In this document: positions 1 through 64,000 of the stretch, piece after piece
Numbering within the stretch: the stretch's first letter is position 1
How the letters are laid out: the number at the start of each line of letters is the position of its first letter
NCBI GenBank assembly: GCA_017469925.1
Contig: JAFUFK010000016.1
Coordinates: forward strand, 248,001-312,000
DNA: 64,000 nt
DNA from: Bacteroidaceae bacterium
GTDB taxonomy: Bacteria; Bacteroidota; Bacteroidia; Bacteroidales; Bacteroidaceae
Direction of reading: 5' to 3'
Program-made: the position numbers and the translations under genes
The notes under the pieces: model-generated
What the model was told of the DNA's origin: nothing
Database searches by the model: none
The model's input: only the letters and a program-made list of their open reading frames with translations

Positions 1-1895
1 CCATTGATAAAGATACCGTGCTGGCTCCTGTGTCGAATACAAAGTAGAGTGGCAATTCATTTATCTTACACTTGACCTGACAGATGCCGTTATCTTTTAT
101 AAAAGAAACTTCGCTAACGTGGGATGCATGCCTTTCCTTGTTTTCGTCACTAAACGCATCTTTAATGTTAGAAGATTGCTGGTATTTCTCGATGAGGCGT
201 TTATATTCCTCAGTTCCGCGGAGATTCTTTAAATCGATGTCTCTCTGCATGTGGGCAAGTTTGGAAGGGTCTTTTTCTAAAAACCGCTCCAGAAAAGAAA
301 GCGCTTTGTTGGCATCACCCAGTCGTGAGTATAGACATGCAGCATCGTACAGACGACCACTATCCGTACTATCTGCCGTAAGGTAAATGTCCAGTGTTTT
401 AAGGGCATTCTCCTTGTCGCCCAGTCCCTCATAGGCAAAGAAAATGCATTCATATTTCTCAGGAGTGTCCTCCAATTCTATAATCTTCCGAAAGTCGCTA
501 TCGGCTAAGTCCTTCTTGCCCATTTCTCTGTAAAAGGAGCCCCGTATCTGGTAAGAGACAGGTTCGTTAGGAGCGAGGGCGATGGCTGTTGTTAAGTCTT
601 CAATGCCCCCATCCTTATCCCCTATAATGTATTTGCACCACCCCCGCTCATGATAGACATCGGCCAACTCGGGGGTCAAGTGAGAGAATACGGCTGTACT
701 CTTCAATGGCATCTTCTACGCGCCCCCTACTATAGATAATAGATGCTCTAAACCATAAGTAGTTTACATCTGTACTATCCATAGCAATTGCTTGATTCAC
801 ATATCTCTCTGCCATGCCATCGTCTCCTGTTCTGGAGTAACATACAGCCATTCGATAGAGGCTGAAGTCATTGGCCTCTATTTCGCTTGCAGTTCGATAA
901 TATTTGATGGCGCTCTCATACTCTTCCTTATTCTCATACAATTGCGCTATCATTAGTGGCCAGAGAGCTTCGTTGGGTGATTTGCTAGCTTGAACTTTCA
1001 TTTTTGCCAAAAGAATACCCGTCCCAGGTTCTTCCATTTCTTCCAGCGCCAAGTACATCGCCTTTCTATCCATGTCTAGTTCTAGTGCTTTGATGATGTC
1101 GTTAGAGGCCTCGTTCCACATCTTCTGGCCCATATACGCCTCGGCGCGGAACGCATAGCTCTGTGAGTAGTCAGAAGCGAGCCGTGTTACATAACTGAAT
1201 TGCTGAATAGCCTCGTCCCATCGCTCCTGTGCATTGGCGTTCCTTCCGAGGCCCATGTAGCCCATAGTTTCGCCAGGCTCCAGTTCCGTCATCTTGTGAT
1301 AATCTGCATCAGAAAGGCCGTATTCGCCCATCTCGTAGTATAGTTGTCCACGCTTCTCATACGAATCTGCCTCCTTGGGCTGCAGCCGGATAACCTCCGA
1401 CAGGTCGGCCAGTCCTTTTATCGTGTCCTCCAGGGCCAGATACACCTTGCCCCTCGTGCCGTATGCGTATGCTAGATATTCCACGTCCTTCTTGGGCAGA
1501 TATTTCAAGGCCGCATTGGTGGCCGTCAGGGCCTGACCATAGTCCTTACCCCGATACTGGATTAAGGACATCCACATGTGAGCATATCCATTTTTCGGGT
1601 TCTCCTCCAGTTCCTTATTCAGAAACTCTAATGCCTCTCCCGTCCTCTCGTCCTGCATCGCCTCAATAGCCCGTTGCAGGTTGTACGATGCCTCAGGTCG
1701 CTTGAAGTTTTGTGCATCAATCGATTGATTCACCATCAGAATGGTCGTTGGTGGTGCTGTGGGAGTAAATGTGGAAGGCGTAAACGTCGCTGGGGTAAAC
1801 GGTACTTGGGGAACGGAAATAATTTGGCTTTTTCCTGATTGAGGGACAATGCTTATGAAAAGCATTAGCATAATGGAAGAATGTAAATGTTTCAT
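1..1895 (-). pseudogene. TPR protein with retropepsin-like C-terminus, frameshifted and cut by window start
   Basis: An exported TPR-repeat protein. Residues 1-23 look like a signal peptide, followed by a Pro/Thr-rich linker with TFTP repeats (about 30-50). TPR units with the usual acidic/aromatic spacing follow. The frame stops at 648, but TPR-like sequence resumes at once in another frame: deleting one base of the G-run 671-675 restores LDPELADVYHERG and keeps the frame open to base 1. That downstream part ends near 21-38 in FDTGAS, the catalytic motif of retropepsin-type (clan AA) aspartic proteases. The likely intact product is therefore an exported TPR-aspartyl protease whose end lies outside the window. 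The shift could be a true mutation, phase variation or a sequencing error in the homopolymer; the sequence alone cannot separate these. Confidence 0.72.
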
Positions 1896-1921
1896 AATGA
1901 TTATAGTATTAAGTATTTCAC

Positions 1922-2326
1922 TTAGTCTTCTAATATATATAGGACTTCTTCACATACTTTCTCCAATAAAGAGGAAAGTCTATTGGTATTGTCATAATAG
2001 AATACATTAGACGTCCTGAGCCCATTTAGGATTCCTTCTGTTATATCTTTTGTCATCATCATGTACATTGTTAAGTATGTAGCGATATCAGATTGTTTCA
2101 TTCCTAGGTCTTCAAATTTTCCGTAGTGGTAATGTATAAACACATAAACCACAGGATAATTGAACATGTTGTATGCAGCAAATGCTTCTTTAGCAGAAGA
2201 TTCTCCTTCTTCCTGCAATAATCGCAAAACTAAGCCTTTTGTATATGCGTCAAGAGCTCTGTAAATACTTAACAATTGATCTCTAGTCCAAGGGCATTCT
2301 CTCCCCGTGTTTACGCCTTCATTCAT
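1922..2326 (-). CDS. Hypothetical protein, 134 aa
   Basis: I do not recognise the family. It is a soluble, mostly helical protein with an acidic C-terminus and no signal peptide or membrane segment. It lies 26 bp upstream of the TPR/protease gene and 34 bp downstream of the next unknown gene on the same strand, so the three are probably co-transcribed. Its base composition is AT-rich compared with uvrA next door, consistent with an accessory block. The size and helical character would fit an immunity or adaptor protein, but nothing in the sequence shows that. Confidence 0.6.
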   Translation of the reverse strand: MNEGVNTGRECPWTRDQLLSIYRALDAYTKGLVLRLLQEEGESSAKEAFAAYNMFNYPVVYVFIHYHYGKFEDLGMKQSDIATYLTMYMMMTKDITEGILNGLRTSNVFYYDNTNRLSSLLEKVCEEVLYILED

Positions 2327-2360
2327 TGTTCTTCGTTTTAGTTGTTAGACATTTTTATCA

Positions 2361-3062
2361 TTATTCATTTATGTTCAATATAGAATCCTTGATATATTGC
2401 CAGATTATGTCTCCCTCATGTGCCTTCTCCTTTTTATTGATGGCACTCATTTGTTTATTTTCAGCTACCCAGTCTTGCAATTCCTTCATGGCATCTATTG
2501 CATAATTGTTAAAGAAAGGTTTGTAAATAGTACCAATATCAGGAATCACATCATCATATGGACGAAGATAATCAATGGCTTTTGATAGATCGTAGAAATG
2601 AGTTAAATTCATTTTACTCATCTTCTTTATTAATAATTGGACTTCATTAACTTGCCATGATTTATAATTATTACAAATATCACATATTTTTACCAGTGTA
2701 TCTTCCCAATTGATTGAGTGGAAATCAAAAGCAAAAGTATATGGGCCATTAATTTTATTGAAATAGTCTCTAAACGTAAGAATCTTATAATTCTGTTCAT
2801 GATATAATCTATTATTATTGTAGAACATACGAGACACAGGCAATAGTTGGACTTTATCAATGTATATTTTTACACGTATATATCTGAATTCTTTGCCATA
2901 GAAGTTTGTGAAGATGTCTATTTTGAACTTTCCATCAGCGACTTCTATTGTATCTTTATGCCTTTCTATGATTTCATGGGGCGTAAATATACACTCACCA
3001 TACTGAGAATTGTAACTCTTAGTATAAAATAGATTAGAAATGGAGTTAAAGTAGAGTTGCAT
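2361..3062 (-). CDS. Hypothetical protein, about 233 aa, AT-rich
   Basis: No recognised domain. The protein is rich in Asn, Ile, Tyr and Lys. The longer open frame begins with GTG at 3116, but the first ATG (3060-3062, MQLYF) is preferred. Codon use and AT content differ sharply from the GC-rich uvrA on its right, suggesting lateral acquisition with the two genes that follow it. A Bacteroidetes-type -7 box (3356-3363) lies about 290 bp upstream and a large inverted repeat sits in between, so the transcript would carry a long structured leader. Confidence 0.55.
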   Translation of the reverse strand: MQLYFNSISNLFYTKSYNSQYGECIFTPHEIIERHKDTIEVADGKFKIDIFTNFYGKEFRYIRVKIYIDKVQLLPVSRMFYNNNRLYHEQNYKILTFRDYFNKINGPYTFAFDFHSINWEDTLVKICDICNNYKSWQVNEVQLLIKKMSKMNLTHFYDLSKAIDYLRPYDDVIPDIGTIYKPFFNNYAIDAMKELQDWVAENKQMSAINKKEKAHEGDIIWQYIKDSILNINE

Positions 3063-3149
3063 AATTTGTATTTTTATAATGATATAGTTTGTTGTTAATG
3101 GGGGTTCAATTGACACAAAAAGAAAACGTGGACTACTTACTTCGTCTAC

Positions 3150-3269
3150 GTTTCTGAGGTATCGGCAAACACCTGACTATCTTTAACGAGTAAAAGCCCA
3201 CGCCTTGCGACGTGAGCATCCTTGCTTTTACTCTTGATAGTCTCTTTAATTTTGCCGAATTTCAGAAAC
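3150..3269. repeat. 120-bp interrupted inverted repeat (possible structured RNA or terminator)
   Basis: Five complementary arm pairs nest symmetrically: 3150-3157/3262-3269 (GTTTCTGA/TCAGAAAC), 3163-3169/3251-3257, 3175-3181/3236-3242, 3188-3197/3224-3233 (10 bp) and 3199-3202/3211-3214. They are separated by small internal loops of 2-8 nt, as in a long folded RNA rather than a simple palindrome. It lies between a minus-strand promoter and the gene at 2361-3062. It could be a leader element, a small RNA, a bidirectional terminator or a MITE-like remnant. Confidence 0.7.
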
Positions 3270-3355
3270 AAGAATCTAAAGCGGACGCTTCATCCTATAT
3301 GTCTAATGCTTCTTGGTTTATGCCATGTTCTTCGTTTTTTGGTTTTTTGATACTG

Positions 3356-3363
3356 CAAAGGTA
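3356..3363 (-). promoter_or_regulatory. -7 box TACCTTTG
   Basis: Fits TAnnTTTG on the minus strand. A weak TTG lies about 20 nt upstream. Transcription would start near 3349 and run through the 3150-3269 inverted repeat toward the accessory genes. Confidence 0.5.
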
Positions 3364-3398
3364 GGGATTAAATTTGAAATCCACAACAAATATATTTC

Positions 3399-6266
3399 TT
3401 AATTTTTCGTCAGTTTCGTCTGGAGGAAGTGGCCGGTGTAGCTTTCCTCGCACTGGGCCACCTGCTCGGGCGTGCCCTGTACGACGAGATTGCCCCCGCG
3501 GTCGCCTCCCTCGGGGCCGAGGTCGATGACGTGGTCGGCCATCTTGATGACGTCGAGGTTGTGCTCGATGATGACGATGGTATGGCCCTTCTGGATGAGG
3601 GAGTCGAAGGAGGCGAGCAACTTCTTGATGTCGTGGAAGTGGAGGCCCGTCGTCGGTTCGTCGAAGATGAAGAGCGTCGGCTCGTGCTTCTCCTGGCCGA
3701 GGTAGTAGGCGAGTTTGACGCGCTGGTTCTCGCCACCGGAGAGGGTGGAGGAGGGTTGGCCCAGTTTGATGTAGCCGAGGCCCACGTCCTGCAAGGGCTT
3801 GAGGCGGCTGACGATGCGCCGTTGCTTGTGCTCGGTGAAGAACTCGATGGCCTGGTTCACGGTCATGTCGAGCACGTCGCAAACATCCCGTCCCTGGAAC
3901 TTCACCTCCAGCAGGTCGCTCTTGAAACGCTTGCCGTGGCACGATTCGCACTCGAGCACCAGGTCGGCCATGAATTGCATCTCCACCGTCACCGTGCCCT
4001 CGCCCTTACACTCTTCGCAGCGTCCGCCCTCGGTATTGAAGCTGAAGTAGCCGGCCGTGTAGCCCATCTGCCGGGCCAGGGGCTGGTCGGCAAAGAGTTT
4101 GCGAATCTCGTCCCATGCTTTGACGTAGGTCACGGGGTTCGAGCGGGTCGATTTGCCGATGGGGTTCTGGTCCACGAAGTCGATGTGGCGCACTTGTGCC
4201 ATGTCGCCTTCGAGGCTCAGGTGTTCGCCCGGCCGGTCGGCGGGTTCGTCGAAATAGCGCTTCATGGCCAGGTAGAGGATGTCCTTGACCAAGGTCGATT
4301 TGCCCGAGCCGCTGACTCCCGTCACGCAAGTCATCACGTTCAGCGGGAAGCGCACGTCGATGCCCTTCAGGTTGTTGGCCCTGGCGCCCTTGACCTCGAT
4401 GAAGTTGTTCCAGGGCCTGCGGCTTGCGGGAACGGGAAGGGCGTCCTCGCCCGACAAATACGCCAGCGTATGGCTCTCATTTTTAATTTTTAATTGTTCA
4501 TTCTTAATTTCTGCCAAGGCGGGGCCTTGGTAGATGACTTGTCCGCCCAGTCGTCCGGCATCGGGCCCGATGTCGATAATCCAGTCGGCGGCGCGCATGA
4601 TTTCTTCGTCATGCTCCACGACGATGACCGTGTTGCCCAGGTCGCGCAGTTGGCGCAGCACGCCGATGAGGCGCTCTGTGTCGCGGCTGTGCAGTCCGAT
4701 GCTCGGTTCGTCGAGGATGTAGAGCGAGCCCACGAGGCTGCTGCCCAGCGATGTGGCCAGGTTGATGCGCTGGCTCTCGCCGCCCGAGAGCGAGTTCGAG
4801 AGACGGTTCAGCGTCAGATAGCCCAGCCCCACGTCGATCAGGAACTGCAGTCGGTTGCGTATTTCCACCATGATGCGGTGGGCAATCCGTTCCTCCTGTT
4901 CCGTCAGTTCCAGTTGTTCGAACCAGCGCCGAAGTTCCGTGACGGGCATATCCACGAGGTCGGTGATGCTGCGGCCGCCGACCTTGACGTAGTTGGCCTC
5001 GGGCCTGAGCCGCGTGCCGTGACACTTCGGGCAGAGCGTCTTCCCCCGGTAGCGGGCCAGCATGACGCGGTTTTGGATTTTGTACTGCCCTTCGCGCAGG
5101 TACTCGAAGAAGGCATCTATCGAGGCCAGTCCCCACTCCTGTTCCTCGTGTGTGAGTTGTCGTTTTTCGGCGGGCACGTACGAGGGGATGGTGCCGTGCC
5201 AGAGCCAGTCCTTCTCGGCCTGGGAGAGTTGGAAGTAAGGCTTGAAGATGGGGAAGCCGCGCTCCGAATTGGTGCGGATGAACCAGTTTTTCCACTCACT
5301 CAGTTTTTCACCGCGCCACGGCATGACGGCTCCGTCATAGACCGACAGCGCCGAATTGGGGACGACCAGGTGTTCGTCGATGCCGATGATGCGTCCGAAG
5401 CCCTCGCACTCGGGGCAAGCGCCGGCGGGTGAGTTGAAGGCGAAGAGTTTGTCGGAGGGCTCCTCGAAGGTGATGCCGTCGGCCTCGAAGCGCATGCTGA
5501 ACTGGTGGAGGATGCCCGCCGGGTAGAAGCGCAGCATCATCTCGCCGCCGCCCTCGTAGAAGGCCGTCTCGCTGGAATCGATCAGGCGCGAGACGACGTC
5601 CTTCTCGTCGCTCACCGCCATGCGGTCGATAACGAGATTGATTTGACAATCTGACAATTTTCCAATTGTACAATCGTCTAATTGTGAATTGAGCATGTCC
5701 TCAATCCTTAGTATCTCGCTATCCCGTTCCACACGTACGAAGCCTGCCTTCAGTTCCATCTTCAGTTGCTCCTGCAGGGTGCGCCCTTCGGGCACGCGCA
5801 GGGGGCAGAGGACGGCGAACTTCGTCCCTCGGCTGTAGGAAAGCATCGTCTTGACGACGTCCTCCGTCGTGTGCTTCCTTACCTCCAGTCCGCTCACGGG
5901 CGAGAAGGTGCGTCCGATGCGGGCAAAGAGCAGGCGCATGTAGTCATAGACCTCCGTCGAGGTGCCCACCGTCGAGCGAGGGTTGCGGCTCGACACCTTC
6001 TGCTCGATGGCTATCGAGGGCGGGATGCCCTTGATGTAGTCGCACTCGGGCTTCTGCATTCGGCCCAGGAACTGTCGGGCGTAGGCCGAAAGGCTCTCTA
6101 CGTATCGCCGTTGTCCCTCGGCATACAGCGTGTCGAAGGCCAGGCTGGACTTGCCGCTGCCGCTCACGCCCGTGATGACGATAAGTTTGTTACGGGGTAT
6201 CTCGAGGTCGATGTTCTTCAGGTTGTTGGCCCTCGCCCCTTTTATCTGTATGCAGTCTTGCTCCAT
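3399..6266 (-). CDS. uvrA: Excinuclease ABC subunit UvrA (first copy)
   Basis: Damage-recognition ATPase of nucleotide excision repair; as a dimer it loads UvrB on lesions. 955 aa, full length for UvrA. It has two ABC modules: Walker A GVSGSGKS near residue 33 and again near 630, LSGGESQR and LSGGENQR signatures, Walker B in LYILDEPS and LFIFDEPT, and zinc-binding Cys pairs in both halves. The frame extends upstream to 6386, but ATG 6264-6266 gives the conserved N-terminus and lies downstream of the -7 box. Two stretches, 4478-4518 and about 5641-5695, are abruptly AT-rich, repetitive and unlike UvrA, and look like in-frame repeat insertions. A second uvrA lies at 33695-36562 and uvrB at 41260. 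Confidence 0.95.
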   Translation of the reverse strand: MEQDCIQIKGARANNLKNIDLEIPRNKLIVITGVSGSGKSSLAFDTLYAEGQRRYVESLSAYARQFLGRMQKPECDYIKGIPPSIAIEQKVSSRNPRSTVGTSTEVYDYMRLLFARIGRTFSPVSGLEVRKHTTEDVVKTMLSYSRGTKFAVLCPLRVPEGRTLQEQLKMELKAGFVRVERDSEILRIEDMLNSQLDDCTIGKLSDCQINLVIDRMAVSDEKDVVSRLIDSSETAFYEGGGEMMLRFYPAGILHQFSMRFEADGITFEEPSDKLFAFNSPAGACPECEGFGRIIGIDEHLVVPNSALSVYDGAVMPWRGEKLSEWKNWFIRTNSERGFPIFKPYFQLSQAEKDWLWHGTIPSYVPAEKRQLTHEEQEWGLASIDAFFEYLREGQYKIQNRVMLARYRGKTLCPKCHGTRLRPEANYVKVGGRSITDLVDMPVTELRRWFEQLELTEQEERIAHRIMVEIRNRLQFLIDVGLGYLTLNRLSNSLSGGESQRINLATSLGSSLVGSLYILDEPSIGLHSRDTERLIGVLRQLRDLGNTVIVVEHDEEIMRAADWIIDIGPDAGRLGGQVIYQGPALAEIKNEQLKIKNESHTLAYLSGEDALPVPASRRPWNNFIEVKGARANNLKGIDVRFPLNVMTCVTGVSGSGKSTLVKDILYLAMKRYFDEPADRPGEHLSLEGDMAQVRHIDFVDQNPIGKSTRSNPVTYVKAWDEIRKLFADQPLARQMGYTAGYFSFNTEGGRCEECKGEGTVTVEMQFMADLVLECESCHGKRFKSDLLEVKFQGRDVCDVLDMTVNQAIEFFTEHKQRRIVSRLKPLQDVGLGYIKLGQPSSTLSGGENQRVKLAYYLGQEKHEPTLFIFDEPTTGLHFHDIKKLLASFDSLIQKGHTIVIIEHNLDVIKMADHVIDLGPEGGDRGGNLVVQGTPEQVAQCEESYTGHFLQTKLTKN
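4478..4518 (-). repeat. AT-rich repeat in frame inside uvrA
   Basis: On the coding strand this is a run of ATTAAAAATTAAAAATGA-type sequence, a kind seen between genes in this window, here read as NEQLKIKNES in the poorly conserved linker before the second ABC module. The flanks are GC-rich. Confidence 0.5.
5641..5695 (-). repeat. CAATT/AATTG repeat cluster in frame inside uvrA
   Basis: Seven CAAT(T)/AATTG words occur within about 55 bp, encoding residues around NSQLDDCTIGKLSD just before the conserved VIDR motif. The composition break and repetition suggest a tolerated insertion in a variable loop. Confidence 0.45.
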
Positions 6267-6298
6267 GGTGTGCTGTGTATTACTGGGCTTTTCGCCCG

Positions 6299-6306
6299 CA
6301 AATATA
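6299..6306 (-). promoter_or_regulatory. -7 box TATATTTG for uvrA
   Basis: Matches TAnnTTTG, with a weak CTTG at 6327-6330 in the -33 position. The start codon is about 33 bp downstream. The palindrome array begins 41 bp upstream of the -33 position. Confidence 0.55.
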
Positions 6307-6370
6307 AGAAAAAAGAACCGAAAGCGCAAGAGAAGTCGGGGGGAATATCGGGTAAAGGATGCCCTCGTTT

Positions 6371-6452
6371 GTGCCACCCATGGCACAACCCCGTGCCACC
6401 CATGGCACAGATTCGTGCCACCGATGGCACGCCTTTATGCCACCCATGGCAC
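6371..6452. repeat. Palindrome array A: four 16-bp units, 22-bp period
   Basis: Units start at 6371, 6393, 6415 and 6437. Each is GTGCCA-N4-TGGCAC or one base away from it, separated by 6-bp spacers of unrelated sequence. It lies between divergent uvrA and the GHL10 gene; the rest of this 349-bp gap holds the two promoters. The same unit and period recur at 57272-57353. Confidence 0.9.
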
Positions 6453-6555
6453 AAACGGAGGGCTGTTGGCCCGGCAAAAAACACCCTCTCGGAGGGCTCC
6501 CCTTGCTTGCGAGGATACGAAAAACGGGCTGGAAAGCAAGTAATGCGCCCTTTTA

Positions 6556-6587
6556 TTTGGCCATTCGCCCGCGATTTCGTAACTTTA
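6556..6587 (+). promoter_or_regulatory. Promoter for GHL10 gene (extended type)
   Basis: TTTG at 6556-6559, 20-bp spacer, TAACTTTA at 6580-6587. The spacer contains TTCGCCCGC followed by TTCG directly before the -7 box, a pattern shared with the lemA promoter and partly with the flavodoxin promoter. Confidence 0.65.
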
Positions 6588-6615
6588 TACCCAATTATAA
6601 ATAATAAGGTATAAT

Positions 6616-8118
6616 ATGAACCGTAAAACCATCCTGCAGTTTCTCATCTTCTCGTTCTCTTGTATCTTCATTGCCAGCGGCGCACGGGCCCAGACGCAGC
6701 CTAAGCGCGAGTTCCGCGGGGCATGGATTCAGTGTGTCAACAACCAGTGGAACGGCATCGGGCGCGACCGCATGCAACAGACCCTGACCTATCAGCTGGA
6801 CGAACTGCAACGCTCGAACATCAACGTCATCCTCTTCCAGGTCCGGGCCGAGGGCGATGCGCTCTACCAGAGCGACCTGGAGCCTTGGAGCCGCTACCTC
6901 ACAGGGCAGCAGGGCCGACTGCCCCAGCCCTATTGGGACCCCCTGGCCTGGATGGTGGACGAGTGCCACAAGCGTGGCATGGAACTGCATGCCTGGATTA
7001 ATCCCTATCGCGCCAAGACGAAGAGCACGCCCCAACTGACGAGCGCCTACTACCGGCAACATCCCGACCGCTTCTTCGAGTACGACGGCCTGTGGCTCTT
7101 CGACCCGGGCATCCCCGAGAACCGCCAATACATCTGTCAGGTGGCGCGCGACATCGTGACGCGCTACGACGTGGATGGACTGCACATCGACGACTACTTC
7201 TATCCCTATCCCGTGGCCGGACTGCCCATCCCCGACGACCGCAGCTACCAACTCTACGGCCAGGGCATGGACCGGGGCGACTGGCGTCGGCAGAACGTCA
7301 ACCAGTTTATCCGCGACCTCTACCAGACCATCCACGAGGCTAAGCCTTGGGTGAAGTTCGGTGTGTCGCCCTTCGGCATCTATCGCAATCAGCGGAACGA
7401 CCCCCAGGGCAGCCAGACCAACGGCTTGCAGAACTACGACGACCTGTATGCCGACGTGCTGGAGTGGATTCGCCAGGGCTGGGTCGATTACAACATCCCG
7501 CAAATCTACTGGGAGATTGGCAACCGGGCGGCCGACTACGAGACGCTGGCCCACTGGTGGAACGACCATGCTCAGGGCCGGCCCCTCATCATCGGTCAGG
7601 ACGTAGAGCGCACGGTGAAGTTCCCCGATACGCAGAACCCCCAGTCGCACCAGATTTATCAGAAGTACAACCTCCAGCGCTCGCTGCCCAACGTGGTGGG
7701 CTCGTGCCAGTGGTATGCCAAGGCCTGTGTCGATAATCCGCAGAACTACACGACGGCCCTGCGCCAGTCGTATCATCCGTATCCCGCCCTCCAGCCCCTG
7801 ATGCCCTGGATCGACAAGAAGGCCCCCGGCAAGGTGAAGAAGCTGACGCCCGTCTGGACGAACGACGGTCTTCTGCTCTTCTGGACGGCCCCGAAGGCTA
7901 AGACCGTGATGGACTGTGCCACCCGCTATGTGGTCTATCGCTTTGCAAAGGGCGAGCGGGTGAACACTGCCGACCCGAGCCATATCCTGACCATAACCGA
8001 CGACACGCACCTCCGGCTGCCCTATACCGACGGGCGCACGAAATACACCTACGTAGTTACGGCCCTCGACCGCTTGCAAAACGAATCGAAGGCCGCAAAG
8101 AAGAAGGTGAAGCTGTAA
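6616..8118 (+). CDS. GHL10-type glycoside hydrolase-like exported protein
   Basis: A 500-aa exported protein. Residues 1-26 form a signal peptide ending in a SGARAQ-type cleavage region. FRGAWIQ near residue 36, VILFQVRAEGDALY near 75 and the HAWINPYRA motif near 130 are characteristic of the glycosyl hydrolase-like 10 family (YngK-like), which adopts a TIM-barrel fold. The last about 100 residues resemble a fibronectin type III-like domain. Substrate is unknown; relatives are thought to act on cell-wall or surface glycans. It is a single gene with its own promoter, and a short run of GTTAAC-like repeats follows the stop. Confidence 0.85.
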   Translation: MNRKTILQFLIFSFSCIFIASGARAQTQPKREFRGAWIQCVNNQWNGIGRDRMQQTLTYQLDELQRSNINVILFQVRAEGDALYQSDLEPWSRYLTGQQGRLPQPYWDPLAWMVDECHKRGMELHAWINPYRAKTKSTPQLTSAYYRQHPDRFFEYDGLWLFDPGIPENRQYICQVARDIVTRYDVDGLHIDDYFYPYPVAGLPIPDDRSYQLYGQGMDRGDWRRQNVNQFIRDLYQTIHEAKPWVKFGVSPFGIYRNQRNDPQGSQTNGLQNYDDLYADVLEWIRQGWVDYNIPQIYWEIGNRAADYETLAHWWNDHAQGRPLIIGQDVERTVKFPDTQNPQSHQIYQKYNLQRSLPNVVGSCQWYAKACVDNPQNYTTALRQSYHPYPALQPLMPWIDKKAPGKVKKLTPVWTNDGLLLFWTAPKAKTVMDCATRYVVYRFAKGERVNTADPSHILTITDDTHLRLPYTDGRTKYTYVVTALDRLQNESKAAKKKVKL

Positions 8119-8137
8119 GGGTTAACGGGTTAAAAGG

Positions 8138-8728
8138 TTAACGTTTAACGGAATTATTCCCGAACGATATCTCGACCGTCCTGAAGCCGAATGTGTGCAT
8201 CAGGGCGGTCATTTGTTCGCGTCCGTTGGCCTCGGCCTGCTTGTAGGCGTTGCTTCGGGCGAGGCGTGCCTTCATGCGGCGCTGGGCTTCGCGATACATC
8301 CGCTCGCGGGCGTGGTTGCTCCACGACCCCGTTTCGTAGAACGTCTGTGTCCGGGCCTCGTCGATGAAGTCCCTGTTCAGTTGCTTGATGGGCGGCAGGC
8401 GGAGTATGGCCGTATCGCCCTGGGCTGTCAGCCAGTCGGTCGGGAGTTGGCTCATGTCGATGCCCAGGCGGATGGTGCCGCGATAGATGCGCACCAGTTC
8501 CTTGTCGCTCCGTAGCAGGCGGCTGTGGGCCGTGTCGATGATTTCCTCCATCTGCATGCTCAGGAACTCCCACTTGCCAATCCTGCGGATGCTGGTCACC
8601 TGGGCGGGTGTCGGCCCGATGCCGGTGTCCGACTCCAAGGTCAGCGTCATGGGCCCTTCCTCGCTCTCGATGGCCTTCGTAAGGCGGTGGATGGCCAGTG
8701 CCACCAAGAGCAGGGTGATGACGAACAC
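8138..8728 (-). CDS. DUF4230 membrane-anchored protein
   Basis: 196 aa. One N-terminal hydrophobic segment (VFVITLLLVALAI) is followed by a DUF4230-like domain with helical and charged segments. No ATG fits; GTG at 8726-8728 is the best start, although the hydrophobic context continues upstream without a start codon. It follows a second, lipoprotein-type DUF4230 gene on the same strand, and the two are probably expressed together with the DUF2207/lemA genes upstream. The role of the family is unknown. Confidence 0.7.
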   Translation of the reverse strand: MFVITLLLVALAIHRLTKAIESEEGPMTLTLESDTGIGPTPAQVTSIRRIGKWEFLSMQMEEIIDTAHSRLLRSDKELVRIYRGTIRLGIDMSQLPTDWLTAQGDTAILRLPPIKQLNRDFIDEARTQTFYETGSWSNHARERMYREAQRRMKARLARSNAYKQAEANGREQMTALMHTFGFRTVEISFGNNSVKR

Positions 8729-8789
8729 CCACCACCGCCAGTGCTTGAGTATGGAATATATGGGGTTAATAGGCCAAAGGGTTAAGGGG

Positions 8790-9461
8790 TTAATGTGCTA
8801 TCTTCAGGGTTCCCAGTTCAACGTCCATGAGTCGCCGGAGGTCGCTCTCGTCGAAGTCCTTGCGGAAGCTGACGACGATGCGCTCCTCGGCATAGCCCAT
8901 GCGGGCGAGCAGGGGGATGAGCAGGGCTGCCGCATTGCGACGTGCCGACTCGATGATGCCCATGTCGGGCACGGTACGCAGGACGCTGGCCACGCCCTGA
9001 CGGGCGAAGTCGGTCATCTCCGAGTCCTTGAAGTCGCTGCGCAGCCAACTCACGTGGGTCTTGATGCCCTCGTTATCGACCTTCGACGAGGTGACGACGA
9101 TGTGAGGGTTGGGTAGGGTGATGTGCAGGGCATCGGCCGTTTGCTCGATGTCCTCTTCCCGAATCTGCGAGAAGTCGATGTAGGCCTGTAGGGTGACGTC
9201 GATGGGGATGGCAATCTTGCGGTCGCCCAGGGGCAGGTCTTGCTTGAAACTTACGCCCAGGAACGAGCCGCGCAACTGCTTCAGGTCGTTGTGCGTCACT
9301 ATCTTGTGCACGACGTATTCCGACGTGTAGAGGCGCGACTGCTTGCTTATCTCTGTGGCAATGCTCACGGTCTCCGGCTCCTGCGCCTGCTCTTGGCCAG
9401 ACTGCTTCGAGCAGCCCGTCAGCACCGTCGCCAATAGTAGTATGGAAAGGAACCATCTCAT
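8790..9461 (-). CDS. DUF4230 lipoprotein
   Basis: 223 aa. It begins MRWFLSILLLATVLTGC, a lipoprotein signal with Cys about 17, so the mature protein should be membrane-anchored on the periplasmic side. The rest resembles DUF4230 and is a diverged paralogue of the next gene. The open frame extends much further upstream, but that part is antisense-like Gly/Arg-rich sequence and covers a 7-bp tandem repeat, so ATG at 9459-9461 is the start. Function unknown. Confidence 0.75.
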   Translation of the reverse strand: MRWFLSILLLATVLTGCSKQSGQEQAQEPETVSIATEISKQSRLYTSEYVVHKIVTHNDLKQLRGSFLGVSFKQDLPLGDRKIAIPIDVTLQAYIDFSQIREEDIEQTADALHITLPNPHIVVTSSKVDNEGIKTHVSWLRSDFKDSEMTDFARQGVASVLRTVPDMGIIESARRNAAALLIPLLARMGYAEERIVVSFRKDFDESDLRRLMDVELGTLKIAH

Positions 9462-9473
9462 TTTTCCATCTCT

Positions 9474-9508
9474 CACTTTGCACTTTGCACTCTGCACTTT
9501 GAACTTGG
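9474..9508. repeat. 7-bp tandem repeat, CACTTTG
   Basis: Three copies of CACTTTG, one of CACTCTG and a degenerate AACTTGG lie head to tail between the DUF2207 stop and the DUF4230 lipoprotein start. Short tandem repeats of this kind are common between Bacteroidales genes. Confidence 0.85.
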
Positions 9509-9523
9509 CAGACACCGTCTGCC

Positions 9524-11158
9524 CTATCTCACTCCTCCGCCGAAGCCTCCGCCCGAGAAGCCTCCGCCTCCGCCCCACGAAGCCGAACCACCATGACCTG
9601 CGGCACGAGCCTCGCGCTCGGCCTTGTTCATGGCAGCCCGTGCCGTGCTGTTGTGCATGGTGGAGCGAATCATGGGCAGCGTCGTCTCGTTGGCCATCTG
9701 TTGGGCCACCTGGTCCATGTTGAAGTATTCGGGGTTGATTTTCTTCATGTCGCGAATCACCTGGTCGGCAATGCCGAAGAGCGTGGCGAAAATCATGTAG
9801 TCCTTCCACAGCGAGACCTCGCCGACGTTGCGCTCGTCGAGCAGGGTGAAGTCCTTGAGGAACTTCTTCAGACCGAACACCTTGCGCACCTCTTCCTGCT
9901 GGTCCTTGTACTGGTAGATGCGTGTCTTGGTGTGCAGGGTCTGCACGAACGAGTCGGTGTAGCTTTGGTTGTATCGGCTGTTCATCCAGGTCTTCAGTTC
10001 CTTCGGCTCCAGCACGGTATCGCTGCCTGCTGCGTCGTGGAATATCTTGTGCACCATGCGCAAGAGTTGCGGATAGTCCTTGCCTTCGGGCAGGGCATGG
10101 ATGACGAAGCGCTGCTCCGTCTTTCCCTTTGCATTGGTCTGTTGCTCGATGCTGATGGCCCCGTCGTTGATGAGCCGCAGGATGCAGGCCGACAGCAGGT
10201 TGTTGTAGTCGGCACCCATGTATTTGTAGGCGTTGACGACGTCGTTCACCTGCTGCAAGTTGCCTCCGTAGGGGATGTCGCGATACCAGAGCAGGTCCTT
10301 CTGTACCTTACGGCGTTGGCGCCAAACGTAGTAGAAGTAGCCCAGTATCAGCAGCAAGGGCATCAGTACGAGCGCCAGTACGAACAGGGCGAGCGCAATC
10401 TTGTCCTCGCGCGTCATCTCGTCGGTGTAGTCGCTGCCCTTGAAGGCACCTGCTTTCAGGGTCTCGAACGTGCCGTCCGACGTCGTTGCGGGTTGGAACA
10501 TACCCTTCTCGAAGCGGGCCATCACAATCATGGCGCTACGGCTCACGAAAGGCTCGCTCGACTCTGCTACAATGCTGTCGCCCTCAAGTTGGATGTCGCC
10601 CCTGTAGCGGAAGGCCCAGATTCCCGTGTTCTCCTCGCTGAGGTGGATGGTGTCGGCTGGCACAATTACCAAACGGACGTGCTCGGGACAGGGCGATACG
10701 CCCTCGGCCACGAACATATACAGGAAGCCGTCGGCATCCTCGTAGCCTCGCAGGAGATTCGTGACGGTGTATCGGACCGTATAGGTGCGATAGCCGCTTT
10801 CGCCCAGTCCCCAACAGAGTTCGTAACCGTCGTGCTTGGTGACGATACCGCATCGGCCAGCCTTCCGGGCACGGCTCTCGTTGATGTCCCATGCACTTTG
10901 CGGTTCGTAGATTTGGCCCGTTTCGTCGGTGACACTGAAGTCCTGCAGTTGGCTGCCATTCAGGTTGCCCACGACGATGTAGCACTCGGTACCCTCCGAG
11001 TCGATGCTCATCATACGCTGCTCCGTGATGTCCGCATCGCCGTTCGGACTTAGCACGACTCGAATCTGCAAGTCATGCAGTTGGGGGCGGCCAAAAAGAG
11101 TTGTTGCCGATGCCAATAGCACCAGCAACAATACCGCCTTACTTCTTAAACGCTTCAT
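9524..11158 (-). CDS. DUF2207 (YciQ-like) membrane protein
   Basis: 544 aa. Signal peptide (residues 1-23), then a DUF2207 extracytoplasmic domain (about 25-230), a transmembrane segment near 260-280 (ALALFVLALVLMPLLLILGYFYYVW), a cytoplasmic region and a C-terminal tail of Gly/Ser repeats (GGGFSGGGFGGG). DUF2207 proteins commonly sit next to lemA, as here: the start overlaps the lemA stop by about 20 bp, which suggests translational coupling. TTG precedes the ATG; the ATG at 11156-11158 is chosen. Function is unclear. Confidence 0.88.
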   Translation of the reverse strand: MKRLRSKAVLLLVLLASATTLFGRPQLHDLQIRVVLSPNGDADITEQRMMSIDSEGTECYIVVGNLNGSQLQDFSVTDETGQIYEPQSAWDINESRARKAGRCGIVTKHDGYELCWGLGESGYRTYTVRYTVTNLLRGYEDADGFLYMFVAEGVSPCPEHVRLVIVPADTIHLSEENTGIWAFRYRGDIQLEGDSIVAESSEPFVSRSAMIVMARFEKGMFQPATTSDGTFETLKAGAFKGSDYTDEMTREDKIALALFVLALVLMPLLLILGYFYYVWRQRRKVQKDLLWYRDIPYGGNLQQVNDVVNAYKYMGADYNNLLSACILRLINDGAISIEQQTNAKGKTEQRFVIHALPEGKDYPQLLRMVHKIFHDAAGSDTVLEPKELKTWMNSRYNQSYTDSFVQTLHTKTRIYQYKDQQEEVRKVFGLKKFLKDFTLLDERNVGEVSLWKDYMIFATLFGIADQVIRDMKKINPEYFNMDQVAQQMANETTLPMIRSTMHNSTARAAMNKAEREARAAGHGGSASWGGGGGFSGGGFGGGVR

Positions 11159-11699
11159 CAAGGTTGGGATAGCTCTTCTTTTGTTCTTCGTCCACTTTCA
11201 GGTATTCCTTCTCTACGAAGTGCAACATCGAGGCCACGATGCTCGACGGCCACTGGCGTACCATGCGGTTCATCTTTGTGGCCGTGTCGTTATAGACCAT
11301 ACGCGACTTGCGCACGTTCTCTTCGTATTCCTTCATGCCTTCCATAGCCTCCTGATAGAGTCCGGCGGCCTTCAGCTCGGGATAAGCTTCGCCGATGGCA
11401 ATCAAACGGCCCATCACCTGACCCAGTGCGCTCGTCTGCTCATTGACGGCTTCGGGGGTGTTCACCTGTTCGCCACGACGCTGCTGGATGACTTCAATCA
11501 GCGTCTCCGACTCGTGCTTGGCATACTGGGCTGCGGTCTTTGCCAATGCCAGGACGGCGTCCCAACGGGAGTTCAACTGCACCTCGATTTGGCTCAAGGC
11601 ATTCTTGCAGAGTTCGTCCAGATTGACCAGCGAACGCTGTGTCGATACGAAATAGCCGACGATAACAATCGCCACGATGATAAGAATAATTGCTGTCAT
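11139..11699 (-). CDS. lemA: LemA family protein
   Basis: 186 aa, the usual LemA length. N-terminal membrane segment (IILIIVAIVIVGYFV) with a short outside tail, then the conserved NLDELCKNALSQIEVQLNSR helix and long helices. LemA proteins are membrane-anchored helical-bundle proteins of unknown role, often paired with a DUF2207/TPM-type partner, which here directly follows with an overlap. First gene of a probable four-gene operon running to 8138, with a clear promoter upstream. Confidence 0.92.
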   Translation of the reverse strand: MTAIILIIVAIVIVGYFVSTQRSLVNLDELCKNALSQIEVQLNSRWDAVLALAKTAAQYAKHESETLIEVIQQRRGEQVNTPEAVNEQTSALGQVMGRLIAIGEAYPELKAAGLYQEAMEGMKEYEENVRKSRMVYNDTATKMNRMVRQWPSSIVASMLHFVEKEYLKVDEEQKKSYPNLDEAFKK

Positions 11700-11727
11700 A
11701 ATAGTAGATTTTTAAGGGTTTACGCCG

Positions 11728-11759
11728 TAAAGTTACGAATAAGCGGGCGAAAAGCCAAA
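11728..11759 (-). promoter_or_regulatory. Promoter for lemA operon (extended type)
   Basis: On the minus strand TTTG, then a 20-bp spacer containing TTCGCCCGC and ending in TTCG, then TAACTTTA. The order and most bases match the promoter at 6556-6587. Confidence 0.65.
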
Positions 11760-11775
11760 TTATTGTCTCTTTTTC

Positions 11776-12972
11776 TCAATTTCTTACCGTCAACCAGCGT
11801 CCATAGGTCAGCATACGCCACAACCACTCCAGCGGGCCGAAGCGGAACCAATGTAGCCACAGCCAGCTCAGGACGATTTGGAGGAGAAAGACGCCTAAGG
11901 CAATCAGTTCGATGGGCCAAAGCCCTACTCGGGTGCCCAGTCCAAGGCCGAATCCGTAGAAGAGGAAAATGCCGATGACAGACTGGCCGATGTAGTTCGT
12001 CAACGCCATGCGCCCGGGGGCTGCCAAATGACGAAACAGGGCAGCATCTTTATGGCGATTATATATAAGACAAAGAATGATTATGTAGCAGAATGCCAAC
12101 GGAATAACACTAATAGCATAAAGTAAAGCGTGAATGGTGATGCCCCACGGGTGATTGTTCGTCGCACTCCATGCATAGATGTACGAAAGTGCGAGTGAGA
12201 GGGCCAGGAAGGTGATGAGCATTTCCTTCAAAGGCAGTTCCTCGAGTCGGGCATATAATCGCTGTTTTCCGATGAGATAGCCGAGCATAAACAACCCCAC
12301 CACTTTCGGTAACCGATGTCCGGCGACGAACTCCCATAGGCGTTCCAAAGCCCCTTGTCTCAGGAAGGCAAACATCTCGGGATACGACTTCGTGTTGTGT
12401 AGCCACGAAGCAAAATTCTCTTCCGTAATGCCCTGTGCAGAAGCCTCGCGCCACCAGGCATCGTAGAATGGCCCCGCAAAATCTACTCCACAGAACTCCG
12501 TGAGTGCGTCCAGTCCTATGGGCAAGAGGATGAGCAACGTGGCAATCCCCAAAAGCACTTTGTCGGAGAGCTTTACAAACAAAGTCAGCAGCAGTCCGCC
12601 AATGGCATAGAGCAAAAGGATGTCGCCACTCCATAGGAACATCATGTGGCAAAAGCCGATGGCTACAAGTATCAACATCCGACGAACAAACAATCCTCGG
12701 CTGTGGCGCATCAGAATCAAAGAAAACCCTACGCCAAACAGGAGCGAAAAGATGGTGTAGAACTTGCCATCTACGAGCATATATTGCCCCATGCGCACCC
12801 ATCGGTCTGCCTCGGCACTCGGCATGGCAGCCTGTGCCTTTTCGCTTAGGAATGTCCATAACCCGAACTCAGGGAAGTTGGCCAGCGCAATGCCCAGCAG
12901 GGCCAGGCCCCGTAGTGCGTCCAGTATTACGAAACGTTGTTTCCCGCTTGTCGGTCCGTTGCCGTTCTGCAT
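11776..12972 (-). CDS. DUF418 (YeiB-like) membrane protein
   Basis: 398 aa with about ten hydrophobic segments. The N-terminus RFVILDALRGLALLGIALANF is the DUF418/YeiB signature, and the C-terminal half carries the DUF418 core ending in FGPLEWLWR. Such proteins are integral inner-membrane proteins, possibly acyltransferase- or transporter-like, of unproven function. It starts 13 bp after the MGMT gene and is probably the last gene of the MBL-sodB-MGMT-DUF418 operon. Confidence 0.88.
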   Translation of the reverse strand: MQNGNGPTSGKQRFVILDALRGLALLGIALANFPEFGLWTFLSEKAQAAMPSAEADRWVRMGQYMLVDGKFYTIFSLLFGVGFSLILMRHSRGLFVRRMLILVAIGFCHMMFLWSGDILLLYAIGGLLLTLFVKLSDKVLLGIATLLILLPIGLDALTEFCGVDFAGPFYDAWWREASAQGITEENFASWLHNTKSYPEMFAFLRQGALERLWEFVAGHRLPKVVGLFMLGYLIGKQRLYARLEELPLKEMLITFLALSLALSYIYAWSATNNHPWGITIHALLYAISVIPLAFCYIIILCLIYNRHKDAALFRHLAAPGRMALTNYIGQSVIGIFLFYGFGLGLGTRVGLWPIELIALGVFLLQIVLSWLWLHWFRFGPLEWLWRMLTYGRWLTVRN

Positions 12973-12985
12973 AATATATCCTTGT

Positions 12986-13324
12986 TTATTCTTCCTCAGG
13001 AACCCAGAGGTGTTTCGATAAATCTACGATGTTGTGTCGCTTGAACTGTACGCCTTCGGCATGGAGCAGGACGATTTGTCCACCCCAACCGGGGGCCGTT
13101 CGTCCAGCGGCATTTACTACACGGTGGCAGGGTAGGAGTTCGGCTCCTGGCGTGTAGCGCAGGGTGCGGCCTACCATACGTGAATGGCTGGGCCAGCCTG
13201 CCAGTGTGGCGATGGTGCCATAGGTTGTCACACGCCCCGACGGTATCTGGGCCACGATGGAGAGCACGGCGTCGCGAAACTGCCGTGCCTCCTCGGGTGT
13301 CATGCGGCTATTAAAGATGTTCAA
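12986..13324 (-). CDS. MGMT-family DNA alkyltransferase-like protein
   Basis: 112 aa, equal to the single DNA-binding/active-site domain of O6-alkylguanine-DNA alkyltransferase. The helix-turn-helix region (RVTTYGTIATLAGWP) and the PCHR active-site motif (residues 65-68) are intact, so unlike alkyltransferase-like proteins, which have Trp, it could transfer alkyl groups to Cys66. The N-terminal domain of Ada/Ogt is missing. Its start overlaps the sodB stop by 4 bp (ATGA), indicating coupled expression of an oxidative-stress and a DNA-repair function. Confidence 0.85.
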   Translation of the reverse strand: MNIFNSRMTPEEARQFRDAVLSIVAQIPSGRVTTYGTIATLAGWPSHSRMVGRTLRYTPGAELLPCHRVVNAAGRTAPGWGGQIVLLHAEGVQFKRHNIVDLSKHLWVPEEE

Positions 13325-13911
13325 TTATGCAGGTATCTTGCTTCCACAACCTCCCAGTCGATGATGTCCCACAGGGCGGAGAGATGGTCGGGGCGGCGAT
13401 TTTGGTAGTTGAGGTAATAGGCGTGCTCCCAAACGTCGAAGGTGAGCAAAGGCCTGAGCCCGTGCTGCACTGGATTCTGGGCATTCGGTTCCTGTGTGAT
13501 AACCAGGCTCCCGTCTTCCCGGGCAGACAGCCAAACCCAGCCCGAACCAAAGAGCGTGGCGCCCGCCTTCTGGAACTCCTCCTTGAACTTGGCGAACGAA
13601 CCGAACGTCTCGCCAATGGCCTCCATAAGTTCGCCTTCGGGGATGTTGTTCTCACGCTTTGTGCGGAACTGCCCGAAGTAAAGTTCGTGGTTCAGCACCT
13701 GCCCGGCATTGTTGGCCAGTCCGCCCGTGGCTTTCTGCACAATCTCTACAAGTGCCAATTCCTCCAGACCGCTCTCGGGCAGCAGGGCGTTGAGGTTATT
13801 CACATACGTTTGCAAGTGCTTCCCATGGTGCAGTGCAATCGTCTCTTTGCTAATCACAGGCTCCAGCGCATCAGGGGCGTAGGGTAGGGTCATAAGTTCA
13901 TAAGTTTTCAT
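13321..13911 (-). CDS. sodB: Superoxide dismutase, Fe/Mn type
   Basis: 196 aa, typical length. Converts superoxide to oxygen and hydrogen peroxide in the cytoplasm. Metal-ligand regions are visible: the N-terminal LHHGKH, the central VLNHELYF, and DVWEHAYYLNYQNRR near the C-terminus, plus GSGWVWL. Fe or Mn or cambialistic specificity cannot be told by eye. It lies between the MBL-fold gene (12-bp gap) and the overlapping MGMT gene. Confidence 0.95.
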   Translation of the reverse strand: MKTYELMTLPYAPDALEPVISKETIALHHGKHLQTYVNNLNALLPESGLEELALVEIVQKATGGLANNAGQVLNHELYFGQFRTKRENNIPEGELMEAIGETFGSFAKFKEEFQKAGATLFGSGWVWLSAREDGSLVITQEPNAQNPVQHGLRPLLTFDVWEHAYYLNYQNRRPDHLSALWDIIDWEVVEARYLHN

Positions 13912-13923
13912 AGTGGTATGGGT

Positions 13924-14661
13924 TTATTCATAGTGTCTTATTCGTACGTCAATATCATCGGCCTGTAATTGAGAGGGCAGGGCGCTGACATCGGTCTGGC
14001 CGTAGTGGTAAGGAAATAGCACGCGAGGCTTTATCAGCCTTGCTGCACGTACAATTTGTTCCGTGGTCATTGTGTAAGGTTGGTTACAGGGGAGGAAGGC
14101 GATGTCGATGTCTCGGATATCAGCCATTTCGGGAATATCTTCCGTGTCGCCTGCGATGTATATGCGCAATCCGTCGAGGTTTAGGATGTAGCCATTGTCG
14201 CGTCCCTTGGGATGGAATTGAGTGCGCCCTTCTGTCGTATTGTAGGCAGGAACGGCCTCCACACTGATGCCGTCAGGAAAATGTGACTGGTCATAATTTT
14301 TCATTACTTCGCCCCGTCCCAACATCCCGGCACAGCGCCCATTGAGCACGGTCATGGTCTCCTCTTTGCTTAGCAGGCGAATGGCCTCGGGGTCGAAGTG
14401 GTCACCATGTTCGTGCGTAACAAAAATGTAGTCGGCCTTGGGCATCAGGGTATAGTCCGTCGTGCGATTTCCCAGCTTCCGGACAGGGTCAATCTCTATT
14501 TCCTTCCCATCGAACTCGATGCGGATGCTGGCATGCATCAGTGCATGGAAGCGAACTTCCTTCCCGTTGTTTGTCTTGAATACGTCCACTTCGTGTTGTG
14601 CTTGACTGCATGCCGTGCCCAGTCCCAGCATGGCCAATAGTAATGTGCTTAGTTTCTTCAT
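13924..14661 (-). CDS. Exported MBL-fold metallo-hydrolase
   Basis: 245 aa. Lipoprotein-like signal MKKLSTLLLAMLGLGTAC, then a metallo-beta-lactamase fold of the UPF0173/COG2220 kind, with the zinc motif THEHGDHFD and later IYIAGDTED and PYHYGQTD. Substrate unknown; relatives include lactonase- and RNase-Z-like enzymes. First gene of the operon with sodB, the MGMT-like gene and DUF418. The region just upstream holds a broken RhuM-like start rather than a clear promoter. Confidence 0.85.
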   Translation of the reverse strand: MKKLSTLLLAMLGLGTACSQAQHEVDVFKTNNGKEVRFHALMHASIRIEFDGKEIEIDPVRKLGNRTTDYTLMPKADYIFVTHEHGDHFDPEAIRLLSKEETMTVLNGRCAGMLGRGEVMKNYDQSHFPDGISVEAVPAYNTTEGRTQFHPKGRDNGYILNLDGLRIYIAGDTEDIPEMADIRDIDIAFLPCNQPYTMTTEQIVRAARLIKPRVLFPYHYGQTDVSALPSQLQADDIDVRIRHYE

Positions 14662-14732
14662 AGGGGTAGTTCTTTTGATTGATAAGGTTGACGAAAACTT
14701 TCACCATCACATCCATTTCCTCTGTTTTGCTT

Positions 14733-14849
14733 TTAGCAATCATCAGTATCAGAGCCACAAGCGTGTTTCCTGTAATTCTCCAGTCGGACATTGATTTGGG
14801 CTTGTCCGCCACTGGCTTGATGATGTACTACAATCTGATTCTCTTTCAT
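14733..14849 (-). pseudogene. Short remnant resembling the N-terminus of RhuM-type proteins
   Basis: A 38-codon frame whose first 25 residues (MKENQIVVHH...INVRLEN) resemble the start of RhuM-family and related phage/virulence proteins, where xVRLENxTVWL normally follows. Here the similarity ends abruptly and the frame soon stops. A -7 box (TACATTTG, 14871-14878) stands at the correct distance upstream, so the promoter and 5' end of a lost gene seem to remain. The family assignment rests on a short match. Confidence 0.35.
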
Positions 14850-14927
14850 GCCAAACTGCTATTTCGTCTGCAAATGTACTAAATTAATGTCAATGAATTA
14901 AGTTTTAGTATCTTTTTCATCGAAATG

Positions 14928-15908
14928 TCAATGCTTTTCCCCATATTTGTTGTGCCTCCATCGGAAAGCATAACTTGTTGTACCTCCTTCGCTCTCGTAT
15001 TTTACAAGCAATAACCGGGTTAGGCGAATCTTGCTTCTTGTTTTCAGTTCTTTTCCACTTTCCAATGTAATAAATAGTTCTTTGCCATCCCATTTTCGGA
15101 TATAAACAGAGCTTCCTCTATAAGTGGGCATATAAAGAGCAGACCTGATACAAAGTCGCTCCCTCCATGATAGGGGACGAATTTCTCGAATAAACTTTTC
15201 TTTCTTCTTTCTTCTGTTAAATGTATGGGGAAGGGATGTAATAGAGCTTTGCGGAACTATTACGCCAGCAACTAATTTGTGATGGCGAAATTCGTATTCA
15301 AGTCCAAGTGACAAACAAAGGAATACATCTTCTATGGTTCCACCGTTTTTCAAATGCTCACTTAAATAATTTAGATAGTCAGGATCGGTAAGAGCCATTT
15401 CGTAGTAGTTCCCATTATATATTATTTGCATCCGATACTTTGCTCTTTCTTTCAATAAATCGGGTTCTACATAGATGCGCTCAGGGTGAATCAGCATTAA
15501 GGAATAATTCCCTTCGGCATAGGTGAGCGTAGAAATCGAGTATTCATGATTATAGAAAATGTCGGTATGGATGTTGTCTGTCAACTCATTTAGAACATTG
15601 CTTGTGGGAGTAATCTCTCCGATAACTTCCATTCTGCTGAAATACGTATCTTCTGTATGTGCTTCATGCGGACATTCGTTGACGTTCGTTAGTTTTACAA
15701 TGGAAAGTAGTTTGATGGGGAGGGCCATGTTATTAGTAATCTCTCCAAATTCAGTACAAGGGTCTATCGGGCGAATCCAATGTGGAGTTCCATCGGAGTT
15801 ACGGATGATGTCCCATTGGTCTTGCTCGTTAAATACAATCTCAATGCCGGCAATGCAGCGTCCACCTCGTTTGAGAGAATTGGCCAGACAGATGAAGAAT
15901 TTGTCCAT
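14928..15908 (-). CDS. Probable dual-OB-domain protein partnered with DUF488
   Basis: 326 aa, cytoplasmic. The N-terminus (FICLANSLKRGGRCIAGIE) matches my recollection of proteins named dual OB domain-containing, which often neighbour DUF488 genes; such pairs have been suggested to act on nucleic acids in conflict systems. The rest is beta-rich with no catalytic motif that I can name. Its ATG overlaps the stop of the GNAT-DUF488 gene by one base (TAATG), indicating coupled translation. The gene is much AT-richer than the operon's first genes, which suggests acquisition. The role is inference. Confidence 0.55.
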   Translation of the reverse strand: MDKFFICLANSLKRGGRCIAGIEIVFNEQDQWDIIRNSDGTPHWIRPIDPCTEFGEITNNMALPIKLLSIVKLTNVNECPHEAHTEDTYFSRMEVIGEITPTSNVLNELTDNIHTDIFYNHEYSISTLTYAEGNYSLMLIHPERIYVEPDLLKERAKYRMQIIYNGNYYEMALTDPDYLNYLSEHLKNGGTIEDVFLCLSLGLEYEFRHHKLVAGVIVPQSSITSLPHTFNRRKKKEKFIREIRPLSWRERLCIRSALYMPTYRGSSVYIRKWDGKELFITLESGKELKTRSKIRLTRLLLVKYESEGGTTSYAFRWRHNKYGEKH

Positions 15909-17017
15909 TAGTCAATTTCGTTATTTTGTTGGATGCGGAAGCCAATTTCTTGATTCTTCTGCCGGTATGCATCCCGTCGTTGCTCCTTTGCTGTATATGA
16001 GCCAAATAATTGATCCACTTCTGCAAGAAGGTGTTTCTTGGAGTGTAATAACTCGTCTATCATTTCCTTTTCTAACATCTCGTGTGCGGCTAATTTCCCG
16101 TCTTTCAATATATGCAGCACATTGATGCCCTGCTCATGAAAAAAACGTGAGATAAGTGAAAAACGGTGACACTCTAATGGGTTGGCCTCGGAACACATTA
16201 GGGCTATACGATACCCCATTAGTAAGCCATGCTGTATTCTTTCCACTCCTTTCTGAAATGCTGGTGTATTGATGGCACGTTCAAAGTTCACTAAGCCTTC
16301 GCTGTCTAGGCAATCTGTCCTTCTTGCTCCAAATTCATTACCAAAATGGAGGTATTGTACATCATGTTGTTTAAGAAACCATATCAACTCGTTTTGATTG
16401 AATTGTGGTGTGTGTGTGCTGGCCGGTACACTTCGTACGTCCACAATACAATTGATGCAGTGTCTTCGAATCAATGTTAGGAACTCGTCTAACGAATGAT
16501 TAGAATGGCCAATGGTGTATAATTCTTGTCGTTCTATCCTTTGATATGCCACTCGTTCGTCGCCATTAGCGAGGTGGATGATGCCGCAGTAGGTGAAGCC
16601 GTGGCGTTGGAGGGCACGACGCATGATATGGTTGTCGCGGTGGGTGTCGATGCGGATGTTGTTGGTCCGAGAGAAACAAAACTGGAGCAGGCAGTCCATC
16701 ACGCCATGGCTGTCGAGTGTGCTGGCAATACGGTGAACGACGTAGTAGGGGGAGGTGTCGTCCAGCCATTGCCCGTCGTAGATGATAGAATAGGTAGGGT
16801 CAGGGCCAGGAATGAAGGCAAAGGTTGCGATGAGTTCTTTCCCTTGCTTCACGACGTAGCTGTGTCCCTCGTCGATATCGCGACGGAAAGCAGCATCCAC
16901 GGGATAACCTTCGGGCCATTGCAACAGATTTCCGTCCCGACGCATGATACCCCGTGCCAAGTCGCGTAGTTCCAGAATGCGCGGCAGGTCGTCGATGGTG
17001 GCTTTGCGGATGGTCAT
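15908..17017 (-). CDS. GNAT acetyltransferase-DUF488 fusion protein
   Basis: 369 aa with two parts. Residues 1-165 are a complete GNAT N-acetyltransferase (TIRKATIDDLPRILEL, VVHRIAS, RIDTHRDN, LQRHGFTYCGIIHL) ending where free-standing relatives end. DUF488 begins immediately (YTIGHSNHSLDEFL, near 170) with IVDVRSVPAS, FGNEFGARR and LMCSEANPLECHR intact, so both halves look functional. The coding sequence changes from GC-rich to AT-rich at about 16520-16545, exactly at the join. DUF488 proteins are proposed to act on nucleic acids; no substrate can be read here. The start overlaps the previous gene by 4 bp and the stop overlaps the next by 1 bp. Confidence 0.85.
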   Translation of the reverse strand: MTIRKATIDDLPRILELRDLARGIMRRDGNLLQWPEGYPVDAAFRRDIDEGHSYVVKQGKELIATFAFIPGPDPTYSIIYDGQWLDDTSPYYVVHRIASTLDSHGVMDCLLQFCFSRTNNIRIDTHRDNHIMRRALQRHGFTYCGIIHLANGDERVAYQRIERQELYTIGHSNHSLDEFLTLIRRHCINCIVDVRSVPASTHTPQFNQNELIWFLKQHDVQYLHFGNEFGARRTDCLDSEGLVNFERAINTPAFQKGVERIQHGLLMGYRIALMCSEANPLECHRFSLISRFFHEQGINVLHILKDGKLAAHEMLEKEMIDELLHSKKHLLAEVDQLFGSYTAKEQRRDAYRQKNQEIGFRIQQNNEID

Positions 17018-17397
17018 TTTACTTCCAATTTTGGCCTGACGGGGTCTGTCAGTCGGGTTATGCGGTCGCGCTCGACGCTCACTACGCCCTTCACCTTCTT
17101 GAAGAATGTCATGGCCTCGTGGATATCCTTTCCGTCGGGGATGCGAATGGCCATGCCGGGAATGATGCTGTAGTCGTAGATGATGGTGGCGCCGTAGTTT
17201 TTGATGGCTTTGTGTAGCGGCTCTTTGCCTATTTCTGCATCGACCATGATGATGAGGGTCGAAGGGGCGTACTCAATTCCCCTCCCTTCCTCTACCACAC
17301 TGGGGAAGGGACGGGCCTCGATAGTGTCTTTCTTTGTCTTACAACTGCTCATGAGCAATAGTGTAAGGATAAGTAAGAGGGTGGGCGTGTGGTTCAT
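17014..17397 (-). CDS. Small lipoprotein with subtilisin-propeptide (I9)-like fold
   Basis: 127 aa. Lipoprotein signal with lipobox LLMSSC (Cys 19). The mature region (LIIMVDAEIGKEPLHKAIKNYG, then FFKKVKGVVSVERD) looks like the I9 inhibitor or propeptide domain of subtilases, without any protease attached. It may inhibit or chaperone a subtilase or may only share the fold. It lies 3 bp after suhB and overlaps the GNAT-DUF488 gene by 4 bp. Confidence 0.6.
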   Translation of the reverse strand: MNHTPTLLLILTLLLMSSCKTKKDTIEARPFPSVVEEGRGIEYAPSTLIIMVDAEIGKEPLHKAIKNYGATIIYDYSIIPGMAIRIPDGKDIHEAMTFFKKVKGVVSVERDRITRLTDPVRPKLEVK

Positions 17398-17400
17398 GGT

Positions 17401-18204
17401 TTATTGTAGATTGTCGCGATACTTGCCGACCACCTCCAGCAGTTCGTCGTGGAAATGGCCATTCGTGGCCACGATGTTGTCGCCCATGGTGTAGTCAGTG
17501 GAACCCGTAAAGTCCGTCACCCTGCCGCCAGCCTCTTCCACGATAATGGCGGCGGCCATGTAGTCGTAGCGACCGATGAACTTCTCCAGCCAACCATCGA
17601 ACCGTCCCGCGGCCACATGGCACAGGGCGATGGCTGCCGAACCGTTCATGCGAATACCACCAACGCGGCCATATAGTTGTTTCAGTAAGGGCAGGCCGAA
17701 GGGTGCGTAAGCCTCGGCATTGTAGGGAAGTTCCACGCCCAGCAAGGCTTGCGAAAAGGGCAGCGTGCTGACGTTGATGGGTCGCCCGTTCAGTCGGGCT
17801 CCGCCGCCTCGGTAGGCTGAGAACATTTCATTGACGGCGGCGTCATACACCACGCCCAACTCTATCTCACGGCCTCGGCAAAGGGCAATGCTCACAGCGT
17901 ATGTGCGCAGCCCATGGATGAAGTTCGTTGTTCCGTCCAGCGGGTCGATGACCCAATAGCGTTCCTCGCCCTCGTACGTTGCCAGCCCCTCTTCGGTGAC
18001 GAAGCCAGCCTCGGGCAGTAAGTGGCGCAACGCACTGACTACCATCTGTTCCGAACCGCGGTCAACGTCCGACACATAGTCGTGCGAATGCTTTTGCTCC
18101 ACACGTTCCAGCGAGAACCCCTCCCGCTCCCGTCGCAGATATTCTCCGGCCTGTCGGGCCACCCGCTCCACCTCGTGGAGCAATGTCGATAGTTCCGCGT
18201 CCAT
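17401..18204 (-). CDS. suhB: Inositol monophosphatase family protein
   Basis: 267 aa. Mg-dependent phosphatase of the FIG superfamily: the DPLDGTTNFIHG metal motif and EEAGGRVTDFTGS are present, as is the TEEGL acidic site. Likely substrates are inositol phosphates or related sugar phosphates. The frame extends 26 codons further, but that part overlaps the -7 box at 18229-18236, so ATG at 18202-18204 is the start. First gene of a tightly packed four-gene operon ending with the dual-OB gene. Confidence 0.9.
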   Translation of the reverse strand: MDAELSTLLHEVERVARQAGEYLRREREGFSLERVEQKHSHDYVSDVDRGSEQMVVSALRHLLPEAGFVTEEGLATYEGEERYWVIDPLDGTTNFIHGLRTYAVSIALCRGREIELGVVYDAAVNEMFSAYRGGGARLNGRPINVSTLPFSQALLGVELPYNAEAYAPFGLPLLKQLYGRVGGIRMNGSAAIALCHVAAGRFDGWLEKFIGRYDYMAAAIIVEEAGGRVTDFTGSTDYTMGDNIVATNGHFHDELLEVVGKYRDNLQ

Positions 18205-18228
18205 CTCCTTTATTACTGATTGTGGTTG

Positions 18229-18236
18229 CAAAGATA
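18229..18236 (-). promoter_or_regulatory. -7 box TATCTTTG for suhB operon
   Basis: Minus-strand TAnnTTTG about 25 bp upstream of the suhB start. It is divergent from the pgi promoter 34 bp away. Confidence 0.6.
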
Positions 18237-18269
18237 ATGAAAAAGTGAGGAATTTCCAATATTTATTCG

Positions 18270-18277
18270 TACCTTTG
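18270..18277 (+). promoter_or_regulatory. -7 box TACCTTTG for pgi
   Basis: Plus-strand TAnnTTTG followed by GCAC, giving a start near 18284 and a leader of about 34 nt. Confidence 0.6.
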
Positions 18278-18317
18278 CACACATTAAACGGTTAAACTCT
18301 TAAACATTTATATCAAT

Positions 18318-19631
18318 ATGAAACTCGACATTACGAAAGTAACCCCATTTGTGGGGCAAGACACCATCAGTTCCTATCAAGTGCGTGCCACCGAGGCACT
18401 GAAAACATTGGAAGAGGGCACCTGTCCTGGTAATGACTTTCTGGGTTGGTTGCATTTGCCCAGCAGCCTTACCCCCGAATTCCTGAACGAGATTAAGGCC
18501 GTGGCCCAGACACTTCGCCAGGAGTGCGAAGCTGTGGTAGTGGCCGGTATCGGAGGTTCATATCTGGGTGCAAAAGCTGTCATTGAGGCCTTGAGTAATA
18601 GTTTCCAGTGGCTCCAGGATAAGAGCGGAAATCCCACCATCCTGTTCGCAGGCAACAACATCGGCGAGGACTATCTCTTCGAACTCACCGAGTACCTGAA
18701 GGGCAAGCGCTTTGGTGTCATCAACATCTCGAAGTCGGGCACCACGACGGAGACCGCCTTGGCCTTCCGCCTGCTGAAAAAGCAGTGCGAGCAGCAACGT
18801 GGCAAGGAAACGGCAAGAAAGGTTATCGTGGCCATTACCGATGCCCGTCGTGGTGCCGCCCGCACGTGTGCCGACAAGGAAGGTTATAAGTCGTTTATCA
18901 TCCCCGACAACGTCGGTGGCCGCTTCTCGGTGCTCACTCCTGTGGGTCTGTTGCCCATTGCTGTTGCAGGCTTCGACATCGACCAACTGGTGCGTGGCGC
19001 ACAGCAAATGGAGGCCGCTGGCACTCTGGCCACCCAATACGCCGCCACACGCTATGCCCTGTATCAGGAGGGCAAGAAGATAGAGATTCTGGCTAACTAC
19101 CAGCCCAAACTCCACTTCATGGCCGAATGGTGGAAGCAACTCTACGGTGAGAGCGAGGGCAAGGATGGCAAGGGCATCTTTCCTGCCAGCGTTGACCTCA
19201 CCACCGACCTCCACTCCATGGGGCAGTGGATTCAAGAGGGCGAGCGTACCATCTTCGAGACCGTCATCAGTGTGGAGACCCCCGAGCACACGCTGCTCTT
19301 CCCCGCTGACGAGGAGAACCTCGATGGCCTGAACTTCCTGGCCTGTCGTCGCGTTGATGAGGTGAACAAGATGGCCGAACTGGGTACCCAGCTGGCCCAC
19401 GTCGATGGTGGCGTGCCCAACATTCACATCTCTATTGAGCGTCTCGATGCCTATAACCTTGGTCAGCTCATCTACTTCTTCGAACTCGCCTGCGGCCTCT
19501 ACTGCCAGTTGCTTGGCGTCAACGCCTTTAACCAACCTGGCGTCGAGGCATACAAGAAGAATATGTTTGCCCTCCTCGGCAAGCCCGGATACGAGAAGGA
19601 GACCGAGGCCATTAAGGCAAGACTGGCATAA
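18318..19631 (+). CDS. pgi: Glucose-6-phosphate isomerase
   Basis: 437 aa; interconverts glucose 6-phosphate and fructose 6-phosphate in glycolysis and gluconeogenesis. Family motifs are plain: [11 protein letters not shown] near residue 80, [16 protein letters not shown] near 140, [18 protein letters not shown] near 200, and the C-terminal region with [12 protein letters not shown]. Length fits the compact bacterial form. Its stop overlaps the ATG of the HAD gene (TAATG). Confidence 0.96.
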
Positions 19632-20296
19632 TGCTGAAAGCAATACTATTTGACATGGACGGCGTGCTGTTTGACAGCATGCCGAACCATGCCTACGCCT
19701 GGAGTCACGCGATGACCGACTTCGGCCTGCGTATGGAGCCGGAGGAAGTCTATATGAACGAAGGGCGTACGGGCCACGGAACCATCAACATCCTCTCCAA
19801 CCGCTACTGGGGGCGCAACGCTACCGACGAGGAGGTGCAACAGATATACGACGCCAAGAGCGCCCTGTTCAACTCCCTGCCCGAGGCGCGGCCCATGCCC
19901 GGAGCTATGGAACTATTGAGGAAAGTACGCGCGCGAGGGCTAATGCGCGTCATTGTTACCGGCAGTGCCACCCATGCCCTGCTCGACCGCGTGAATGCCG
20001 CCTTCCCTGACATTTTCCGGCCCGAACTGATGGTCACGGCCTTCGACGTTCGTCACGGGAAACCCAATCCCGAGCCTTACCTGATGGGCCTGAAGAAAGC
20101 CGGCATTGACGCCTCCGAAGGCATCGTCGTGGAGAATGCCCCCTTGGGCATACAGGCAGCCTGCGCTGCCGGCATCTTTACGATTGCCGTCAACACGGGC
20201 CCGTTAAAGGACGAGGTGCTGCGCGAGGCTGGGGCCAATCTTGTCCTGCCTTCCATGCAGTACCTTGCCGACCACCTCGACGAACTTATCGGATAA
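19631..20296 (+). CDS. HAD-superfamily phosphatase/phosphomutase (beta-PGM-like)
   Basis: 221 aa. Motif I is LFDMDGVLFDS (Asp8 nucleophile, Asp10), followed by a helical cap, motif II VTGS and motif III with VVENAPLGIQAA. Resembles subfamily IA enzymes such as beta-phosphoglucomutase or sugar-phosphate phosphatases. Coupling to pgi through a one-base overlap suggests a hexose-phosphate substrate, but this is inference. Its 3' end overlaps the convergent flavodoxin gene by 11 bp. Confidence 0.85.
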   Translation: MLKAILFDMDGVLFDSMPNHAYAWSHAMTDFGLRMEPEEVYMNEGRTGHGTINILSNRYWGRNATDEEVQQIYDAKSALFNSLPEARPMPGAMELLRKVRARGLMRVIVTGSATHALLDRVNAAFPDIFRPELMVTAFDVRHGKPNPEPYLMGLKKAGIDASEGIVVENAPLGIQAACAAGIFTIAVNTGPLKDEVLREAGANLVLPSMQYLADHLDELIG

Positions 20297-20903
20297 AGTT
20301 AGTGCGCACCTGGGGCTCCGGTTCCGGGTGCCCTTCTTCTCGCGTGTTCAGTTTCTTTATCATCCAGGCCATGTTGCGCCCCAGCGTGCGCATGGTCTGC
20401 ATTCCCTCTTCGTCCTCGACGGCCTGACCGGGTGTCTGGCCATAGACCATGTTCCAATACTGGCTGCTGACGACGGGCATCGAGAGGATGGTATAGTACT
20501 TGTTCAGCCGGTCGAAGGCCGCCGATGCGCCACCCCTGCGGCAAACCACCACCGAGGCTGCGGGCTTGTACCGAAGGTCGGGGCCCAGCGAGTAGAAAAC
20601 GCGGTCCAATAAGGCACACAGCGAACCGTTCGGGCCACCGTAATAGACGGGCGAGCCGACGATGAGTCCGTCGATACCCTCCTTGACGGCCCGCATTACT
20701 TGGAAGTAGAGGTCGTCGCGGAAGGTGCAGCGTCCCGTCCTTCCGCACATCCCGCAAGCAATGCAACCCTGCACGGCCCGCTTGCCGATGCCGATGATTT
20801 CCGTCTCTATGCCTTCTTCGTTCAAGGCCTTTGCCACTTCCGAGAGGGCCGTAAAGGTATTTCCCCCTTCGCGTGGACTTCCGTTGATAAGCAGAACTTT
20901 CAT
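20286..20903 (-). CDS. Flavodoxin-like NAD(P)H-dependent oxidoreductase
   Basis: 205 aa. The FMN-binding loop INGSPREGGNT is at residues 6-16, followed by CIACGMCGRTGRC, a Cys-rich segment typical of this iron-sulfur flavoprotein-like subfamily, and GSPVYYGGPNG. Probably an FMN-dependent reductase of quinones or other small molecules. The frame extends upstream to 20957, but the -7 box at 20927-20934 lies inside that extension, so ATG 20901-20903 is the start. Confidence 0.85.
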   Translation of the reverse strand: MKVLLINGSPREGGNTFTALSEVAKALNEEGIETEIIGIGKRAVQGCIACGMCGRTGRCTFRDDLYFQVMRAVKEGIDGLIVGSPVYYGGPNGSLCALLDRVFYSLGPDLRYKPAASVVVCRRGGASAAFDRLNKYYTILSMPVVSSQYWNMVYGQTPGQAVEDEEGMQTMRTLGRNMAWMIKKLNTREEGHPEPEPQVRTNFIR

Positions 20904-20926
20904 ACCGATATAGTGATTTCCTGCGA

Positions 20927-20958
20927 CAAAGTTACGATTAAGCGAGCAAAATGCCAAA
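20927..20958 (-). promoter_or_regulatory. Promoter for flavodoxin-like gene (extended type)
   Basis: TTTG at 20958-20955, 20-bp spacer, TAACTTTG at 20934-20927. The spacer starts with GC, has a TTTTGCTCGC segment and ends in ATCG, close to the lemA and GHL10 promoters. Confidence 0.6.
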
Positions 20959-21089
20959 TCTTTCTGAGCATTTCTTGCCCCGCTTCGCTCTGCAAGCGTC
21001 CTGAGGGCCGAGCGTCGAGCGTGAGTAATTTAGGGCGTAGCCCAGAGTTACGATTAAACAGGGAGATTCGCAAATCAGGGAGAAAGAAA

Positions 21090-21125
21090 AATCCCTCGCT
21101 ACCTGTCTCAGGCGGCGAGGGGATT
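21090..21125 (-). terminator. Hairpin downstream of M56 gene
   Basis: AATCCCTCGC pairs with GCGAGGGGATT around a 15-nt loop. It sits 37 bp past the M56 stop, with A-rich plus-strand sequence (T-rich on the minus strand) beyond it. The rest of the 258-bp gap holds the flavodoxin promoter and GC-rich repeat-like sequence. Confidence 0.65.
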
Positions 21126-21161
21126 GCTCGAGCTGATTTAACTAACTAAACATGAGTGCTC

Positions 21162-22643
21162 TTATTCAGCAGCCTCTCCGACGGCGATGGTGGCAATTTG
21201 CTCTTCAGAAGGCAACTTAAACAGGACGGGAAGAACGTAGCGCATGCGGACGGGCTTGCCATCCTTCATTGCTGGTTCCCACTTTGGCATAGCCTTCACC
21301 ACGCGTTCGGCTTCGGCGGTGAGCAAACTGTCGGGAGAGCGGAGGGTCTTCACCTCGTTGATGCTGCCATCCTTCTCGATGATGAACTGCACACTGACGC
21401 GTCCTTCAACCTTTTTCTCCTGTGCTTCCTTGGGGTAGTTGATGTTGCGGCTCATCCATGCGTAGATGTTGCCCAGGCTGTCGGGAAATTCGGCGCTCTT
21501 GTCAGGCACGTCCACCACAGGGTCGTCGTCGGGCGCGGAGGCCGTTATCTGGAGTTCCGTCGAGCCGTCGGGCTGGGTCGTCACGGTGTTCTGAATCTCC
21601 TTTCCTTGCACGGCATTTATGGCCTCCTGTTCCGTCATTTCCTTGCCATCGACAATGAGGCGCAGGGTGCCGGGCTTGGCGTGGATAACTTTCTTCTCGG
21701 CCGATGCCGTGGGCGCAGTTTCTTGCCCTGCGATGGGCTTTTCCATTTCTCGGAGTTGCCCGCTGGCAAAGGCGCCAACGGCCAGGAGGGTCAAGGGCAC
21801 TGCGTAGAGGACTTTCAGGCGTGCCCACTTTGGGGTTCTGGGTTTTGTCATCATAGTGATTCGGTTTTTGAGTAGGCTGTGGTTGAAACTGTTCACCATG
21901 GGGTAGCGGCTGCTCACCACGGCCTTCTCGATTAATAAAAGTTGATACTCACGGGCCGAGATGCCTCTGCGCAGTACGGCGTCGTCGGCTTCATATTCGT
22001 GTACTTCACGCAACGAGGCGTCAAGCATCCACACGCAAGGGTTGAACCATTGTAGGGCTTCCACCAGGGACAGGAGCAGGATGTCCCACGAGTGGCCCAA
22101 GCGCACGTGGGCCAGTTCGTGTTGCATCACGGGGCCCTGGGCTCCCTCGTTGATGACAATGCTTCGCATCCACGAGAAGGGGCTGACCTGCCCTGCGTGG
22201 CAGTATATGGTGGCTCCCTCCTGCTGGTCGGTCCACAAGCATCCGCTGGGGATGAAGCGTGCCAGGCGCACTAGCCCGGCGGCCTTCCACACGAGGATGG
22301 CAAGCATACCTATTACATATATGACCACCACCCAGCCGCCCCTATTGGGGAGGGAGGCCTCGCCCTTTAAGGGAGATTTCTGGAGGGGCTCAGCGCTTAC
22401 GACAAGTGTGGGCAGGGTGATTTCGCGCAGCGCCTCCTGCCTGGCCTCAAATGTGGCAACAGCACTGTTGTCCCAGATGTGCAGGTCGAGGCACGGCACC
22501 ACCAGCGACAGGACGGCGATGGCGAGCAGCATGGCGCGGTTCATTCGGAACAGGGTGTCCCTGCGCATCAGCAGTGTGTAGGGCAGGTAGAGCAGCGCAA
22601 GTGTCAGGCTACTCTTGATGGCGTATAGTGTCAGACTTCCCAT
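21162..22643 (-). CDS. M56 (BlaR1/MecR1-like) metallopeptidase with TonB-type C-terminus
   Basis: 493 aa. Membrane segments at the N-terminus (about 5-25, 35-55, 105-125), then the zinc motif HELAH of M56 peptidases in a cytoplasmic loop and another membrane segment near 265-285. It ends in a TonB C-terminal-like domain (VEGRVSVQFIIEKDGSINEV) in place of a penicillin-binding sensor domain. In BlaR/BlaI systems the peptidase triggers repressor cleavage; here it probably senses an envelope signal. It starts 8 bp after the BlaI-type gene. About 22331-22390 encodes QKSPLKGEASLPNRGGW, a stretch that looks like an in-frame dispersed repeat. Confidence 0.9.
   Translation of the reverse strand: MGSLTLYAIKSSLTLALLYLPYTLLMRRDTLFRMNRAMLLAIAVLSLVVPCLDLHIWDNSAVATFEARQEALREITLPTLVVSAEPLQKSPLKGEASLPNRGGWVVVIYVIGMLAILVWKAAGLVRLARFIPSGCLWTDQQEGATIYCHAGQVSPFSWMRSIVINEGAQGPVMQHELAHVRLGHSWDILLLSLVEALQWFNPCVWMLDASLREVHEYEADDAVLRRGISAREYQLLLIEKAVVSSRYPMVNSFNHSLLKNRITMMTKPRTPKWARLKVLYAVPLTLLAVGAFASGQLREMEKPIAGQETAPTASAEKKVIHAKPGTLRLIVDGKEMTEQEAINAVQGKEIQNTVTTQPDGSTELQITASAPDDDPVVDVPDKSAEFPDSLGNIYAWMSRNINYPKEAQEKKVEGRVSVQFIIEKDGSINEVKTLRSPDSLLTAEAERVVKAMPKWEPAMKDGKPVRMRYVLPVLFKLPSEEQIATIAVGEAAE
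22331..22390 (-). repeat. Dispersed GC-rich repeat in frame inside M56 gene
   Basis: Internal hairpins (CCCCTATTGGGG; CGCCCTTTAAGGGAG) and the run of TCCC/GGGA words resemble intergenic Bacteroidales repeats, and the product is low-complexity Pro/Gly/Lys sequence in a loop between membrane segments. Confidence 0.5.
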
Positions 22644-22651
22644 GGCAATAT

Positions 22652-23026
22652 TTACTTGTTTATCAGTTCCATCAGTTCCTGTATCTCTGTTTCGTCCATT
22701 TGTTCGTTCTCCACGAAGAAGCGGACCAGCCTCGATGCACTGCCTCCGAAGAAGTTGTCCCGGACGTCGCGCATCACGCGACTGGTGTATTCGGCTCGCG
22801 ACACGACGGGGAAGTAGAGATACTGTTTGCCGTTGCCCTTCTTGAAATCTACGAAACCTTTAGTTGTAAGTATCTTCAGGAAGGTGCTCACTGTGGTGTA
22901 TGCCGGTCGCGGTTCGTCGTACCGTGCCACCACTTCGTGCACGTCTAGCGCCTTTCCTGCGCTCCAAAGGGCGTTCATTACTGCCATTTCGCCTCGCGTC
23001 AGTGTGTACTCGTTATTACTCTTCAT
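22652..23026 (-). CDS. BlaI/MecI/CopY-type transcriptional repressor
   Basis: 124 aa, usual size. Winged-helix domain (LTRGEMAVMNALWSAGKALDVHEVVARY, then TTVSTFLKILTTKGFVDFKK) plus C-terminal dimerisation helices (YTSRVMRDVRDNFFGGSASRLVRFFVE). Expected to repress its own operon, including the M56 gene, until cleaved. The promoter is just upstream. A single GTCAC/GTGAC dyad at 23170-23186 is a possible but unproven site. Confidence 0.93.
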   Translation of the reverse strand: MKSNNEYTLTRGEMAVMNALWSAGKALDVHEVVARYDEPRPAYTTVSTFLKILTTKGFVDFKKGNGKQYLYFPVVSRAEYTSRVMRDVRDNFFGGSASRLVRFFVENEQMDETEIQELMELINK

Positions 23027-23055
23027 TTTTTACTAATTTTTTAGTTTTTCTGATG

Positions 23056-23063
23056 CAAAGTTA
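23056..23063 (-). promoter_or_regulatory. -7 box TAACTTTG for BlaI/M56 operon
   Basis: Minus-strand TAnnTTTG 30 bp upstream of the repressor start. Confidence 0.6.
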
Positions 23064-23213
23064 AGGGCAAGGCCTCGTATTACTAAAACTTTCGTAGAAC
23101 TTTTTTCGCCTTTCCCGCGTTATTTAACATATTTTATTAGTTATTCTGTCATAAACCCCTTTCCTCGGCGTCACAAAATGCGTGACTTTGCGTCATTGGG
23201 GCGGGAAACTGAA

Positions 23214-23247
23214 AATCGGGAGGTTATCTTGCGATAGCCTCCCGATT
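23214..23247 (-). terminator. Terminator after Omp28-like gene
   Basis: AATCGGGAGG and CCTCCCGATT arms with further pairing GTTATC/GATAGC around a short loop; it sits 22 bp beyond the stop. Confidence 0.75.
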
Positions 23248-23269
23248 GTTGTTCGATGGCGCTTTCGGG

Positions 23270-25183
23270 TTACTTCACAAGCACCTTCTTCACCGTTCCG
23301 TCCGACATGCGGATGAGGTTGAGACCGCGCTGGGGAGCGGTTAGGCGTAGGCCGGCGGCGTTATAGCGCTCAGTCGCGCCGGCATTTGTGGAGGAGGTCA
23401 GGGGCGAGATGGCGTCGTAGTCGGCGGGGTGGACGCGCGACTTGCTGGCATTGAGCACTTCGCCCGTCTGGTTATCGACGACGAGGACGATGGCGGTCAC
23501 GAGGTCCTTGCGGAGTACGTTGCGTACGGCGGTCGATGAGGGCTGGCTAATGGTGTAGGAACCCTGGTAGGTGCTGCCTGCCAGGTAGCCGTCGGTGGCG
23601 GTAATAGTGGGGCCGTTGTTTTTCGTCGCGCTGGCATAGCTGCTGCCGATGAGGGCGTCGTTGAAGGTGAGCTGGACGCTGCTGCTGCCGTACTGGCCGC
23701 CCGAGCAGAAGTCGCTGATGCCGGGTGCGTTGCCAAATTGGGCTGCAGTGTACTGGTAGTAGTAGTTGCTCTGACGCCAGGCGCTGGTGATGCCGCTGAG
23801 GCTGTCGGCGGTGAGGACATAGACGAGCGAAACGTCTTGCGGGGCAATGAGGAACTCGATGTCGGCCTCGATGTTGACCTGAGTCTGAGCTTCGTTCCAT
23901 AGTGCGCTGACGCGGACGTCAACTTCGGGAGCCTGGGCATTGAGGCGCTCGAAGTCGAGCTCGATGCCAAGGTTGTAGTCAGTATTGCCATAGTATGGGT
24001 CGGCCGATTCCTTGCGGTCGATGACGCAGCCGGGGGCTCCCGTCAGCCCGAGGTTGGGGTAGTTGGCGAGGTAGAGTGGGTCGCTCTGGTTGTACTTGTG
24101 GAAGGCGATGCCGATGAAGTTGTCGGGGTAGTTTTCCTTCATGTACTCCATGCCTACCCAGCCGCGGGGGCACCATCCGCAACCCGTGCCCGTGAACTCC
24201 TCAATGACGGTGCGACGCTCAACCAGGCGGGTGAGGTTCTTAAGTTGTGTCGTAGCCTGTGCTTGGTCGGTATAGGTCTCGCCGTTGACTTTCTTTACGG
24301 CAAGGGTCAGGTCGTAGCGGCCGGTCTTGGCGGGCGAGGTGCCGGTGAACGTGAACGAACCCGTCTTGAGGAGGCCCGATTCTACGGGCGCGTCCAGCAC
24401 GATGTGCTTGTTCTGGGTCTTGCCTTCTACGGTTACGTCCACGTCGAGCGACTGGATGGCCTTGGCGCTGTTGCTGCCGAAGGTGACGGGGATGGAGTAG
24501 GTCGAGTTGGGCATCTGTGCCGACTGCCCGACGGTGGTAAGACTGATGCTGTAGTCGGGCAACTGCAGGTTGGCCAAGAGGGCCTGCAAGGTTGAGGGCC
24601 CGTAGCCGAGAGAGTAGTCGCCCCAACCCGAAGCGTTATATTGCAGGAAGAGGCTGTTCTCGACGGGTTCGTCCTCGTAGTCGGTGGCAATGGGGTAGGC
24701 GGTAGAGGTTCCGCCCACGAAACTGTAGCCGACGAAGACGCCAGATGAGGAAATGGTCACGGCCTCATTAAGGGGAACGGCTACGTACTCGCCGGCAACG
24801 AAGGGGCCGTCGGTAGAGGCTTCGCCCAGGTTTGCGCCGCTCAGTTCACTCCTGACCCACACCTTAACGTCGGTCATGGTGTTATCGACGACAGGGACGT
24901 TGACCCCCTGCACGGAGGAACCGGCAAAGACGTCGCCAGGCAGGAAGATGGCCACGTCGAAGGCAACGCCCGTAGAGCCCACGCCGAGGCCGCTCCAGGT
25001 GCCGCTGTTTCCGTAGCCGAAGGCCGTGGTGCCGTCGAGACTGGCCACCTTCTGGGGAGCCCGCATAGGCTGCGAGAGGCGGCTGATGACGTGGCGCGAG
25101 GGGGCGCGCTGCAACTGCTGAGCCTGGATGCTTAGCATCATGAAGAATGCAACGAATGCAACAGAGAGTAATCTTTTTACCAT
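23270..25183 (-). CDS. Omp28-related exported protein with T9SS-like C-terminal tail
   Basis: 637 aa. Signal peptide (1-21), a long beta-rich N-terminal part, then an Omp28/thioredoxin-like domain near 330-420 with EEFTGTGCGWCPRG and AFHKYNQSDPLY, and a short C-terminal GLNLIRMSDGTVKKVLVK that resembles the type A sorting signal of the type IX secretion system. Probably translocated through the outer membrane and surface-attached. The CxxC motif could be redox-active. Stand-alone transcription unit. Confidence 0.82.
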   Translation of the reverse strand: MVKRLLSVAFVAFFMMLSIQAQQLQRAPSRHVISRLSQPMRAPQKVASLDGTTAFGYGNSGTWSGLGVGSTGVAFDVAIFLPGDVFAGSSVQGVNVPVVDNTMTDVKVWVRSELSGANLGEASTDGPFVAGEYVAVPLNEAVTISSSGVFVGYSFVGGTSTAYPIATDYEDEPVENSLFLQYNASGWGDYSLGYGPSTLQALLANLQLPDYSISLTTVGQSAQMPNSTYSIPVTFGSNSAKAIQSLDVDVTVEGKTQNKHIVLDAPVESGLLKTGSFTFTGTSPAKTGRYDLTLAVKKVNGETYTDQAQATTQLKNLTRLVERRTVIEEFTGTGCGWCPRGWVGMEYMKENYPDNFIGIAFHKYNQSDPLYLANYPNLGLTGAPGCVIDRKESADPYYGNTDYNLGIELDFERLNAQAPEVDVRVSALWNEAQTQVNIEADIEFLIAPQDVSLVYVLTADSLSGITSAWRQSNYYYQYTAAQFGNAPGISDFCSGGQYGSSSVQLTFNDALIGSSYASATKNNGPTITATDGYLAGSTYQGSYTISQPSSTAVRNVLRKDLVTAIVLVVDNQTGEVLNASKSRVHPADYDAISPLTSSTNAGATERYNAAGLRLTAPQRGLNLIRMSDGTVKKVLVK

Positions 25184-25241
25184 AAATAGTTAAATGTTTT
25201 AAGTGGATAAGCCTTTTTTTGTAAAAAACTCTAATTGAGTG

Positions 25242-25249
25242 CAAAGATA
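25242..25249 (-). promoter_or_regulatory. -7 box TATCTTTG for Omp28-like gene
   Basis: Minus-strand TAnnTTTG giving a leader of about 50 nt before the start at 25183. Confidence 0.6.
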
Positions 25250-25340
25250 CATATATTCTGCTATTTACGAAAGCAAATGGCGGAATATATGCTATTTAGG
25301 GTGTAAAAGATACCCTTTTCGGGGGATGAAGGGGGAGTGG

Positions 25341-25895
25341 TCAGACGCCGTCGGCATCATAGTAGGCCGAGTCGGACTCCTCGACGTCGAGTGTGTCGTC
25401 CTTGACGAAGGAGAAGGTGCCCTGGTCGGTAATGGTAAGGAGGAAAGGCATCGACATGTCGCTCTCTGGGTAGCTGACGGCAAAGGAGAAGGTCAGTCCC
25501 CGTCCGGGCTCGGCACGCAGGAAGCGAATGCCGTCGAGGATGGCGCTGCGGTAGAAGGTATCGTCGATGGCGGAGGCGAAGGTGCCCTTCGTAAAGGTGT
25601 GGTCGAAGTAGGCCCGTCCGTCGCGCCAGAGGGTAAGTTGGATGGTGTTGTCGGAGAAGAGGTCGTCCATGTCGTCGCGGACCTTGGCCAGGGAGTCGCT
25701 GGCCACGCGGGTGATGTCGTAGCGGTAGCAGTGGTCGCCCAACGTGATGCTGTCCGTGAGGTGGTAGTCGGCCATCTGGCGAACTACGGTTTCGTGCTGG
25801 GGAGCTACCCAGGTGTCGTCGGCCTTCTTGTCCTTTCCGCATGCGGAAGCCAAGAGGGCTGCCATCAAGAGCAGTGAAAATCCTGTATTTCTCAT
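25341..25895 (-). CDS. DUF4738 lipoprotein
   Basis: 184 aa. Lipoprotein signal MRNTGFSLLLMAALLASAC (Cys 19), followed by a beta-strand-rich DUF4738-like domain (DSITLGDHCYRYDITRVASDS, FTKGTF, YRSAILDGIRFL). Function unknown. It lies 23 bp after gpsA and probably ends the lysS-gpsA operon. Confidence 0.75.
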   Translation of the reverse strand: MRNTGFSLLLMAALLASACGKDKKADDTWVAPQHETVVRQMADYHLTDSITLGDHCYRYDITRVASDSLAKVRDDMDDLFSDNTIQLTLWRDGRAYFDHTFTKGTFASAIDDTFYRSAILDGIRFLRAEPGRGLTFSFAVSYPESDMSMPFLLTITDQGTFSFVKDDTLDVEESDSAYYDADGV

Positions 25896-25918
25896 TTTCT
25901 CATTATCTCAAATTCTCA

Positions 25919-26914
25919 TTACCTGAATGAGTCGGTAAGCAGTTTTATTTCGATGCTTGGCGCAATGCGCTCGTAGAGGATGTTGTACATGGCATCCAGT
26001 ATGGGCATGTTGACGTGCATGTGGCGGTTGATGTCCTTCATGCACTTCGTGCCGAAGTAGCCCTCGGCAATCATCTCCATCTCCACCTGGGCCGACTTGA
26101 CCGAGTAGCCCTTGCCTATCATGGTGCCGAAGACGCGGTTGCGCGAGAAGTTGCTGTAGCCGGTGACCAGTAGGTCGCCCATATAGACGGAGTCGATGAT
26201 GTTGCGGTCGATGGGGTGGACGGCACGCAGGAAGCGTTCCATCTCCTGGGCGGCGTTGGTCATCAAAACGGCCTGGAAGTTGTCGCCGTACTTCAGTCCG
26301 TTGCAGATGCCGGCGGCTATAGCATAGACGTTCTTTAGGACGCTGGCGTACTCGATGCCCAGGACGTCGTCCGAGGTCTTGGTCTTGATGTAGTCGCTGG
26401 CAATCATGTCGGCAAACTCTTCGGCCTTGTCCAGGTCGGCACAGCCTACGGTCAGGTAGGTCAGTCGCCTAAGGGCCACCTCTTCTGCATGGCTGGGGCC
26501 GCCCAAGACGGCCAGGTTCTCGTCGGGCACCGAGTAAACCTGGTGGAAGTATTCCGAGACGACGAGGTTCTCGTCGGGCACAATGCCCTTGATGGCGGTA
26601 ATGATGAACTTGTCGCGCAGGCGCACCTTCAACTTCCGGAGGTGGCTCTTCATGTAGGGCGAAGGGGTGACGAAGATGAGCGTCTGGCAGGCGTTCACGA
26701 CCTCGTTGATGTCGGAGGAGAAGTGGATGCGGCTGACGTCGAAGTGCACGCTGGTCAGGTAGGCGGGATTGTGCGAGAGGCGACGGAACTCCTCGATGCG
26801 GTCGTCGCGGCGCATGTACCACCAAATCTCGTCGGTGCTCTCCAATATGATTTTGGCTATGGCTGTGGCCCACGAGCCACCGCCCATAATCGCTATCTTA
26901 CCTATTCTGTCCAC
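25919..26914 (-). CDS. gpsA: NAD(P)H-dependent glycerol-3-phosphate dehydrogenase
   Basis: 331 aa. Reduces dihydroxyacetone phosphate to sn-glycerol 3-phosphate for phospholipid synthesis. The Rossmann motif IMGGGSWATAIAKI is at the N-terminus, AIKGIVPDENLVVSEYF and GGPSHAEEVA mark the substrate side, and YASVLKNVYAIAAGICNGLKYGDN carries the catalytic Lys. It overlaps the end of lysS by 13 bp. Confidence 0.95.
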   Translation of the reverse strand: MDRIGKIAIMGGGSWATAIAKIILESTDEIWWYMRRDDRIEEFRRLSHNPAYLTSVHFDVSRIHFSSDINEVVNACQTLIFVTPSPYMKSHLRKLKVRLRDKFIITAIKGIVPDENLVVSEYFHQVYSVPDENLAVLGGPSHAEEVALRRLTYLTVGCADLDKAEEFADMIASDYIKTKTSDDVLGIEYASVLKNVYAIAAGICNGLKYGDNFQAVLMTNAAQEMERFLRAVHPIDRNIIDSVYMGDLLVTGYSNFSRNRVFGTMIGKGYSVKSAQVEMEMIAEGYFGTKCMKDINRHMHVNMPILDAMYNILYERIAPSIEIKLLTDSFR

Positions 26915-28677
26915 TTTCGTATGTCGTCCTGGCTGGGGCGTTCAACGTCCAGCTTATACTTCTTGACTATCTCGATAATCTGTTGCTGAATCTTGGCGGG
27001 ATTCTCGCCCTTCAGCGTCTGCACGAGGTTGTAGCCTGCCTTCCAGAGGATGGGCACAATGGCCTCGGGTATGCCCAAAGCCTCGAATGCCTCCTTCTTG
27101 TCGCGTGGAGCCTTCACCTCGGGCTTCATCTGCGGGAAGAGCATCACCTCACCAATCTGGAATTTCCCCGTCAGTAGCATGACCAGTCGGTCGATGCCGA
27201 TACCGATGCCGAACGTCGGCGGCATGCCGTACTGCAGGGCGCGCAGGAAGTCCTGATCGATAATCATGGCTTCGTCGTCGCCCTTGTCGGCCAGGCGCAT
27301 CTGCTCCTGGAAGCGCTCCTCCTGGTCGATGGGGTCGTTCAGCTCGGAGTAGGCGTTGGCCAGTTCCTTGCCGTTGACCATCAGTTCGAAGCGTTCGGTC
27401 AGTCCGGGCTTCGAGCGGTGCATCTTCGTCAGGGGCGACATCTCCACAGGATAGTCGGTGATGAAGGTTGGCTGGATGAACGTGCCCTCGCACGTCTCGC
27501 CGAATATTTCGTCGATGAGTTTGCCTTTGCCCATCGTCTCATCTACCTCGATTTCCAGTTTCTTGGCCACCTCGCGAATCTCGTCCTCGCTCATGGGGTA
27601 GAGGTCGTAGCCCGTCCGCTCTCGGATGGCGTCGAGGATAGGCAGTCGGCGGAAGGGAGCGCGGAAACTGATGACCTTGCCGTCAATCTCCACCTCGGGC
27701 TTCCCGTTTACGGCCGTGCAAATCTGTTCCAGCATCCGCTCGGTGAAGGTCATGCCCCAGTTGAGGTCCTTGTACGAAACGTACAGTTCCATGCAGGTGA
27801 ACTCGGGATTGTGGGTCTTGTCCATGCCCTCGTTGCGGAAGTTCTTGCCAATTTCATAGACGCCCTCGAAGCCGCCCACGATGAGTCGCTTCAGGTAGAG
27901 TTCCGTGGCGATACGCATATACATATCGATGTTCAGGGCATTGAAGTGGGTGATGAACGGGCGGGCCGTAGCTCCGCCAGGAATGCTTTGCAGCGTAGGT
28001 GTCTCCACTTCGGTGTATCCGGCTCCGTCCAGTATGCTGCGCAGGGTCCTGAGTATAGTGGCGCGTTTCAGGAAGGTCTCCTTTACGCCTTGGTTCACAA
28101 TCAGGTCCACGTAGCGTTGGCGATAGCGCAGTTCGGGGTCGTCGAACGAGTCGAAGACGTTGCCCTCGGCGTCAGTCTTTACGATGGGCAGGGGCTTCAG
28201 CGACTTGCTCAGCACGGTCATCTCCTGCACGTGGACGCTCACTTCGCCCGTCTTCGTGCGGAATACATAACCCCGTACGCCGATGAAGTCGCCCAAGTCC
28301 AGACACTTCTTGAAGACCACGTTGTAGAGATCCTTGTTCTCGTCGGGACAGATGGCGTCGCGCTGCACGTACACCTGAATCCTGCCCTTCGAGTCTTGTA
28401 ACTCTGCAAAGGCGGCCTTGCCCATGATGCGCTTCGACATGATGCGTCCGGCCAGGCTCACCTGGGGGCTGTTCTCCGGCGTCGCGGTCTCGCGTACGTC
28501 GTTGCCCTCCTCGTCCTTTCCGATAATGGGCAAATCTACAAAGTCGCTGATGACGTCGGTGCTCCACGCCGTCACAGGATATTCGGCAGCGGGGTAGGGG
28601 TCGATGCCCAAGTCACGCAGTTGTTGCAGGTTATTACGTCTTACAATCTCCTGTTCGCTCAGTTCCAGTATATTCAT
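26902..28677 (-). CDS. lysS: Lysyl-tRNA synthetase, class II
   Basis: 591 aa. Charges tRNA-Lys. OB-fold anticodon domain (about 55-165: LAGRIMSKRIMGKAAFAELQDSKGRIQVYV), then class II motifs: motif 1 with ETPTLQSIPGGATARPF, motif 2 FRNEGMDKTHNPEFT and motif 3 GIGIGIDRLVMLLTG. The C-terminal extension of about 90 residues beyond motif 3 is usual in Bacteroidetes. First gene of the operon with gpsA and DUF4738. Confidence 0.96.
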   Translation of the reverse strand: MNILELSEQEIVRRNNLQQLRDLGIDPYPAAEYPVTAWSTDVISDFVDLPIIGKDEEGNDVRETATPENSPQVSLAGRIMSKRIMGKAAFAELQDSKGRIQVYVQRDAICPDENKDLYNVVFKKCLDLGDFIGVRGYVFRTKTGEVSVHVQEMTVLSKSLKPLPIVKTDAEGNVFDSFDDPELRYRQRYVDLIVNQGVKETFLKRATILRTLRSILDGAGYTEVETPTLQSIPGGATARPFITHFNALNIDMYMRIATELYLKRLIVGGFEGVYEIGKNFRNEGMDKTHNPEFTCMELYVSYKDLNWGMTFTERMLEQICTAVNGKPEVEIDGKVISFRAPFRRLPILDAIRERTGYDLYPMSEDEIREVAKKLEIEVDETMGKGKLIDEIFGETCEGTFIQPTFITDYPVEMSPLTKMHRSKPGLTERFELMVNGKELANAYSELNDPIDQEERFQEQMRLADKGDDEAMIIDQDFLRALQYGMPPTFGIGIGIDRLVMLLTGKFQIGEVMLFPQMKPEVKAPRDKKEAFEALGIPEAIVPILWKAGYNLVQTLKGENPAKIQQQIIEIVKKYKLDVERPSQDDIRKWTE

Positions 28678-28703
28678 TTTTGTTAGTTACGAGTTATCGT
28701 CTG

Positions 28704-28711
28704 CAAAGATA
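28704..28711 (-). promoter_or_regulatory. -7 box TATCTTTG for lysS operon
   Basis: Minus-strand TAnnTTTG 27 bp upstream of lysS. Confidence 0.6.
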
Positions 28712-28749
28712 CAACTTTTTTCCCGAAGCACAAAATGTGCGACGAAAGA

Positions 28750-29841
28750 TTATCGGATGCTGGCCACGACGTATTCCGACTGAGTGCCGATGCGATACTT
28801 CCCGCCCCAGATGCCGAGACCGCTCGAGACGTAGTATTGCGTCTGGCCCCGTTGGTGGCTGCCCCAGGCACATTCGTACATCCATTCCGTCATCCACGAG
28901 CCTGGCCATACCTGTCCGTGGTGGGTGTGTCCGCTCAGTTGGAAATCTACACCAGCCCGTTCGGCTCGTTCCAGGTGATGAGGCTGATGGTCGAGTACGA
29001 TGACGAACTTCGTCGTATCCACCTGGCTCATCAGCATGTCAAGCGGCTTGCGTCGGCGGTTCGTCTCGTCGTCGCGCCCAATGACGACCAACGCTCCGTC
29101 CACCTCTGCGGCCTCGTCCCTCAGCAGATGGATGCCCGCTGCCTGGTAGAACTCCATCGCCTCCGCCTCGCCACCATAATACTCGTGATTGCCCAGACAG
29201 GCATAGATGGGAGCCTTGAGTCGGCGCATCTCCTCGGCTATATTGTCTTCCCTGAGTGCCCTCAGACTCAAATCTACGATGTCGCCCGCAATCAGTATGA
29301 GGTCGGGCTCCTCCCGGTTTATCAACTCCACCCATTGGGCCAAGGTCTTGCGTCCGTTGCCATAGCCCAGGTGCAGGTCACTTGCCATCACTACTTTATA
29401 AGTCCTTGGGAGTGGCTTCCGAGATGCTATGGCAAGTTCAACACGTTCCTTATGGCGATAGTGCCAGTTCCCGTAGGCAAAGATGGCCAACATCACTGCC
29501 GTCACGCCTACTGCCGCCCAGCCATTGTCGTAAAGCCACGAGCGGGGCACGATGCCGCATAGCCTTCCAAGGTCGAGTATCACGAAGAGCATTGCCAGAT
29601 AGAGCAGCACGATGATGGACGACGTACCTATATCATATAGCGTACGCGCGAGGGGCATAGGCAGCCCGTCGAGTCTCCCGCTCACGTCATAGAACAGCAA
29701 TGCGAAACTGGCCACTCCCGCTGCAATGACTATCGCCTTCCACACTCCAGCCCAGGGCAGCAACACCCATACGTGCCAACCCACATACACCAGCCCCAGT
29801 ACGGGCGTCAGCATAAACAAACAAGCCCAAAATATATTCAT
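28750..29841 (-). CDS. Membrane-anchored metallophosphoesterase
   Basis: 363 aa. Several N-terminal membrane segments (about 1-120), then a calcineurin-like phosphoesterase domain with SDLHLGYGNGRKT, LIAGDIVD, GNHEYYGG, LDHQPHHLE and SGHTHHGQVWPG, all metal ligands in place. Resembles YkuE/YaeI-type enzymes that may act on lipid-linked phosphates. The promoter box (29872-29879) overlaps the most upstream possible start, so ATG 29839-29841 (MNIFWAC) is chosen. A small piece of a related gene survives as a relic at 33339-33419. Confidence 0.88.
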   Translation of the reverse strand: MNIFWACLFMLTPVLGLVYVGWHVWVLLPWAGVWKAIVIAAGVASFALLFYDVSGRLDGLPMPLARTLYDIGTSSIIVLLYLAMLFVILDLGRLCGIVPRSWLYDNGWAAVGVTAVMLAIFAYGNWHYRHKERVELAIASRKPLPRTYKVVMASDLHLGYGNGRKTLAQWVELINREEPDLILIAGDIVDLSLRALREDNIAEEMRRLKAPIYACLGNHEYYGGEAEAMEFYQAAGIHLLRDEAAEVDGALVVIGRDDETNRRRKPLDMLMSQVDTTKFVIVLDHQPHHLERAERAGVDFQLSGHTHHGQVWPGSWMTEWMYECAWGSHQRGQTQYYVSSGLGIWGGKYRIGTQSEYVVASIR

Positions 29842-29871
29842 AGCATGTGGCTTTCTATACATTGTTTTGTG

Positions 29872-29879
29872 CAAAGTTA
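29872..29879 (-). promoter_or_regulatory. -7 box TAACTTTG for metallophosphoesterase
   Basis: Minus-strand TAnnTTTG; divergent from the slyD promoter. Confidence 0.55.
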
Positions 29880-29912
29880 CGACAAAAAGTTTTAAGTTTC
29901 AACTTATTGTTG

Positions 29913-29920
29913 TATCTTTG
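29913..29920 (+). promoter_or_regulatory. -7 box TATCTTTG for slyD-aroC operon
   Basis: Plus-strand TAnnTTTG 30 bp upstream of slyD. Confidence 0.6.
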
Positions 29921-29949
29921 TCCCTCGTAACCTATAAATTACCCATATT

Positions 29950-30528
29950 ATGTCAGAATTGAAACCCAATTTGTATGTGGCCGTAGCTTATCGGCTCTAC
30001 ACTAAGGATAAGGAGGGACGGCGCGAACTGGTGGAAGAGGCCACCCGCGAGCAGCCTTTTCAGTTTGTAAGCGGTCTGGGCATGACACTCGATGACTTCG
30101 AGGCGCAAATCGTACCCTTGCAGAAGGATGGGGAGTTCGACTTCGAACTCACGCCCGAGCAGGCCTACGGCGAGTATGAAGAGGAGCGTGTCATCAAGGT
30201 GCCGCGCTCTACCTTCGAGATTGACGGCCGTCTGGATAAAGAGTACATCTACGAGGGTGCCGTTGTGCCCTTGCAGAATGCCGACGGACAACGCTTCAAC
30301 GGCCTGATTGCCAAGATTGGCGACCAGGAGGTGACGGTGGACCTCAATCACCCCTTGGCCGGCAAGGTGCTCATCTTCGTGGGCGAGGTGGTTGACGTTC
30401 GTGAGGCTACGAAGGAGGAAATCACTGCTACCCTGAAGATGCTGACGGGCGAAGGCGGTTGTGGCTGTGGTTGTGGCTGTGAAGATTGCGAGGGTTGCGA
30501 CGACCACCATCACCATCATCATGGCTAA
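29950..30528 (+). CDS. slyD: FKBP-type prolyl isomerase, SlyD-like
   Basis: 192 aa. Peptidyl-prolyl cis-trans isomerase and chaperone. The FKBP core is split by an insert-in-flap domain as in SlyD (FDFELTPEQAYGEYEEERV, then VTVDLNHPLAGKVLIFVGEV). The tail has alternating Gly/Cys followed by six His, a metal-binding end that in E. coli SlyD serves nickel delivery. Followed by a short TTTAACG-type repeat stretch and then aroC. Confidence 0.93.
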   Translation: MSELKPNLYVAVAYRLYTKDKEGRRELVEEATREQPFQFVSGLGMTLDDFEAQIVPLQKDGEFDFELTPEQAYGEYEEERVIKVPRSTFEIDGRLDKEYIYEGAVVPLQNADGQRFNGLIAKIGDQEVTVDLNHPLAGKVLIFVGEVVDVREATKEEITATLKMLTGEGGCGCGCGCEDCEGCDDHHHHHHG

Positions 30529-30564
30529 GGTTTAACGTTTAATGTTTAACGGTTAACGCTAACG

Positions 30565-31644
30565 GTGAGAAACTCATTTGGCCATATATTCCGACTGACG
30601 TCGTTTGGCGAGAGTCATGGGGCGGGCATAGGTGGCGTCATCGACGGCATGCCGGCAGGCATAGAGGTCGATACCGACTTCATACAGGCGGAACTGAACC
30701 GTCGCCGCCCTGGGCAGAGCCGACTGACTACTGCCCGACAGGAGGCTGACGAGGTGGAACTGCTGAGTGGCATCTTCGAGGGGCGGACGACGGGACAGCC
30801 CATTGGCTTCCTGGTGCGCAATGCCGACCAGCGCTCGAGCGACTACGAGGAGATGCGCCACGTCTTCCGTCCCAGTCATGCCGACTTCACCTACCAGACC
30901 AAGTATGGCTTGCGTGACCACCGGGGCGGAGGCCGTTCGTCGGCTCGCGAGACCATCAGCCGCGTGGTGGCAGGTGCCTTTGCCAAATTGGCCCTGCGCC
31001 AGTTGGACATTACCATCGTGGCCTATACTCAGCGGGTGGGCGACATCCTGCTGCCTGGCACTTACGAGGACTACGACCTCGACCTTGCGGAACAGAACGA
31101 CGTACGATGCCCTGACTCTGCGACGGCCGAGCGCATGGCCCGCCTCATCAGCGAGGTGAAGGCCGAGGGCGATACCATCGGCGGCGTGATAGGCTGTGTT
31201 GTCAGGGGATGTCCCACGGGATTGGGCGAACCCTGCTTCGGGAAACTGCAAGCCGAACTGGCCCACGCCATGCTGAGCATCAATGCAGCCAAAGGCTTCG
31301 ACTACGGAATGGGCTTCGACGGTCTGGGACAGAGAGGGTCGGAACAGAACGACCTCTTTATCCCTGACGAGGACGGAGGCATCACGACCCGCACCAACCG
31401 TAGTGGAGGCATACAGGGAGGCCTGTCGAACGGACAGGACATCTACTTCCGCGTGGCCTTTAAGCCCGTGGCCACCCTGCTGCGTGAACAATCCACAGTG
31501 ACCGACGAAGGCGAACCCTTCCTGCTGAAAGCCCGCGGTCGGCACGATGCCTGCGTACTACCGCGCGCCGTCCCCGTTGTAGAGGCTATGGCGGCCATCG
31601 TCGTCCTCGACCAGTACCTATTGAATAAAACCGTTCACCTATGA
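30565..31644 (+). CDS. aroC: Chorismate synthase
   Basis: 359 aa. Forms chorismate from 5-enolpyruvylshikimate 3-phosphate with reduced FMN, the last step of the shikimate pathway. Signatures: FGESHG at residues 13-18, [25 protein letters not shown] and the C-terminal [22 protein letters not shown] start; the conserved N-terminus [15 protein letters not shown] supports it. Overlaps the next gene by 4 bp (ATGA). Confidence 0.96.
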
Positions 31645-32468
31645 AACGCACATTCTTATTACTCGCATTAGCCGTTCAGATGACGATCGCCCATTGTCAG
31701 CTCGTGAACAAGGCCGTGGAGATATGGCCAAAGGACATACCCGGCGGCGGCGAAAGGGCCGAACACGTCTGGAACAACCGGCCGGGCGATATGACCATCA
31801 ACCGCGTCAGTAGCCCCACGCTGGAGGCCTTCCTGCCCGAAGCCTCGAAGAGCAACGGCAAGGCCGTAATCGTCTGCCCGGGCGGGGCTTATGCCTTCCT
31901 CGCTTATGAGAAGGAGGGCCAGGAGGTGGCCCTCTGGCTGAGCAATCAGGGTTACAATGCCTACGTGCTGGCCTATCGTGTGCCCAACAACCGGCAGGGT
32001 GCCCTTCAGGACATTCAGCGCGCCATCCGCGTGGTTCGCAGCAAGGGAGCCACGCAGGTGGGCGTCATCGGTTTTTCGGCAGGTGCCAGCCTGAGTTGCC
32101 GTGCTTGTACGCGTTGGAGTGAGCCCGCCTACGAAGCCAATCCGAAGGACAAGGCAGACACCCTCTCGTGCCGTCCCGACTTCGGTATCCTGATTTATCC
32201 GGCCTACTTGGACGAAGGCCCTGACCGCACGCTGACGCCCGAACTGACGGTGACGAAGGACACTCCGCCCATGTTCGTCTTCGGTACGGAGGACGACGTA
32301 AACTACGGCGGCCCCTCGACTCCCCTCATCATGCAGGCTATGCAGAAGGCTGGCGCTCCCATCGAGGTGCACTACCTGACGAAGGGCGGACACGGCTACG
32401 GCATGCGTCGTGGGGCAGGCCTCATTTGGCCTCCCTTGGCCGAGCAGTGGCTCAAGACGTTGGAATGA
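31641..32468 (+). CDS. Exported alpha/beta-hydrolase (esterase-like)
   Basis: 275 aa. Signal peptide (1-19), then an alpha/beta-hydrolase fold: [15 protein letters not shown] (oxyanion region), GFSAGASLS with the nucleophilic Ser, and GGHGYGM with the catalytic His. Resembles acetyl-xylan-esterase-like enzymes of Bacteroidetes; substrate unproven. It is translationally coupled to aroC and followed by a strong terminator. Confidence 0.85.
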
Positions 32469-32507
32469 CGGAGAAAAGGAGTATTGAAGAGAATTGCTAC
32501 ATCAGAA

Positions 32508-32544
32508 GAATCCCTAATGCCGATGCAAGGCATTAGGGATTCTC
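32508..32544. terminator. Strong hairpin between convergent esterase and greA
   Basis: Perfect 15-bp stem (AGAATCCCTAATGCC and its complement) with a 7-nt loop, followed by TCTCTTTAT. It can end both transcripts. Confidence 0.85.
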
Positions 32545-32567
32545 TCTTTATCCACAAAGTCGAATTG

Positions 32568-33032
32568 TCAGAGTGTGATGCTTTCTATCCTGAGTTTCTG
32601 CACGCCTGCGGGGACTTGAACCTCCACGATGTCGCCCACGTGCTTGCCTAAAAGGGCTTGGGCAACGGGAGACTTGATGGAAATCTTTGCCTCGCGCAGG
32701 TTCGCCTCATGGGGACTGGCGATGGTGTAGGTCATGCGTTGATTGTTGACCAGATTGGTCATCTCCACCTTTGTCAATAGTCCTACCGCGTCGGCTCCCA
32801 GTCGTTTTGTGTCGATGACACGTGCGAACTCCAGCACGCGCTGTTTGAAGCGGATGCGACCCAATAGGCGAGCCTGTTCGCGCTTAGCGGCGTGGTATTC
32901 GAAGTTCTCGCTCAGGTCGCCCTTGTCGCGTGCTTCGGCTATGGCCTCTCGCACGCGAGGCAGTTCCACATTCTCCAGTTCTTTCAGTTCGGCCACCAGT
33001 TTGTCGTAGCCCTCTTGTGACATATATTCCAT
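32568..33032 (-). CDS. greA: Transcription elongation factor GreA
   Basis: 154 aa. Coiled-coil N-terminal domain (EGYDKLVAELKELENVELPRVREAIAEARDKGDLSENFEYHAAKREQ) with the acidic tip that enters the RNA polymerase channel, and a C-terminal FKBP-like domain (ISIKSPVAQALLGKHVGDIVEVQVP). It rescues backtracked polymerase by stimulating transcript cleavage. No good TAnnTTTG box is seen upstream; palindrome array C begins 80 bp upstream of the start. Confidence 0.96.
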   Translation of the reverse strand: MEYMSQEGYDKLVAELKELENVELPRVREAIAEARDKGDLSENFEYHAAKREQARLLGRIRFKQRVLEFARVIDTKRLGADAVGLLTKVEMTNLVNNQRMTYTIASPHEANLREAKISIKSPVAQALLGKHVGDIVEVQVPAGVQKLRIESITL

Positions 33033-33111
33033 CTTGCTTTATTCTTGTCTTGTCTTATGCTTATAGGTTCTGTATCAGTTGCTTAATAGTGACATGAATT
33101 GTGCATCGTCA

Positions 33112-33289
33112 TGTCAGTACCACTGACACGGCCGTGTCACAACCACTGACAATACCGTGTCACAACCACTGACAATACCATGTCACAACTGCTGACAATA
33201 CCATGTCACGACCGCTGACAATACCATGGCGTTACCGCTGACAATACCGTGTCACGACCGCTGACGCTATAGTGTCAGCCATGCTGCCA
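33112..33289. repeat. Palindrome array C: eight 17-bp units, 23-bp period
   Basis: Units start at 33112, 33135, 33158, 33181, 33204, 33227, 33250 and 33273. Consensus TGTCAC-N5-CTGACA (arms TGTCA/TGACA) with conserved 6-bp spacers ATACCR in the middle of the array. Unit 6 has lost its left arm and unit 8 is degenerate. It fills the gap between greA and the DUF4298 stop. Confidence 0.92.
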
Positions 33290-33682
33290 TTATGATGTTG
33301 GGTCTTCGGCTCCCAATAGAGTCCCCTTGCTCTTCGTAGTGTTCGAAGTGGAGGCCCGATGGGTGGACGTGATGGATTGTGAACGTCCCGACCTTATCCT
33401 CATTGCAGGCGACATCATTTCCTGCAAATTGCGAATGTCCTCAAGGAGGTTCCATATGCCATCCTCGGACAGCACACCGCGAGGCATATCCTTGGGCAGA
33501 CGGCCTGCAGCATCGGCATCGCGGTCCGCATGCCACCAGCGACTGCCGTAGTAAGCTTGCAGTTGGTCGATGTCGGCTTGCACGTCGTCCCACGATTCCA
33601 AGGCTTGAGATAGCTGTTTGATGGCTTGGGCGATGCGGCCAAATCGTGCTTCGTGTGAACTGATGCGTTCTATGCGTTTCAT
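33290..33682 (-). CDS. DUF4298 protein with aberrant C-terminal extension
   Basis: 130 aa. Residues 1-90 match DUF4298 (helical N-terminus, YYGSRWWHADRDADAAGRLPKDMPRGVLSEDGIWNLLEDIRNLQEM); family members normally end there. The following about 40 residues, rich in Ser/Thr/Arg, are the antisense reading of a metallophosphoesterase fragment on the plus strand, so this tail is most likely accidental. It lies 12 bp after uvrA, and its stop abuts array C. Function of DUF4298 is unknown. Confidence 0.75.
   Translation of the reverse strand: MKRIERISSHEARFGRIAQAIKQLSQALESWDDVQADIDQLQAYYGSRWWHADRDADAAGRLPKDMPRGVLSEDGIWNLLEDIRNLQEMMSPAMRIRSGRSQSITSTHRASTSNTTKSKGTLLGAEDPTS
33339..33419 (+). pseudogene. 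Metallophosphoesterase relic fragment
   Basis: Read on the plus strand it gives ARWVDVMDCERPDLILIAGDII, matching AQWVELINREEPDLILIAGDIV of the intact phosphoesterase at 28750-29841. The nucleotides align over about 70 bp. It has neither start nor the other metal motifs, and it runs antisense to the DUF4298 tail. Confidence 0.7.
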
Positions 33683-33694
33683 AATGCTCCCTTT

Positions 33695-36562
33695 TTACAA
33701 ATATTGGCTGGTGTAACCCACGCCTGCCTGCTTAAGCGCCTCGGGCGTACCCTGGAAGAGCACCTGACCGCCTCGCTGGCCGCCCTCTGGCCCCATGTCG
33801 ATGAGGTAGTCGGCCGCGCGGATGACGTCGAGATTGTGCTCGATGACGACGACCGTGTTGCCCTTATCGACCAGGCGACGGAGTACGGAAAGCAGTACGC
33901 GGATGTCCTCGAAATGCAGTCCCGTGGTGGGCTCGTCCAGTATGTAGAGCGTGCGGCCTGTGTCGCGTTTGGCCAGTTCTGTGGCCAGTTTCACGCGTTG
34001 GCTTTCGCCGCCTGAGAGTGTGGTGCTGGGTTGTCCCAGTTTGATGTAGCCCAGACCCACGTCTTGCAGCATCTTTATTTTCTGAAGGATTTGGGGCTGG
34101 TTCTCGAAGAACTCTACTGCCTGGTTGATGGTCATGTCCAGCACGTCGGCAATCGACTTGCCCTTGAACCTGACCTCGAGCGTCTCGCGGTTATATCGCT
34201 TGCCATGACACTCTTCGCAGGGCACCAAGACGTCGGGCAGGAAGTTCATCTCCACCGTCCGGTAGCCGTTGCCCGAGCACGTCTCGCATCGGCCGCCCTT
34301 GACGTTGAAGGAGAAGCGGCCTGGCTTGTAGCCGCGAATCTTGGCCTCGGGCAGTTGGACGTAGAGGTTACGAATGTCATTGAAAACTCCCGTATAGGTG
34401 GCTGGATTGGAGCGAGGCGTGCGGCCCAAAGGGCTCTGGTCCACATCCACCACCTTGTCGATGAATTCGAGTCCCTCCACTCGGTCGTAGGGTAGGGGGT
34501 CCTTGAGCGAGCGGTAGAAGTGTTGCGAGAGTATGGGTTGCAGGGTTTCGTTGATGAGAGTAGATTTGCCCGAGCCGCTGACGCCCGTCACGCAGATGAG
34601 TGTGCCTAAAGGGAGTGTTACATCGACGGACTTCAGATTATTGCCGCGGCAGCCGTAAAGGGAAAGAACGGCCCCTCTCCCTAAATTCCTCCCCCGTAAT
34701 GGAGAGGGACTTTGATCGTTTTTGTCCTCTGCAGAAACTCCCTCCCCGTTATGGGGGAGGGTTGGGGAGAGTGTCTTCTTTAGGTATCGGGCCGTCAGCG
34801 TATCGGCCTTCAGCATATCCTTATAAGTACCTTGGAATACCACCTCGCCACCCTTGCGACCGGCACGCGGACCGATGTCGATAATCCAGTCGGCATTCTC
34901 CATCATCTCCTGGTCGTGTTCGACGACGATGACCGTGTTGCCCGTGTCGCGCAGTTCCTTCAGCGAGCGGATGAGGCGCTGGTTGTCGCGCTGGTGCAGT
35001 CCGATGCTGGGTTCGTCCAGTATGTACAAGACGTTGACGAGCTGGCTGCCTATCTGTGTGGCCAGTCGTATGCGCTGGCTCTCGCCGCCGGAGAGCGAGG
35101 CGGAGGCGCGGTTCAGTGCGAGGTAGTCGAGCCCGACGTCCAGGAGGAACTTCAGTCGGGTTCTGATTTCCTTCAGTATCTCTGGGGCAATCTTACGTTG
35201 GTGGTCGGTCAGTTGTCCGTCCACGTTCTGTAGCCAATGATAGAGGTCGCCCAGGTCCATCTGGGAGAGTTCGGCGATGTTCTTGCCTGCGATGCGGTAG
35301 GAGAGGGCCTGCTGGTTGAGTCGTTGGCCCTTGCAGACGGGGCACGTGCAGTCGCGGCTGAACTGTCCCACCCACTTCTGTGCCGTCTGGCTCTGGTCGT
35401 TCTCCTGGGTCGAGCGGATGTACTTCACCAGTCCTTCGTAGGTGCAATAGTAGTCGTTCGAGGTCTTAGTCACGTCGGCCGGTATGCGCAGTCGTTCGAT
35501 AGAACCGCTGAAGATTTCGTCCAGCGCCTCGTCGGAGAGCGAACTCACGGGGTCGTTCATCGTGTAACCGTGCTTCTCCAGTATGGCTGCTATCTGCCAG
35601 AATATCATCGCGTTGCGGTACTTTCCCAGGGGCACGATGGCTCCGTCGTGGATGCTGAGCGAGCGGTCGGGGATGATGAGGTCGCGGTCGATGAGCGAGA
35701 CGAACCCCAGTCCCTTGCAGCGTGGGCAGGCGCCCTGCGGCGAGTTGAACGAGAAGTCGTGGGGGGCGGGGTCGCTGTACGAGATGCCTGAGGTGGGGCA
35801 CATCAGCCGGCGGCTGTAGTGGCGAATCTCCTCGTTCTGTACGTCATAGACCATCATCAGTCCGTCGCCCTGTTTCAGGGTGTTCTGTACGCTGTTTTGC
35901 AATCTCCTGTCGTCGGTTTCCTTCACTACGAGGCGGTCCACGACCACCTCGATGGAGTGGTTGCGGTAGCGGTCGAGTTTCATGCCGCGTTCCACCTCCA
36001 TCAGTTCGCCATCTACGCGCACGTAGAGGTAGCCCTTCTTCAGTACCGTCTCGAAGAGTTCCTTGTAGTGGCCCTTGCGGTTCTTCACCAGTGGCGCCAG
36101 GAGATAGACCTTGCGGCCGAGGTAGTCGTGGAGCAGGAGGTTGACGATTTGCTCTTCGGTATATTTCACCATCCGTTCGCCGGTGACGTATGAGTAGGCC
36201 TCGCCGGCACGGGCGTAGAGCAGGCGCAGGAAGTCATAAACCTCGGTCGTCGTGCCCACGGTCGAACGCGGGTTCTTGTTTGTCGTCTTCTGTTCGATGC
36301 TGATGACGGGCGAGAGTCCCGTAATCTTATCTACGTCGGGCCGCTCCATGTTACCCAAAAAGTTGCGGGCATAGGCCGAGAAGGTCTCGATGTATCGCCT
36401 CTGCCCTTCGGCAAAGATGGTGTCGAAGGCCAAACTGGACTTGCCACTTCCCGAGAGGCCTGTAATCACCGTCAGGCTCTGGCGCGGAATCTCTACGTCG
36501 ATGTTCTTCAGGTTGTGCACGCGTGCGCCGAGCACGGTTATCTGTCCCTTACTCTTCGCCAT
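33695..36562 (-). CDS. uvrA: Excinuclease ABC subunit UvrA (second copy)
   Basis: 955 aa. Both ABC modules are intact (GLSGSGKSS near residue 35; GVSGSGKST near 650; LSGGESQR twice; [12 protein letters not shown] and [12 protein letters not shown]), with Cys pairs [20 protein letters not shown] and CEECHG for zinc. It is diverged from the copy at 3399, so not a recent duplication. The linker between the modules carries about 40 residues (34665-34790) encoded by an inverted pair of dispersed GC-rich repeats. It overlaps the T9SS type B gene by 14 bp and is followed by DUF4298. Confidence 0.95.
34671..34771 (-). repeat. Inverted pair of dispersed repeats in frame inside uvrA
   Basis: Copy 1 (34671-34708) and copy 2 (34738-34771) are each hairpin-forming (CTCCCCCGTAATGGAGAG type) and are inverted relative to each other. 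They are read in frame as [10 protein letters not shown] ... [13 protein letters not shown] between the first and second ABC modules. Confidence 0.65.
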
Positions 36563-37271
36563 CGCCCGCGTTTTGTGAGTCGTCGTTGTAGCCGGTAAGG
36601 ACGTTTATGGCCTTGCGGATGTTATACTTGCGGCCGTCGGCTCCGCGGGCACTGACGACGAGGAAATACACCCCGTCCCGGACCGTGTGGCCGTTGTACC
36701 GTCCGTCCCATGAGCCCGAGGGGTCGCTCCACGAGTAGAGTTTCTGTCCCCAGCGGTTGAAGACGGCAGCCTGGAACTTCACGATGCTCTGGTAGCCATC
36801 CTTGGCCTTTAGTTCGTCGTTGAATCCGTCGCCGTTGGGCGAGAAGGCGTTGGGAAACTCCAGTTTGCTCTCGCTGATGCTGACCACGAAAGGGTTGGCC
36901 TCGCCCTCCTCGGGGTAGGCGATGGTGTCGGTGCCCAGGACAAAGGTGGCGTATAGCTGGACGTAGAACGAGCCGCTCTCCTGGAACGTGTATTCCAGAT
37001 TCTCCTCGAATCGGTGCACCATCGGGGTATCCTCTTCACCGGGTCGGTAGATTTTCCATTCGTAGCGGGCCGTCCATTCGCCCACGTCCGACGGGTTGGC
37101 CGTAAATCGGGCCACCAGGGGGGCGTTCTGCCCACTGCTGGCGTCGTCCGTCTCCTCACCCTCTACGGTCGTGTAGGTGGCCTTGGGGTCAACGCTGGGG
37201 TACACCGTCTGCGCCCACACCATCCAGGGGAGCAGCGTGAGCAACAAGGGGAACAGGGTCTTCTTCATCAT
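36549..37271 (-). CDS. Exported protein with T9SS type B sorting domain
   Basis: 240 aa. Signal peptide (1-21), a PKD-like region with [12 protein letters not shown] and [21 protein letters not shown], and the gliding-motility-type C-terminal domain ([42 protein letters not shown]). This domain directs export through the type IX system. The open frame extends far upstream antisense to the next gene; ATG 37269-37271, just after the promoter, is the start. It overlaps uvrA by 14 bp, an unusual operon partner. Confidence 0.85.
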
Positions 37272-37294
37272 AGTCGCGTGATATTTTGTGGGGA

Positions 37295-37302
37295 CAAAGA
37301 TA
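37295..37302 (-). promoter_or_regulatory. -7 box TATCTTTG for T9SS protein-uvrA-DUF4298 operon
   Basis: Minus-strand TAnnTTTG 24 bp upstream of the start. AATTGATAAT-type repeats separate it from the divergent promoter. Confidence 0.6.
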
Positions 37303-37346
37303 ATAAATAATTGATAATAGACGATTGATAATTGACAATTATTTTG

Positions 37347-37354
37347 TACTTTTG
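37347..37354 (+). promoter_or_regulatory. -7 box TACTTTTG for binding-protein gene
   Basis: Plus-strand TAnnTTTG, giving a start near 37361 and excluding the upstream start at 37332. Confidence 0.6.
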
Positions 37355-37379
37355 CGCAAAATCCGAAAGTAAACCGCAC

Positions 37380-38513
37380 ATGACGACGATGAGAGATTAC
37401 GCAAGACGATGGCTCGCAGTGCTCGTGCTCCTGCTTGTAGGCACGGCGCTTTGGGCCGCGAAGGTAAGGGTAGGCGTGCTGCTTCCGCTTAAGGAGCAGA
37501 CGGGCCGCGCTACCACGCTGGTAGAGTTCTATCAGGGCCTGCTGATGGCCGTCGATCAGGCCCGTCAGGACGGCACCGACGTTGATGTCTATGCCTACGA
37601 CTGCGGCAGCGACGAGTCGCACCTCCAACAGGTCCTTGCCGACCCCAATCTGGCTCGGCTCGACGTCATCTTCGGCCCCATCGACGCCGTGCAGGTGACC
37701 ACCCTGAGCGAGTTTTGCCGCAAGAATCGCATCCGCATGGTCCTGCCCTTCAACACACCCTGTCCCCAGGTCTATAGCAACCCCTGGATCTACCAGGTCG
37801 GCGTCACCCAGGAACTCCTCTATCCCGGCATTGCCTCGCTCATCACGGACAACCTCTCGAACAGCAACTTCGTCATCTTCCGTACCGGCGAGAAGGATGC
37901 GCGCGGCCAGTCCTTCACCGAACATGTCGGCCAGGTGCTGAAGCTTAGGAACATGCCCGTAAGTGAACTCTCCGACGCGGGCGACGAACTGGCCTACGAC
38001 CGTGCCCTCAACCAGTTCCGTACCAACGTCGTCGTCCCCGACAGCCGTAGCCAGACGGCCCTCGCCCGCATGCTCAAGGGCATCAAGGAGTACCAGAAGT
38101 CCCACACCCAGTACCGCATCAAACTGCTCGGCTATCCCGAATGGCTCACCTACACGGCCAACAACCTCCAGGACTTCTACAAGTTCGATACCCACATCTA
38201 CTCCTCCTACTACCGCAACCCCCTCAGTGGTCGTGTGGCCAAGTTCGAGCAGGCCTACCGCCAGAACTTCGGCCACTCCTCGCGTCCCCTCTTTCCGAGG
38301 GCCGAGATGCTGGGCTACGACCTCGGCTACTACTTCCTCAGTGGCTTGGCCACTCTGGGCGAATACTTCGAGGCCGACCAGGAGGCCATCCAGCAACAGC
38401 CCGTCCAGCACTACTTCCGCTTCCAGCGCGTAGGCGAGGGCGGGGGATTCGTCAACCTGCACGTCCAGCTCGTCCACTACGGCACAAACAAAACCATTTC
38501 AGTCGTCAAGTGA
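37380..38513 (+). CDS. Periplasmic binding-protein-like (type 1 fold) exported protein
   Basis: About 377 aa. Signal peptide (RRWLAVLVLLLVGTALWA), then a type 1 periplasmic-binding fold: VRVGVLLPLKEQTGRATTLVEFYQGLLMAV, LDVIFGPIDAVQVTTLSEFC, YDRALNQFRTNVVVPDSRSQ. Bacteroidetes have such proteins, sometimes with LysM domains, near outer-membrane genes; no transporter genes are adjacent, so ligand transport is not indicated. Its stop overlaps the beta-barrel gene (TGATG). Confidence 0.78.
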   Translation: MTTMRDYARRWLAVLVLLLVGTALWAAKVRVGVLLPLKEQTGRATTLVEFYQGLLMAVDQARQDGTDVDVYAYDCGSDESHLQQVLADPNLARLDVIFGPIDAVQVTTLSEFCRKNRIRMVLPFNTPCPQVYSNPWIYQVGVTQELLYPGIASLITDNLSNSNFVIFRTGEKDARGQSFTEHVGQVLKLRNMPVSELSDAGDELAYDRALNQFRTNVVVPDSRSQTALARMLKGIKEYQKSHTQYRIKLLGYPEWLTYTANNLQDFYKFDTHIYSSYYRNPLSGRVAKFEQAYRQNFGHSSRPLFPRAEMLGYDLGYYFLSGLATLGEYFEADQEAIQQQPVQHYFRFQRVGEGGGFVNLHVQLVHYGTNKTISVVK

Positions 38514-39223
38514 TGAAGCGCCTCTTACTACTCCTCTTCGTCTCATTTTCTCACCTTCTCGTTTACCGATGCTCGGCCCAGGTCGGCGAGTACCGCAGTG
38601 CCCTGGCCATCGGCCTGAACGGCGGCTATGCCCTCGACAAGGTATCGTTCAGCCCCACCGTCAAGCAGAACTTCCACGGCGGCCTGACGGGCGGCCTAAC
38701 CCTGCGCTATACCTGCGAACGCTACTACAGCCTGCTCTGTGCCCTACAGCTCGAGGTCAACTATGCCCAGATGGGCTGGCGCGAACTCATAGAGACCAGC
38801 CAGGACACCTACAGCCGCACCATCAACTACGTACAGCTCCCGCTGTTGGCCCGCCTCGGTCTGGGGCGTGAGGTAGGCGGCGTGATGGGCTACCTCGTCC
38901 TCGGACCCCAGCTCGGACTCTACCTATCCGACAGCGAGAAACGCGGTGGCGAGTGGTCCAGCGCCACCCTGGCCCTGCGCCCTAACCACGTCGTGGAGCA
39001 GTACGACCTGGCAGTTCAGAACAAGTTCGAATACGGCATCACGGGTGGCCTCGGCCTCGAGGTCAACACGCGCCACGCTGGTCACTTTATGATAGAGGGT
39101 CGCTACTACTTCGGCTTATCCAATATCTTCCACGACGGCAAGTCCGACCCCTTCGGCCGCTCGGCCAACGGAGCCATCGTGGCCAAAGCCTCGTATCTCT
39201 TCGACATCTTCCACAAGAAATAA
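38513..39223 (+). CDS. Outer-membrane beta-barrel protein (PorT-like)
   Basis: 236 aa. Signal peptide (1-22), then alternating amphipathic strands (SALAIGLNGGYALDKVSF, GLTGGLTLRYTCERYYSLLCALQLEVNYAQMGW, MIEGRYYFGLSNIF) of a small outer-membrane barrel of the PorT/outer-membrane-beta-barrel family. Ends in an aromatic-rich final strand. Coupled to the binding-like protein upstream, with which it may form an envelope complex. The long open frame upstream of it overlaps that gene and is ignored. Confidence 0.82.
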   Translation: MKRLLLLLFVSFSHLLVYRCSAQVGEYRSALAIGLNGGYALDKVSFSPTVKQNFHGGLTGGLTLRYTCERYYSLLCALQLEVNYAQMGWRELIETSQDTYSRTINYVQLPLLARLGLGREVGGVMGYLVLGPQLGLYLSDSEKRGGEWSSATLALRPNHVVEQYDLAVQNKFEYGITGGLGLEVNTRHAGHFMIEGRYYFGLSNIFHDGKSDPFGRSANGAIVAKASYLFDIFHKK

Positions 39224-39258
39224 GAGCATCATCACACATTTCTCTTTCCTTGTGTTTG

Positions 39259-39339
39259 AGAACCATAGGTACAGTGCGTCAAGAACTTATGTCCTATCGC
39301 CGAAGACCTGAGGCCTTTTCTTGGAAGGCATAGGCCCTT
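39259..39339. repeat. Degenerate palindrome array D: four units, 22-bp period
   Basis: Fifteen-bp units at 39259, 39281, 39303 and 39325. The last two read AAGACCTGAGGCCTT and AAGGCATAGGCCCTT, imperfect dyads of form AAG-N9-CTT; the first two are more diverged. It lies between convergent genes. Confidence 0.55.
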
Positions 39340-39374
39340 CCTCTCTTGCACAGGGGAGGAGGATATAAACGAAA

Positions 39375-39398
39375 CAAGAGCGCAAATTTGCGCTCTTG
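39375..39398. terminator. Perfect 24-bp palindrome, bidirectional terminator
   Basis: CAAGAGCGCAAA and its exact complement TTTGCGCTCTTG, with no loop, between the barrel gene and convergent DUF4293. Confidence 0.75.
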
Positions 39399-39446
39399 CT
39401 AGTCATTTAATGGTCAATAATCAATGGTCAATGATTGATAGCCAAT

Positions 39447-39902
39447 TCATCTCAGCCGGTCGAGCGAGCGGACGAGCATTTCGTCCTTCAGGACGCCGCG
39501 GAAGGCCAGGTAGAGCAGGATAAGGCTGATCAGGGGCAGTCCGGCTGTCAGGGTGGGGCGGAAGGTGCCGTCGAGCTTGTACATAAAGACGAAGGCCAGC
39601 AGCCAGGCGTAGTAGCCGACCAAGAGTATCATGCAGAACGAGAGCAGCCGCATCTGGAGGGCACGGCGGCGGTAGAGCAGGATGCCCAAGAGGGTGAGCG
39701 TGGTGACGCCGACCAGCAGGGCGAAGAGGGCCCAGGGGGCCAGCTGGTGAGTGCCCGTTTCGCTGAGGCGTACCCAGAGGTTGTAGAGTTGGGCGTACGG
39801 CTCGCCCTGGGCGGTGTAAAAGTGGCCCAGAGGCAGGCTCAGGCAAACCACTCCCAGCACGGCCGAGAGTAGCATGTAGAGCGTCTGTATGCGCTGTATC
39901 AT
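39447..39902 (-). CDS. DUF4293 membrane protein
   Basis: 151 aa with four transmembrane segments (about 7-27, 53-75, 82-105, 118-138). The N-terminus MIQRIQTLYMLLSAVLGV is typical of DUF4293, a Bacteroidetes family of unknown role that is often downstream of rpoZ, as here (9-bp gap). Confidence 0.85.
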   Translation of the reverse strand: MIQRIQTLYMLLSAVLGVVCLSLPLGHFYTAQGEPYAQLYNLWVRLSETGTHQLAPWALFALLVGVTTLTLLGILLYRRRALQMRLLSFCMILLVGYYAWLLAFVFMYKLDGTFRPTLTAGLPLISLILLYLAFRGVLKDEMLVRSLDRLR

Positions 39903-39911
39903 GGGGCCAGG

Positions 39912-40247
39912 TTAGTCGTCAATGGTGGCTTCGGCCACAGGGTTGCGGTAGTAAATCTTGCCTTCGACGAACTCCTGCGTGGCGATGAGCGAGGGTTTGG
40001 GCAACTTCTCGTAATAGCGCGAAATCTCGATTTGCTCGCGGTTTTCGAAGACTTCGTCGAGGTTGTCGGTCGAAGAGGCGAACTCCTGGAGTTTCTTCGA
40101 CAGTTCTTGCTTGATTTCGGTGGAAATCTGGTTGGCGCGTTTGCCGATGATGGCGATTGACTCGTAGATGTTGTCGGTGTCCTTGCAGAGGTTCATGATG
40201 TCGCGCGTCACGGTGTTAGTGGGCGCATTGGTCTTCTTGTAATCCAT
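39912..40247 (-). CDS. rpoZ: RNA polymerase omega subunit, Bacteroidetes type
   Basis: 111 aa. NIYESIAIIGKRANQISTEIKQELSKKLQEF is the omega core; the C-terminal extension after residue 65 (EIEISRYYEKLPKPSLIATQEFVEGKIYYR) is typical of Bacteroidetes. It assists RNA polymerase assembly. Located between bamD and DUF4293. Confidence 0.9.
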   Translation of the reverse strand: MDYKKTNAPTNTVTRDIMNLCKDTDNIYESIAIIGKRANQISTEIKQELSKKLQEFASSTDNLDEVFENREQIEISRYYEKLPKPSLIATQEFVEGKIYYRNPVAEATIDD

Positions 40248-40283
40248 TATGTATTAAGAGTTTAATCGTTTTCGTTTAAAAGC

Positions 40284-41135
40284 TTAGTCGTTTAGGGGAG
40301 TCCCCTTCTTTACGGCATTTTCGGCATTCTTCAGTATGCTACGGGCCTCCTTCAGGTATTTTGACTCGGGGAAGTCGTTGGCGAAGGCGTAGTACTCGTC
40401 GATGGTGTCACGGAAGCGTTCGTCGCGCTTCTCCACGACGCTCTTGTCGGCCAGTTGGTACTTGGCGCGCAGGACGAGGATGGAGAGCAGTTCGCGCTTC
40501 TCGGCCGAGGCGTAGGGATAGTCGCGCAGAGCGTTTTGGGCCGTCACGACGCAGGCTTCGTAGTTCGAACCGCCGTACATGCTGTTCAGGATGTAGGTAC
40601 CTAGGTCGTAGTAGAGCTTGGCCGAGAGGCATTCCTTCTCCACCAGTTTGTCCTGGAGTTGGAATATCATCTCCTGGGTCTGCGGCTTCAGGGGTGAGTA
40701 GGGATACTTGTCGAGGAAGGCCTGAAATTCGCCCATGGCCGAGACGGTGCTCGTCTGGTCAAGCCGCGGGTCGGGCGTCTGGTTGTAGAGCGACATGGCC
40801 GAGTAGTAACTGGCGGGTTCCGTGAACTGGCCCTTGGGGTATGTCTGGACGTACTTCTTGAAGTCCTGGTGGGCCATTTCGTAGTTCTTGGCACCGTACT
40901 CGCTCATGGCGGTCAGGTAGAGCGACTCCTCGCCGTTGGCGGTGCCCTTCATAATGCCCAGCACATCGTAGAAGAGCTGTGCCGCACGGCTGTAGCGCCC
41001 CTCGACGTAGTAGGCCTTGGCTGCCTCGTACTTGTATTCGTAGTCGGCCGTCTTCTGCACGGCGGCGTACTCGCCGCAGGCCCCCATGACGAGGCTTAGC
41101 AGCAGCAGGAGACTGGTCTGCAGTGTCGTTTTCAT
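40284..41135 (-). CDS. bamD: Outer-membrane assembly lipoprotein BamD
   Basis: 283 aa. Lipobox LVMGAC, then TPR-like helical repeats (YEYKYEAAKAYYVEGRYSRAAQLFYDVL, SLYLTAMSEYGAKNYEMAHQDFKKYVQTYP, EFQAFLDKYPYS). Part of the BAM complex inserting outer-membrane proteins. The ATG at 41133-41135 gives the normal signal; another at 41148-41150 is only a few nt from the predicted transcription start. First gene of bamD-rpoZ-DUF4293. Confidence 0.93.
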   Translation of the reverse strand: MKTTLQTSLLLLLSLVMGACGEYAAVQKTADYEYKYEAAKAYYVEGRYSRAAQLFYDVLGIMKGTANGEESLYLTAMSEYGAKNYEMAHQDFKKYVQTYPKGQFTEPASYYSAMSLYNQTPDPRLDQTSTVSAMGEFQAFLDKYPYSPLKPQTQEMIFQLQDKLVEKECLSAKLYYDLGTYILNSMYGGSNYEACVVTAQNALRDYPYASAEKRELLSILVLRAKYQLADKSVVEKRDERFRDTIDEYYAFANDFPESKYLKEARSILKNAENAVKKGTPLND

Positions 41136-41160
41136 TTCCTTTACGCGCATATTCGGAGCG

Positions 41161-41168
41161 CAAAAGTA
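41161..41168 (-). promoter_or_regulatory. -7 box TACTTTTG for bamD operon
   Basis: Minus-strand TAnnTTTG 25 bp from the chosen start. Next to it lie AATTGATAATTG-type short repeats shared with other intergenic gaps. Confidence 0.6.
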
Positions 41169-41242
41169 GTAAAAATAATTGATAATTGAAAATTGATAAT
41201 TGAAAATTATGCCTTTCTGTGTGATATTTAATGTTTTTTCAC

Positions 41243-41250
41243 TACTTTTG
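41243..41250 (+). promoter_or_regulatory. -7 box TACTTTTG for uvrB (almost leaderless)
   Basis: The box ends only 9 bp before the uvrB ATG, so the transcript would begin 0-4 nt from the start codon. Confidence 0.6.
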
Positions 41251-41259
41251 CACTTTGGT

Positions 41260-43299
41260 ATGACGCAATTCAGCCTCGTTTCCCCCTTCCAGCCTACGGG
41301 CGACCAACCCCAGGCCATCCGCCAACTGGTGGACGGCGTGCGGCGTGGCGACCCGGCTCAGGTGCTCCTGGGCGTCACGGGCAGCGGCAAGACGTTTACG
41401 ATGGCCAACGTCATCGCTGAGGTGGGCCGGCCCACCCTCATCCTCTCCCACAACAAGACACTGGCCGCCCAGCTCTACCGCGAAATGAAGGCCTTCTTCC
41501 CTCACAACGCCGTCGAGTACTACGTCTCCTACTACGACTACTACCAGCCCGAGGCCTACATACCCTCCACCGATACATACATCGAGAAGGATCTGGCCAT
41601 CAACGACGAGATAGACAAACTGCGTCTGGCGGCCACCAGCGCCCTGCTCTCAGGACGGCGCGACGTCATCGTCGTATGCTCCGTCAGCTGCATCTACGGC
41701 ATGGGTAATCCGGCCGCCTTCTACGAGAGCGTTATACGTATCCGAATAGGTCAGACGTTGGATCGTAACGTGCTGTTGCGCAAACTTTTGGATAGCCTCT
41801 ATGTACGTAACGATGTAAGTCTTAGCCGAGGCGAGGTGCGCGTCAAGGGCGACACCCTGGACGTGGCCTTGGCCTACTCCGACAACCTGCTGCGCATCAC
41901 CTACTGGGGCGACGAGATAGAGAGCATCGAGGAGATTGACCCAGAGACCATGCAGCGCATCGCCCAGTTCGACGAGTACAACATCTACCCCGCCAACCTC
42001 TTCATGACCTCGAAGGAGGCCCAGGAGCAGGCCGTACGCCATATCGAGGACGATCTGGCCCAGGAGGTGGCCCGATTCGAGCAGGAAGGCCGCGAATTGG
42101 AGGCCAAGCGGCTCCACGAGCGCGTGACCTACGATGTAGAGATGATACGCGAACTGGGCCACTGCTCGGGCATTGAGAACTACAGCCGATACTTCGACGG
42201 CCGAGAGGCGGGCACACGACCCTTCTGTCTGCTCGACTTCTTCCCGCGCGACTTCTTGATGTTCATCGACGAAAGCCACGTCTCCGTGCCCCAAATAGGA
42301 GGCATGTACGGCGGCGACCGCGCACGCAAGACCAACCTCGTACACTACGGCTTCCGGCTGGAGGCAGCGCTGGACAACCGTCCGTTGAAGTTCGAGGAGT
42401 TCCAAGCCCTGACCAACCAGATTATCTACGTCTCGGCCACCCCTGCCGACTACGAACTGGCAGAGGCTGAAGGCGTTGTCGTAGAGCAACTTATCCGACC
42501 CACGGGATTGCTGGACCCCCTTATCGAGGTACGACCGCGCGAACACGAGGCCGACGACCTTCTGGAGGAAATCCTGCAACGCATCGAGGTGGGTGAGCGT
42601 GTGCTCGTGACCACCCTCAGCCGACGTCAGGCAGAGGAGTTCTCGGCCTATCTCGAACGCAGCGGCATACGCTCGTGCTACATCCACTACGAGGTGGACA
42701 CGATGGAGCGCGTCCAGATTATGGATGCCCTCCGACGCGGCGACTACGACGTGCTCGTAGGCGTAAACCTGTTGCGCGAGGGACTCGACCTGCCCGAGGT
42801 CTCGCTCGTGGGTATTCTGGATGCCGACCAGGAGGGATTCCTGCGTAGCCGTACCACCCTGACGCAGACCATCGGACGGGCCGCCCGCCACGTCCACGGG
42901 AAGGCCATCTTCTATGCCGACCGCATTACGCAGTCGATGGCCCAGACCATCGAGGAGACCAACCACCGCCGCGAGGTGCAACTGCGCTACAACGAGGAAC
43001 ACGGGATTACGCCACACGCCGTACGCAAGGAACTCGCCCAGACCCCGCTCTCGCAAGGTGAGGATAAGCATCGCCAGGCCACCGTCGATTACCAGATGCC
43101 GACGTCAGGTCCGCTGCAGGCCGCCGACCCAATCACCGAGCAGATGACGCCACAGCAACTCCGAAAGACCCTCGACCACACCCGTCGACTGATGCAGGAA
43201 GCCGCCAAGAAACTCGATTTCCTGACGGCTGCCCAATATCGCGACGAACTGCTTCGCCTAACCTCCTTGCTCGATGAACGGGAGGATTCCACTTCCTAA
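41260..43299 (+). CDS. uvrB: Excinuclease ABC subunit UvrB
   Basis: 679 aa. Helicase-like damage-verifying subunit of nucleotide excision repair. Walker A GVTGSGKT near residue 41, beta-hairpin region [54 protein letters not shown] (motif VI) and a C-terminal UVR domain ([31 protein letters not shown]) for UvrC contact. The frame extends 20 codons upstream, but the promoter there fixes ATG 41260. uvrC is not in the window. Confidence 0.96.
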
Positions 43300-43311
43300 C
43301 TTCATCACTTC

Positions 43312-45357
43312 TTAATTTATTAAGAACACCTTCGTCTTCCCTTTGTAAGTACACTTCACGGTGGCCCTGCCAGCCACGATGGGACTGACTTCGCACACGA
43401 CGTCAGGATTGTCGGTTACGGCCTTCAGTTCGGAGTCGTCGCGCAACGGACCATAGACCTGATAGCGCGTGGCGTCGGTCAGGCCGTTGCTGTTGGTCGA
43501 GTGTATCGGCGTCGGTGGTATCACCAGCGACTGCCCATCGACGCTGATTCTCACCTGTGGGACGGCGGGACGCTGCCAGTCTGCACCCCGTTTGGCAAAG
43601 CCTATCCCGTGGAGGTCGAAGAGTCCCTGTGGGCGCTGTGCCTCCTCGCGTCGACCCCATTGCGGGCGTTCGCGCTGCGGGCGTTGGAGGTCGGGCCCTT
43701 CGGCTACGAGATAGATGGCGTGCTTGCCCGTCAGCCCCTCCACCTGGGGCACGGCTACGCGATAGGTCGCCGGCCACTGGGCAGCGCCAGCCGGCACCTC
43801 TACGAGAGCGATTTCGCGACCCTTCCACGTCTCGTTGGCATAAGGGCCGTCAAGCATGACGTGAATCTTGAAGCCTCCCTGTCCGCCAGGAGTCAGGCAG
43901 AGGCAGAGTTCCGTCTCGTCGCCTTGCTTTGTAGCAGCGAAGGCGCGTATGCCCTTGCTGTCCCGGCTGAGCCCGCCGAAGCCGAAGTACTTGAAGCCGA
44001 CGATGCCGCCGTTCGTGATGCCGGCCAGGTCCATATGGTCGGACCAGACGTCGTGGTTGTCCTGCAGCCAGTCGTTGCCCGTCATGTAGCAGGCGATGCC
44101 AGCCGAGTAGTACCCATAGGGAGGGAGACCGAAGATGTGGAAGCCTTCACTTGTCACCTCGGCACCCGTGTAGAGGGTTCCGTCAGTGGCTTGGGCTGTC
44201 CATTCGTTGCCCTTCGCGTAGGGGTCGTAGGCCACGATGCGCACCTTGCCGCCCTTGGCCACGGACTTCTTATCCCACATGATCTTCACAGGGGCCACCA
44301 TAGCCTGGCGGGCGTTGGCGAAGCCGCGTGGTGGACGATGGTAGAATACGTACCACTGGCCGTTGATCTGTTGCAGCGAGCCATGGGTGTTGTGGGCCGC
44401 GTTGGAGGTGGTCAGGTGGCTGCCGTCCTCGTTAGGCACTACGCCACGCGAATCCACTAGTACACCGCCCGAGCGCCATGGACCCAGGGGCGAGTCGCCA
44501 TAGGCATAGCGCAGGGCCGAGTTGGTGTTGCCAAGGCCGTATTCCTTGCCGCTGAAGCCGGAGAAGACCATCACGTACTTGTTGCCCACCTGGCGAATGC
44601 TGGAGGCCTCGAAGAAGTTGAAGTCCAGCGGGTCCTGTCCCTTATACAGGGCTTTGTACTCGCTGCCCTCCTTGTCCAGCAGACGGCCGTCGGCGCTGCT
44701 GGCGGGTATGAAGGGGTCGATGAAGTCGGTACCCGGCCGCTTGCTGTACATCGTCTGCTGGTCGAGTTCGCAGGCCGTCGAGTGTTGGAAGCCGTAGAAG
44801 ACGTAGGCACGGAAGCCGCGCTCGTAGTCGGGGTCTTTCGGGTTAGAGATGTTTTCGACGAATACGGAGGGGTCGAAGTCGATGGGTGAACCATCGAGGC
44901 ACTGCCTGCCGTCAGCCGTCAGGTTGATGGGTGTGAAGGGACCGTTGGGGTAGTCGCTCTTGCAGACCATACCCACGCGTCGCCACCCGCGCGAGTGGGG
45001 ATAGAGGTAGTAGGTCTTCTTGCCCGTTTGTCGGTCGTTAACCTCCACCAGGTCGGGGGCAAACATGGTGTCCCACCGTCCATCGACGAACCAAGAGAAG
45101 ATGGGGCCCTCGTCGCGCCACTGGGTCAGGTCGTCCACGGGAGCCGACCACATGCGTACGTCGTTGCCGCAATACTCGGTGTAGTGGGTGTCGTGCGAGC
45201 CGATGATATAGGCACGCTGGTGACCAGGATGCTCAGGGTCTTCGAACACGCGAGGTTCGCCGTCGGGTAAGTGCTCCCACAGAGGCAGGTAGGGATTCTG
45301 CCCGCTCACGGTCAGGGTCAAGGCTGAGAACAGCGCCAAAAGTGCAGATTTCTTCAT
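43312..45357 (-). CDS. Glycoside hydrolase family 43 protein
   Basis: 681 aa. Signal peptide (1-20), then a five-bladed propeller glycosidase of family 43: an early acidic site in YLPLWEHLPDGEPRVFEDP, DTMFAPDLVEVN and FFEASSIRQVGNKYVMVFSG. C-terminal beta-rich region (about 420-560) probably a carbohydrate-binding module. Members hydrolyse arabinosyl, xylosyl or galactosyl linkages of plant polysaccharides; specificity is not evident. ATG at 45355-45357 (MKKSALL) is preferred over one three codons earlier. Alone, not in a clear utilisation locus. Confidence 0.85.
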   Translation of the reverse strand: MKKSALLALFSALTLTVSGQNPYLPLWEHLPDGEPRVFEDPEHPGHQRAYIIGSHDTHYTEYCGNDVRMWSAPVDDLTQWRDEGPIFSWFVDGRWDTMFAPDLVEVNDRQTGKKTYYLYPHSRGWRRVGMVCKSDYPNGPFTPINLTADGRQCLDGSPIDFDPSVFVENISNPKDPDYERGFRAYVFYGFQHSTACELDQQTMYSKRPGTDFIDPFIPASSADGRLLDKEGSEYKALYKGQDPLDFNFFEASSIRQVGNKYVMVFSGFSGKEYGLGNTNSALRYAYGDSPLGPWRSGGVLVDSRGVVPNEDGSHLTTSNAAHNTHGSLQQINGQWYVFYHRPPRGFANARQAMVAPVKIMWDKKSVAKGGKVRIVAYDPYAKGNEWTAQATDGTLYTGAEVTSEGFHIFGLPPYGYYSAGIACYMTGNDWLQDNHDVWSDHMDLAGITNGGIVGFKYFGFGGLSRDSKGIRAFAATKQGDETELCLCLTPGGQGGFKIHVMLDGPYANETWKGREIALVEVPAGAAQWPATYRVAVPQVEGLTGKHAIYLVAEGPDLQRPQRERPQWGRREEAQRPQGLFDLHGIGFAKRGADWQRPAVPQVRISVDGQSLVIPPTPIHSTNSNGLTDATRYQVYGPLRDDSELKAVTDNPDVVCEVSPIVAGRATVKCTYKGKTKVFLIN

Positions 45358-45400
45358 GTTGTGCATACGTTTTATACAGGTTTTAGTGATGTTTCGCCTG

Positions 45401-45408
45401 CAAAATTA
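45401..45408 (-). promoter_or_regulatory. -7 box TAATTTTG for GH43 gene
   Basis: Minus-strand TAnnTTTG 44 bp upstream of the start. Confidence 0.55.
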
Positions 45409-45487
45409 GGCCTTTTGCCGCAATTTCGCCTACACACATGTCTCAAATACTTGTAACTTTATCTTTGGACGGATAGATTTTTTGTTG

Positions 45488-45495
45488 TATCTTTG
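45488..45495 (+). promoter_or_regulatory. -7 box TATCTTTG for zinc-ribbon peptide gene
   Basis: Preceded by TTTG 20 bp upstream; the start codon is 35 bp downstream. Confidence 0.6.
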
Positions 45496-45529
45496 TCCTG
45501 TGAAACGATGAAACAGACAATCCGGCACC

Positions 45530-45658
45530 ATGAAGGACGACGAGAAAAAGGAGGAACGGACCTATCACTGCACCGACTGTGGCAACGTAATACGCCGCCA
45601 CGAGGTGTTCTGTTCGAAGTGTGGCAAACTGCTCGATAGGTACGACTTCGAAGAGTGA
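45530..45658 (+). CDS. 42-aa zinc-ribbon protein
   Basis: A short gene encoding an acidic/basic N-terminus (MKDDEKKEERTYH) and a single zinc ribbon CTDCGN-N8-CSKCGKLLD with two CxxC pairs, as in zinc-ribbon tails of regulatory proteins. Its own promoter, correct spacing and the intact four Cys support it as real. Function unknown. Confidence 0.7.
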   Translation: MKDDEKKEERTYHCTDCGNVIRRHEVFCSKCGKLLDRYDFEE

Positions 45659-45704
45659 GTGAGAAAAAAGTGCAAGAAGATTTGCACGTCTCAAGGGTTT
45701 GCAC

Positions 45705-45712
45705 TACCTTTG
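45705..45712 (+). promoter_or_regulatory. -7 box TACCTTTG for hypothetical gene at 45840
   Basis: Plus-strand TAnnTTTG; start expected near 45719, giving a leader of about 120 nt with several hairpins. Confidence 0.55.
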
Positions 45713-45745
45713 CACCGAAATTTCTGACAACAATCGCATGAAGAC

Positions 45746-45839
45746 GGCCATGAGAATGGCCTGACATGGGGTTGTTGTATGCTTTTATACGGGTACAACT
45801 TTCCCCCAGAAGAGTGTTCTTTAACTTAATGAAAGTTGT
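45746..45839 (+). promoter_or_regulatory. Structured leader with competing hairpins
   Basis: Three elements are visible. GGCCAT-GAGA-ATGGCC (45746-45761) has a GNRA tetraloop. GTTGTA (45774-45779) can pair with TACAAC (45794-45799). ACAACTTTC (45795-45803) can instead pair with GAAAGTTGT (45831-45839), which ends one base before the ATG. The last two pairings exclude each other, as in translational switches. Confidence 0.5.
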
Positions 45840-46292
45840 ATGACGACAAACAAGAAACGATTTGTCAAAGTGTGCAGCTGCACACCAAAGGGGGACATCC
45901 AGACGATGGATGCCCGAGTGTTGAACCGTCTCGTAGAGGAGCAGGAAGGCGTAATCGCTCGCGAGCGAAATCCGCGAAAGATGGCGCAAAGGGCCCTGGA
46001 ACTGGGCGATGCCTGTCTGGCCGCAGGTTGTCCGATGAAGGCCGTCCAGGTGTGGCGCGATGCCGCCTGTAGGCTGGAGATGATGGACTATCGCTGGGTG
46101 AGCGAGCCGATAAATCCGAGTTTTGTCCGCTTCGACGACCTGGTGTCCGCCCGCGAAGCCCACATGCTGGGGATGCGTATCGACAAGGCGTGGCGACTGA
46201 TGGGCCACCCCGAGATGGCCGTCTGGGCCAGGAAGATGAGGGTGGCCTATCGCGAGATGTGGCTCGACAAGTACTACGGGGCGTTGCCCTAA
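45840..46292 (+). CDS. Hypothetical protein, 150 aa
   Basis: Not recognised. Soluble, helical, with TPR-like character in the middle (AQRALELGDACLAAGCPMKAVQVWRDAACRLEMM). The ATG follows directly on a 9-bp hairpin stem. It overlaps the convergent carbon-nitrogen hydrolase gene by 4 bp. No membrane segment or metal-binding cluster. Confidence 0.7.
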   Translation: MTTNKKRFVKVCSCTPKGDIQTMDARVLNRLVEEQEGVIARERNPRKMAQRALELGDACLAAGCPMKAVQVWRDAACRLEMMDYRWVSEPINPSFVRFDDLVSAREAHMLGMRIDKAWRLMGHPEMAVWARKMRVAYREMWLDKYYGALP

Positions 46293-47164
46293 TTGATGAA
46301 CCGTTGGCAAAGGCCCTTGAACTCCTCGATACGACGGTCGCGGAGGAAGGGCCACCAGCGGCGCACCTGTTCGCTACGGTGGAGGTCGATGTCGATGACG
46401 ACGTTGGCCTCCTCGTCTTTGGGTGCACGATAAAGCATCTCGCCCTGAGGACCACAGACGAAACTGCTGCCCCAGAACCGTATGCCGCGCGTCTGGCCAC
46501 TGGGGTCGGGCTCGTGGCCTACACGATTGACCGTGACGACGGGTAGCCCGTTGGCTACCGCGTGGCCGCGCTGTACGGTGGTCCAAGCCTCGCGCTGGCG
46601 CTCTTGCTCCTCGGGCGTGTCGGAGGACTCATAGCCGATGGCCGTCGGGTAGATGAGCAGGTCGGCACCGGCGAGCGCCATTAGACGGGCACCCTCGGGG
46701 TACCACTGGTCCCAGCATACCTGTACGCCCAAGAGACCGACCGAGGTCTTTATGGGACGGAAACCGAGGTCGCCAGGCGTGAAGTAGAACTTTTCGTAGT
46801 AGGCAGGGTCGTCGGGGATGTGCATCTTGCGATACTTGCCGGCGATAGAGCCGTCGGCGTCGAAGACTACGGCCGTGTTGTGGTAGAGGCCTGGTGCACG
46901 ACGCTCGAAGAGACTCGTCACGAGTACTACACCGTGTCGTCGGGCTAACAGACCATAGAACTCGCACGAGGGACCTGGGACGGGCTCTGCGAGGTCGAAG
47001 TTATCGACAGACTCCACCTGACAGAAGTAGAGCGAGTTGTGGAGTTCCTGGAGCACTACGAGTTGAGCTCCTTGCGCGGCTACCTGGGCAATGTTTTGTG
47101 CCAGTCGTTGCTTGTTGGCTTCGACGTCGGCCGTGCATGCTTGCTGTATGATTCCTACTTTCAT
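46289..47164 (-). CDS. aguB: N-carbamoylputrescine amidase-type carbon-nitrogen hydrolase
   Basis: 291 aa. Nitrilase superfamily; the Glu-Lys-Cys triad is visible in LQELHNSLYF, YRKMHIPDDPAYYEKFYF and VQVCWDQWYPE. Together with the agmatine deiminase gene 5 bp upstream it would convert agmatine through N-carbamoylputrescine to putrescine, releasing ammonia and CO2. The pairing makes this function likely. Confidence 0.9.
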   Translation of the reverse strand: MKVGIIQQACTADVEANKQRLAQNIAQVAAQGAQLVVLQELHNSLYFCQVESVDNFDLAEPVPGPSCEFYGLLARRHGVVLVTSLFERRAPGLYHNTAVVFDADGSIAGKYRKMHIPDDPAYYEKFYFTPGDLGFRPIKTSVGLLGVQVCWDQWYPEGARLMALAGADLLIYPTAIGYESSDTPEEQERQREAWTTVQRGHAVANGLPVVTVNRVGHEPDPSGQTRGIRFWGSSFVCGPQGEMLYRAPKDEEANVVIDIDLHRSEQVRRWWPFLRDRRIEEFKGLCQRFIN

Positions 47165-47169
47165 GATGT

Positions 47170-48249
47170 TCAGTTTTTAATGGTTCCTACGGGATACTGC
47201 ATCGTGCAACAGTGTAGCGAGCCGTGCTGCTCGATGAGCACGCGACAATCGACGGGCACAATCTCGTGACGAGGGAATACCTGTTGGAGGGCAAGTCGGG
47301 CCTGTTCGTCGCGCTCGGGGTCGCGATAGGCGGGCATCAGTACGGCACCGTTGATACAAAGGAAGTTGGCATAGGTGGCTGGCAGGCGTCCGCCGTCGGC
47401 ATCGTACTGGGCGCCGGCCATCGGCAGGGGAACTAGGCGATAGGGCTCGCCCTCAAGGGTGCGGAACTCGTGCAATTGTGCCTCCATCTGGTGCAGTTCG
47501 GCATAGTGTTCGTCCGCTTCATCGAGGCACTGCACGTAGGCAATCGTGTCGTTGGGACACAGGCGGGCCAGCGTGTCGATGTGCGAGTCTGTATCGTCGC
47601 CCGCCAGATAACCGTGGTCGAGCCAAAGCACGCGTTCGACGTGCAGATAGCGACGAAGGCGTTCCTCAATTTCGGCTTGCGTGAGAGGTTGGTTGCGATT
47701 GGGCGCAAGGAGGCATTTCGAGGTCGTGAGCAGGGTACCGCGCCCGTCGCTCTCGATGCTTCCTCCCTCGAGCACGAAGTCGAGATGGTCTTCGTATTGC
47801 CCATTCAGGACACCTTGTGCGAAGAGACGTCGCGATATCTGGTTGTCCTGCTCGGCAGGGAACTTTCGGCCCCAACCGTTAAACTGGAAGTCGAGCAGCA
47901 GGCAGCCCGTAGAGGTATTCAGTGTGATGAACCCATGATCGCGAGCCCACGTGTCGTCGGAGGGTGCAGGGTGGAGCGAGATGTTCGCCAGCGCACGCTG
48001 GGGCAGACGCTCTCGCAGCAGTTGCCCTACCTTCTCAGGTTCGGGCGTCACGATGATGAGCCGCTCGCGCAGGGCTATCTCCAGCGCCATGCGTACGTAG
48101 CAGTCAGTAACCTCCTGGAGCACGGGTGCCCAGTCGGTCTGGGCATGGGGCCAGGTCAACTGTACCCCGCTCTGTCTGGCCCATTCCGAGGGCAGGTAGG
48201 TGGCGCGGATTTCGCTCTCCTCAGGACCTGTCAAACGGTCGGGCTTCAT
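47170..48249 (-). CDS. aguA: Agmatine deiminase
   Basis: 359 aa. Peptidylarginine-deiminase-like fold; HDTWARDHG-type region reads DDTWARDHGFI, LDHGYLAGDDTDSHIDTLARL holds the substrate acids, and the C-terminal HGSLHCCTMQYP the catalytic Cys. Hydrolyses agmatine to N-carbamoylputrescine. The frame continues 18 codons upstream to 48303, but a -7 box at 48308-48315 puts the transcript start about there, so ATG 48247-48249 (MKPDRLTG) is chosen. Confidence 0.9.
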   Translation of the reverse strand: MKPDRLTGPEESEIRATYLPSEWARQSGVQLTWPHAQTDWAPVLQEVTDCYVRMALEIALRERLIIVTPEPEKVGQLLRERLPQRALANISLHPAPSDDTWARDHGFITLNTSTGCLLLDFQFNGWGRKFPAEQDNQISRRLFAQGVLNGQYEDHLDFVLEGGSIESDGRGTLLTTSKCLLAPNRNQPLTQAEIEERLRRYLHVERVLWLDHGYLAGDDTDSHIDTLARLCPNDTIAYVQCLDEADEHYAELHQMEAQLHEFRTLEGEPYRLVPLPMAGAQYDADGGRLPATYANFLCINGAVLMPAYRDPERDEQARLALQQVFPRHEIVPVDCRVLIEQHGSLHCCTMQYPVGTIKN

Positions 48250-48307
48250 CTCGTAGGTGAGGTCCTCGATGGTGGTCGTCGTTAGTCGGTATTGCAGTGC
48301 CATTGTG

Positions 48308-48315
48308 CAAAATTA
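48308..48315 (-). promoter_or_regulatory. -7 box TAATTTTG for aguA-aguB
   Basis: Minus-strand TAnnTTTG; divergent from the box at 48349-48356. Confidence 0.55.
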
Positions 48316-48348
48316 CAAATTAGAAACCAATAATTGAAAATTATTTTG

Positions 48349-48356
48349 TACTTTTG
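48349..48356 (+). promoter_or_regulatory. -7 box TACTTTTG for flavin reductase-msrA
   Basis: Plus-strand TAnnTTTG 39 bp upstream of the start. Confidence 0.55.
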
Positions 48357-48395
48357 TGCCATAAATAGGAACGAAAACCAATAATACATCTTAAG

Positions 48396-48974
48396 ATGCG
48401 CAAGAATTTTGGACAAAAGGGGGTATTCACCGCACCCCTGCCCGTGCTCTTGATTGGCACGTACGACGAGAATGGAGTAGCAAACCTGATGAACGTGGCC
48501 TGGGGCGGACAGTGCAGCGAGCACCACGTGGCCCTGAACCTGGGGCACGAGCGTAAGACGCTGGAGAACATGCGCCTGAAGAAGGCCTTCACAGTGATGT
48601 TTGCTACGGAGGAGACGATGGTGGCTGCCGACTACGTGGGCATTGTCTCAGGTCTGAAGACTGGCGACAAGGTGACCAAGAGCGGACTGACGCCTATGCG
48701 GGCCGAGATGGTGGACGCACCAGCTTTCGAGCAGCTGCCTGTAACGCTGGAGTGTCGGCTGACAAGCATCCGCGAGGAGAAGACGGGCGAAGTGCGCGTA
48801 GTGGGCGAGGTCGTGAACCTGAGTGCCGAAGAGAGCGTACTGAACGAGAAAGGCCGGGTGGACTTCGACAAGATACACTTGATCTGCTTCGACGAGGCCA
48901 CGCTGAAGTATCGTCGTATTGGCGAGGTCGTAGGCAATGCCTTCGTCGAGGGCAATAAGATTCGCAAAGGATAA
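48396..48974 (+). CDS. Flavin reductase family protein
   Basis: 192 aa. FMN-binding split-barrel of the DIM6/NTAB group: PAPLPVLLIGTYDENGVANLMNVAWGG and HERKTLENMRLKKAFTV. Likely reduces flavin with NAD(P)H or acts as an FMN oxidoreductase. Five bp before msrA, which suggests a shared redox-protection role. Confidence 0.85.
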   Translation: MRKNFGQKGVFTAPLPVLLIGTYDENGVANLMNVAWGGQCSEHHVALNLGHERKTLENMRLKKAFTVMFATEETMVAADYVGIVSGLKTGDKVTKSGLTPMRAEMVDAPAFEQLPVTLECRLTSIREEKTGEVRVVGEVVNLSAEESVLNEKGRVDFDKIHLICFDEATLKYRRIGEVVGNAFVEGNKIRKG

Positions 48975-48979
48975 GGACA

Positions 48980-49492
48980 ATGCACGAGATATACCTGGCC
49001 GGAGGCTGCTTCTGGGGCACTGAGCACTATCTGAAGCAGATAGAGGGCGTGGTGGATACCGAGACGGGCTTTGCCAACGGGCGCACCCCCAATCCCACTT
49101 ATGAGGAGGTCTATACCGACCAGACGGGTTATGCCGAGACGGTAAGGGTGAGGTTCGACGAGCGTCGTATCTCCCTGCGCTTCCTTGTGGAATTGTTCTT
49201 CCACGCCATCGACCCCACCTCGCTCAATCGACAGGGGCACGACGAGGGGACTCGCTACAGGACAGGTGTTTACTATACCAGCGAGGCGGACCGTCGTGTG
49301 ATAGAAAGCGTCTTTGCCGAGGAACAGAAGAAATGTGACAAGCCTCTGGCGGTGGAACTGGAACCCTTGCAAAACTTCTACCCGGCCAGCGAATTTCATC
49401 AGGACTATCTCGACCAACACCCAGACGGCTATTGCCACTTGCCTTGGGAACTCTTCCGATTTGCCAAGGAAGCATCGCGCGCACGCGTATAA
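48980..49492 (+). CDS. msrA: Peptide-methionine (S)-S-oxide reductase MsrA
   Basis: 170 aa. GGCFWGTEHYL with the catalytic Cys, TGFANGRTPNPTYEEV and FHQDYLDQHP are all conserved. Repairs oxidised methionine. Cytoplasmic form, no MsrB domain. Confidence 0.95.
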   Translation: MHEIYLAGGCFWGTEHYLKQIEGVVDTETGFANGRTPNPTYEEVYTDQTGYAETVRVRFDERRISLRFLVELFFHAIDPTSLNRQGHDEGTRYRTGVYYTSEADRRVIESVFAEEQKKCDKPLAVELEPLQNFYPASEFHQDYLDQHPDGYCHLPWELFRFAKEASRARV

Positions 49493-49554
49493 TAAATAAG
49501 GTAAGAGAGGTAGGGAAAATTTCAAATAAATTTGTTTTTTCGCTCGATTTACAC

Positions 49555-49562
49555 TATCTTTG
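49555..49562 (+). promoter_or_regulatory. -7 box TATCTTTG for Nif3-like operon
   Basis: The box overlaps the longest open frame's first codon and so excludes it as the start; the GTG at 49584 lies 21 bp downstream. Confidence 0.6.
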
Positions 49563-49583
49563 CACCCACATACTTCATACAGC

Positions 49584-50384
49584 GTGAAAATAAAGGATAT
49601 TATTTGCGCCCTTGAACGTTTCGCGCCGTTGCCCCTGCAGGAGAGTTACGATAATGCTGGCCTGCAGGTTGGATTGACAGCGGCGGAGGAGGCCTCAGGG
49701 GCATTGTTGTGTTTAGACGTCACCGAAGACGTCATCATGGAGGCCGCCAGCCTTGGGTGTAACCTGATTGTATCGCACCACCCATTGCTCTTCCGACCCC
49801 TGAAGCAACTGACCGACCGCACCCAGGTGGAACGCTGCGTCCGTCTGGCCGTAGAGCAAGGTATCACCATCTATGCCGCCCACACGAATCTGGACAATGC
49901 GGAGGATGGCGTGAACTATCGCATCGCGGAGAAACTGGGGTTAGTGGATGTGCAGATGATGCAACGCCACCCGGTGCGCGTAGGCGAGCGTGTGGTGACG
50001 GCAGGAAGCGGAGTCATCGGTTATCTGCCTGGCCCTGAGGACTCTCTGGCTTTCCTGCAAAGGATCAAGGACGTGTTCCACGTCGAAGTGCTCGAACACA
50101 ACGAACTCCTGCAACGCCCCATTCAGTCGGTGGCCCTGTGCGGCGGAGCAGGTGCCTTCATGCTCGACGAAGCCTTGCGCCTGGAGGCCGATGCCTTTGT
50201 GACGGGCGAGATGTCGTACCACCAGTTCTTTGGGCACGAACAGGAGATTCAGATTGCCGTCATGGGGCATTACCAGAGCGAGCAATTCACGAAAGAAATC
50301 TTCTCGCACATCATCGGCGACCTGGCCCCCCATCTTCCTGTATTCATTACAAACGTAGATACAAATCCAATTAAATACTTATAA
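49584..50384 (+). CDS. Nif3-like dinuclear metal protein
   Basis: 266 aa. KIKDIICALERFAPLPLQESYDNAGLQVG, the metal-binding SHHPLLFRPLKQL, the AAHTNLDNAEDGVN site and the C-terminal GHYQSEQFTKE place it in the Nif3/YbgI family (GTP cyclohydrolase I type 2 homologues). Role unknown; a toroidal hexamer in relatives. GTG start chosen from the promoter position. Followed 10 bp later by the zinc-ribbon protein, a frequent pair in Bacteroidetes. Confidence 0.9.
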   Translation: MKIKDIICALERFAPLPLQESYDNAGLQVGLTAAEEASGALLCLDVTEDVIMEAASLGCNLIVSHHPLLFRPLKQLTDRTQVERCVRLAVEQGITIYAAHTNLDNAEDGVNYRIAEKLGLVDVQMMQRHPVRVGERVVTAGSGVIGYLPGPEDSLAFLQRIKDVFHVEVLEHNELLQRPIQSVALCGGAGAFMLDEALRLEADAFVTGEMSYHQFFGHEQEIQIAVMGHYQSEQFTKEIFSHIIGDLAPHLPVFITNVDTNPIKYL

Positions 50385-50394
50385 CATTCCTATT

Positions 50395-51234
50395 ATGGCA
50401 ACAAAAGTTAAAGATCCTGCAGAACTGCCGGTAGAGGATAAACTGAAGAACCTCTACCAACTGCAAACGATGCTTAGTGAGATTGACAAGATTAAAACCC
50501 TGCGAGGCGAACTCCCTCTGGAGGTTCAGGACTTGGAGGACGAAATCGAAGGCCTCACGACCCGCATCGAGAAGATTCAGAACGAGATTGTGGAACTGAA
50601 GCGCGAAGTGGCCGACCGTCGTGGCAACATCGAGAGCAGCAACCAGGCCATCGCCCGATACAAGGAGCAGATGGACAACGTGCGCAACAACCGCGAATAC
50701 GACTCGCTGAACAAGGAAATCGAGTACCAGCAGCTCGACGTAGAACTGAACCAGAAGAAGATTCGCGAGGCCGAGGAGGCTGTACGCATGAAGGAAGCCG
50801 AAGTGCAGCAGAACTCGAGCCAGGTAACAGAGCGCCGTACCGACCTCGACATCAAGAAGTCGGAACTCGACGAAATCATCTCTGAGACCAAGGCTGAGGA
50901 GGAGAAACTGCGCGAGCGCTCGAAGAACCTTGAACTGAGCATCGAACCCCGTTTGTTGGCTGCCTTCAAGCGTATCCGTCGCAATTCGCGAAACGGACTG
51001 GGCATCGTCTATGTTCAGCGTGATGCCTGTGGCGGTTGCTTCAACAAGATTCCGCCACAGCGCCAGCTCGACATCCGCATGCGCAAGAAGATTATCGTCT
51101 GCGAGTATTGCGGTCGCATCATGATCGACCCAGAGTTGGCTGGTGTTCAGCTCGACAAACCCGCTACGGAGAAGCCCAAGCGTGTTCGCAGAAGCACCAA
51201 GAAGGCTGCCGAAGAGAAGCCCGCAGAGGATTGA
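50395..51234 (+). CDS. Coiled-coil zinc-ribbon protein (CdsZ/DUF164-like)
   Basis: 279 aa. Long coiled coil (about 20-190) rich in Glu/Lys, then a C4 zinc ribbon (CGGCFNKIPPQRQLDIRMRKKIIVCEYCGRIM) and a basic Pro/Lys tail. The family is thought to act in regulation of translation or division in other phyla; that is not shown here. Ends before a strong terminator. Confidence 0.85.
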   Translation: MATKVKDPAELPVEDKLKNLYQLQTMLSEIDKIKTLRGELPLEVQDLEDEIEGLTTRIEKIQNEIVELKREVADRRGNIESSNQAIARYKEQMDNVRNNREYDSLNKEIEYQQLDVELNQKKIREAEEAVRMKEAEVQQNSSQVTERRTDLDIKKSELDEIISETKAEEEKLRERSKNLELSIEPRLLAAFKRIRRNSRNGLGIVYVQRDACGGCFNKIPPQRQLDIRMRKKIIVCEYCGRIMIDPELAGVQLDKPATEKPKRVRRSTKKAAEEKPAED

Positions 51235-51264
51235 ACGGTCCTCCCAAGAGAGAAAGAGAAAGAC

Positions 51265-51305
51265 GAGACTGGTAGTGAGTGCCGACTCCCTGCCAGTCTT
51301 CTTTT
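51265..51305 (+). terminator. Terminator after zinc-ribbon gene
   Basis: GACTGG/CCAGTC outer stem with an inner GAGT/ACTC stem, followed by TTCTTTTT. Confidence 0.85.
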
Positions 51306-51308
51306 TGG

Positions 51309-51767
51309 CTACAACTCGCCGTAATCGGGGATTTCGGACAGGAATTCGTAAGAATTGTGTGCGTAATCTACCCGGCAGGCATAGTGCTGATGACCATTCG
51401 AGACGATGAGGTAAGGCACGCGTAGGACAATGTTGTATCGCGTAATCTGGTCGAACACCTTCTGCGCAATCTCTATGTGCGGGGCCTTATACTCAATAAT
51501 CATCCTCGGGCGGGCCTCATGGTCGTAAAGCACAGTGTCGCAACGCTTTGTCGTAGAATTCAGCGTGAGCGAAACCTCGTTGGCCAAGAGACCCTGCGGG
51601 TAGCCCTTGTGCTCAATGAGATAGTGGACAAAACTTTGCCTTACCCACTCCTCAGGAGTCAGACGGAGATAGCGCCGACGCAGGATGTCGAACACGCGCA
51701 ATTGGCCGTCTTCGACTTTCTTCTGCAATTCCACGGGCGGGAGCGTCCACAATTCTTTTTGTGCCAT
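51309..51767 (-). CDS. Orphan HsdR N-terminal-type nuclease-like protein
   Basis: 152 aa. Matches the N-terminal nuclease-like domain of type I restriction HsdR (FVHYLIEHKGYPQGLLANEV; RCDTVLYDHEARPRMIIEYKAPHIEI with the D-ExK-like acids). No helicase or HsdM/HsdS partners are near, so it is not a restriction system. In Bacteroidetes this gene tends to sit near holA, as here, hinting at a housekeeping nucleic-acid role. ATG 51765-51767 lies 8 bp after the -7 box, so the mRNA is nearly leaderless. Confidence 0.8.
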   Translation of the reverse strand: MAQKELWTLPPVELQKKVEDGQLRVFDILRRRYLRLTPEEWVRQSFVHYLIEHKGYPQGLLANEVSLTLNSTTKRCDTVLYDHEARPRMIIEYKAPHIEIAQKVFDQITRYNIVLRVPYLIVSNGHQHYACRVDYAHNSYEFLSEIPDYGEL

Positions 51768-51774
51768 AGCAAGG

Positions 51775-51782
51775 CAAAGATA
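51775..51782 (-). promoter_or_regulatory. -7 box TATCTTTG for HsdR_N-like gene
   Basis: Minus-strand TAnnTTTG with the ATG 8 bp downstream. Confidence 0.55.
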
Positions 51783-51793
51783 CAAAGAAATTG

Positions 51794-51824
51794 AGAATTA
51801 AGAATTAAGAATTAAGAATTAATT
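51794..51824. repeat. GAATTAA tandem repeat
   Basis: Four head-to-tail GAATTAA copies between two divergent promoters. Confidence 0.85.
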
Positions 51825-51826
51825 AG

Positions 51827-51834
51827 TATCTTTG
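51827..51834 (+). promoter_or_regulatory. -7 box TATCTTTG for amn-holA
   Basis: Plus-strand TAnnTTTG 23 bp upstream of amn. Confidence 0.6.
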
Positions 51835-51856
51835 TACCGAATAACGTCATTACACT

Positions 51857-52633
51857 ATGAAAACGAAGCAAGAAATCGTGGAGAATTGGTTGCCACGCTA
51901 TACCAATCGCCCGCTGGAGGACTTTGGTGAGTACATTCTGCTCACCAACTTCAATAACTACGTCGATATCTTTTGCGACAAGTTCGGCATCGAGCGTCCC
52001 GACTATCGGTCGAATATGCGTTCGGCTACGGCAGAGGGCATCACCATCATCAACTTTGGCATGGGTTCGCCCAATGCAGCCATCATCATGGACCTGCTGA
52101 GCAGCATCAATCCGAAGGCTTGCCTCTTTCTGGGTAAGTGCGGAGGCATCTCGAACAAGACGAAGAAGGGCGACCTCATCCTGCCCATCGCAGCCATTCG
52201 TGGCGAGGGAACCAGCAACGATTACTTCCCGCCCGAAGTGCCTGCCCTGCCGGCGTTTATGATGCAGCGTGCCGTATCCTCAACCATCCGCGACCTGGGT
52301 CATGACTATTGGACTGGCACCGTCTATACGACCAACCGCCGCGTCTGGGAACACGACGATGCCTTTAAGGAGTATCTGCGCACGACGCGTGCTATGGCCG
52401 TCGATATGGAGACTGCCACACTCTTCACCTGCGGATTTGCCAACCACATCCCGACGGGTGCCCTGCTCCTCGTTTCCGACAATCCCATGACTCCCGAAGG
52501 CGTCAAGACCACCGAGAGCGACAACCAAGTGACTGCCAACTACGTACACGACCATGTGGAGATCGGCATCGAGTCGCTCGAGATGATTAAGCAGGAGAAG
52601 AAGACCGTCCGCCACCTGAAGTTCGACTATTAA
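51857..52633 (+). CDS. amn: AMP nucleosidase
   Basis: 258 aa, the short form common in Bacteroidetes. Phosphorylase-type nucleosidase fold: FGMGSPNAAIIMDLL, LGKCGGI, AIRGEGTSNDYFPPEVPALP and VDMETATLFTCGF. Splits AMP to adenine and ribose 5-phosphate. Its stop overlaps the holA start (TAATG). Confidence 0.92.
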   Translation: MKTKQEIVENWLPRYTNRPLEDFGEYILLTNFNNYVDIFCDKFGIERPDYRSNMRSATAEGITIINFGMGSPNAAIIMDLLSSINPKACLFLGKCGGISNKTKKGDLILPIAAIRGEGTSNDYFPPEVPALPAFMMQRAVSSTIRDLGHDYWTGTVYTTNRRVWEHDDAFKEYLRTTRAMAVDMETATLFTCGFANHIPTGALLLVSDNPMTPEGVKTTESDNQVTANYVHDHVEIGIESLEMIKQEKKTVRHLKFDY

Positions 52634-53655
52634 TGGCAAAAGCAGAAGGTCCCTCGTACGCCGCTATCGTGAAGGATGTTGAGGCGGGCAACTTCTTGCC
52701 GGTCTATTGCTTCATGGGCGAAGAGGACTACTACATTGATAAACTTAGCGACTTCATTGCCGAGAAGGCTCTGAAGGCGGAGGAACGCGACTGGAACTTC
52801 GACCTCCTATACGGAGCCGAGACGCGAGCCAACGACATCATCAACATCGCCCGCCAATATCCCATGATGGCAGACCGTAGGGTGGTGCTCGTGCGCGAAT
52901 TCCAGTCGGTGCAGGACAAGGAGGCACTGGCGCCCTACGTCAAGAATCCCAACCCCACGACCGTACTCATACTGTGTCATAAGCACGGCAAACTGGACTC
53001 GCGTCGCACTTTGGCGCAGGAAATCAAACGTCAGGGCCTGCTTTTCGAGTCAAAGCGTCTCTACGAGCGCGAACTGCCAGCCTTCGTGACGGCTTTTATG
53101 ACCCGCGAGGGGAAGAGTATAGAACCCTCCGCCGTGCAGATGCTATGCGACCATGTCGGAAGCGACCTTGTCCGTCTCGAGGCCGAAATGCGGAAACTCC
53201 TGCTGGCCCTTCCCGAAGGCGAGGGCAGGGTAGGGGCAAGCCTTGTGGAGGAACAGACGGGGATAAGTAAGGACTTCAACAACTTCGAGCTTCAGAACGC
53301 CCTTGGGACTCGCGACATCTATAAAGCAAACCAAATAGTAAAATATTTTGACAGCAATCCTCGCTCATTTGCTCTCCCTGCTACACTTATTTTGCTTTTC
53401 AACTTCTTTTCCGATGTTCTGGTGGCCTACTTCTCGCCCGACCAGACCGACGACGGCATCGCAAAGTATTTGGGCAAGAGTACCTGGGTATGTCGCCAGG
53501 CCATCATTCCGGCCAGAAGAAAATATGCCGGTTCGAAGGTTTTGGATATATTAAGTGAAATACGCAAAACTGACGCCAAATCGAAGGGGGTAGGGGGGTG
53601 TAAAACCTCTCATGGAGACCTCCTGAAAGAGCTCGTTTTCCAGATTCTTCACTGA
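52633..53655 (+). CDS. holA: DNA polymerase III delta subunit
   Basis: 340 aa. Clamp-loader subunit that opens the beta clamp. AAA+-like N-terminus without Walker A (VYCFMGEEDYYIDKLSDFI), central VLVREFQSVQD and CHKHGKLDSRRTL, helical collar at the C-terminus with DAKSKGVGG and LLKELVFQILH. Coupled to amn. Confidence 0.92.
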   Translation: MAKAEGPSYAAIVKDVEAGNFLPVYCFMGEEDYYIDKLSDFIAEKALKAEERDWNFDLLYGAETRANDIINIARQYPMMADRRVVLVREFQSVQDKEALAPYVKNPNPTTVLILCHKHGKLDSRRTLAQEIKRQGLLFESKRLYERELPAFVTAFMTREGKSIEPSAVQMLCDHVGSDLVRLEAEMRKLLLALPEGEGRVGASLVEEQTGISKDFNNFELQNALGTRDIYKANQIVKYFDSNPRSFALPATLILLFNFFSDVLVAYFSPDQTDDGIAKYLGKSTWVCRQAIIPARRKYAGSKVLDILSEIRKTDAKSKGVGGCKTSHGDLLKELVFQILH

Positions 53656-53665
53656 TTTCTTTTCT

Positions 53666-53691
53666 ATTTGCCTCGCTCTGGCGAGGTAAAT
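53666..53691 (+). terminator. Terminator after holA
   Basis: ATTTGCCTCGC pairs with GCGAGGTAAAT around a 4-nt loop, followed by ATTTTTC. Confidence 0.8.
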
Positions 53692-54333
53692 ATTTTTCAT
53701 TCATTCCCCTATAAACAAAGGAGTTAGGCCCATTCCTGACGCGCTGAGAATCGCGCAAAATCCAGCGCGCAACCTCTTGTCGGCAAATGGGGCAGGGAAG
53801 CGAAAAATGCGAAAAATCGTGTTTTCCGAATTTTGGTTTCCGATTCCCGAATTTAAGAGAATAAAGTCGCCGAAGCACAAAAATTTAGATTCACGAAACG
53901 AATGTGTGAATTCTAAAAAGTGAATTATCCAGCGCTTAGGCCTCATATCGGAATTAGAATTTTGATTCGCAAAGGCCCCTCTTTGGGCTTAATATTTACG
54001 AATGAATATTCATTCTGCAAAAGCAGAAAACAATAACGTGCTAAAAATGTGCTTATTATGCAGGTTTTCATGTAATTTAATCGAGGCATTTTGCTTTCAA
54101 AATATATAGTTTTGAATATTTTGCCCAAAAGCATCCTTTTTACGACCTGTATAGTACTAATAACCAGTATTTTGTAATATTTTATATAAAGCAAATTCTT
54201 CAATGCTATTTTGCTTTCTCTGAGTTTTCCAGGTTCCGAGGTTCCGCATGTTGGCAGGAGGGCGATTCCGTGTTCGCAATTCCGAAACCTAACCCCGAAT
54301 CTAAAATTTAGAGTTTAATTATTGATACGTAAA
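53692..54333. other. AT-rich gap of about 640 bp without a convincing gene
   Basis: Open frames here are short and lack recognisable products. Words of the form GATTC, CGAAT and ATTCCGA recur many times (for example near 53826-53856, 53888-53900, 53949-53972, 54001-54013 and 54265-54300), and several short dyads are present. The composition differs sharply from both flanks. It may hold regulatory sites or the remains of a mobile element. Confidence 0.5.
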
Positions 54334-54365
54334 TTTGGCGGTATGAATTTTGTTTCGTAACTTTG
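54334..54365 (+). promoter_or_regulatory. Promoter for XRE regulator
   Basis: TTTG at 54334-54337, 20-bp spacer, TAACTTTG at 54358-54365. A hairpin GAGGGG-GTCAA-CCCCTC (54389-54405) follows in the leader. Confidence 0.65.
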
Positions 54366-54420
54366 TACCGACTTAATCGAGCCGAATCGAGGGGGTCAAC
54401 CCCTCTGGCCACCCAACGTC

Positions 54421-54891
54421 ATGAAGAATCGCATCTATCAGATCATGAAGAAGGAGGGACTCAACCAGAAAGAGTTCTCCGAGACGACAGGAATTAGCCC
54501 TGCCACTTTGTCAAGTATTTTCAATGGACGTACAAGCCCTACCCTCAATCATGCCGAACTGCTTCATAAGCGTTTCCCAAAACTCAATATGTCGTGGCTG
54601 ATGTTTGGCGAGGGCGAAATGTTCGTGAGCGACGAGGAGCCGCGGTCCGCTTCGAGGGATGGCGTTGGCCAGGATGCTGCCGGACAGTTTGCCGCAGTTG
54701 GCCTCGAAGGGGAACATCTCGCGGGGGCCGACGACGGTTCTCCGGCTTTCTCATTTCCTGTGGCTGGGGGGGACCCCAAAATGCCCGTTATTCGTGAAGT
54801 GGTAAAATATGTTGACAAACCGCAAAGGAAGATAACCGAAATCCGTATCTTCTTCGACGATGGAACCTTCCAAGTCTTCCCAGGTCACTAA
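54421..54891 (+). CDS. XRE-family helix-turn-helix regulator
   Basis: 156 aa. N-terminal HTH (IYQIMKKEGLNQKEFSETTGISPATLSSIFNGRTSPTLNHAELL), then a conserved SWLMFGEGEM segment typical of Bacteroidetes XRE proteins, a low-complexity Gly/Ala linker and a C-terminal part of unknown role (KITEIRIFFDDGTFQVF). Probably binds in the AT-rich gap upstream. Target genes unknown. Confidence 0.85.
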   Translation: MKNRIYQIMKKEGLNQKEFSETTGISPATLSSIFNGRTSPTLNHAELLHKRFPKLNMSWLMFGEGEMFVSDEEPRSASRDGVGQDAAGQFAAVGLEGEHLAGADDGSPAFSFPVAGGDPKMPVIREVVKYVDKPQRKITEIRIFFDDGTFQVFPGH

Positions 54892-54909
54892 TACCATATA
54901 TAATACGCG

Positions 54910-54943
54910 CGAGACCTCCCAGGCATTGGCTTGGGAGGTCTCG
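54910..54943. terminator. Terminator between XRE gene and GH130
   Basis: CGAGACCTCCCA and TGGGAGGTCTCG arms, 10-nt loop, followed by TTGTTTC. Confidence 0.85.
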
Positions 54944-54979
54944 TTGTTTCTGGGGGAGGCGTCTTTCCTGCTCTCTCCC

Positions 54980-55954
54980 CTATACGATGCTGGTGCGCTT
55001 CGTGAAGTCGATGATTTCGGGGATATAGCCGAAGGCAAGGCCCGTCACCGTATCGGCACAACCGTAATAGACGGCCAGCCGCCCCGTATCGGGGTCGTGC
55101 AGGGCTGCACAGGGGAAGCATACGTTGGGCACGTCGCCCATCAGTTCGTAAGGCATTTGCGGCGAGAGTAGGTAGGGACCACTGCGAGCCAGGACGCGCC
55201 AGGGCTCGTCGAGGTCGAGCAAGGCCGAGCCGAACGAATAGACGTATCCGTTACACGAACGCAGCACGCCATGATAGAGCAGGAGCCAACCCTCGCTTGT
55301 CTCTATGGGCACTGGCCCTGCGCCAATCTTCATACACTGCCATGCACTCTGTTCGAAAGGTGCGGGCGCCATCACGTGGCGGTGCCTGCCCCAGAACTCC
55401 ATGTCGGGCGATTCGCTGTAGAAGATGTCGCCAAAGGGCGTATGTCCTGTGTCGCTCGGGCGGCTCAGCATGGCATAGCGCTCCCCTATCTTGCGTGGGA
55501 AGAGCACTCCGTTCCTGTTGTACGGCAGGAAGGCGTTCTCCAGCACGTGGAAGTCGTGGAAGTCCCTGGTCCAGGCCACTCCGATGGTCGGCCCGTGGTA
55601 GCCGTTGCACCAGGTCACGTAGTATCGGTCGTCAATCAGGCACACGCGCGGGTCGTAGCCATAGTCGCCGACGATGTCGAGCGGCTCGGGGTCGATGTCC
55701 CACCGGATGCCGTCCTGGCTGAAGCCCACATGCAGGGCCATACGGCGGTTTTGGTCGTCGCAACGGAACACGCCCGCATAGCCTTCGCCAAAGGGCACTA
55801 CGGCACTGTTGAAGATACTGTTCGAGGTCGGCAACAAGTCCCTCGGGATGATGGGGTTGCGCCTCGAGCGCCACATGACGCCCTTCGTGCCTTCGGGACG
55901 TTCCTCCCAAGGCATGTTGGGGAGCGGTCTCCCCACAATTTTCAGTTTATTCAT
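54980..55954 (-). CDS. GH130 glycoside phosphorylase
   Basis: 324 aa. GH130 propeller: [65 protein letters not shown] and [24 protein letters not shown]. Family members phosphorolyse beta-mannosides, such as mannosyl-glucose or mannooligosaccharides, to mannose 1-phosphate. The overlap with the MFS gene upstream suggests that the imported disaccharide is the substrate. ATG 55952-55954 is chosen; one two codons earlier is equally possible. Confidence 0.88.
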
Positions 55955-57197
55955 TGTCATAGGTAAAAGGTACAAACCAGGTTATCAGCAGAGCCGGGAT
56001 GGTGCACACGAGCACGAAGAGGAAGAACTCTCGGTACCCCAGCCAGTCGCTTACGAAACCACTCATCATGCCAGGGAGCATGACACCCAGGTTCATGATG
56101 CCCGAGGCAAAGGCATAGTGGGCCATCTGATGCTGCCCGGGCGCCACCTGCTGCATCATGAACAGCGTCAGGCCCACAAAGCCGAACCCGTAGCCGAAAT
56201 ACTCCAGCACGATGCCCGTGCCGATAATCCATAGGCTCTCGGGCTGGTACATCGCCAGGAGCGTATAGGCCACGAAGGGCAGGTTGAAGACCAGTGCCAG
56301 GCGGAACAACGAACGGCGGAGCCCCCTGCGGGCAATGTAGTAGCCCGCCAGTATGGAGCCCAGGACGAAGGCCGCAGCCCCGAACGTACCGTACAGCAGT
56401 CCAATCTGCTGCTCCGTCAGTCCCAGTCCCTGCTCCGCCCGCGAAGCCTTCAGGAACAGGGGCACAATCTTTATCACGAACCCCTCGGCAAAGCGGTAGA
56501 GGATGATGAAACAGATGTAGTAGGCAATGTGGCGTTTACGGAAGAAGTCGCGGAACACGACCCAGAACTCCCCCATCGACGTCTCCCGCTCCGTGCGCGG
56601 CGTTGCGGGCAACATGAAGATGTGGTACACGCCCATGCCCGTCAGCAGCAAGGCCACCAACAGCATTACCACCGTCCAGGCCTGGCGCACGCCCACATGC
56701 CCTATCAGCACCCCCGCCAGCCACACCAGCAGGCCCGTGCCCACAATCTTCGCAATGTTGTAGAAGGCCCCCTGCCAACCGATGAAGCGGGCCTGCTCCT
56801 CGCTCGAGAGCACCTGCATATAGACGCCGTCCGCCGCAATGTCGTGCGTCGCACCGCTCAGGGCCACTATGGCCAGCAGGGCAATCGTCACGGCAAAGAA
56901 TTGAGGCAGACCCAGCGCCAGGGCCACCATTCCGAACACGAGCCCCGACAGCAGTTGCGTAGCCACCACGAAGAACTTCTTCGTCCGGTACATCTCCAAC
57001 AGCGGGCTCCACAGGGGCTTCAGCGTCCACGGCAGCATGATGAGCGAGGTCCAGAAGGCAATCTGTCCGTCGCTCACCCCCATGCCCTTATACATCAGAG
57101 CAGCCACCATGTTCAGCACCACAAACGGCAGTCCCATGGCAAAATACAGGGTCGGAACCCAAGTCCTCGGCGAGTTCATAGCATCAAATTTAGTCAT
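55947..57197 (-). CDS. MFS transporter (sugar or glycoside importer)
   Basis: 416 aa with about 12 membrane segments and AmpG-like traits ([46 protein letters not shown]). By its overlap with the GH130 gene, probably imports a mannobiose- or mannosyl-glucose-like disaccharide. A good promoter lies upstream, and palindrome array B stands 38 bp beyond the -33 box. Confidence 0.85.
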
Positions 57198-57204
57198 GAT
57201 TCGA

Positions 57205-57234
57205 CAAAATTAATGGAAAAAACGGAAACACAAA
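57205..57234 (-). promoter_or_regulatory. Promoter for MFS-GH130 operon
   Basis: TTTG at 57234-57231, 18-bp spacer, TAATTTTG at 57212-57205; the start codon is 8 bp downstream, so the leader is extremely short. Confidence 0.6.
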
Positions 57235-57271
57235 AGCAAATCCCCATTAAATTTTTTTTGATGCCGCCGTT

Positions 57272-57353
57272 GTGCCACTGATGGCACAACCCTGTGCCAC
57301 CCATGGCACAAGTTCGTGCCACCTATGGCACACCCCCGTGCCACCCGTGGCAC
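57272..57353. repeat. Palindrome array B: four 16-bp units, 22-bp period
   Basis: Units at 57272, 57294, 57316 and 57338, each GTGCCA-N4-TGGCAC or one base different, with 6-bp spacers. A decayed fifth unit may follow near 57360. Identical in unit and period to array A at 6371-6452. Confidence 0.92.
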
Positions 57354-57391
57354 AACGTACGGCACCCAGATGCCCCACTTCATGCCCCGAT

Positions 57392-57823
57392 TCAGACAAA
57401 GCCCAAGCCCTCCTTCGTCACGTCGAACTGGGGCTCCTCCTCGAAGCCGAACCTGCGGAACACTGCGGCCACCTGCTCCTGTTTCTTAGGCGAAATCGCC
57501 CATCGCCCCAGCCGATAGCGGTAGAACTGTCGGCGCGAGCCAAATATCGGGATTATCTCCTCGCGCAAGGCCTGCACCATATACCACGGCACTCTCTTGA
57601 ACAGCCTCGTCATCCCCCACGCCAGCCTCACGGGCTTGGCCGGGACAAGTCGCGGGCACTTGTCGCCCCGACGCGTATTAGGCGTCACGCACATGAGCGC
57701 TTGCACCCTCTCGGGCGCAACCTGTCCCGCCCTCCAGCGCAGGCACTCCTCCTTCATCGGACACTCGTTTTGGAAACACACAGCCCATCTCCTGGGCACA
57801 TCGGAAAAAGTAAGATTAGTCAT
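57392..57823 (-). CDS. DUF6078-like protein
   Basis: 143 aa, basic, cytoplasmic. RRWAVCFQNECPMKEECLRW carries spaced Cys residues, and QFYRYRLGRWAISPKKQEQVAAVFRRFGF follows, as in DUF6078 proteins of Bacteroidales. Function unknown; the Cys cluster could bind metal. Own promoter; array B lies after its stop. Confidence 0.65.
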   Translation of the reverse strand: MTNLTFSDVPRRWAVCFQNECPMKEECLRWRAGQVAPERVQALMCVTPNTRRGDKCPRLVPAKPVRLAWGMTRLFKRVPWYMVQALREEIIPIFGSRRQFYRYRLGRWAISPKKQEQVAAVFRRFGFEEEPQFDVTKEGLGFV

Positions 57824-57894
57824 CGTTGATAATTTTTTGATGATTAATAATAAAGGTTAAAATACTCTCGAACCCCCATTCGGGAATCCGATGG

Positions 57895-57902
57895 CAAAGT
57901 TA
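57895..57902 (-). promoter_or_regulatory. -7 box TAACTTTG for DUF6078 gene
   Basis: Preceded by TTTTCG; the leader is about 65 nt. Beyond it, the gap to 58143 holds the next promoter and two small overlapping frames. Confidence 0.55.
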
Positions 57903-57978
57903 CGAAAATTGTGAAGGAAAAGCAATACGTCGCCCAGAGTTTTTTTATTAACCGTTTGCCATTGTCCGCAGAAAAGCG

Positions 57979-57986
57979 TATCTTTG
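57979..57986 (+). promoter_or_regulatory. -7 box TATCTTTG for alpha-CTD-like gene
   Basis: Start expected near 57993, giving a leader of about 150 nt that contains two small frames. Confidence 0.6.
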
Positions 57987-58052
57987 TAGGGTGAATGGAG
58001 TGTGCAGGCAAATCTTGCCACCCCGACATACGCCATAAAAAAGGACGGAACA

Positions 58053-58139
58053 ATGTATATACCGCCATTCGCGATAACAGACGAAATTTGCCATACAAAA
58101 GATATGAATGAACTTTATAAGGAACTAAAGATTAATTAA
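58053..58139 (+). CDS. Possible 28-aa leader peptide or Fic-type remnant
   Basis: ATG to TAA directly before the alpha-CTD-like gene (4-bp gap). The product begins MYIPPFAITDEI, resembling the start of Fic-family N-terminal regions, and ends NELYKELKIN. It may be a remnant, a leader peptide or chance. Another frame (57995-58111, 38 aa) overlaps it. Confidence 0.3.
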   Translation: MYIPPFAITDEICHTKDMNELYKELKIN

Positions 58140-58143
58140 TACT

Positions 58144-58593
58144 ATGGACTACGAAATTAAGGATAGGGCAGAATTGCTGGAAATACTCGAGAAGCTGGAA
58201 AGACAGGGGTTAAGGCCCATGATTCAGTACCCCAACGGCAAGATTGTGTCCTTCTGGAAGGCAAAACAGGAAGTAAGGAACGCCTGGCTGGACGAGTGGG
58301 AATTCTCAAAAGAGTGCCCCGAGAGAACAAAAGTACTGAGGACAAGACTGGAGGACCTCGGCCTGTCGCAACGCGCCATGTCGCCCATGGGGCCAGCAGG
58401 GGTGAAGACGGTGGGTGACTTGATTATGTTCGACAAAGAGGACATTCTGAAATTCCGTAATGTGGGACGCGTGACCGTCGCAGAACTGGACTGTCTGGTG
58501 AAGCGTCTGGGACTGGAATGGGGTACGGATTCCGTCGCCCAGATATTGGAGGATTATGAGGAGTGGAAGAAAGGGAGAGAAACTTCGGAATGA
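58144..58593 (+). CDS. Stand-alone RNA polymerase alpha C-terminal-domain-like protein
   Basis: 149 aa. The first 60 residues are unassigned. Residues about 65-125 (LRTRLEDLGLSQRAMSPMGPAGVKTVGDLIMFDKEDILKFRNVGRVTVAELDCLVKRLGL) match the helix-hairpin-helix fold of the alpha-CTD, including the FRNVG loop. No alpha-NTD or sigma partner is present. It may bind DNA or compete with RNA polymerase alpha; that is inference. Confidence 0.75.
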   Translation: MDYEIKDRAELLEILEKLERQGLRPMIQYPNGKIVSFWKAKQEVRNAWLDEWEFSKECPERTKVLRTRLEDLGLSQRAMSPMGPAGVKTVGDLIMFDKEDILKFRNVGRVTVAELDCLVKRLGLEWGTDSVAQILEDYEEWKKGRETSE

Positions 58594-58682
58594 AGAATAA
58601 GGATTTGAGAGAATGACCAACTGATATAAGGACCGAGCGAAAATCGTTCAAGGATAGAGAATAATTTTTGATTTTCTCAACG

Positions 58683-59096
58683 ATGATACATCAAACGGAG
58701 ATAACACTGCGCCCTCGGCCTCGCGGATTTCACCTGGTAACGGAGGAGGTCGTGAGGCAATTGCCTCAGTTGCCGAAGACGGGACTGGTAAACTTGTTCA
58801 TAAAGCACACGAGTTGCGGGCTGGCACTGAACGAGAACTATGACCCAGACGTGCGTCAGGACATGGAGACGATATTCGACCGACTGGTGCCAGAGGGTAG
58901 GAGCGAGTACGTGCATACGTTGGAGGGACGTGACGACATGCCGGCACATGCGAAGTCGGTGCTGAGTGGCGTGAGCCTGACCATACCCATTACGAACGGA
59001 CGGCTGGCGCTCGGCACTTGGCAGGGCATTTACTTGTGTGAGTATCGCGACGCGGGTGGTCCCCGACGGCTGGTGGTGACAATTATCGGCGAATGA
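58683..59096 (+). CDS. YjbQ (UPF0047) family protein
   Basis: 137 aa, usual size. The metal-binding motif FIKHTSCGLALNENYDP, HTLEGRDDMPAHAKSVLSG and ITNGRLALGTWQGIYLCEYRD are conserved. Annotated in many genomes as secondary thiamine-phosphate synthase, a weakly supported function. ATG 58683 is chosen because the family starts MxHQ and the five codons before it lack conservation. Confidence 0.9.
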   Translation: MIHQTEITLRPRPRGFHLVTEEVVRQLPQLPKTGLVNLFIKHTSCGLALNENYDPDVRQDMETIFDRLVPEGRSEYVHTLEGRDDMPAHAKSVLSGVSLTIPITNGRLALGTWQGIYLCEYRDAGGPRRLVVTIIGE

Positions 59097-59122
59097 TGCT
59101 TGATGGTGCGAGTTTTTCTTTG

Positions 59123-59130
59123 TATCTTTG
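59123..59130 (+). promoter_or_regulatory. -7 box TATCTTTG for menA operon
   Basis: Plus-strand TAnnTTTG 40 bp upstream of menA. Confidence 0.6.
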
Positions 59131-59169
59131 CGCAGACAATAATATATATGATATAGGAATAAAGAAACG

Positions 59170-60051
59170 ATGATGAAACATGACTTGAAAGAGTGGGTGC
59201 TGGCCACGCGCCCGTGGAGTTTCCCGGCTTCGGCTATGCCGGTGCTGGTGACTGTGGCTTGGACGTTTGCGATGGACAAACCCCTGAACGTGTGGCTGGG
59301 GCTGGCCGCGTTGGTGAACATCATTCTGGTGCATGCTGCCGGTAATGTGTGGAGCGACTATCACGATTTCCGACAGGGCGTGGACCGCGACGACACGTAT
59401 GGGGTGAAGATTCTGACGAGTGGCCAGTTTACGCCTCGTGAGGTGTGGTGGCTGTCGGTGGGCTTGCAGGTGGCGGCCGTGGTGATGGGTCTCGTGATGG
59501 TGGCCCTGACGGGTTGGACGCTGTTGTGGATTGGTCTCGTGGGCATAGTCTTGTCGCTGTGCTATCCGCCCCTGAAGTATCGGGCGTTGGGCGATGTGGT
59601 CATCCTTCTGTGCTATGCCTTGCTGCCCATGTTGGGCGTGACCTATATCGTGAGTGGTGCGGTCGATTGGCAGGTATTGTGGCTGGCCCCTCCTGTAGGA
59701 CTGATAACGGTGGCCATACTGCACGTGAACAATACGCGTGACATAGAGACCGATATTCGTGCGGGCATCCGTACGTTCTCCTCGCTGACGGGCCGGAAGG
59801 TGGCCTCCTGGATTTATTGTGCCGAGGTGCTGGTGCCCTACGCATGGATGGTGGGCATTGTGCTGTTTGGCATTGTAGGGTGGCCGACACTGCTGTCGTT
59901 ACTTTCGTTGCCTTTGGCTGTGAAGAATGTCCGTGCGATGATGTCGTATCGCGAACGTGGGCTGGAGGCTATTGCCCGGCTCGACGAGGCTACGGCTCAG
60001 TTGCAGATGGCCTTCAGCTTGCTGCTGATTGTAGGGCTGATACTATCGTGA
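59170..60051 (+). CDS. menA: 1,4-dihydroxy-2-naphthoate polyprenyltransferase
   Basis: 293 aa, about eight or nine membrane segments. UbiA-superfamily motifs: NVWSDYHDFRQGVDRDD (first Asp-rich motif) and VNNTRDIETDIRAGIRTFSSLTG (second). Attaches the prenyl chain in menaquinone synthesis. Starts a five-gene run with the CPBP protease, pyrK and pyrD. Confidence 0.93.
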   Translation: MMKHDLKEWVLATRPWSFPASAMPVLVTVAWTFAMDKPLNVWLGLAALVNIILVHAAGNVWSDYHDFRQGVDRDDTYGVKILTSGQFTPREVWWLSVGLQVAAVVMGLVMVALTGWTLLWIGLVGIVLSLCYPPLKYRALGDVVILLCYALLPMLGVTYIVSGAVDWQVLWLAPPVGLITVAILHVNNTRDIETDIRAGIRTFSSLTGRKVASWIYCAEVLVPYAWMVGIVLFGIVGWPTLLSLLSLPLAVKNVRAMMSYRERGLEAIARLDEATAQLQMAFSLLLIVGLILS

Positions 60052-60055
60052 GTAG

Positions 60056-60667
60056 ATGAGAAGACTGGTAATAGCTTTGCTGACGGCGGCCGTGCTTTGG
60101 TTCGTGATGTTCTCGCCGTGGACAGCCCCCAGACTGAACTTCTGGTGGATGATGACCTTGAGTGCATGTGTGCTGACGGCCTTGGCCATGCCCTACCTGC
60201 TGGCGCATCGCGAGCGGGTGGAGTGGGGGCGTGAAGTGGCGTTGGGCCTGCTGATAGCCGTCGCCCTTTGGGGTGTCTTTTGGGTGGGTGATAAGGTGTC
60301 GGCATGGATGTTCAGCTTTGCTCGTCCGCAGGTGGATAGCATCTATGGGATGAAGGCCGACATGCCTGCTTGGCTCATCGGGCTGTTGCTGTTGTGCATT
60401 ATCGGACCTGCCGAGGAACTCTTTTGGCGAGGCTATGTGCAACGCTCGTTATCGAGTCGTTGTGAGGCCAATCTGGCGCTGGTAGTGACGACGCTTTGTT
60501 ACACGCTGGTGCACCTGCCCTCGTGGAACTTCATGCTCATCATGGCCGCGCTGACTTGCGGACTCTGCTGGGGATTGTTGTACCGATTCTTTCCGCGTCA
60601 CTTGGCGGCTATCGTCATTTCGCATGCCGTATGGGACGCGGCTGTATTTGTGTGGTTCCCGATATAA
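60056..60667 (+). CDS. CPBP-family intramembrane metalloprotease
   Basis: 203 aa with several membrane segments. Motifs PAEELFWRGYVQRSL (EExxxR), HLPSWNFMLI and SHAVWDAAVF carry the expected Glu, Arg and His residues of the ABI/CAAX family. Substrate unknown. Four bp after menA. Confidence 0.9.
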   Translation: MRRLVIALLTAAVLWFVMFSPWTAPRLNFWWMMTLSACVLTALAMPYLLAHRERVEWGREVALGLLIAVALWGVFWVGDKVSAWMFSFARPQVDSIYGMKADMPAWLIGLLLLCIIGPAEELFWRGYVQRSLSSRCEANLALVVTTLCYTLVHLPSWNFMLIMAALTCGLCWGLLYRFFPRHLAAIVISHAVWDAAVFVWFPI

Positions 60668-60682
60668 TGAGAGAATGAGAAA

Positions 60683-61453
60683 ATGAGGAAACGGATTATA
60701 GATTTGAGAGTTACGTCAACGGAGTGCGTAGGGGCGGGATGTGTCTTACTGAGGTTACGGCCAGAGGAGGGTCACCTGCCCGAGTGCCGACCCGGACAGT
60801 TTGCCCAATTGAGGGTGGACGGCCCTGGCGTGTTCCTGCGCCGTCCGATTAGTATTCATGACGTCGAGGGTGACGAGATTTCGTTTCTCGTGCAAGTGGT
60901 GGGCGAGGGTACTCGCTGGTTGGCCGACCTCAAGGTCGGTGACCGTTTGAATGTCGTCATGCCTTTGGGAAATGGGTTCTCCATGCCTGCGAGCGAGGGA
61001 CGCGTGTTGCTCGTTGGTGGAGGCGTGGGCGTGGCTCCGTTGCTCTATCAGGGTAAGGCCTTGAAGGAGCAGGGTATCCCGTTTGCCTTCCTTTTGGGTG
61101 CCCGGACGAAGGACCTCCTTCTCAGGCTCGATGCCTTCCGCCAGCTTGGCGATGTGTATGTGACAACCGAGGACGGGAGTGAGGGCGAACGGGGATTCGT
61201 GACACAGCACTCTCAGTTGTCAGCGTCCGATGGTCGGTGGACAATGATTCAGACTTGCGGTCCGACGCCAATGATGCGGGCCGTAGCTCGATATGCCCAA
61301 GAACGGGGAATCCCTTGTGAGGTGTCGCTTGAGAACAAGATGGCCTGTGGCGTAGGGGCTTGCCTCTGCTGTGTGCAACAGACCACCGAGGGACACAAGT
61401 GTGTGTGCACGGACGGACCGGTGTTCGATGCCCAAATGATAATCGATAATTGA
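60683..61453 (+). CDS. pyrK: Dihydroorotate dehydrogenase electron-transfer subunit
   Basis: 256 aa. FAD-binding RRPISIHDV, nucleotide-binding [11 protein letters not shown] and the C-terminal 2Fe-2S cluster site [13 protein letters not shown] with the later VCTDGPVF. Passes electrons from the type 1B PyrD to NAD. Confidence 0.95.
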
Positions 61454-61460
61454 AAGGAAA

Positions 61461-62375
61461 ATGATGGCTGACTTAAGTGTAAATATTGGACAGTTAGCGT
61501 TGCGCAATCCCGTGATGACGGCCAGCGGAACGTTCGGCTATGGACTGGAGTTTCAGGATTTTGTGGATTTGAGCGAACTGGGTGGCATCGTGGTGAAGGG
61601 CACGACACTGCATCCTCGCGAGGGCAATCCCTATCCGCGTATGGCGGAGACGGCGAGCGGCATGCTCAATTGTGTGGGTCTGCAAAACAAGGGCGTCGAT
61701 TACTTCTGCGAGCACATCTATCCGCAAGCGAAGGACCTGCCGACGCGAGTCATCGTGAATGTGAGCGGAAGTGCCATCGAGGACTACGTGGAGACGGCCC
61801 GTCGTATTGACGAACTGGAGCGGATTCCTGCCATCGAACTGAATATCTCGTGCCCCAACGTCCGGCAGGGTGGTATGGCCTTCGGCGTAACTTGTGAAGG
61901 TGCTGCCAGCGTGACGAGAGCCGTGCGTAAGGCTTACGGGAAGACGCTCATCGTGAAACTGTCGCCCAACGTGACGGATATCGCTGAGATTGCTCGTGCC
62001 GTAGAGGCAGAGGGGGCCGACAGCGTCGCACTCATCAACACGCTGATGGGTATGGCCATCGACGCGGAGAAGCGTAAGCGCATACTCTCGATAGGCACGG
62101 GTGGACTATCGGGCCCCGCCGTGAAGCCCGTAGCCTTGAGGATGGTCTATCAGGTGGCCAAGGCCGTCAAGATTCCTGTAGTCGGGCTGGGAGGTATCAT
62201 GACGGCAACGGATGCCGTGGAGTTCCTCTTGGCAGGAGCTACCGCCGTAGAGATAGGTACGGCCAACTTCATCGACCCCAGTGTGACGGAAAAAGTAGTG
62301 CGAGGCATCGATGAATACCTCGCACGTCATGGTTTTTCCTCTGTCAAGGAGATTATCGGAGCACTGGAAGATTAG
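61461..62375 (+). CDS. pyrD: Dihydroorotate dehydrogenase, class 1B catalytic subunit
   Basis: 304 aa. [38 protein letters not shown] (active-site Cys of class 1B) and the C-terminal GTANFIDP. Oxidises dihydroorotate to orotate in pyrimidine synthesis. Located 7 bp after pyrK; its end overlaps convergent fprA by 4 bp. Confidence 0.96.
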
Positions 62376-63559
62376 GCCAAAATGGCCTCGGCGAGAGCCT
62401 CCAACTGTGGGAGGTCGCTCTCCTTCATACGACTGCGAATGGTGACCATAGGTTCTACCACTTCGCAGTCTTTCATTTGTGCAATCATTTCCTTCATGAC
62501 CTTGCCGGCCGAGGGCGCCCACGAACCGTTCTCTACGAGGGCGAAGCGCCGGTGTTGGTAGTTCTTGATTTGCAGATGATAGAGGAAATCGTGCATCGGG
62601 GGGAATAGGCCTGCATCGTATGAAGCTGCCAACAGCACGAGCCTCCCGTAGCGGAAAGCATCCTCGATGGCCTCGGCCTGGTCGTCGCGAGTAAGGTCGG
62701 CGGTGGCGACCTTTGGGCACCCCTTTGCCTTAAGCATTTCTACGACTCTTTCGGCAACGGCCTTCGTGCCTCCGTGGATGCTGGCATAGGCCACGAACAC
62801 GCCTTCGGTTTCAGGTTCATACTTACTCCAGATGTCGTAGAGGCGAAGGGCCTCGGCCAGGTCGGTGCCCTTGAGCAAGGGACCATGCAGGGGGGCAATG
62901 GTGCGGATGTCGAGCGTGGCGGCCTTCTTCAGCACGTTCTGCACCTGCATACCGTACTTGCCCACGATGTTGAAGTAGTAGCGACGTGCCTCGCAAGCCC
63001 ACTCGCCCAGCGTGCCGTCGGCGTAATATTGTTCGTGGCAGAGCGCACCAAACTTGCCAAATCCGTCAGCGGCAAAGAGCACTCCCTCCGACTGCTCGTA
63101 ACTCATCAACACCTCAGGCCAGTGGACCATGGGGGCAGCAATGAACTGCAAGGTGTGACGGCCCAGGGAGAGGGTGTCGCCCTCCTTCACCACGAGCAGC
63201 CGGCCGTTGAGGTCGTCGGTGGGGAAGAAGTTGGGCAGCATCTTCGCGGCTGCGGCGGAGAGCACTATCTTGAGGTTGGGATATGTCGAGGCCACGTAAG
63301 CGATGTTGGCAGCGTGGTCGGGCTCCATGTGGTGAACAATGAGATAGTCTGGCGTGCGACCTTCGAGGGCCTCTGTCAGATTCTGGCACCATTTGGCGCT
63401 CTTGCGCTGGTCGGCGGTGTCCATAATGGCTACCTGCTCGTCGAGGACGAGATAACTATTGTAACTCATGCCTTCGGGCACGCGGTATTGGCTCTCAAAG
63501 AGATCGATGTCGAGATCATCGACACCGATGTAACGAATCGTTTCGGATATATTCATCAT
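62372..63559 (-). CDS. A-type flavoprotein (FprA-like diiron oxygen/NO reductase)
   Basis: 395 aa. Metallo-beta-lactamase-like diiron domain ([12 protein letters not shown], then [24 protein letters not shown]) fused to a C-terminal flavodoxin domain ([35 protein letters not shown]). Detoxifies oxygen or nitric oxide in anaerobes, usually with rubredoxin. It lies 2 bp after the small partner of the zeta-type gene. Confidence 0.93.
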
Positions 63560-63561
63560 CT

Positions 63562-63744
63562 TCAGAATTTGTTTATTTCTCGTGCAGCCACTTCACAGAC
63601 CACACCCCCTTGGCAAATCACGAACGAGAGGTCGTCGTGGAGTCCGCGGTCGAGCAGACGTCGCTGAGCCAGCAGAATGCCCTCGTCGATGCGCCTTTGC
63701 ATCACGGCCACATCGGGGCCTTCAGTTCTCTTCTTGCTGCTCAT
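63562..63744 (-). CDS. 60-aa partner of zeta-toxin-like gene
   Basis: Basic helical N-terminus (MSSKKRTEGPDVAVMQRRIDEGILLAQRRLLDRG) then a short beta segment (LSFVICQGGVVCEV). Starts inside the zeta-like gene (23-bp overlap, different frame). Genes of this size and pattern commonly follow COG4185-type genes in Bacteroidales. The role (antitoxin or accessory) is inference. Confidence 0.65.
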   Translation of the reverse strand: MSSKKRTEGPDVAVMQRRIDEGILLAQRRLLDRGLHDDLSFVICQGGVVCEVAAREINKF

Positions 63745-64000
63745 CTTGGTCTTGGTATTTGGTTCGTAGCTGCTCGAACTGTTCCTCGTCCAGCACCGTT
63801 GGCTCCTTGTCCTTCTCGCCAAAAGCAATGCGGTGGGTCGGAATGTTCGAATTGTCATAGAGTGCCCAGTAATCGACAATGGGCATATAGAGGTTGAAGA
63901 GGTTCTTGAGTCCTCCTTCGAATCGGCGATAGACCACGTCGGTCGGGATGTTGTGACCGCCCTGGCTCACGCGCTTTGCCACACGCTGTACGGCCTGCTC
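63722..64000 (-). CDS. Zeta-toxin-like ATPase, C-terminal part (cut by window end)
   Basis: Only the last about 92 residues are inside. RVSQGGHNIPTDVVYRRFEGGLKNLF and YDNSNIP match the C-terminal part of zeta-toxin-family/COG4185 P-loop kinases. Walker A lies beyond the window, so activity cannot be judged. The acidic tail is EEQFEQLRTKYQDQDEQQEEN. Confidence 0.7.
   Translation of the reverse strand, partial: EQAVQRVAKRVSQGGHNIPTDVVYRRFEGGLKNLFNLYMPIVDYWALYDNSNIPTHRIAFGEKDKEPTVLDEEQFEQLRTKYQDQDEQQEEN

Follow-up and report, generated by a model that had tools for sequence, protein, structure and literature searches.

Two four-unit arrays of phased palindromes, A and B, in the window (the whole 64,000-nucleotide stretch of a Bacteroidaceae contig analysed here) are best explained as binding-site arrays of a DUF6078 protein, whose gene lies next to array B. 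From comparison of sequences we give this overall reading a probability of roughly 0.77; the narrower statement, that DUF6078 binds these arrays, we regard as very likely on the same grounds. Three kinds of evidence carry it: the position of arrays 3' of DUF6078 genes, the agreement between two protein residues and two bases of the palindrome arm, and the match between dispersed arrays and the DUF6078 gene of the same genome. The features of the window are collected in Table 1.

Table 1. Features of the window (positions counted from its first letter; P, palindrome period in bp)
Feature	Position	Strand	Description
Left outer flank of array A, GCCCTCGTTT	6361..6370		Inverted repeat with 6453-6463; read directly
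Array A	6371..6452	no strand	Four GTGCCA-N4-TGGCAC units, P 22, between the divergent uvrA and GHL10 genes; dispersed copy
Right outer flank of array A, AAACGGAGGGC	6453..6463		Inverted repeat with 6361-6370; read directly
Array C	33112..33289	no strand	TGTCA-N7-TGACA, P 23; dispersed array of the third paralog (contig C25)
MFS gene	55947..57197	-	PF07690; beyond array B, where some relatives have a primase-helicase gene
Array B	57272..57353	no strand	Home array, four perfect units, P 22, 38 bp past the DUF6078 stop codon
DUF6078 gene	57392..57823	-	143 aa, motif FGSRRQFYRYR (R97, R98); PF19555 E 5.1e-33; proposed array-binding protein

Re-reading the window confirmed the description in an earlier note: both arrays are real, each holds four units whose starts are exactly 22 bp apart, and the 4-bp centres and 6-bp spacers vary. 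The fourth unit of array A carries one mismatch (ATGCCA). A paired-unit pattern allowing ≤3 mismatches matched the window 13 times, where shuffled sequence gave a mean of 0.08. The genome-wide search that the earlier note had proposed was run on the source genome (2.87 Mb in 28 contigs, 85.8% complete) and returned 14 arrays; 12 of them have four units and the other two have three. All 41 exact single-unit matches, every one of them among the 100 listed of 128 matches, fall inside these 14 arrays. Flanks resembling (A)TGCCnnCGTTT/AAACGnGGCA were seen by eye at several of the 14, not at all of them.

Comparison of the proteins encoded near arrays brought out one family of ~145 residues, at seven loci in seven genomes, which is DUF6078; the window's own member scores 114.9 bits against PF19555 (gathering score 27). 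The association was counted on 117 distinct DUF6078 genes of the genus (search matches minus the 20 weakest). A period-22 array lies ≤150 bp 3' of 28 of them, and upstream of none (0/117). With a more general array score, which admits any period from 20 to 26 bp and any centre from 3 to 8 bp, the highest of 116 shuffles was 13; 81 of 116 genes exceeded this value downstream and 61 reached 20, while 35 of 116 failed to exceed the shuffles. All 61 strong arrays (score ≥20) have a period of 22 (48) or 23 (13). Among control genes, 7/124 scored >13 downstream and 2/124 reached 20, these two because they adjoin a DUF6078 array from its far side; upstream of control genes, 4/121 reached 20.

The arrangement extends beyond the genus. 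Of nine hits, six records were inspected (B. finegoldii, P. distasonis twice, Treponema saccharophilum and two faecal contigs), and all six showed repeats stepping by 22 bp in the 250 bp scored. Across the order, 15 loci outside the source genome comprised six with strong downstream arrays, two with strong upstream arrays, two weak and five with none. At two loci from another family of the order (L323 and L327) the palindrome array stands upstream of DUF6078, not downstream. On the T. saccharophilum plasmid pTS1 (L307) a DUF6078 gene at 1922-2359 has GTTTCA-type repeats just 3', and the occurrence of gene plus repeats in a spirochaete suggests, from sequence, transfer across phyla. As mere presence per genome the association is modest: DUF6078 was found in 31/41 array-bearing genus genomes vs 51/98 others (p 0.014), and 10/41 array-bearing genomes gave no DUF6078 match, in a set of which only 18/139 genomes are ≥90% complete and clean.

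The protein offers candidate specificity determinants. In 45 closest-clade DUF6078 proteins the motif is mostly FGS-x97-x98-Q/H/T-F/Y-Y-R-Y, and the residues at its two variable positions follow the arm of the adjoining array. At residue 97, R or H goes with G at base 1 and Q, C, S, T or V with T; E occurs with C (4) and K with mixed G/T arrays (2). At residue 98, A or P goes with T at base 4 and S, T or R with C, R also occurring with A (2). When arms were called by script (3/45 proteins gave no call), agreement was 36/36 for residue 97 and base 1, with six K/E proteins set aside, and 40/40 for residue 98 and base 4, counting C or T only; the residue classes behind these figures were named after inspection of the data. 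Collapsing to 70%-identity clusters gave 16/0/0/8 and 11/0/0/15, respectively. A scan of all 147 alignment columns, none picked beforehand, using hand-called arms, returned the same two positions: residue 97 came out on top for base 1 (0.95, against 0.81 for the runner-up) and residue 98 for base 4 (0.91 against 0.58), with no clear predictor of base 3 among these columns (best 0.51). A tree test had little power, finding only one well-supported independent pair per trait, with parsimony giving 4 and 7 changes, and shared ancestry could formally still be a source of the agreement. The base-4 rule fails in some more distant DUF6078 proteins, such as KTL paired with GTTTCA.

The chemistry of these pairings is consistent with DNA reading. 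The start of a recognition helix is where DNA would be met, and R/H with G or A/P with T are contacts expected in the major groove. In a weak AlphaFold2 model (mean pLDDT 54, two-sequence alignment), residue 97 starts the second of three C-terminal helices; a Foldseek search with this whole model, at that mean pLDDT, gave no useful match (best E 3.5). Pfam, NCBIfam, PADLOC and PHROGs reported no other domain in DUF6078. The earlier note had suggested that the phased units are sites for a protein, either an operator cluster or an architectural site, and the general part of that suggestion, binding by a protein, has gained a candidate partner, since a cognate family adjoins the arrays and its residues predict their arm bases.

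The same pairing holds within genomes. Arm sequences differ between DUF6078 paralogs, and dispersed arms match an array-linked DUF6078 of their own genome in 14/19 testable cases (permuted mean 2.5, maximum 9). Each array entered the test by its main arm, and the test covered the 19 genome-arm combinations, of 25, with a known home array; the genomes G022, G070, G077 and G096 were left out, the DUF6078 of the last falling outside the clade and having another kind of array. The five mismatching cases (G058, G094, G103, G107 and G110) may reflect genes missing from incomplete assemblies. In the source genome all three DUF6078 paralogs have a home array plus dispersed copies. For the paralog beside array B there are 13 arrays in addition to the home array. 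A second, on contig C12, is followed 3' by CTGCCATACTRTGGCAG units at a 23-bp step, and two further three-unit arrays of this kind lie on C2 and C20. The third (C25:1079-1492) has TGTCA-N7-TGACA units directly 3', again at a 23-bp step, and a genome search for the paired form of this pattern (≤2 mismatches) hit no other place than this one and array C.

Relatives show which parts of an array are kept. Orthologues of array B are found in two genomes, G008 (3 units, L063/L045) and G103 (4 units, L066), and G008 also has counterparts, of fewer units, to two further arrays of the source genome (L019/L065 and L020/L060). Between array B and its G103 orthologue the arms are identical at 47/48 positions and the centres and spacers at 20/34, so arms and spacing are held while the remainder drifts. 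With a covariance model of three units (E ≤1e-4), arrays were detected in 41/139 genus genomes; in a sample of the family they were present in 8/301 genomes at E 1e-5, five of these belonging to this genus. Forty arrays of relatives keep the 22-bp step, and their arms vary by genome as GTxyCA-N4-TGy'x'AC with many xy pairs, TTGCCA also occurring; a few arrays mix two arm types. Arms that are genome-specific and sometimes mixed call for readers of different specificity. The strict array pattern was found in records titled Prevotellaceae, Bacteroidales or Bacteroidaceae, and some of these assemblies are presumably rumen-derived, judging from their names. In the viral_contigs set the strict pattern was absent and searches confirmed no DUF6078 relative, while five faecal contigs labelled phage in INPHARED encode DUF6078 and may be chromosomal.

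We propose the following mechanism. The C-terminal three-helix part of DUF6078 would form a helix-turn-helix whose second helix, from residue 97, enters the major groove of a half-site. A dimer would sit on each palindrome, and a unit spacing of two helical turns would align the dimers on one DNA face for joint binding. At the home locus, the bound array between DUF6078 and the next gene might, less certainly, limit or time transcription past it. Dispersed arrays, which in the source genome often lie just 3' of stop codons, could with similar reserve act likewise as roadblocks or insulators. As to function, the likeliest reading is that protein and DNA form a cooperative array which curbs transcription beyond it, in the first place behind the DUF6078 gene itself; a roadblock or insulator role of bound arrays we nevertheless rate as less likely than not, the more so after the placement count given below. 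BldC, a small helix-turn-helix protein that forms multimers on repeats, occupies short head-to-tail direct repeats at promoters, as described in PMC5859096, whereas the sites here are palindromes on two-turn spacing with the home array behind the gene.

Dispersed palindromes accompanied by a protein gene also recall REP/BIME elements, and the arrays might be a proliferating repeat of that kind, in which DUF6078 fills the role of the REP-associated transposase by multiplying or maintaining palindromes of its own, so that the arrays would for the most part be selfish or neutral copies. The likeness to REP/RAYT systems, as presented in PMC2817692, lies in a gene with its own palindromes, dispersed copies sharing the same arms, mixed clusters attributable to two paralogs, and co-changing protein and palindrome; the species-specific sets and the lack of array A in relatives fit as well. 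Two arrays of the source genome, L023 and L026, share 28/34 variable positions, a level that is not decisive since shuffled sets reach 0.83, and they share a left flank of ~35 bp, not the right flank. Other features differ: arrays in the genus are 3' only, the period is fixed at 22 or 23, there are 14 arrays here, and two residues specify two bases. No Y1 or HUH match was found for DUF6078, the window's protein included, and in the 85.8%-complete genome no PF01797 (Y1) match passed the cut-off, one reaching 20.4 of 23 bits. A RAYT-type GTAG tag was seen by eye at 4/28 flanks of the 14 arrays. Repeats at both gene ends, as in REP/RAYT, were not found at the genus loci (0/117 upstream) nor across the order, where 2/15 loci have theirs upstream instead. 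Orthologous arrays that keep their arms while centres and spacers drift are unexpected of neutral copies. We consider this explanation unlikely, while granting it a real chance.

MITEs carry terminal inverted repeats and a target-site duplication. Several arrays have partially inverted flanks, and no target-site duplication was seen by eye. The BrickBuilt MITE of Porphyromonas gingivalis is intergenic, has 19 copies in one strain and is built on a 23-nt tandem unit (PMC4596501). By description alone it resembles our arrays in its occurrence in Bacteroidales, its intergenic position, its 23-nt unit and its similar copy number; it differs in having leader and tail segments and up to 22.8 repeats, and the passages of PMC4596501 examined name no partner protein.

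The genes that follow some home arrays raise another explanation, in which the array would be an iteron-like origin read by DUF6078, a PrimPol-VapE helicase would be loaded there, and the dispersed arrays would be secondary or relics. A BT4734-like gene lies directly downstream on the same strand at 27/117 DUF6078 loci (22/39 in the closest clade), and at 25 of these 27 the array score behind DUF6078 exceeds 13. At such loci the array stands between DUF6078 and a replication-type enzyme; the P. distasonis protein has BT4734-like_N, VapE-like and DUF3874 domains with PrimPol and helicase/primase matches. Iterons with their Rep proteins, and partition sites of the parS/ParB type, are phased repeats beside the gene of their binding protein. 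The present arrays are like them in being phased beside a predicted binder gene, with a helicase-primase adjoining in some relatives; they are unlike them in lying on chromosomal contigs, with several paralogs per genome and many dispersed arrays, and they are known here from gene order. Against a replication module, 90/117 DUF6078 loci have no BT4734-like gene in the stretch examined (~700 bp downstream in most), and no BT4734-like protein is among the 26 scanned next to arrays in the source genome, although one dispersed array in G046 (L133) does neighbour such a gene. On balance a replication role is improbable. Beside some DUF6078 loci (L296, L298, L300, L302, L304 and L306) there are candidate defence genes, including restriction-modification, AAA/Toprim-type and RhuM; in a defence scan of neighbours picked by eye, 6/7 matched restriction-modification or candidate defence families.

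The earlier note had read the arrays as operators of the uvrA and MFS promoters, and with DUF6078 as a regulator of nearby promoters this becomes an explanation that we rate as no better than the replication module. Part of the underlying observation stands: by eye, each of the two arrays begins ~40 bp upstream of what could be a minus-strand -33 box, and a minus-strand -7 box resembling TANNTTTG lies at 6299-6306 on the array A side and at 57205-57212 on the array B side. Gene orientation would allow a promoter next to 11 of the 14 arrays (10 tandem, 1 divergent). As a general rule, promoter placement does not hold, since three of the 14 lie between convergent genes and are promoterless. The comparison of orthologous gaps that the earlier note had called for was run on 29 fetched loci of relatives, 10 of which have both uvrA and GHL10 alignable side by side, and array A was absent from all 10; the gap regions were too diverged to yield a clean empty site. 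In addition, no common function emerged among the 26 proteins scanned beside the arrays, and no period-22 array lies 5' of a DUF6078 gene in the genus. Array A is thus unlikely to be a uvrA operator, and an operator role may apply elsewhere. Array B may affect the MFS promoter, because array and promoter region are conserved jointly in three species (here, G008 and G103). The earlier note had also held that copies placed without regard to promoters and with variable periods would argue against regulation: placement does vary, the period does not.

Eight of the 14 arrays begin ≤40 bp from a stop codon, one of them (L017) behind an unchecked ORF. For the relatives, no overall tendency of arrays towards gene 3' ends is claimed: a count of 54 arrays gave 9 convergent, 26 tandem, 7 divergent and 12 undetermined (convergent vs divergent, p 0.80), with gene calls in relatives being rough and two scripts disagreeing on the relatives' 40 arrays (the other count of 54, 20/19/6/9, rested on gene calls that were wrong for some arrays of the source genome). 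A sigma-54 promoter reading of TGGCAC was rejected on comparison with the consensus, the -12 TTGC misfitting the spacing.

Palindromes in untranslated regions could also act as RNA hairpins on the mRNA. The home array lies just behind a stop codon, and arms change in compensating fashion between species (96.1% of cells paired; covariation 0.110 vs 0.045 shuffled), but a symmetric DNA site gives an identical covariation signature. A period held strictly at 22 or 23 bp while spacers are free suits DNA turns, the pairing of A/P with T agrees with a contact to thymine on DNA, mismatched units show by eye no G-U preference on the transcribed strand, and there was no match to an Rfam family; we therefore think such a role very improbable. 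An ordinary dispersed minisatellite with no partner protein is scarcely credible in view of the gene adjacency, the residue-base code and the same-genome match, even though slippage produces tandem repeats with variable spacers and the BrickBuilt repeats of Porphyromonas look similar (PMC4596501).

CRISPRs combine longer repeats with unique spacers of about equal length and are accompanied by cas genes. A CRISPR-like array was accordingly rejected, the 16-bp units and 6-bp spacers misfitting, with no Rfam match.

The REP-like, replication and operator explanations are not all mutually exclusive with one another. Returning to DUF6078 as the reader of the arrays, we tentatively suggest, as an idea somewhat short of even odds, that this is a fast-retargeting family: each member has its own two-turn-phased array 3', matching arrays are spread or kept, specificity is switched by two helix residues, and several independent array networks coexist per genome with no transposase domain, in Bacteroidales and beyond. 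Array reading by DUF6078 would in any case give a candidate molecular role to a family of unknown function. It would also provide a natural residue-to-base code, obtained from sequence alone, that predicts sites genome by genome, and it raises the question of how arrays and their reader keep in step as each of them changes. Should the arrays influence transcription or chromosome structure, they would amount to a kind of genome punctuation with no description in the literature searched. That literature, which excludes most subscription journals, mentions neither DUF6078 nor the array system, and a term search of PMC5771137 gave no 22-bp repeat.

Other repeats were noted in the same DNA. Short AT-rich 7-bp tandem repeats occur in the window at 41175-41208 and 51789-51822 (TRF). 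In the source genome, ~260 bp at L019:5984-6237 and L026:4260-4515 are 80% identical and unrelated to the arrays.
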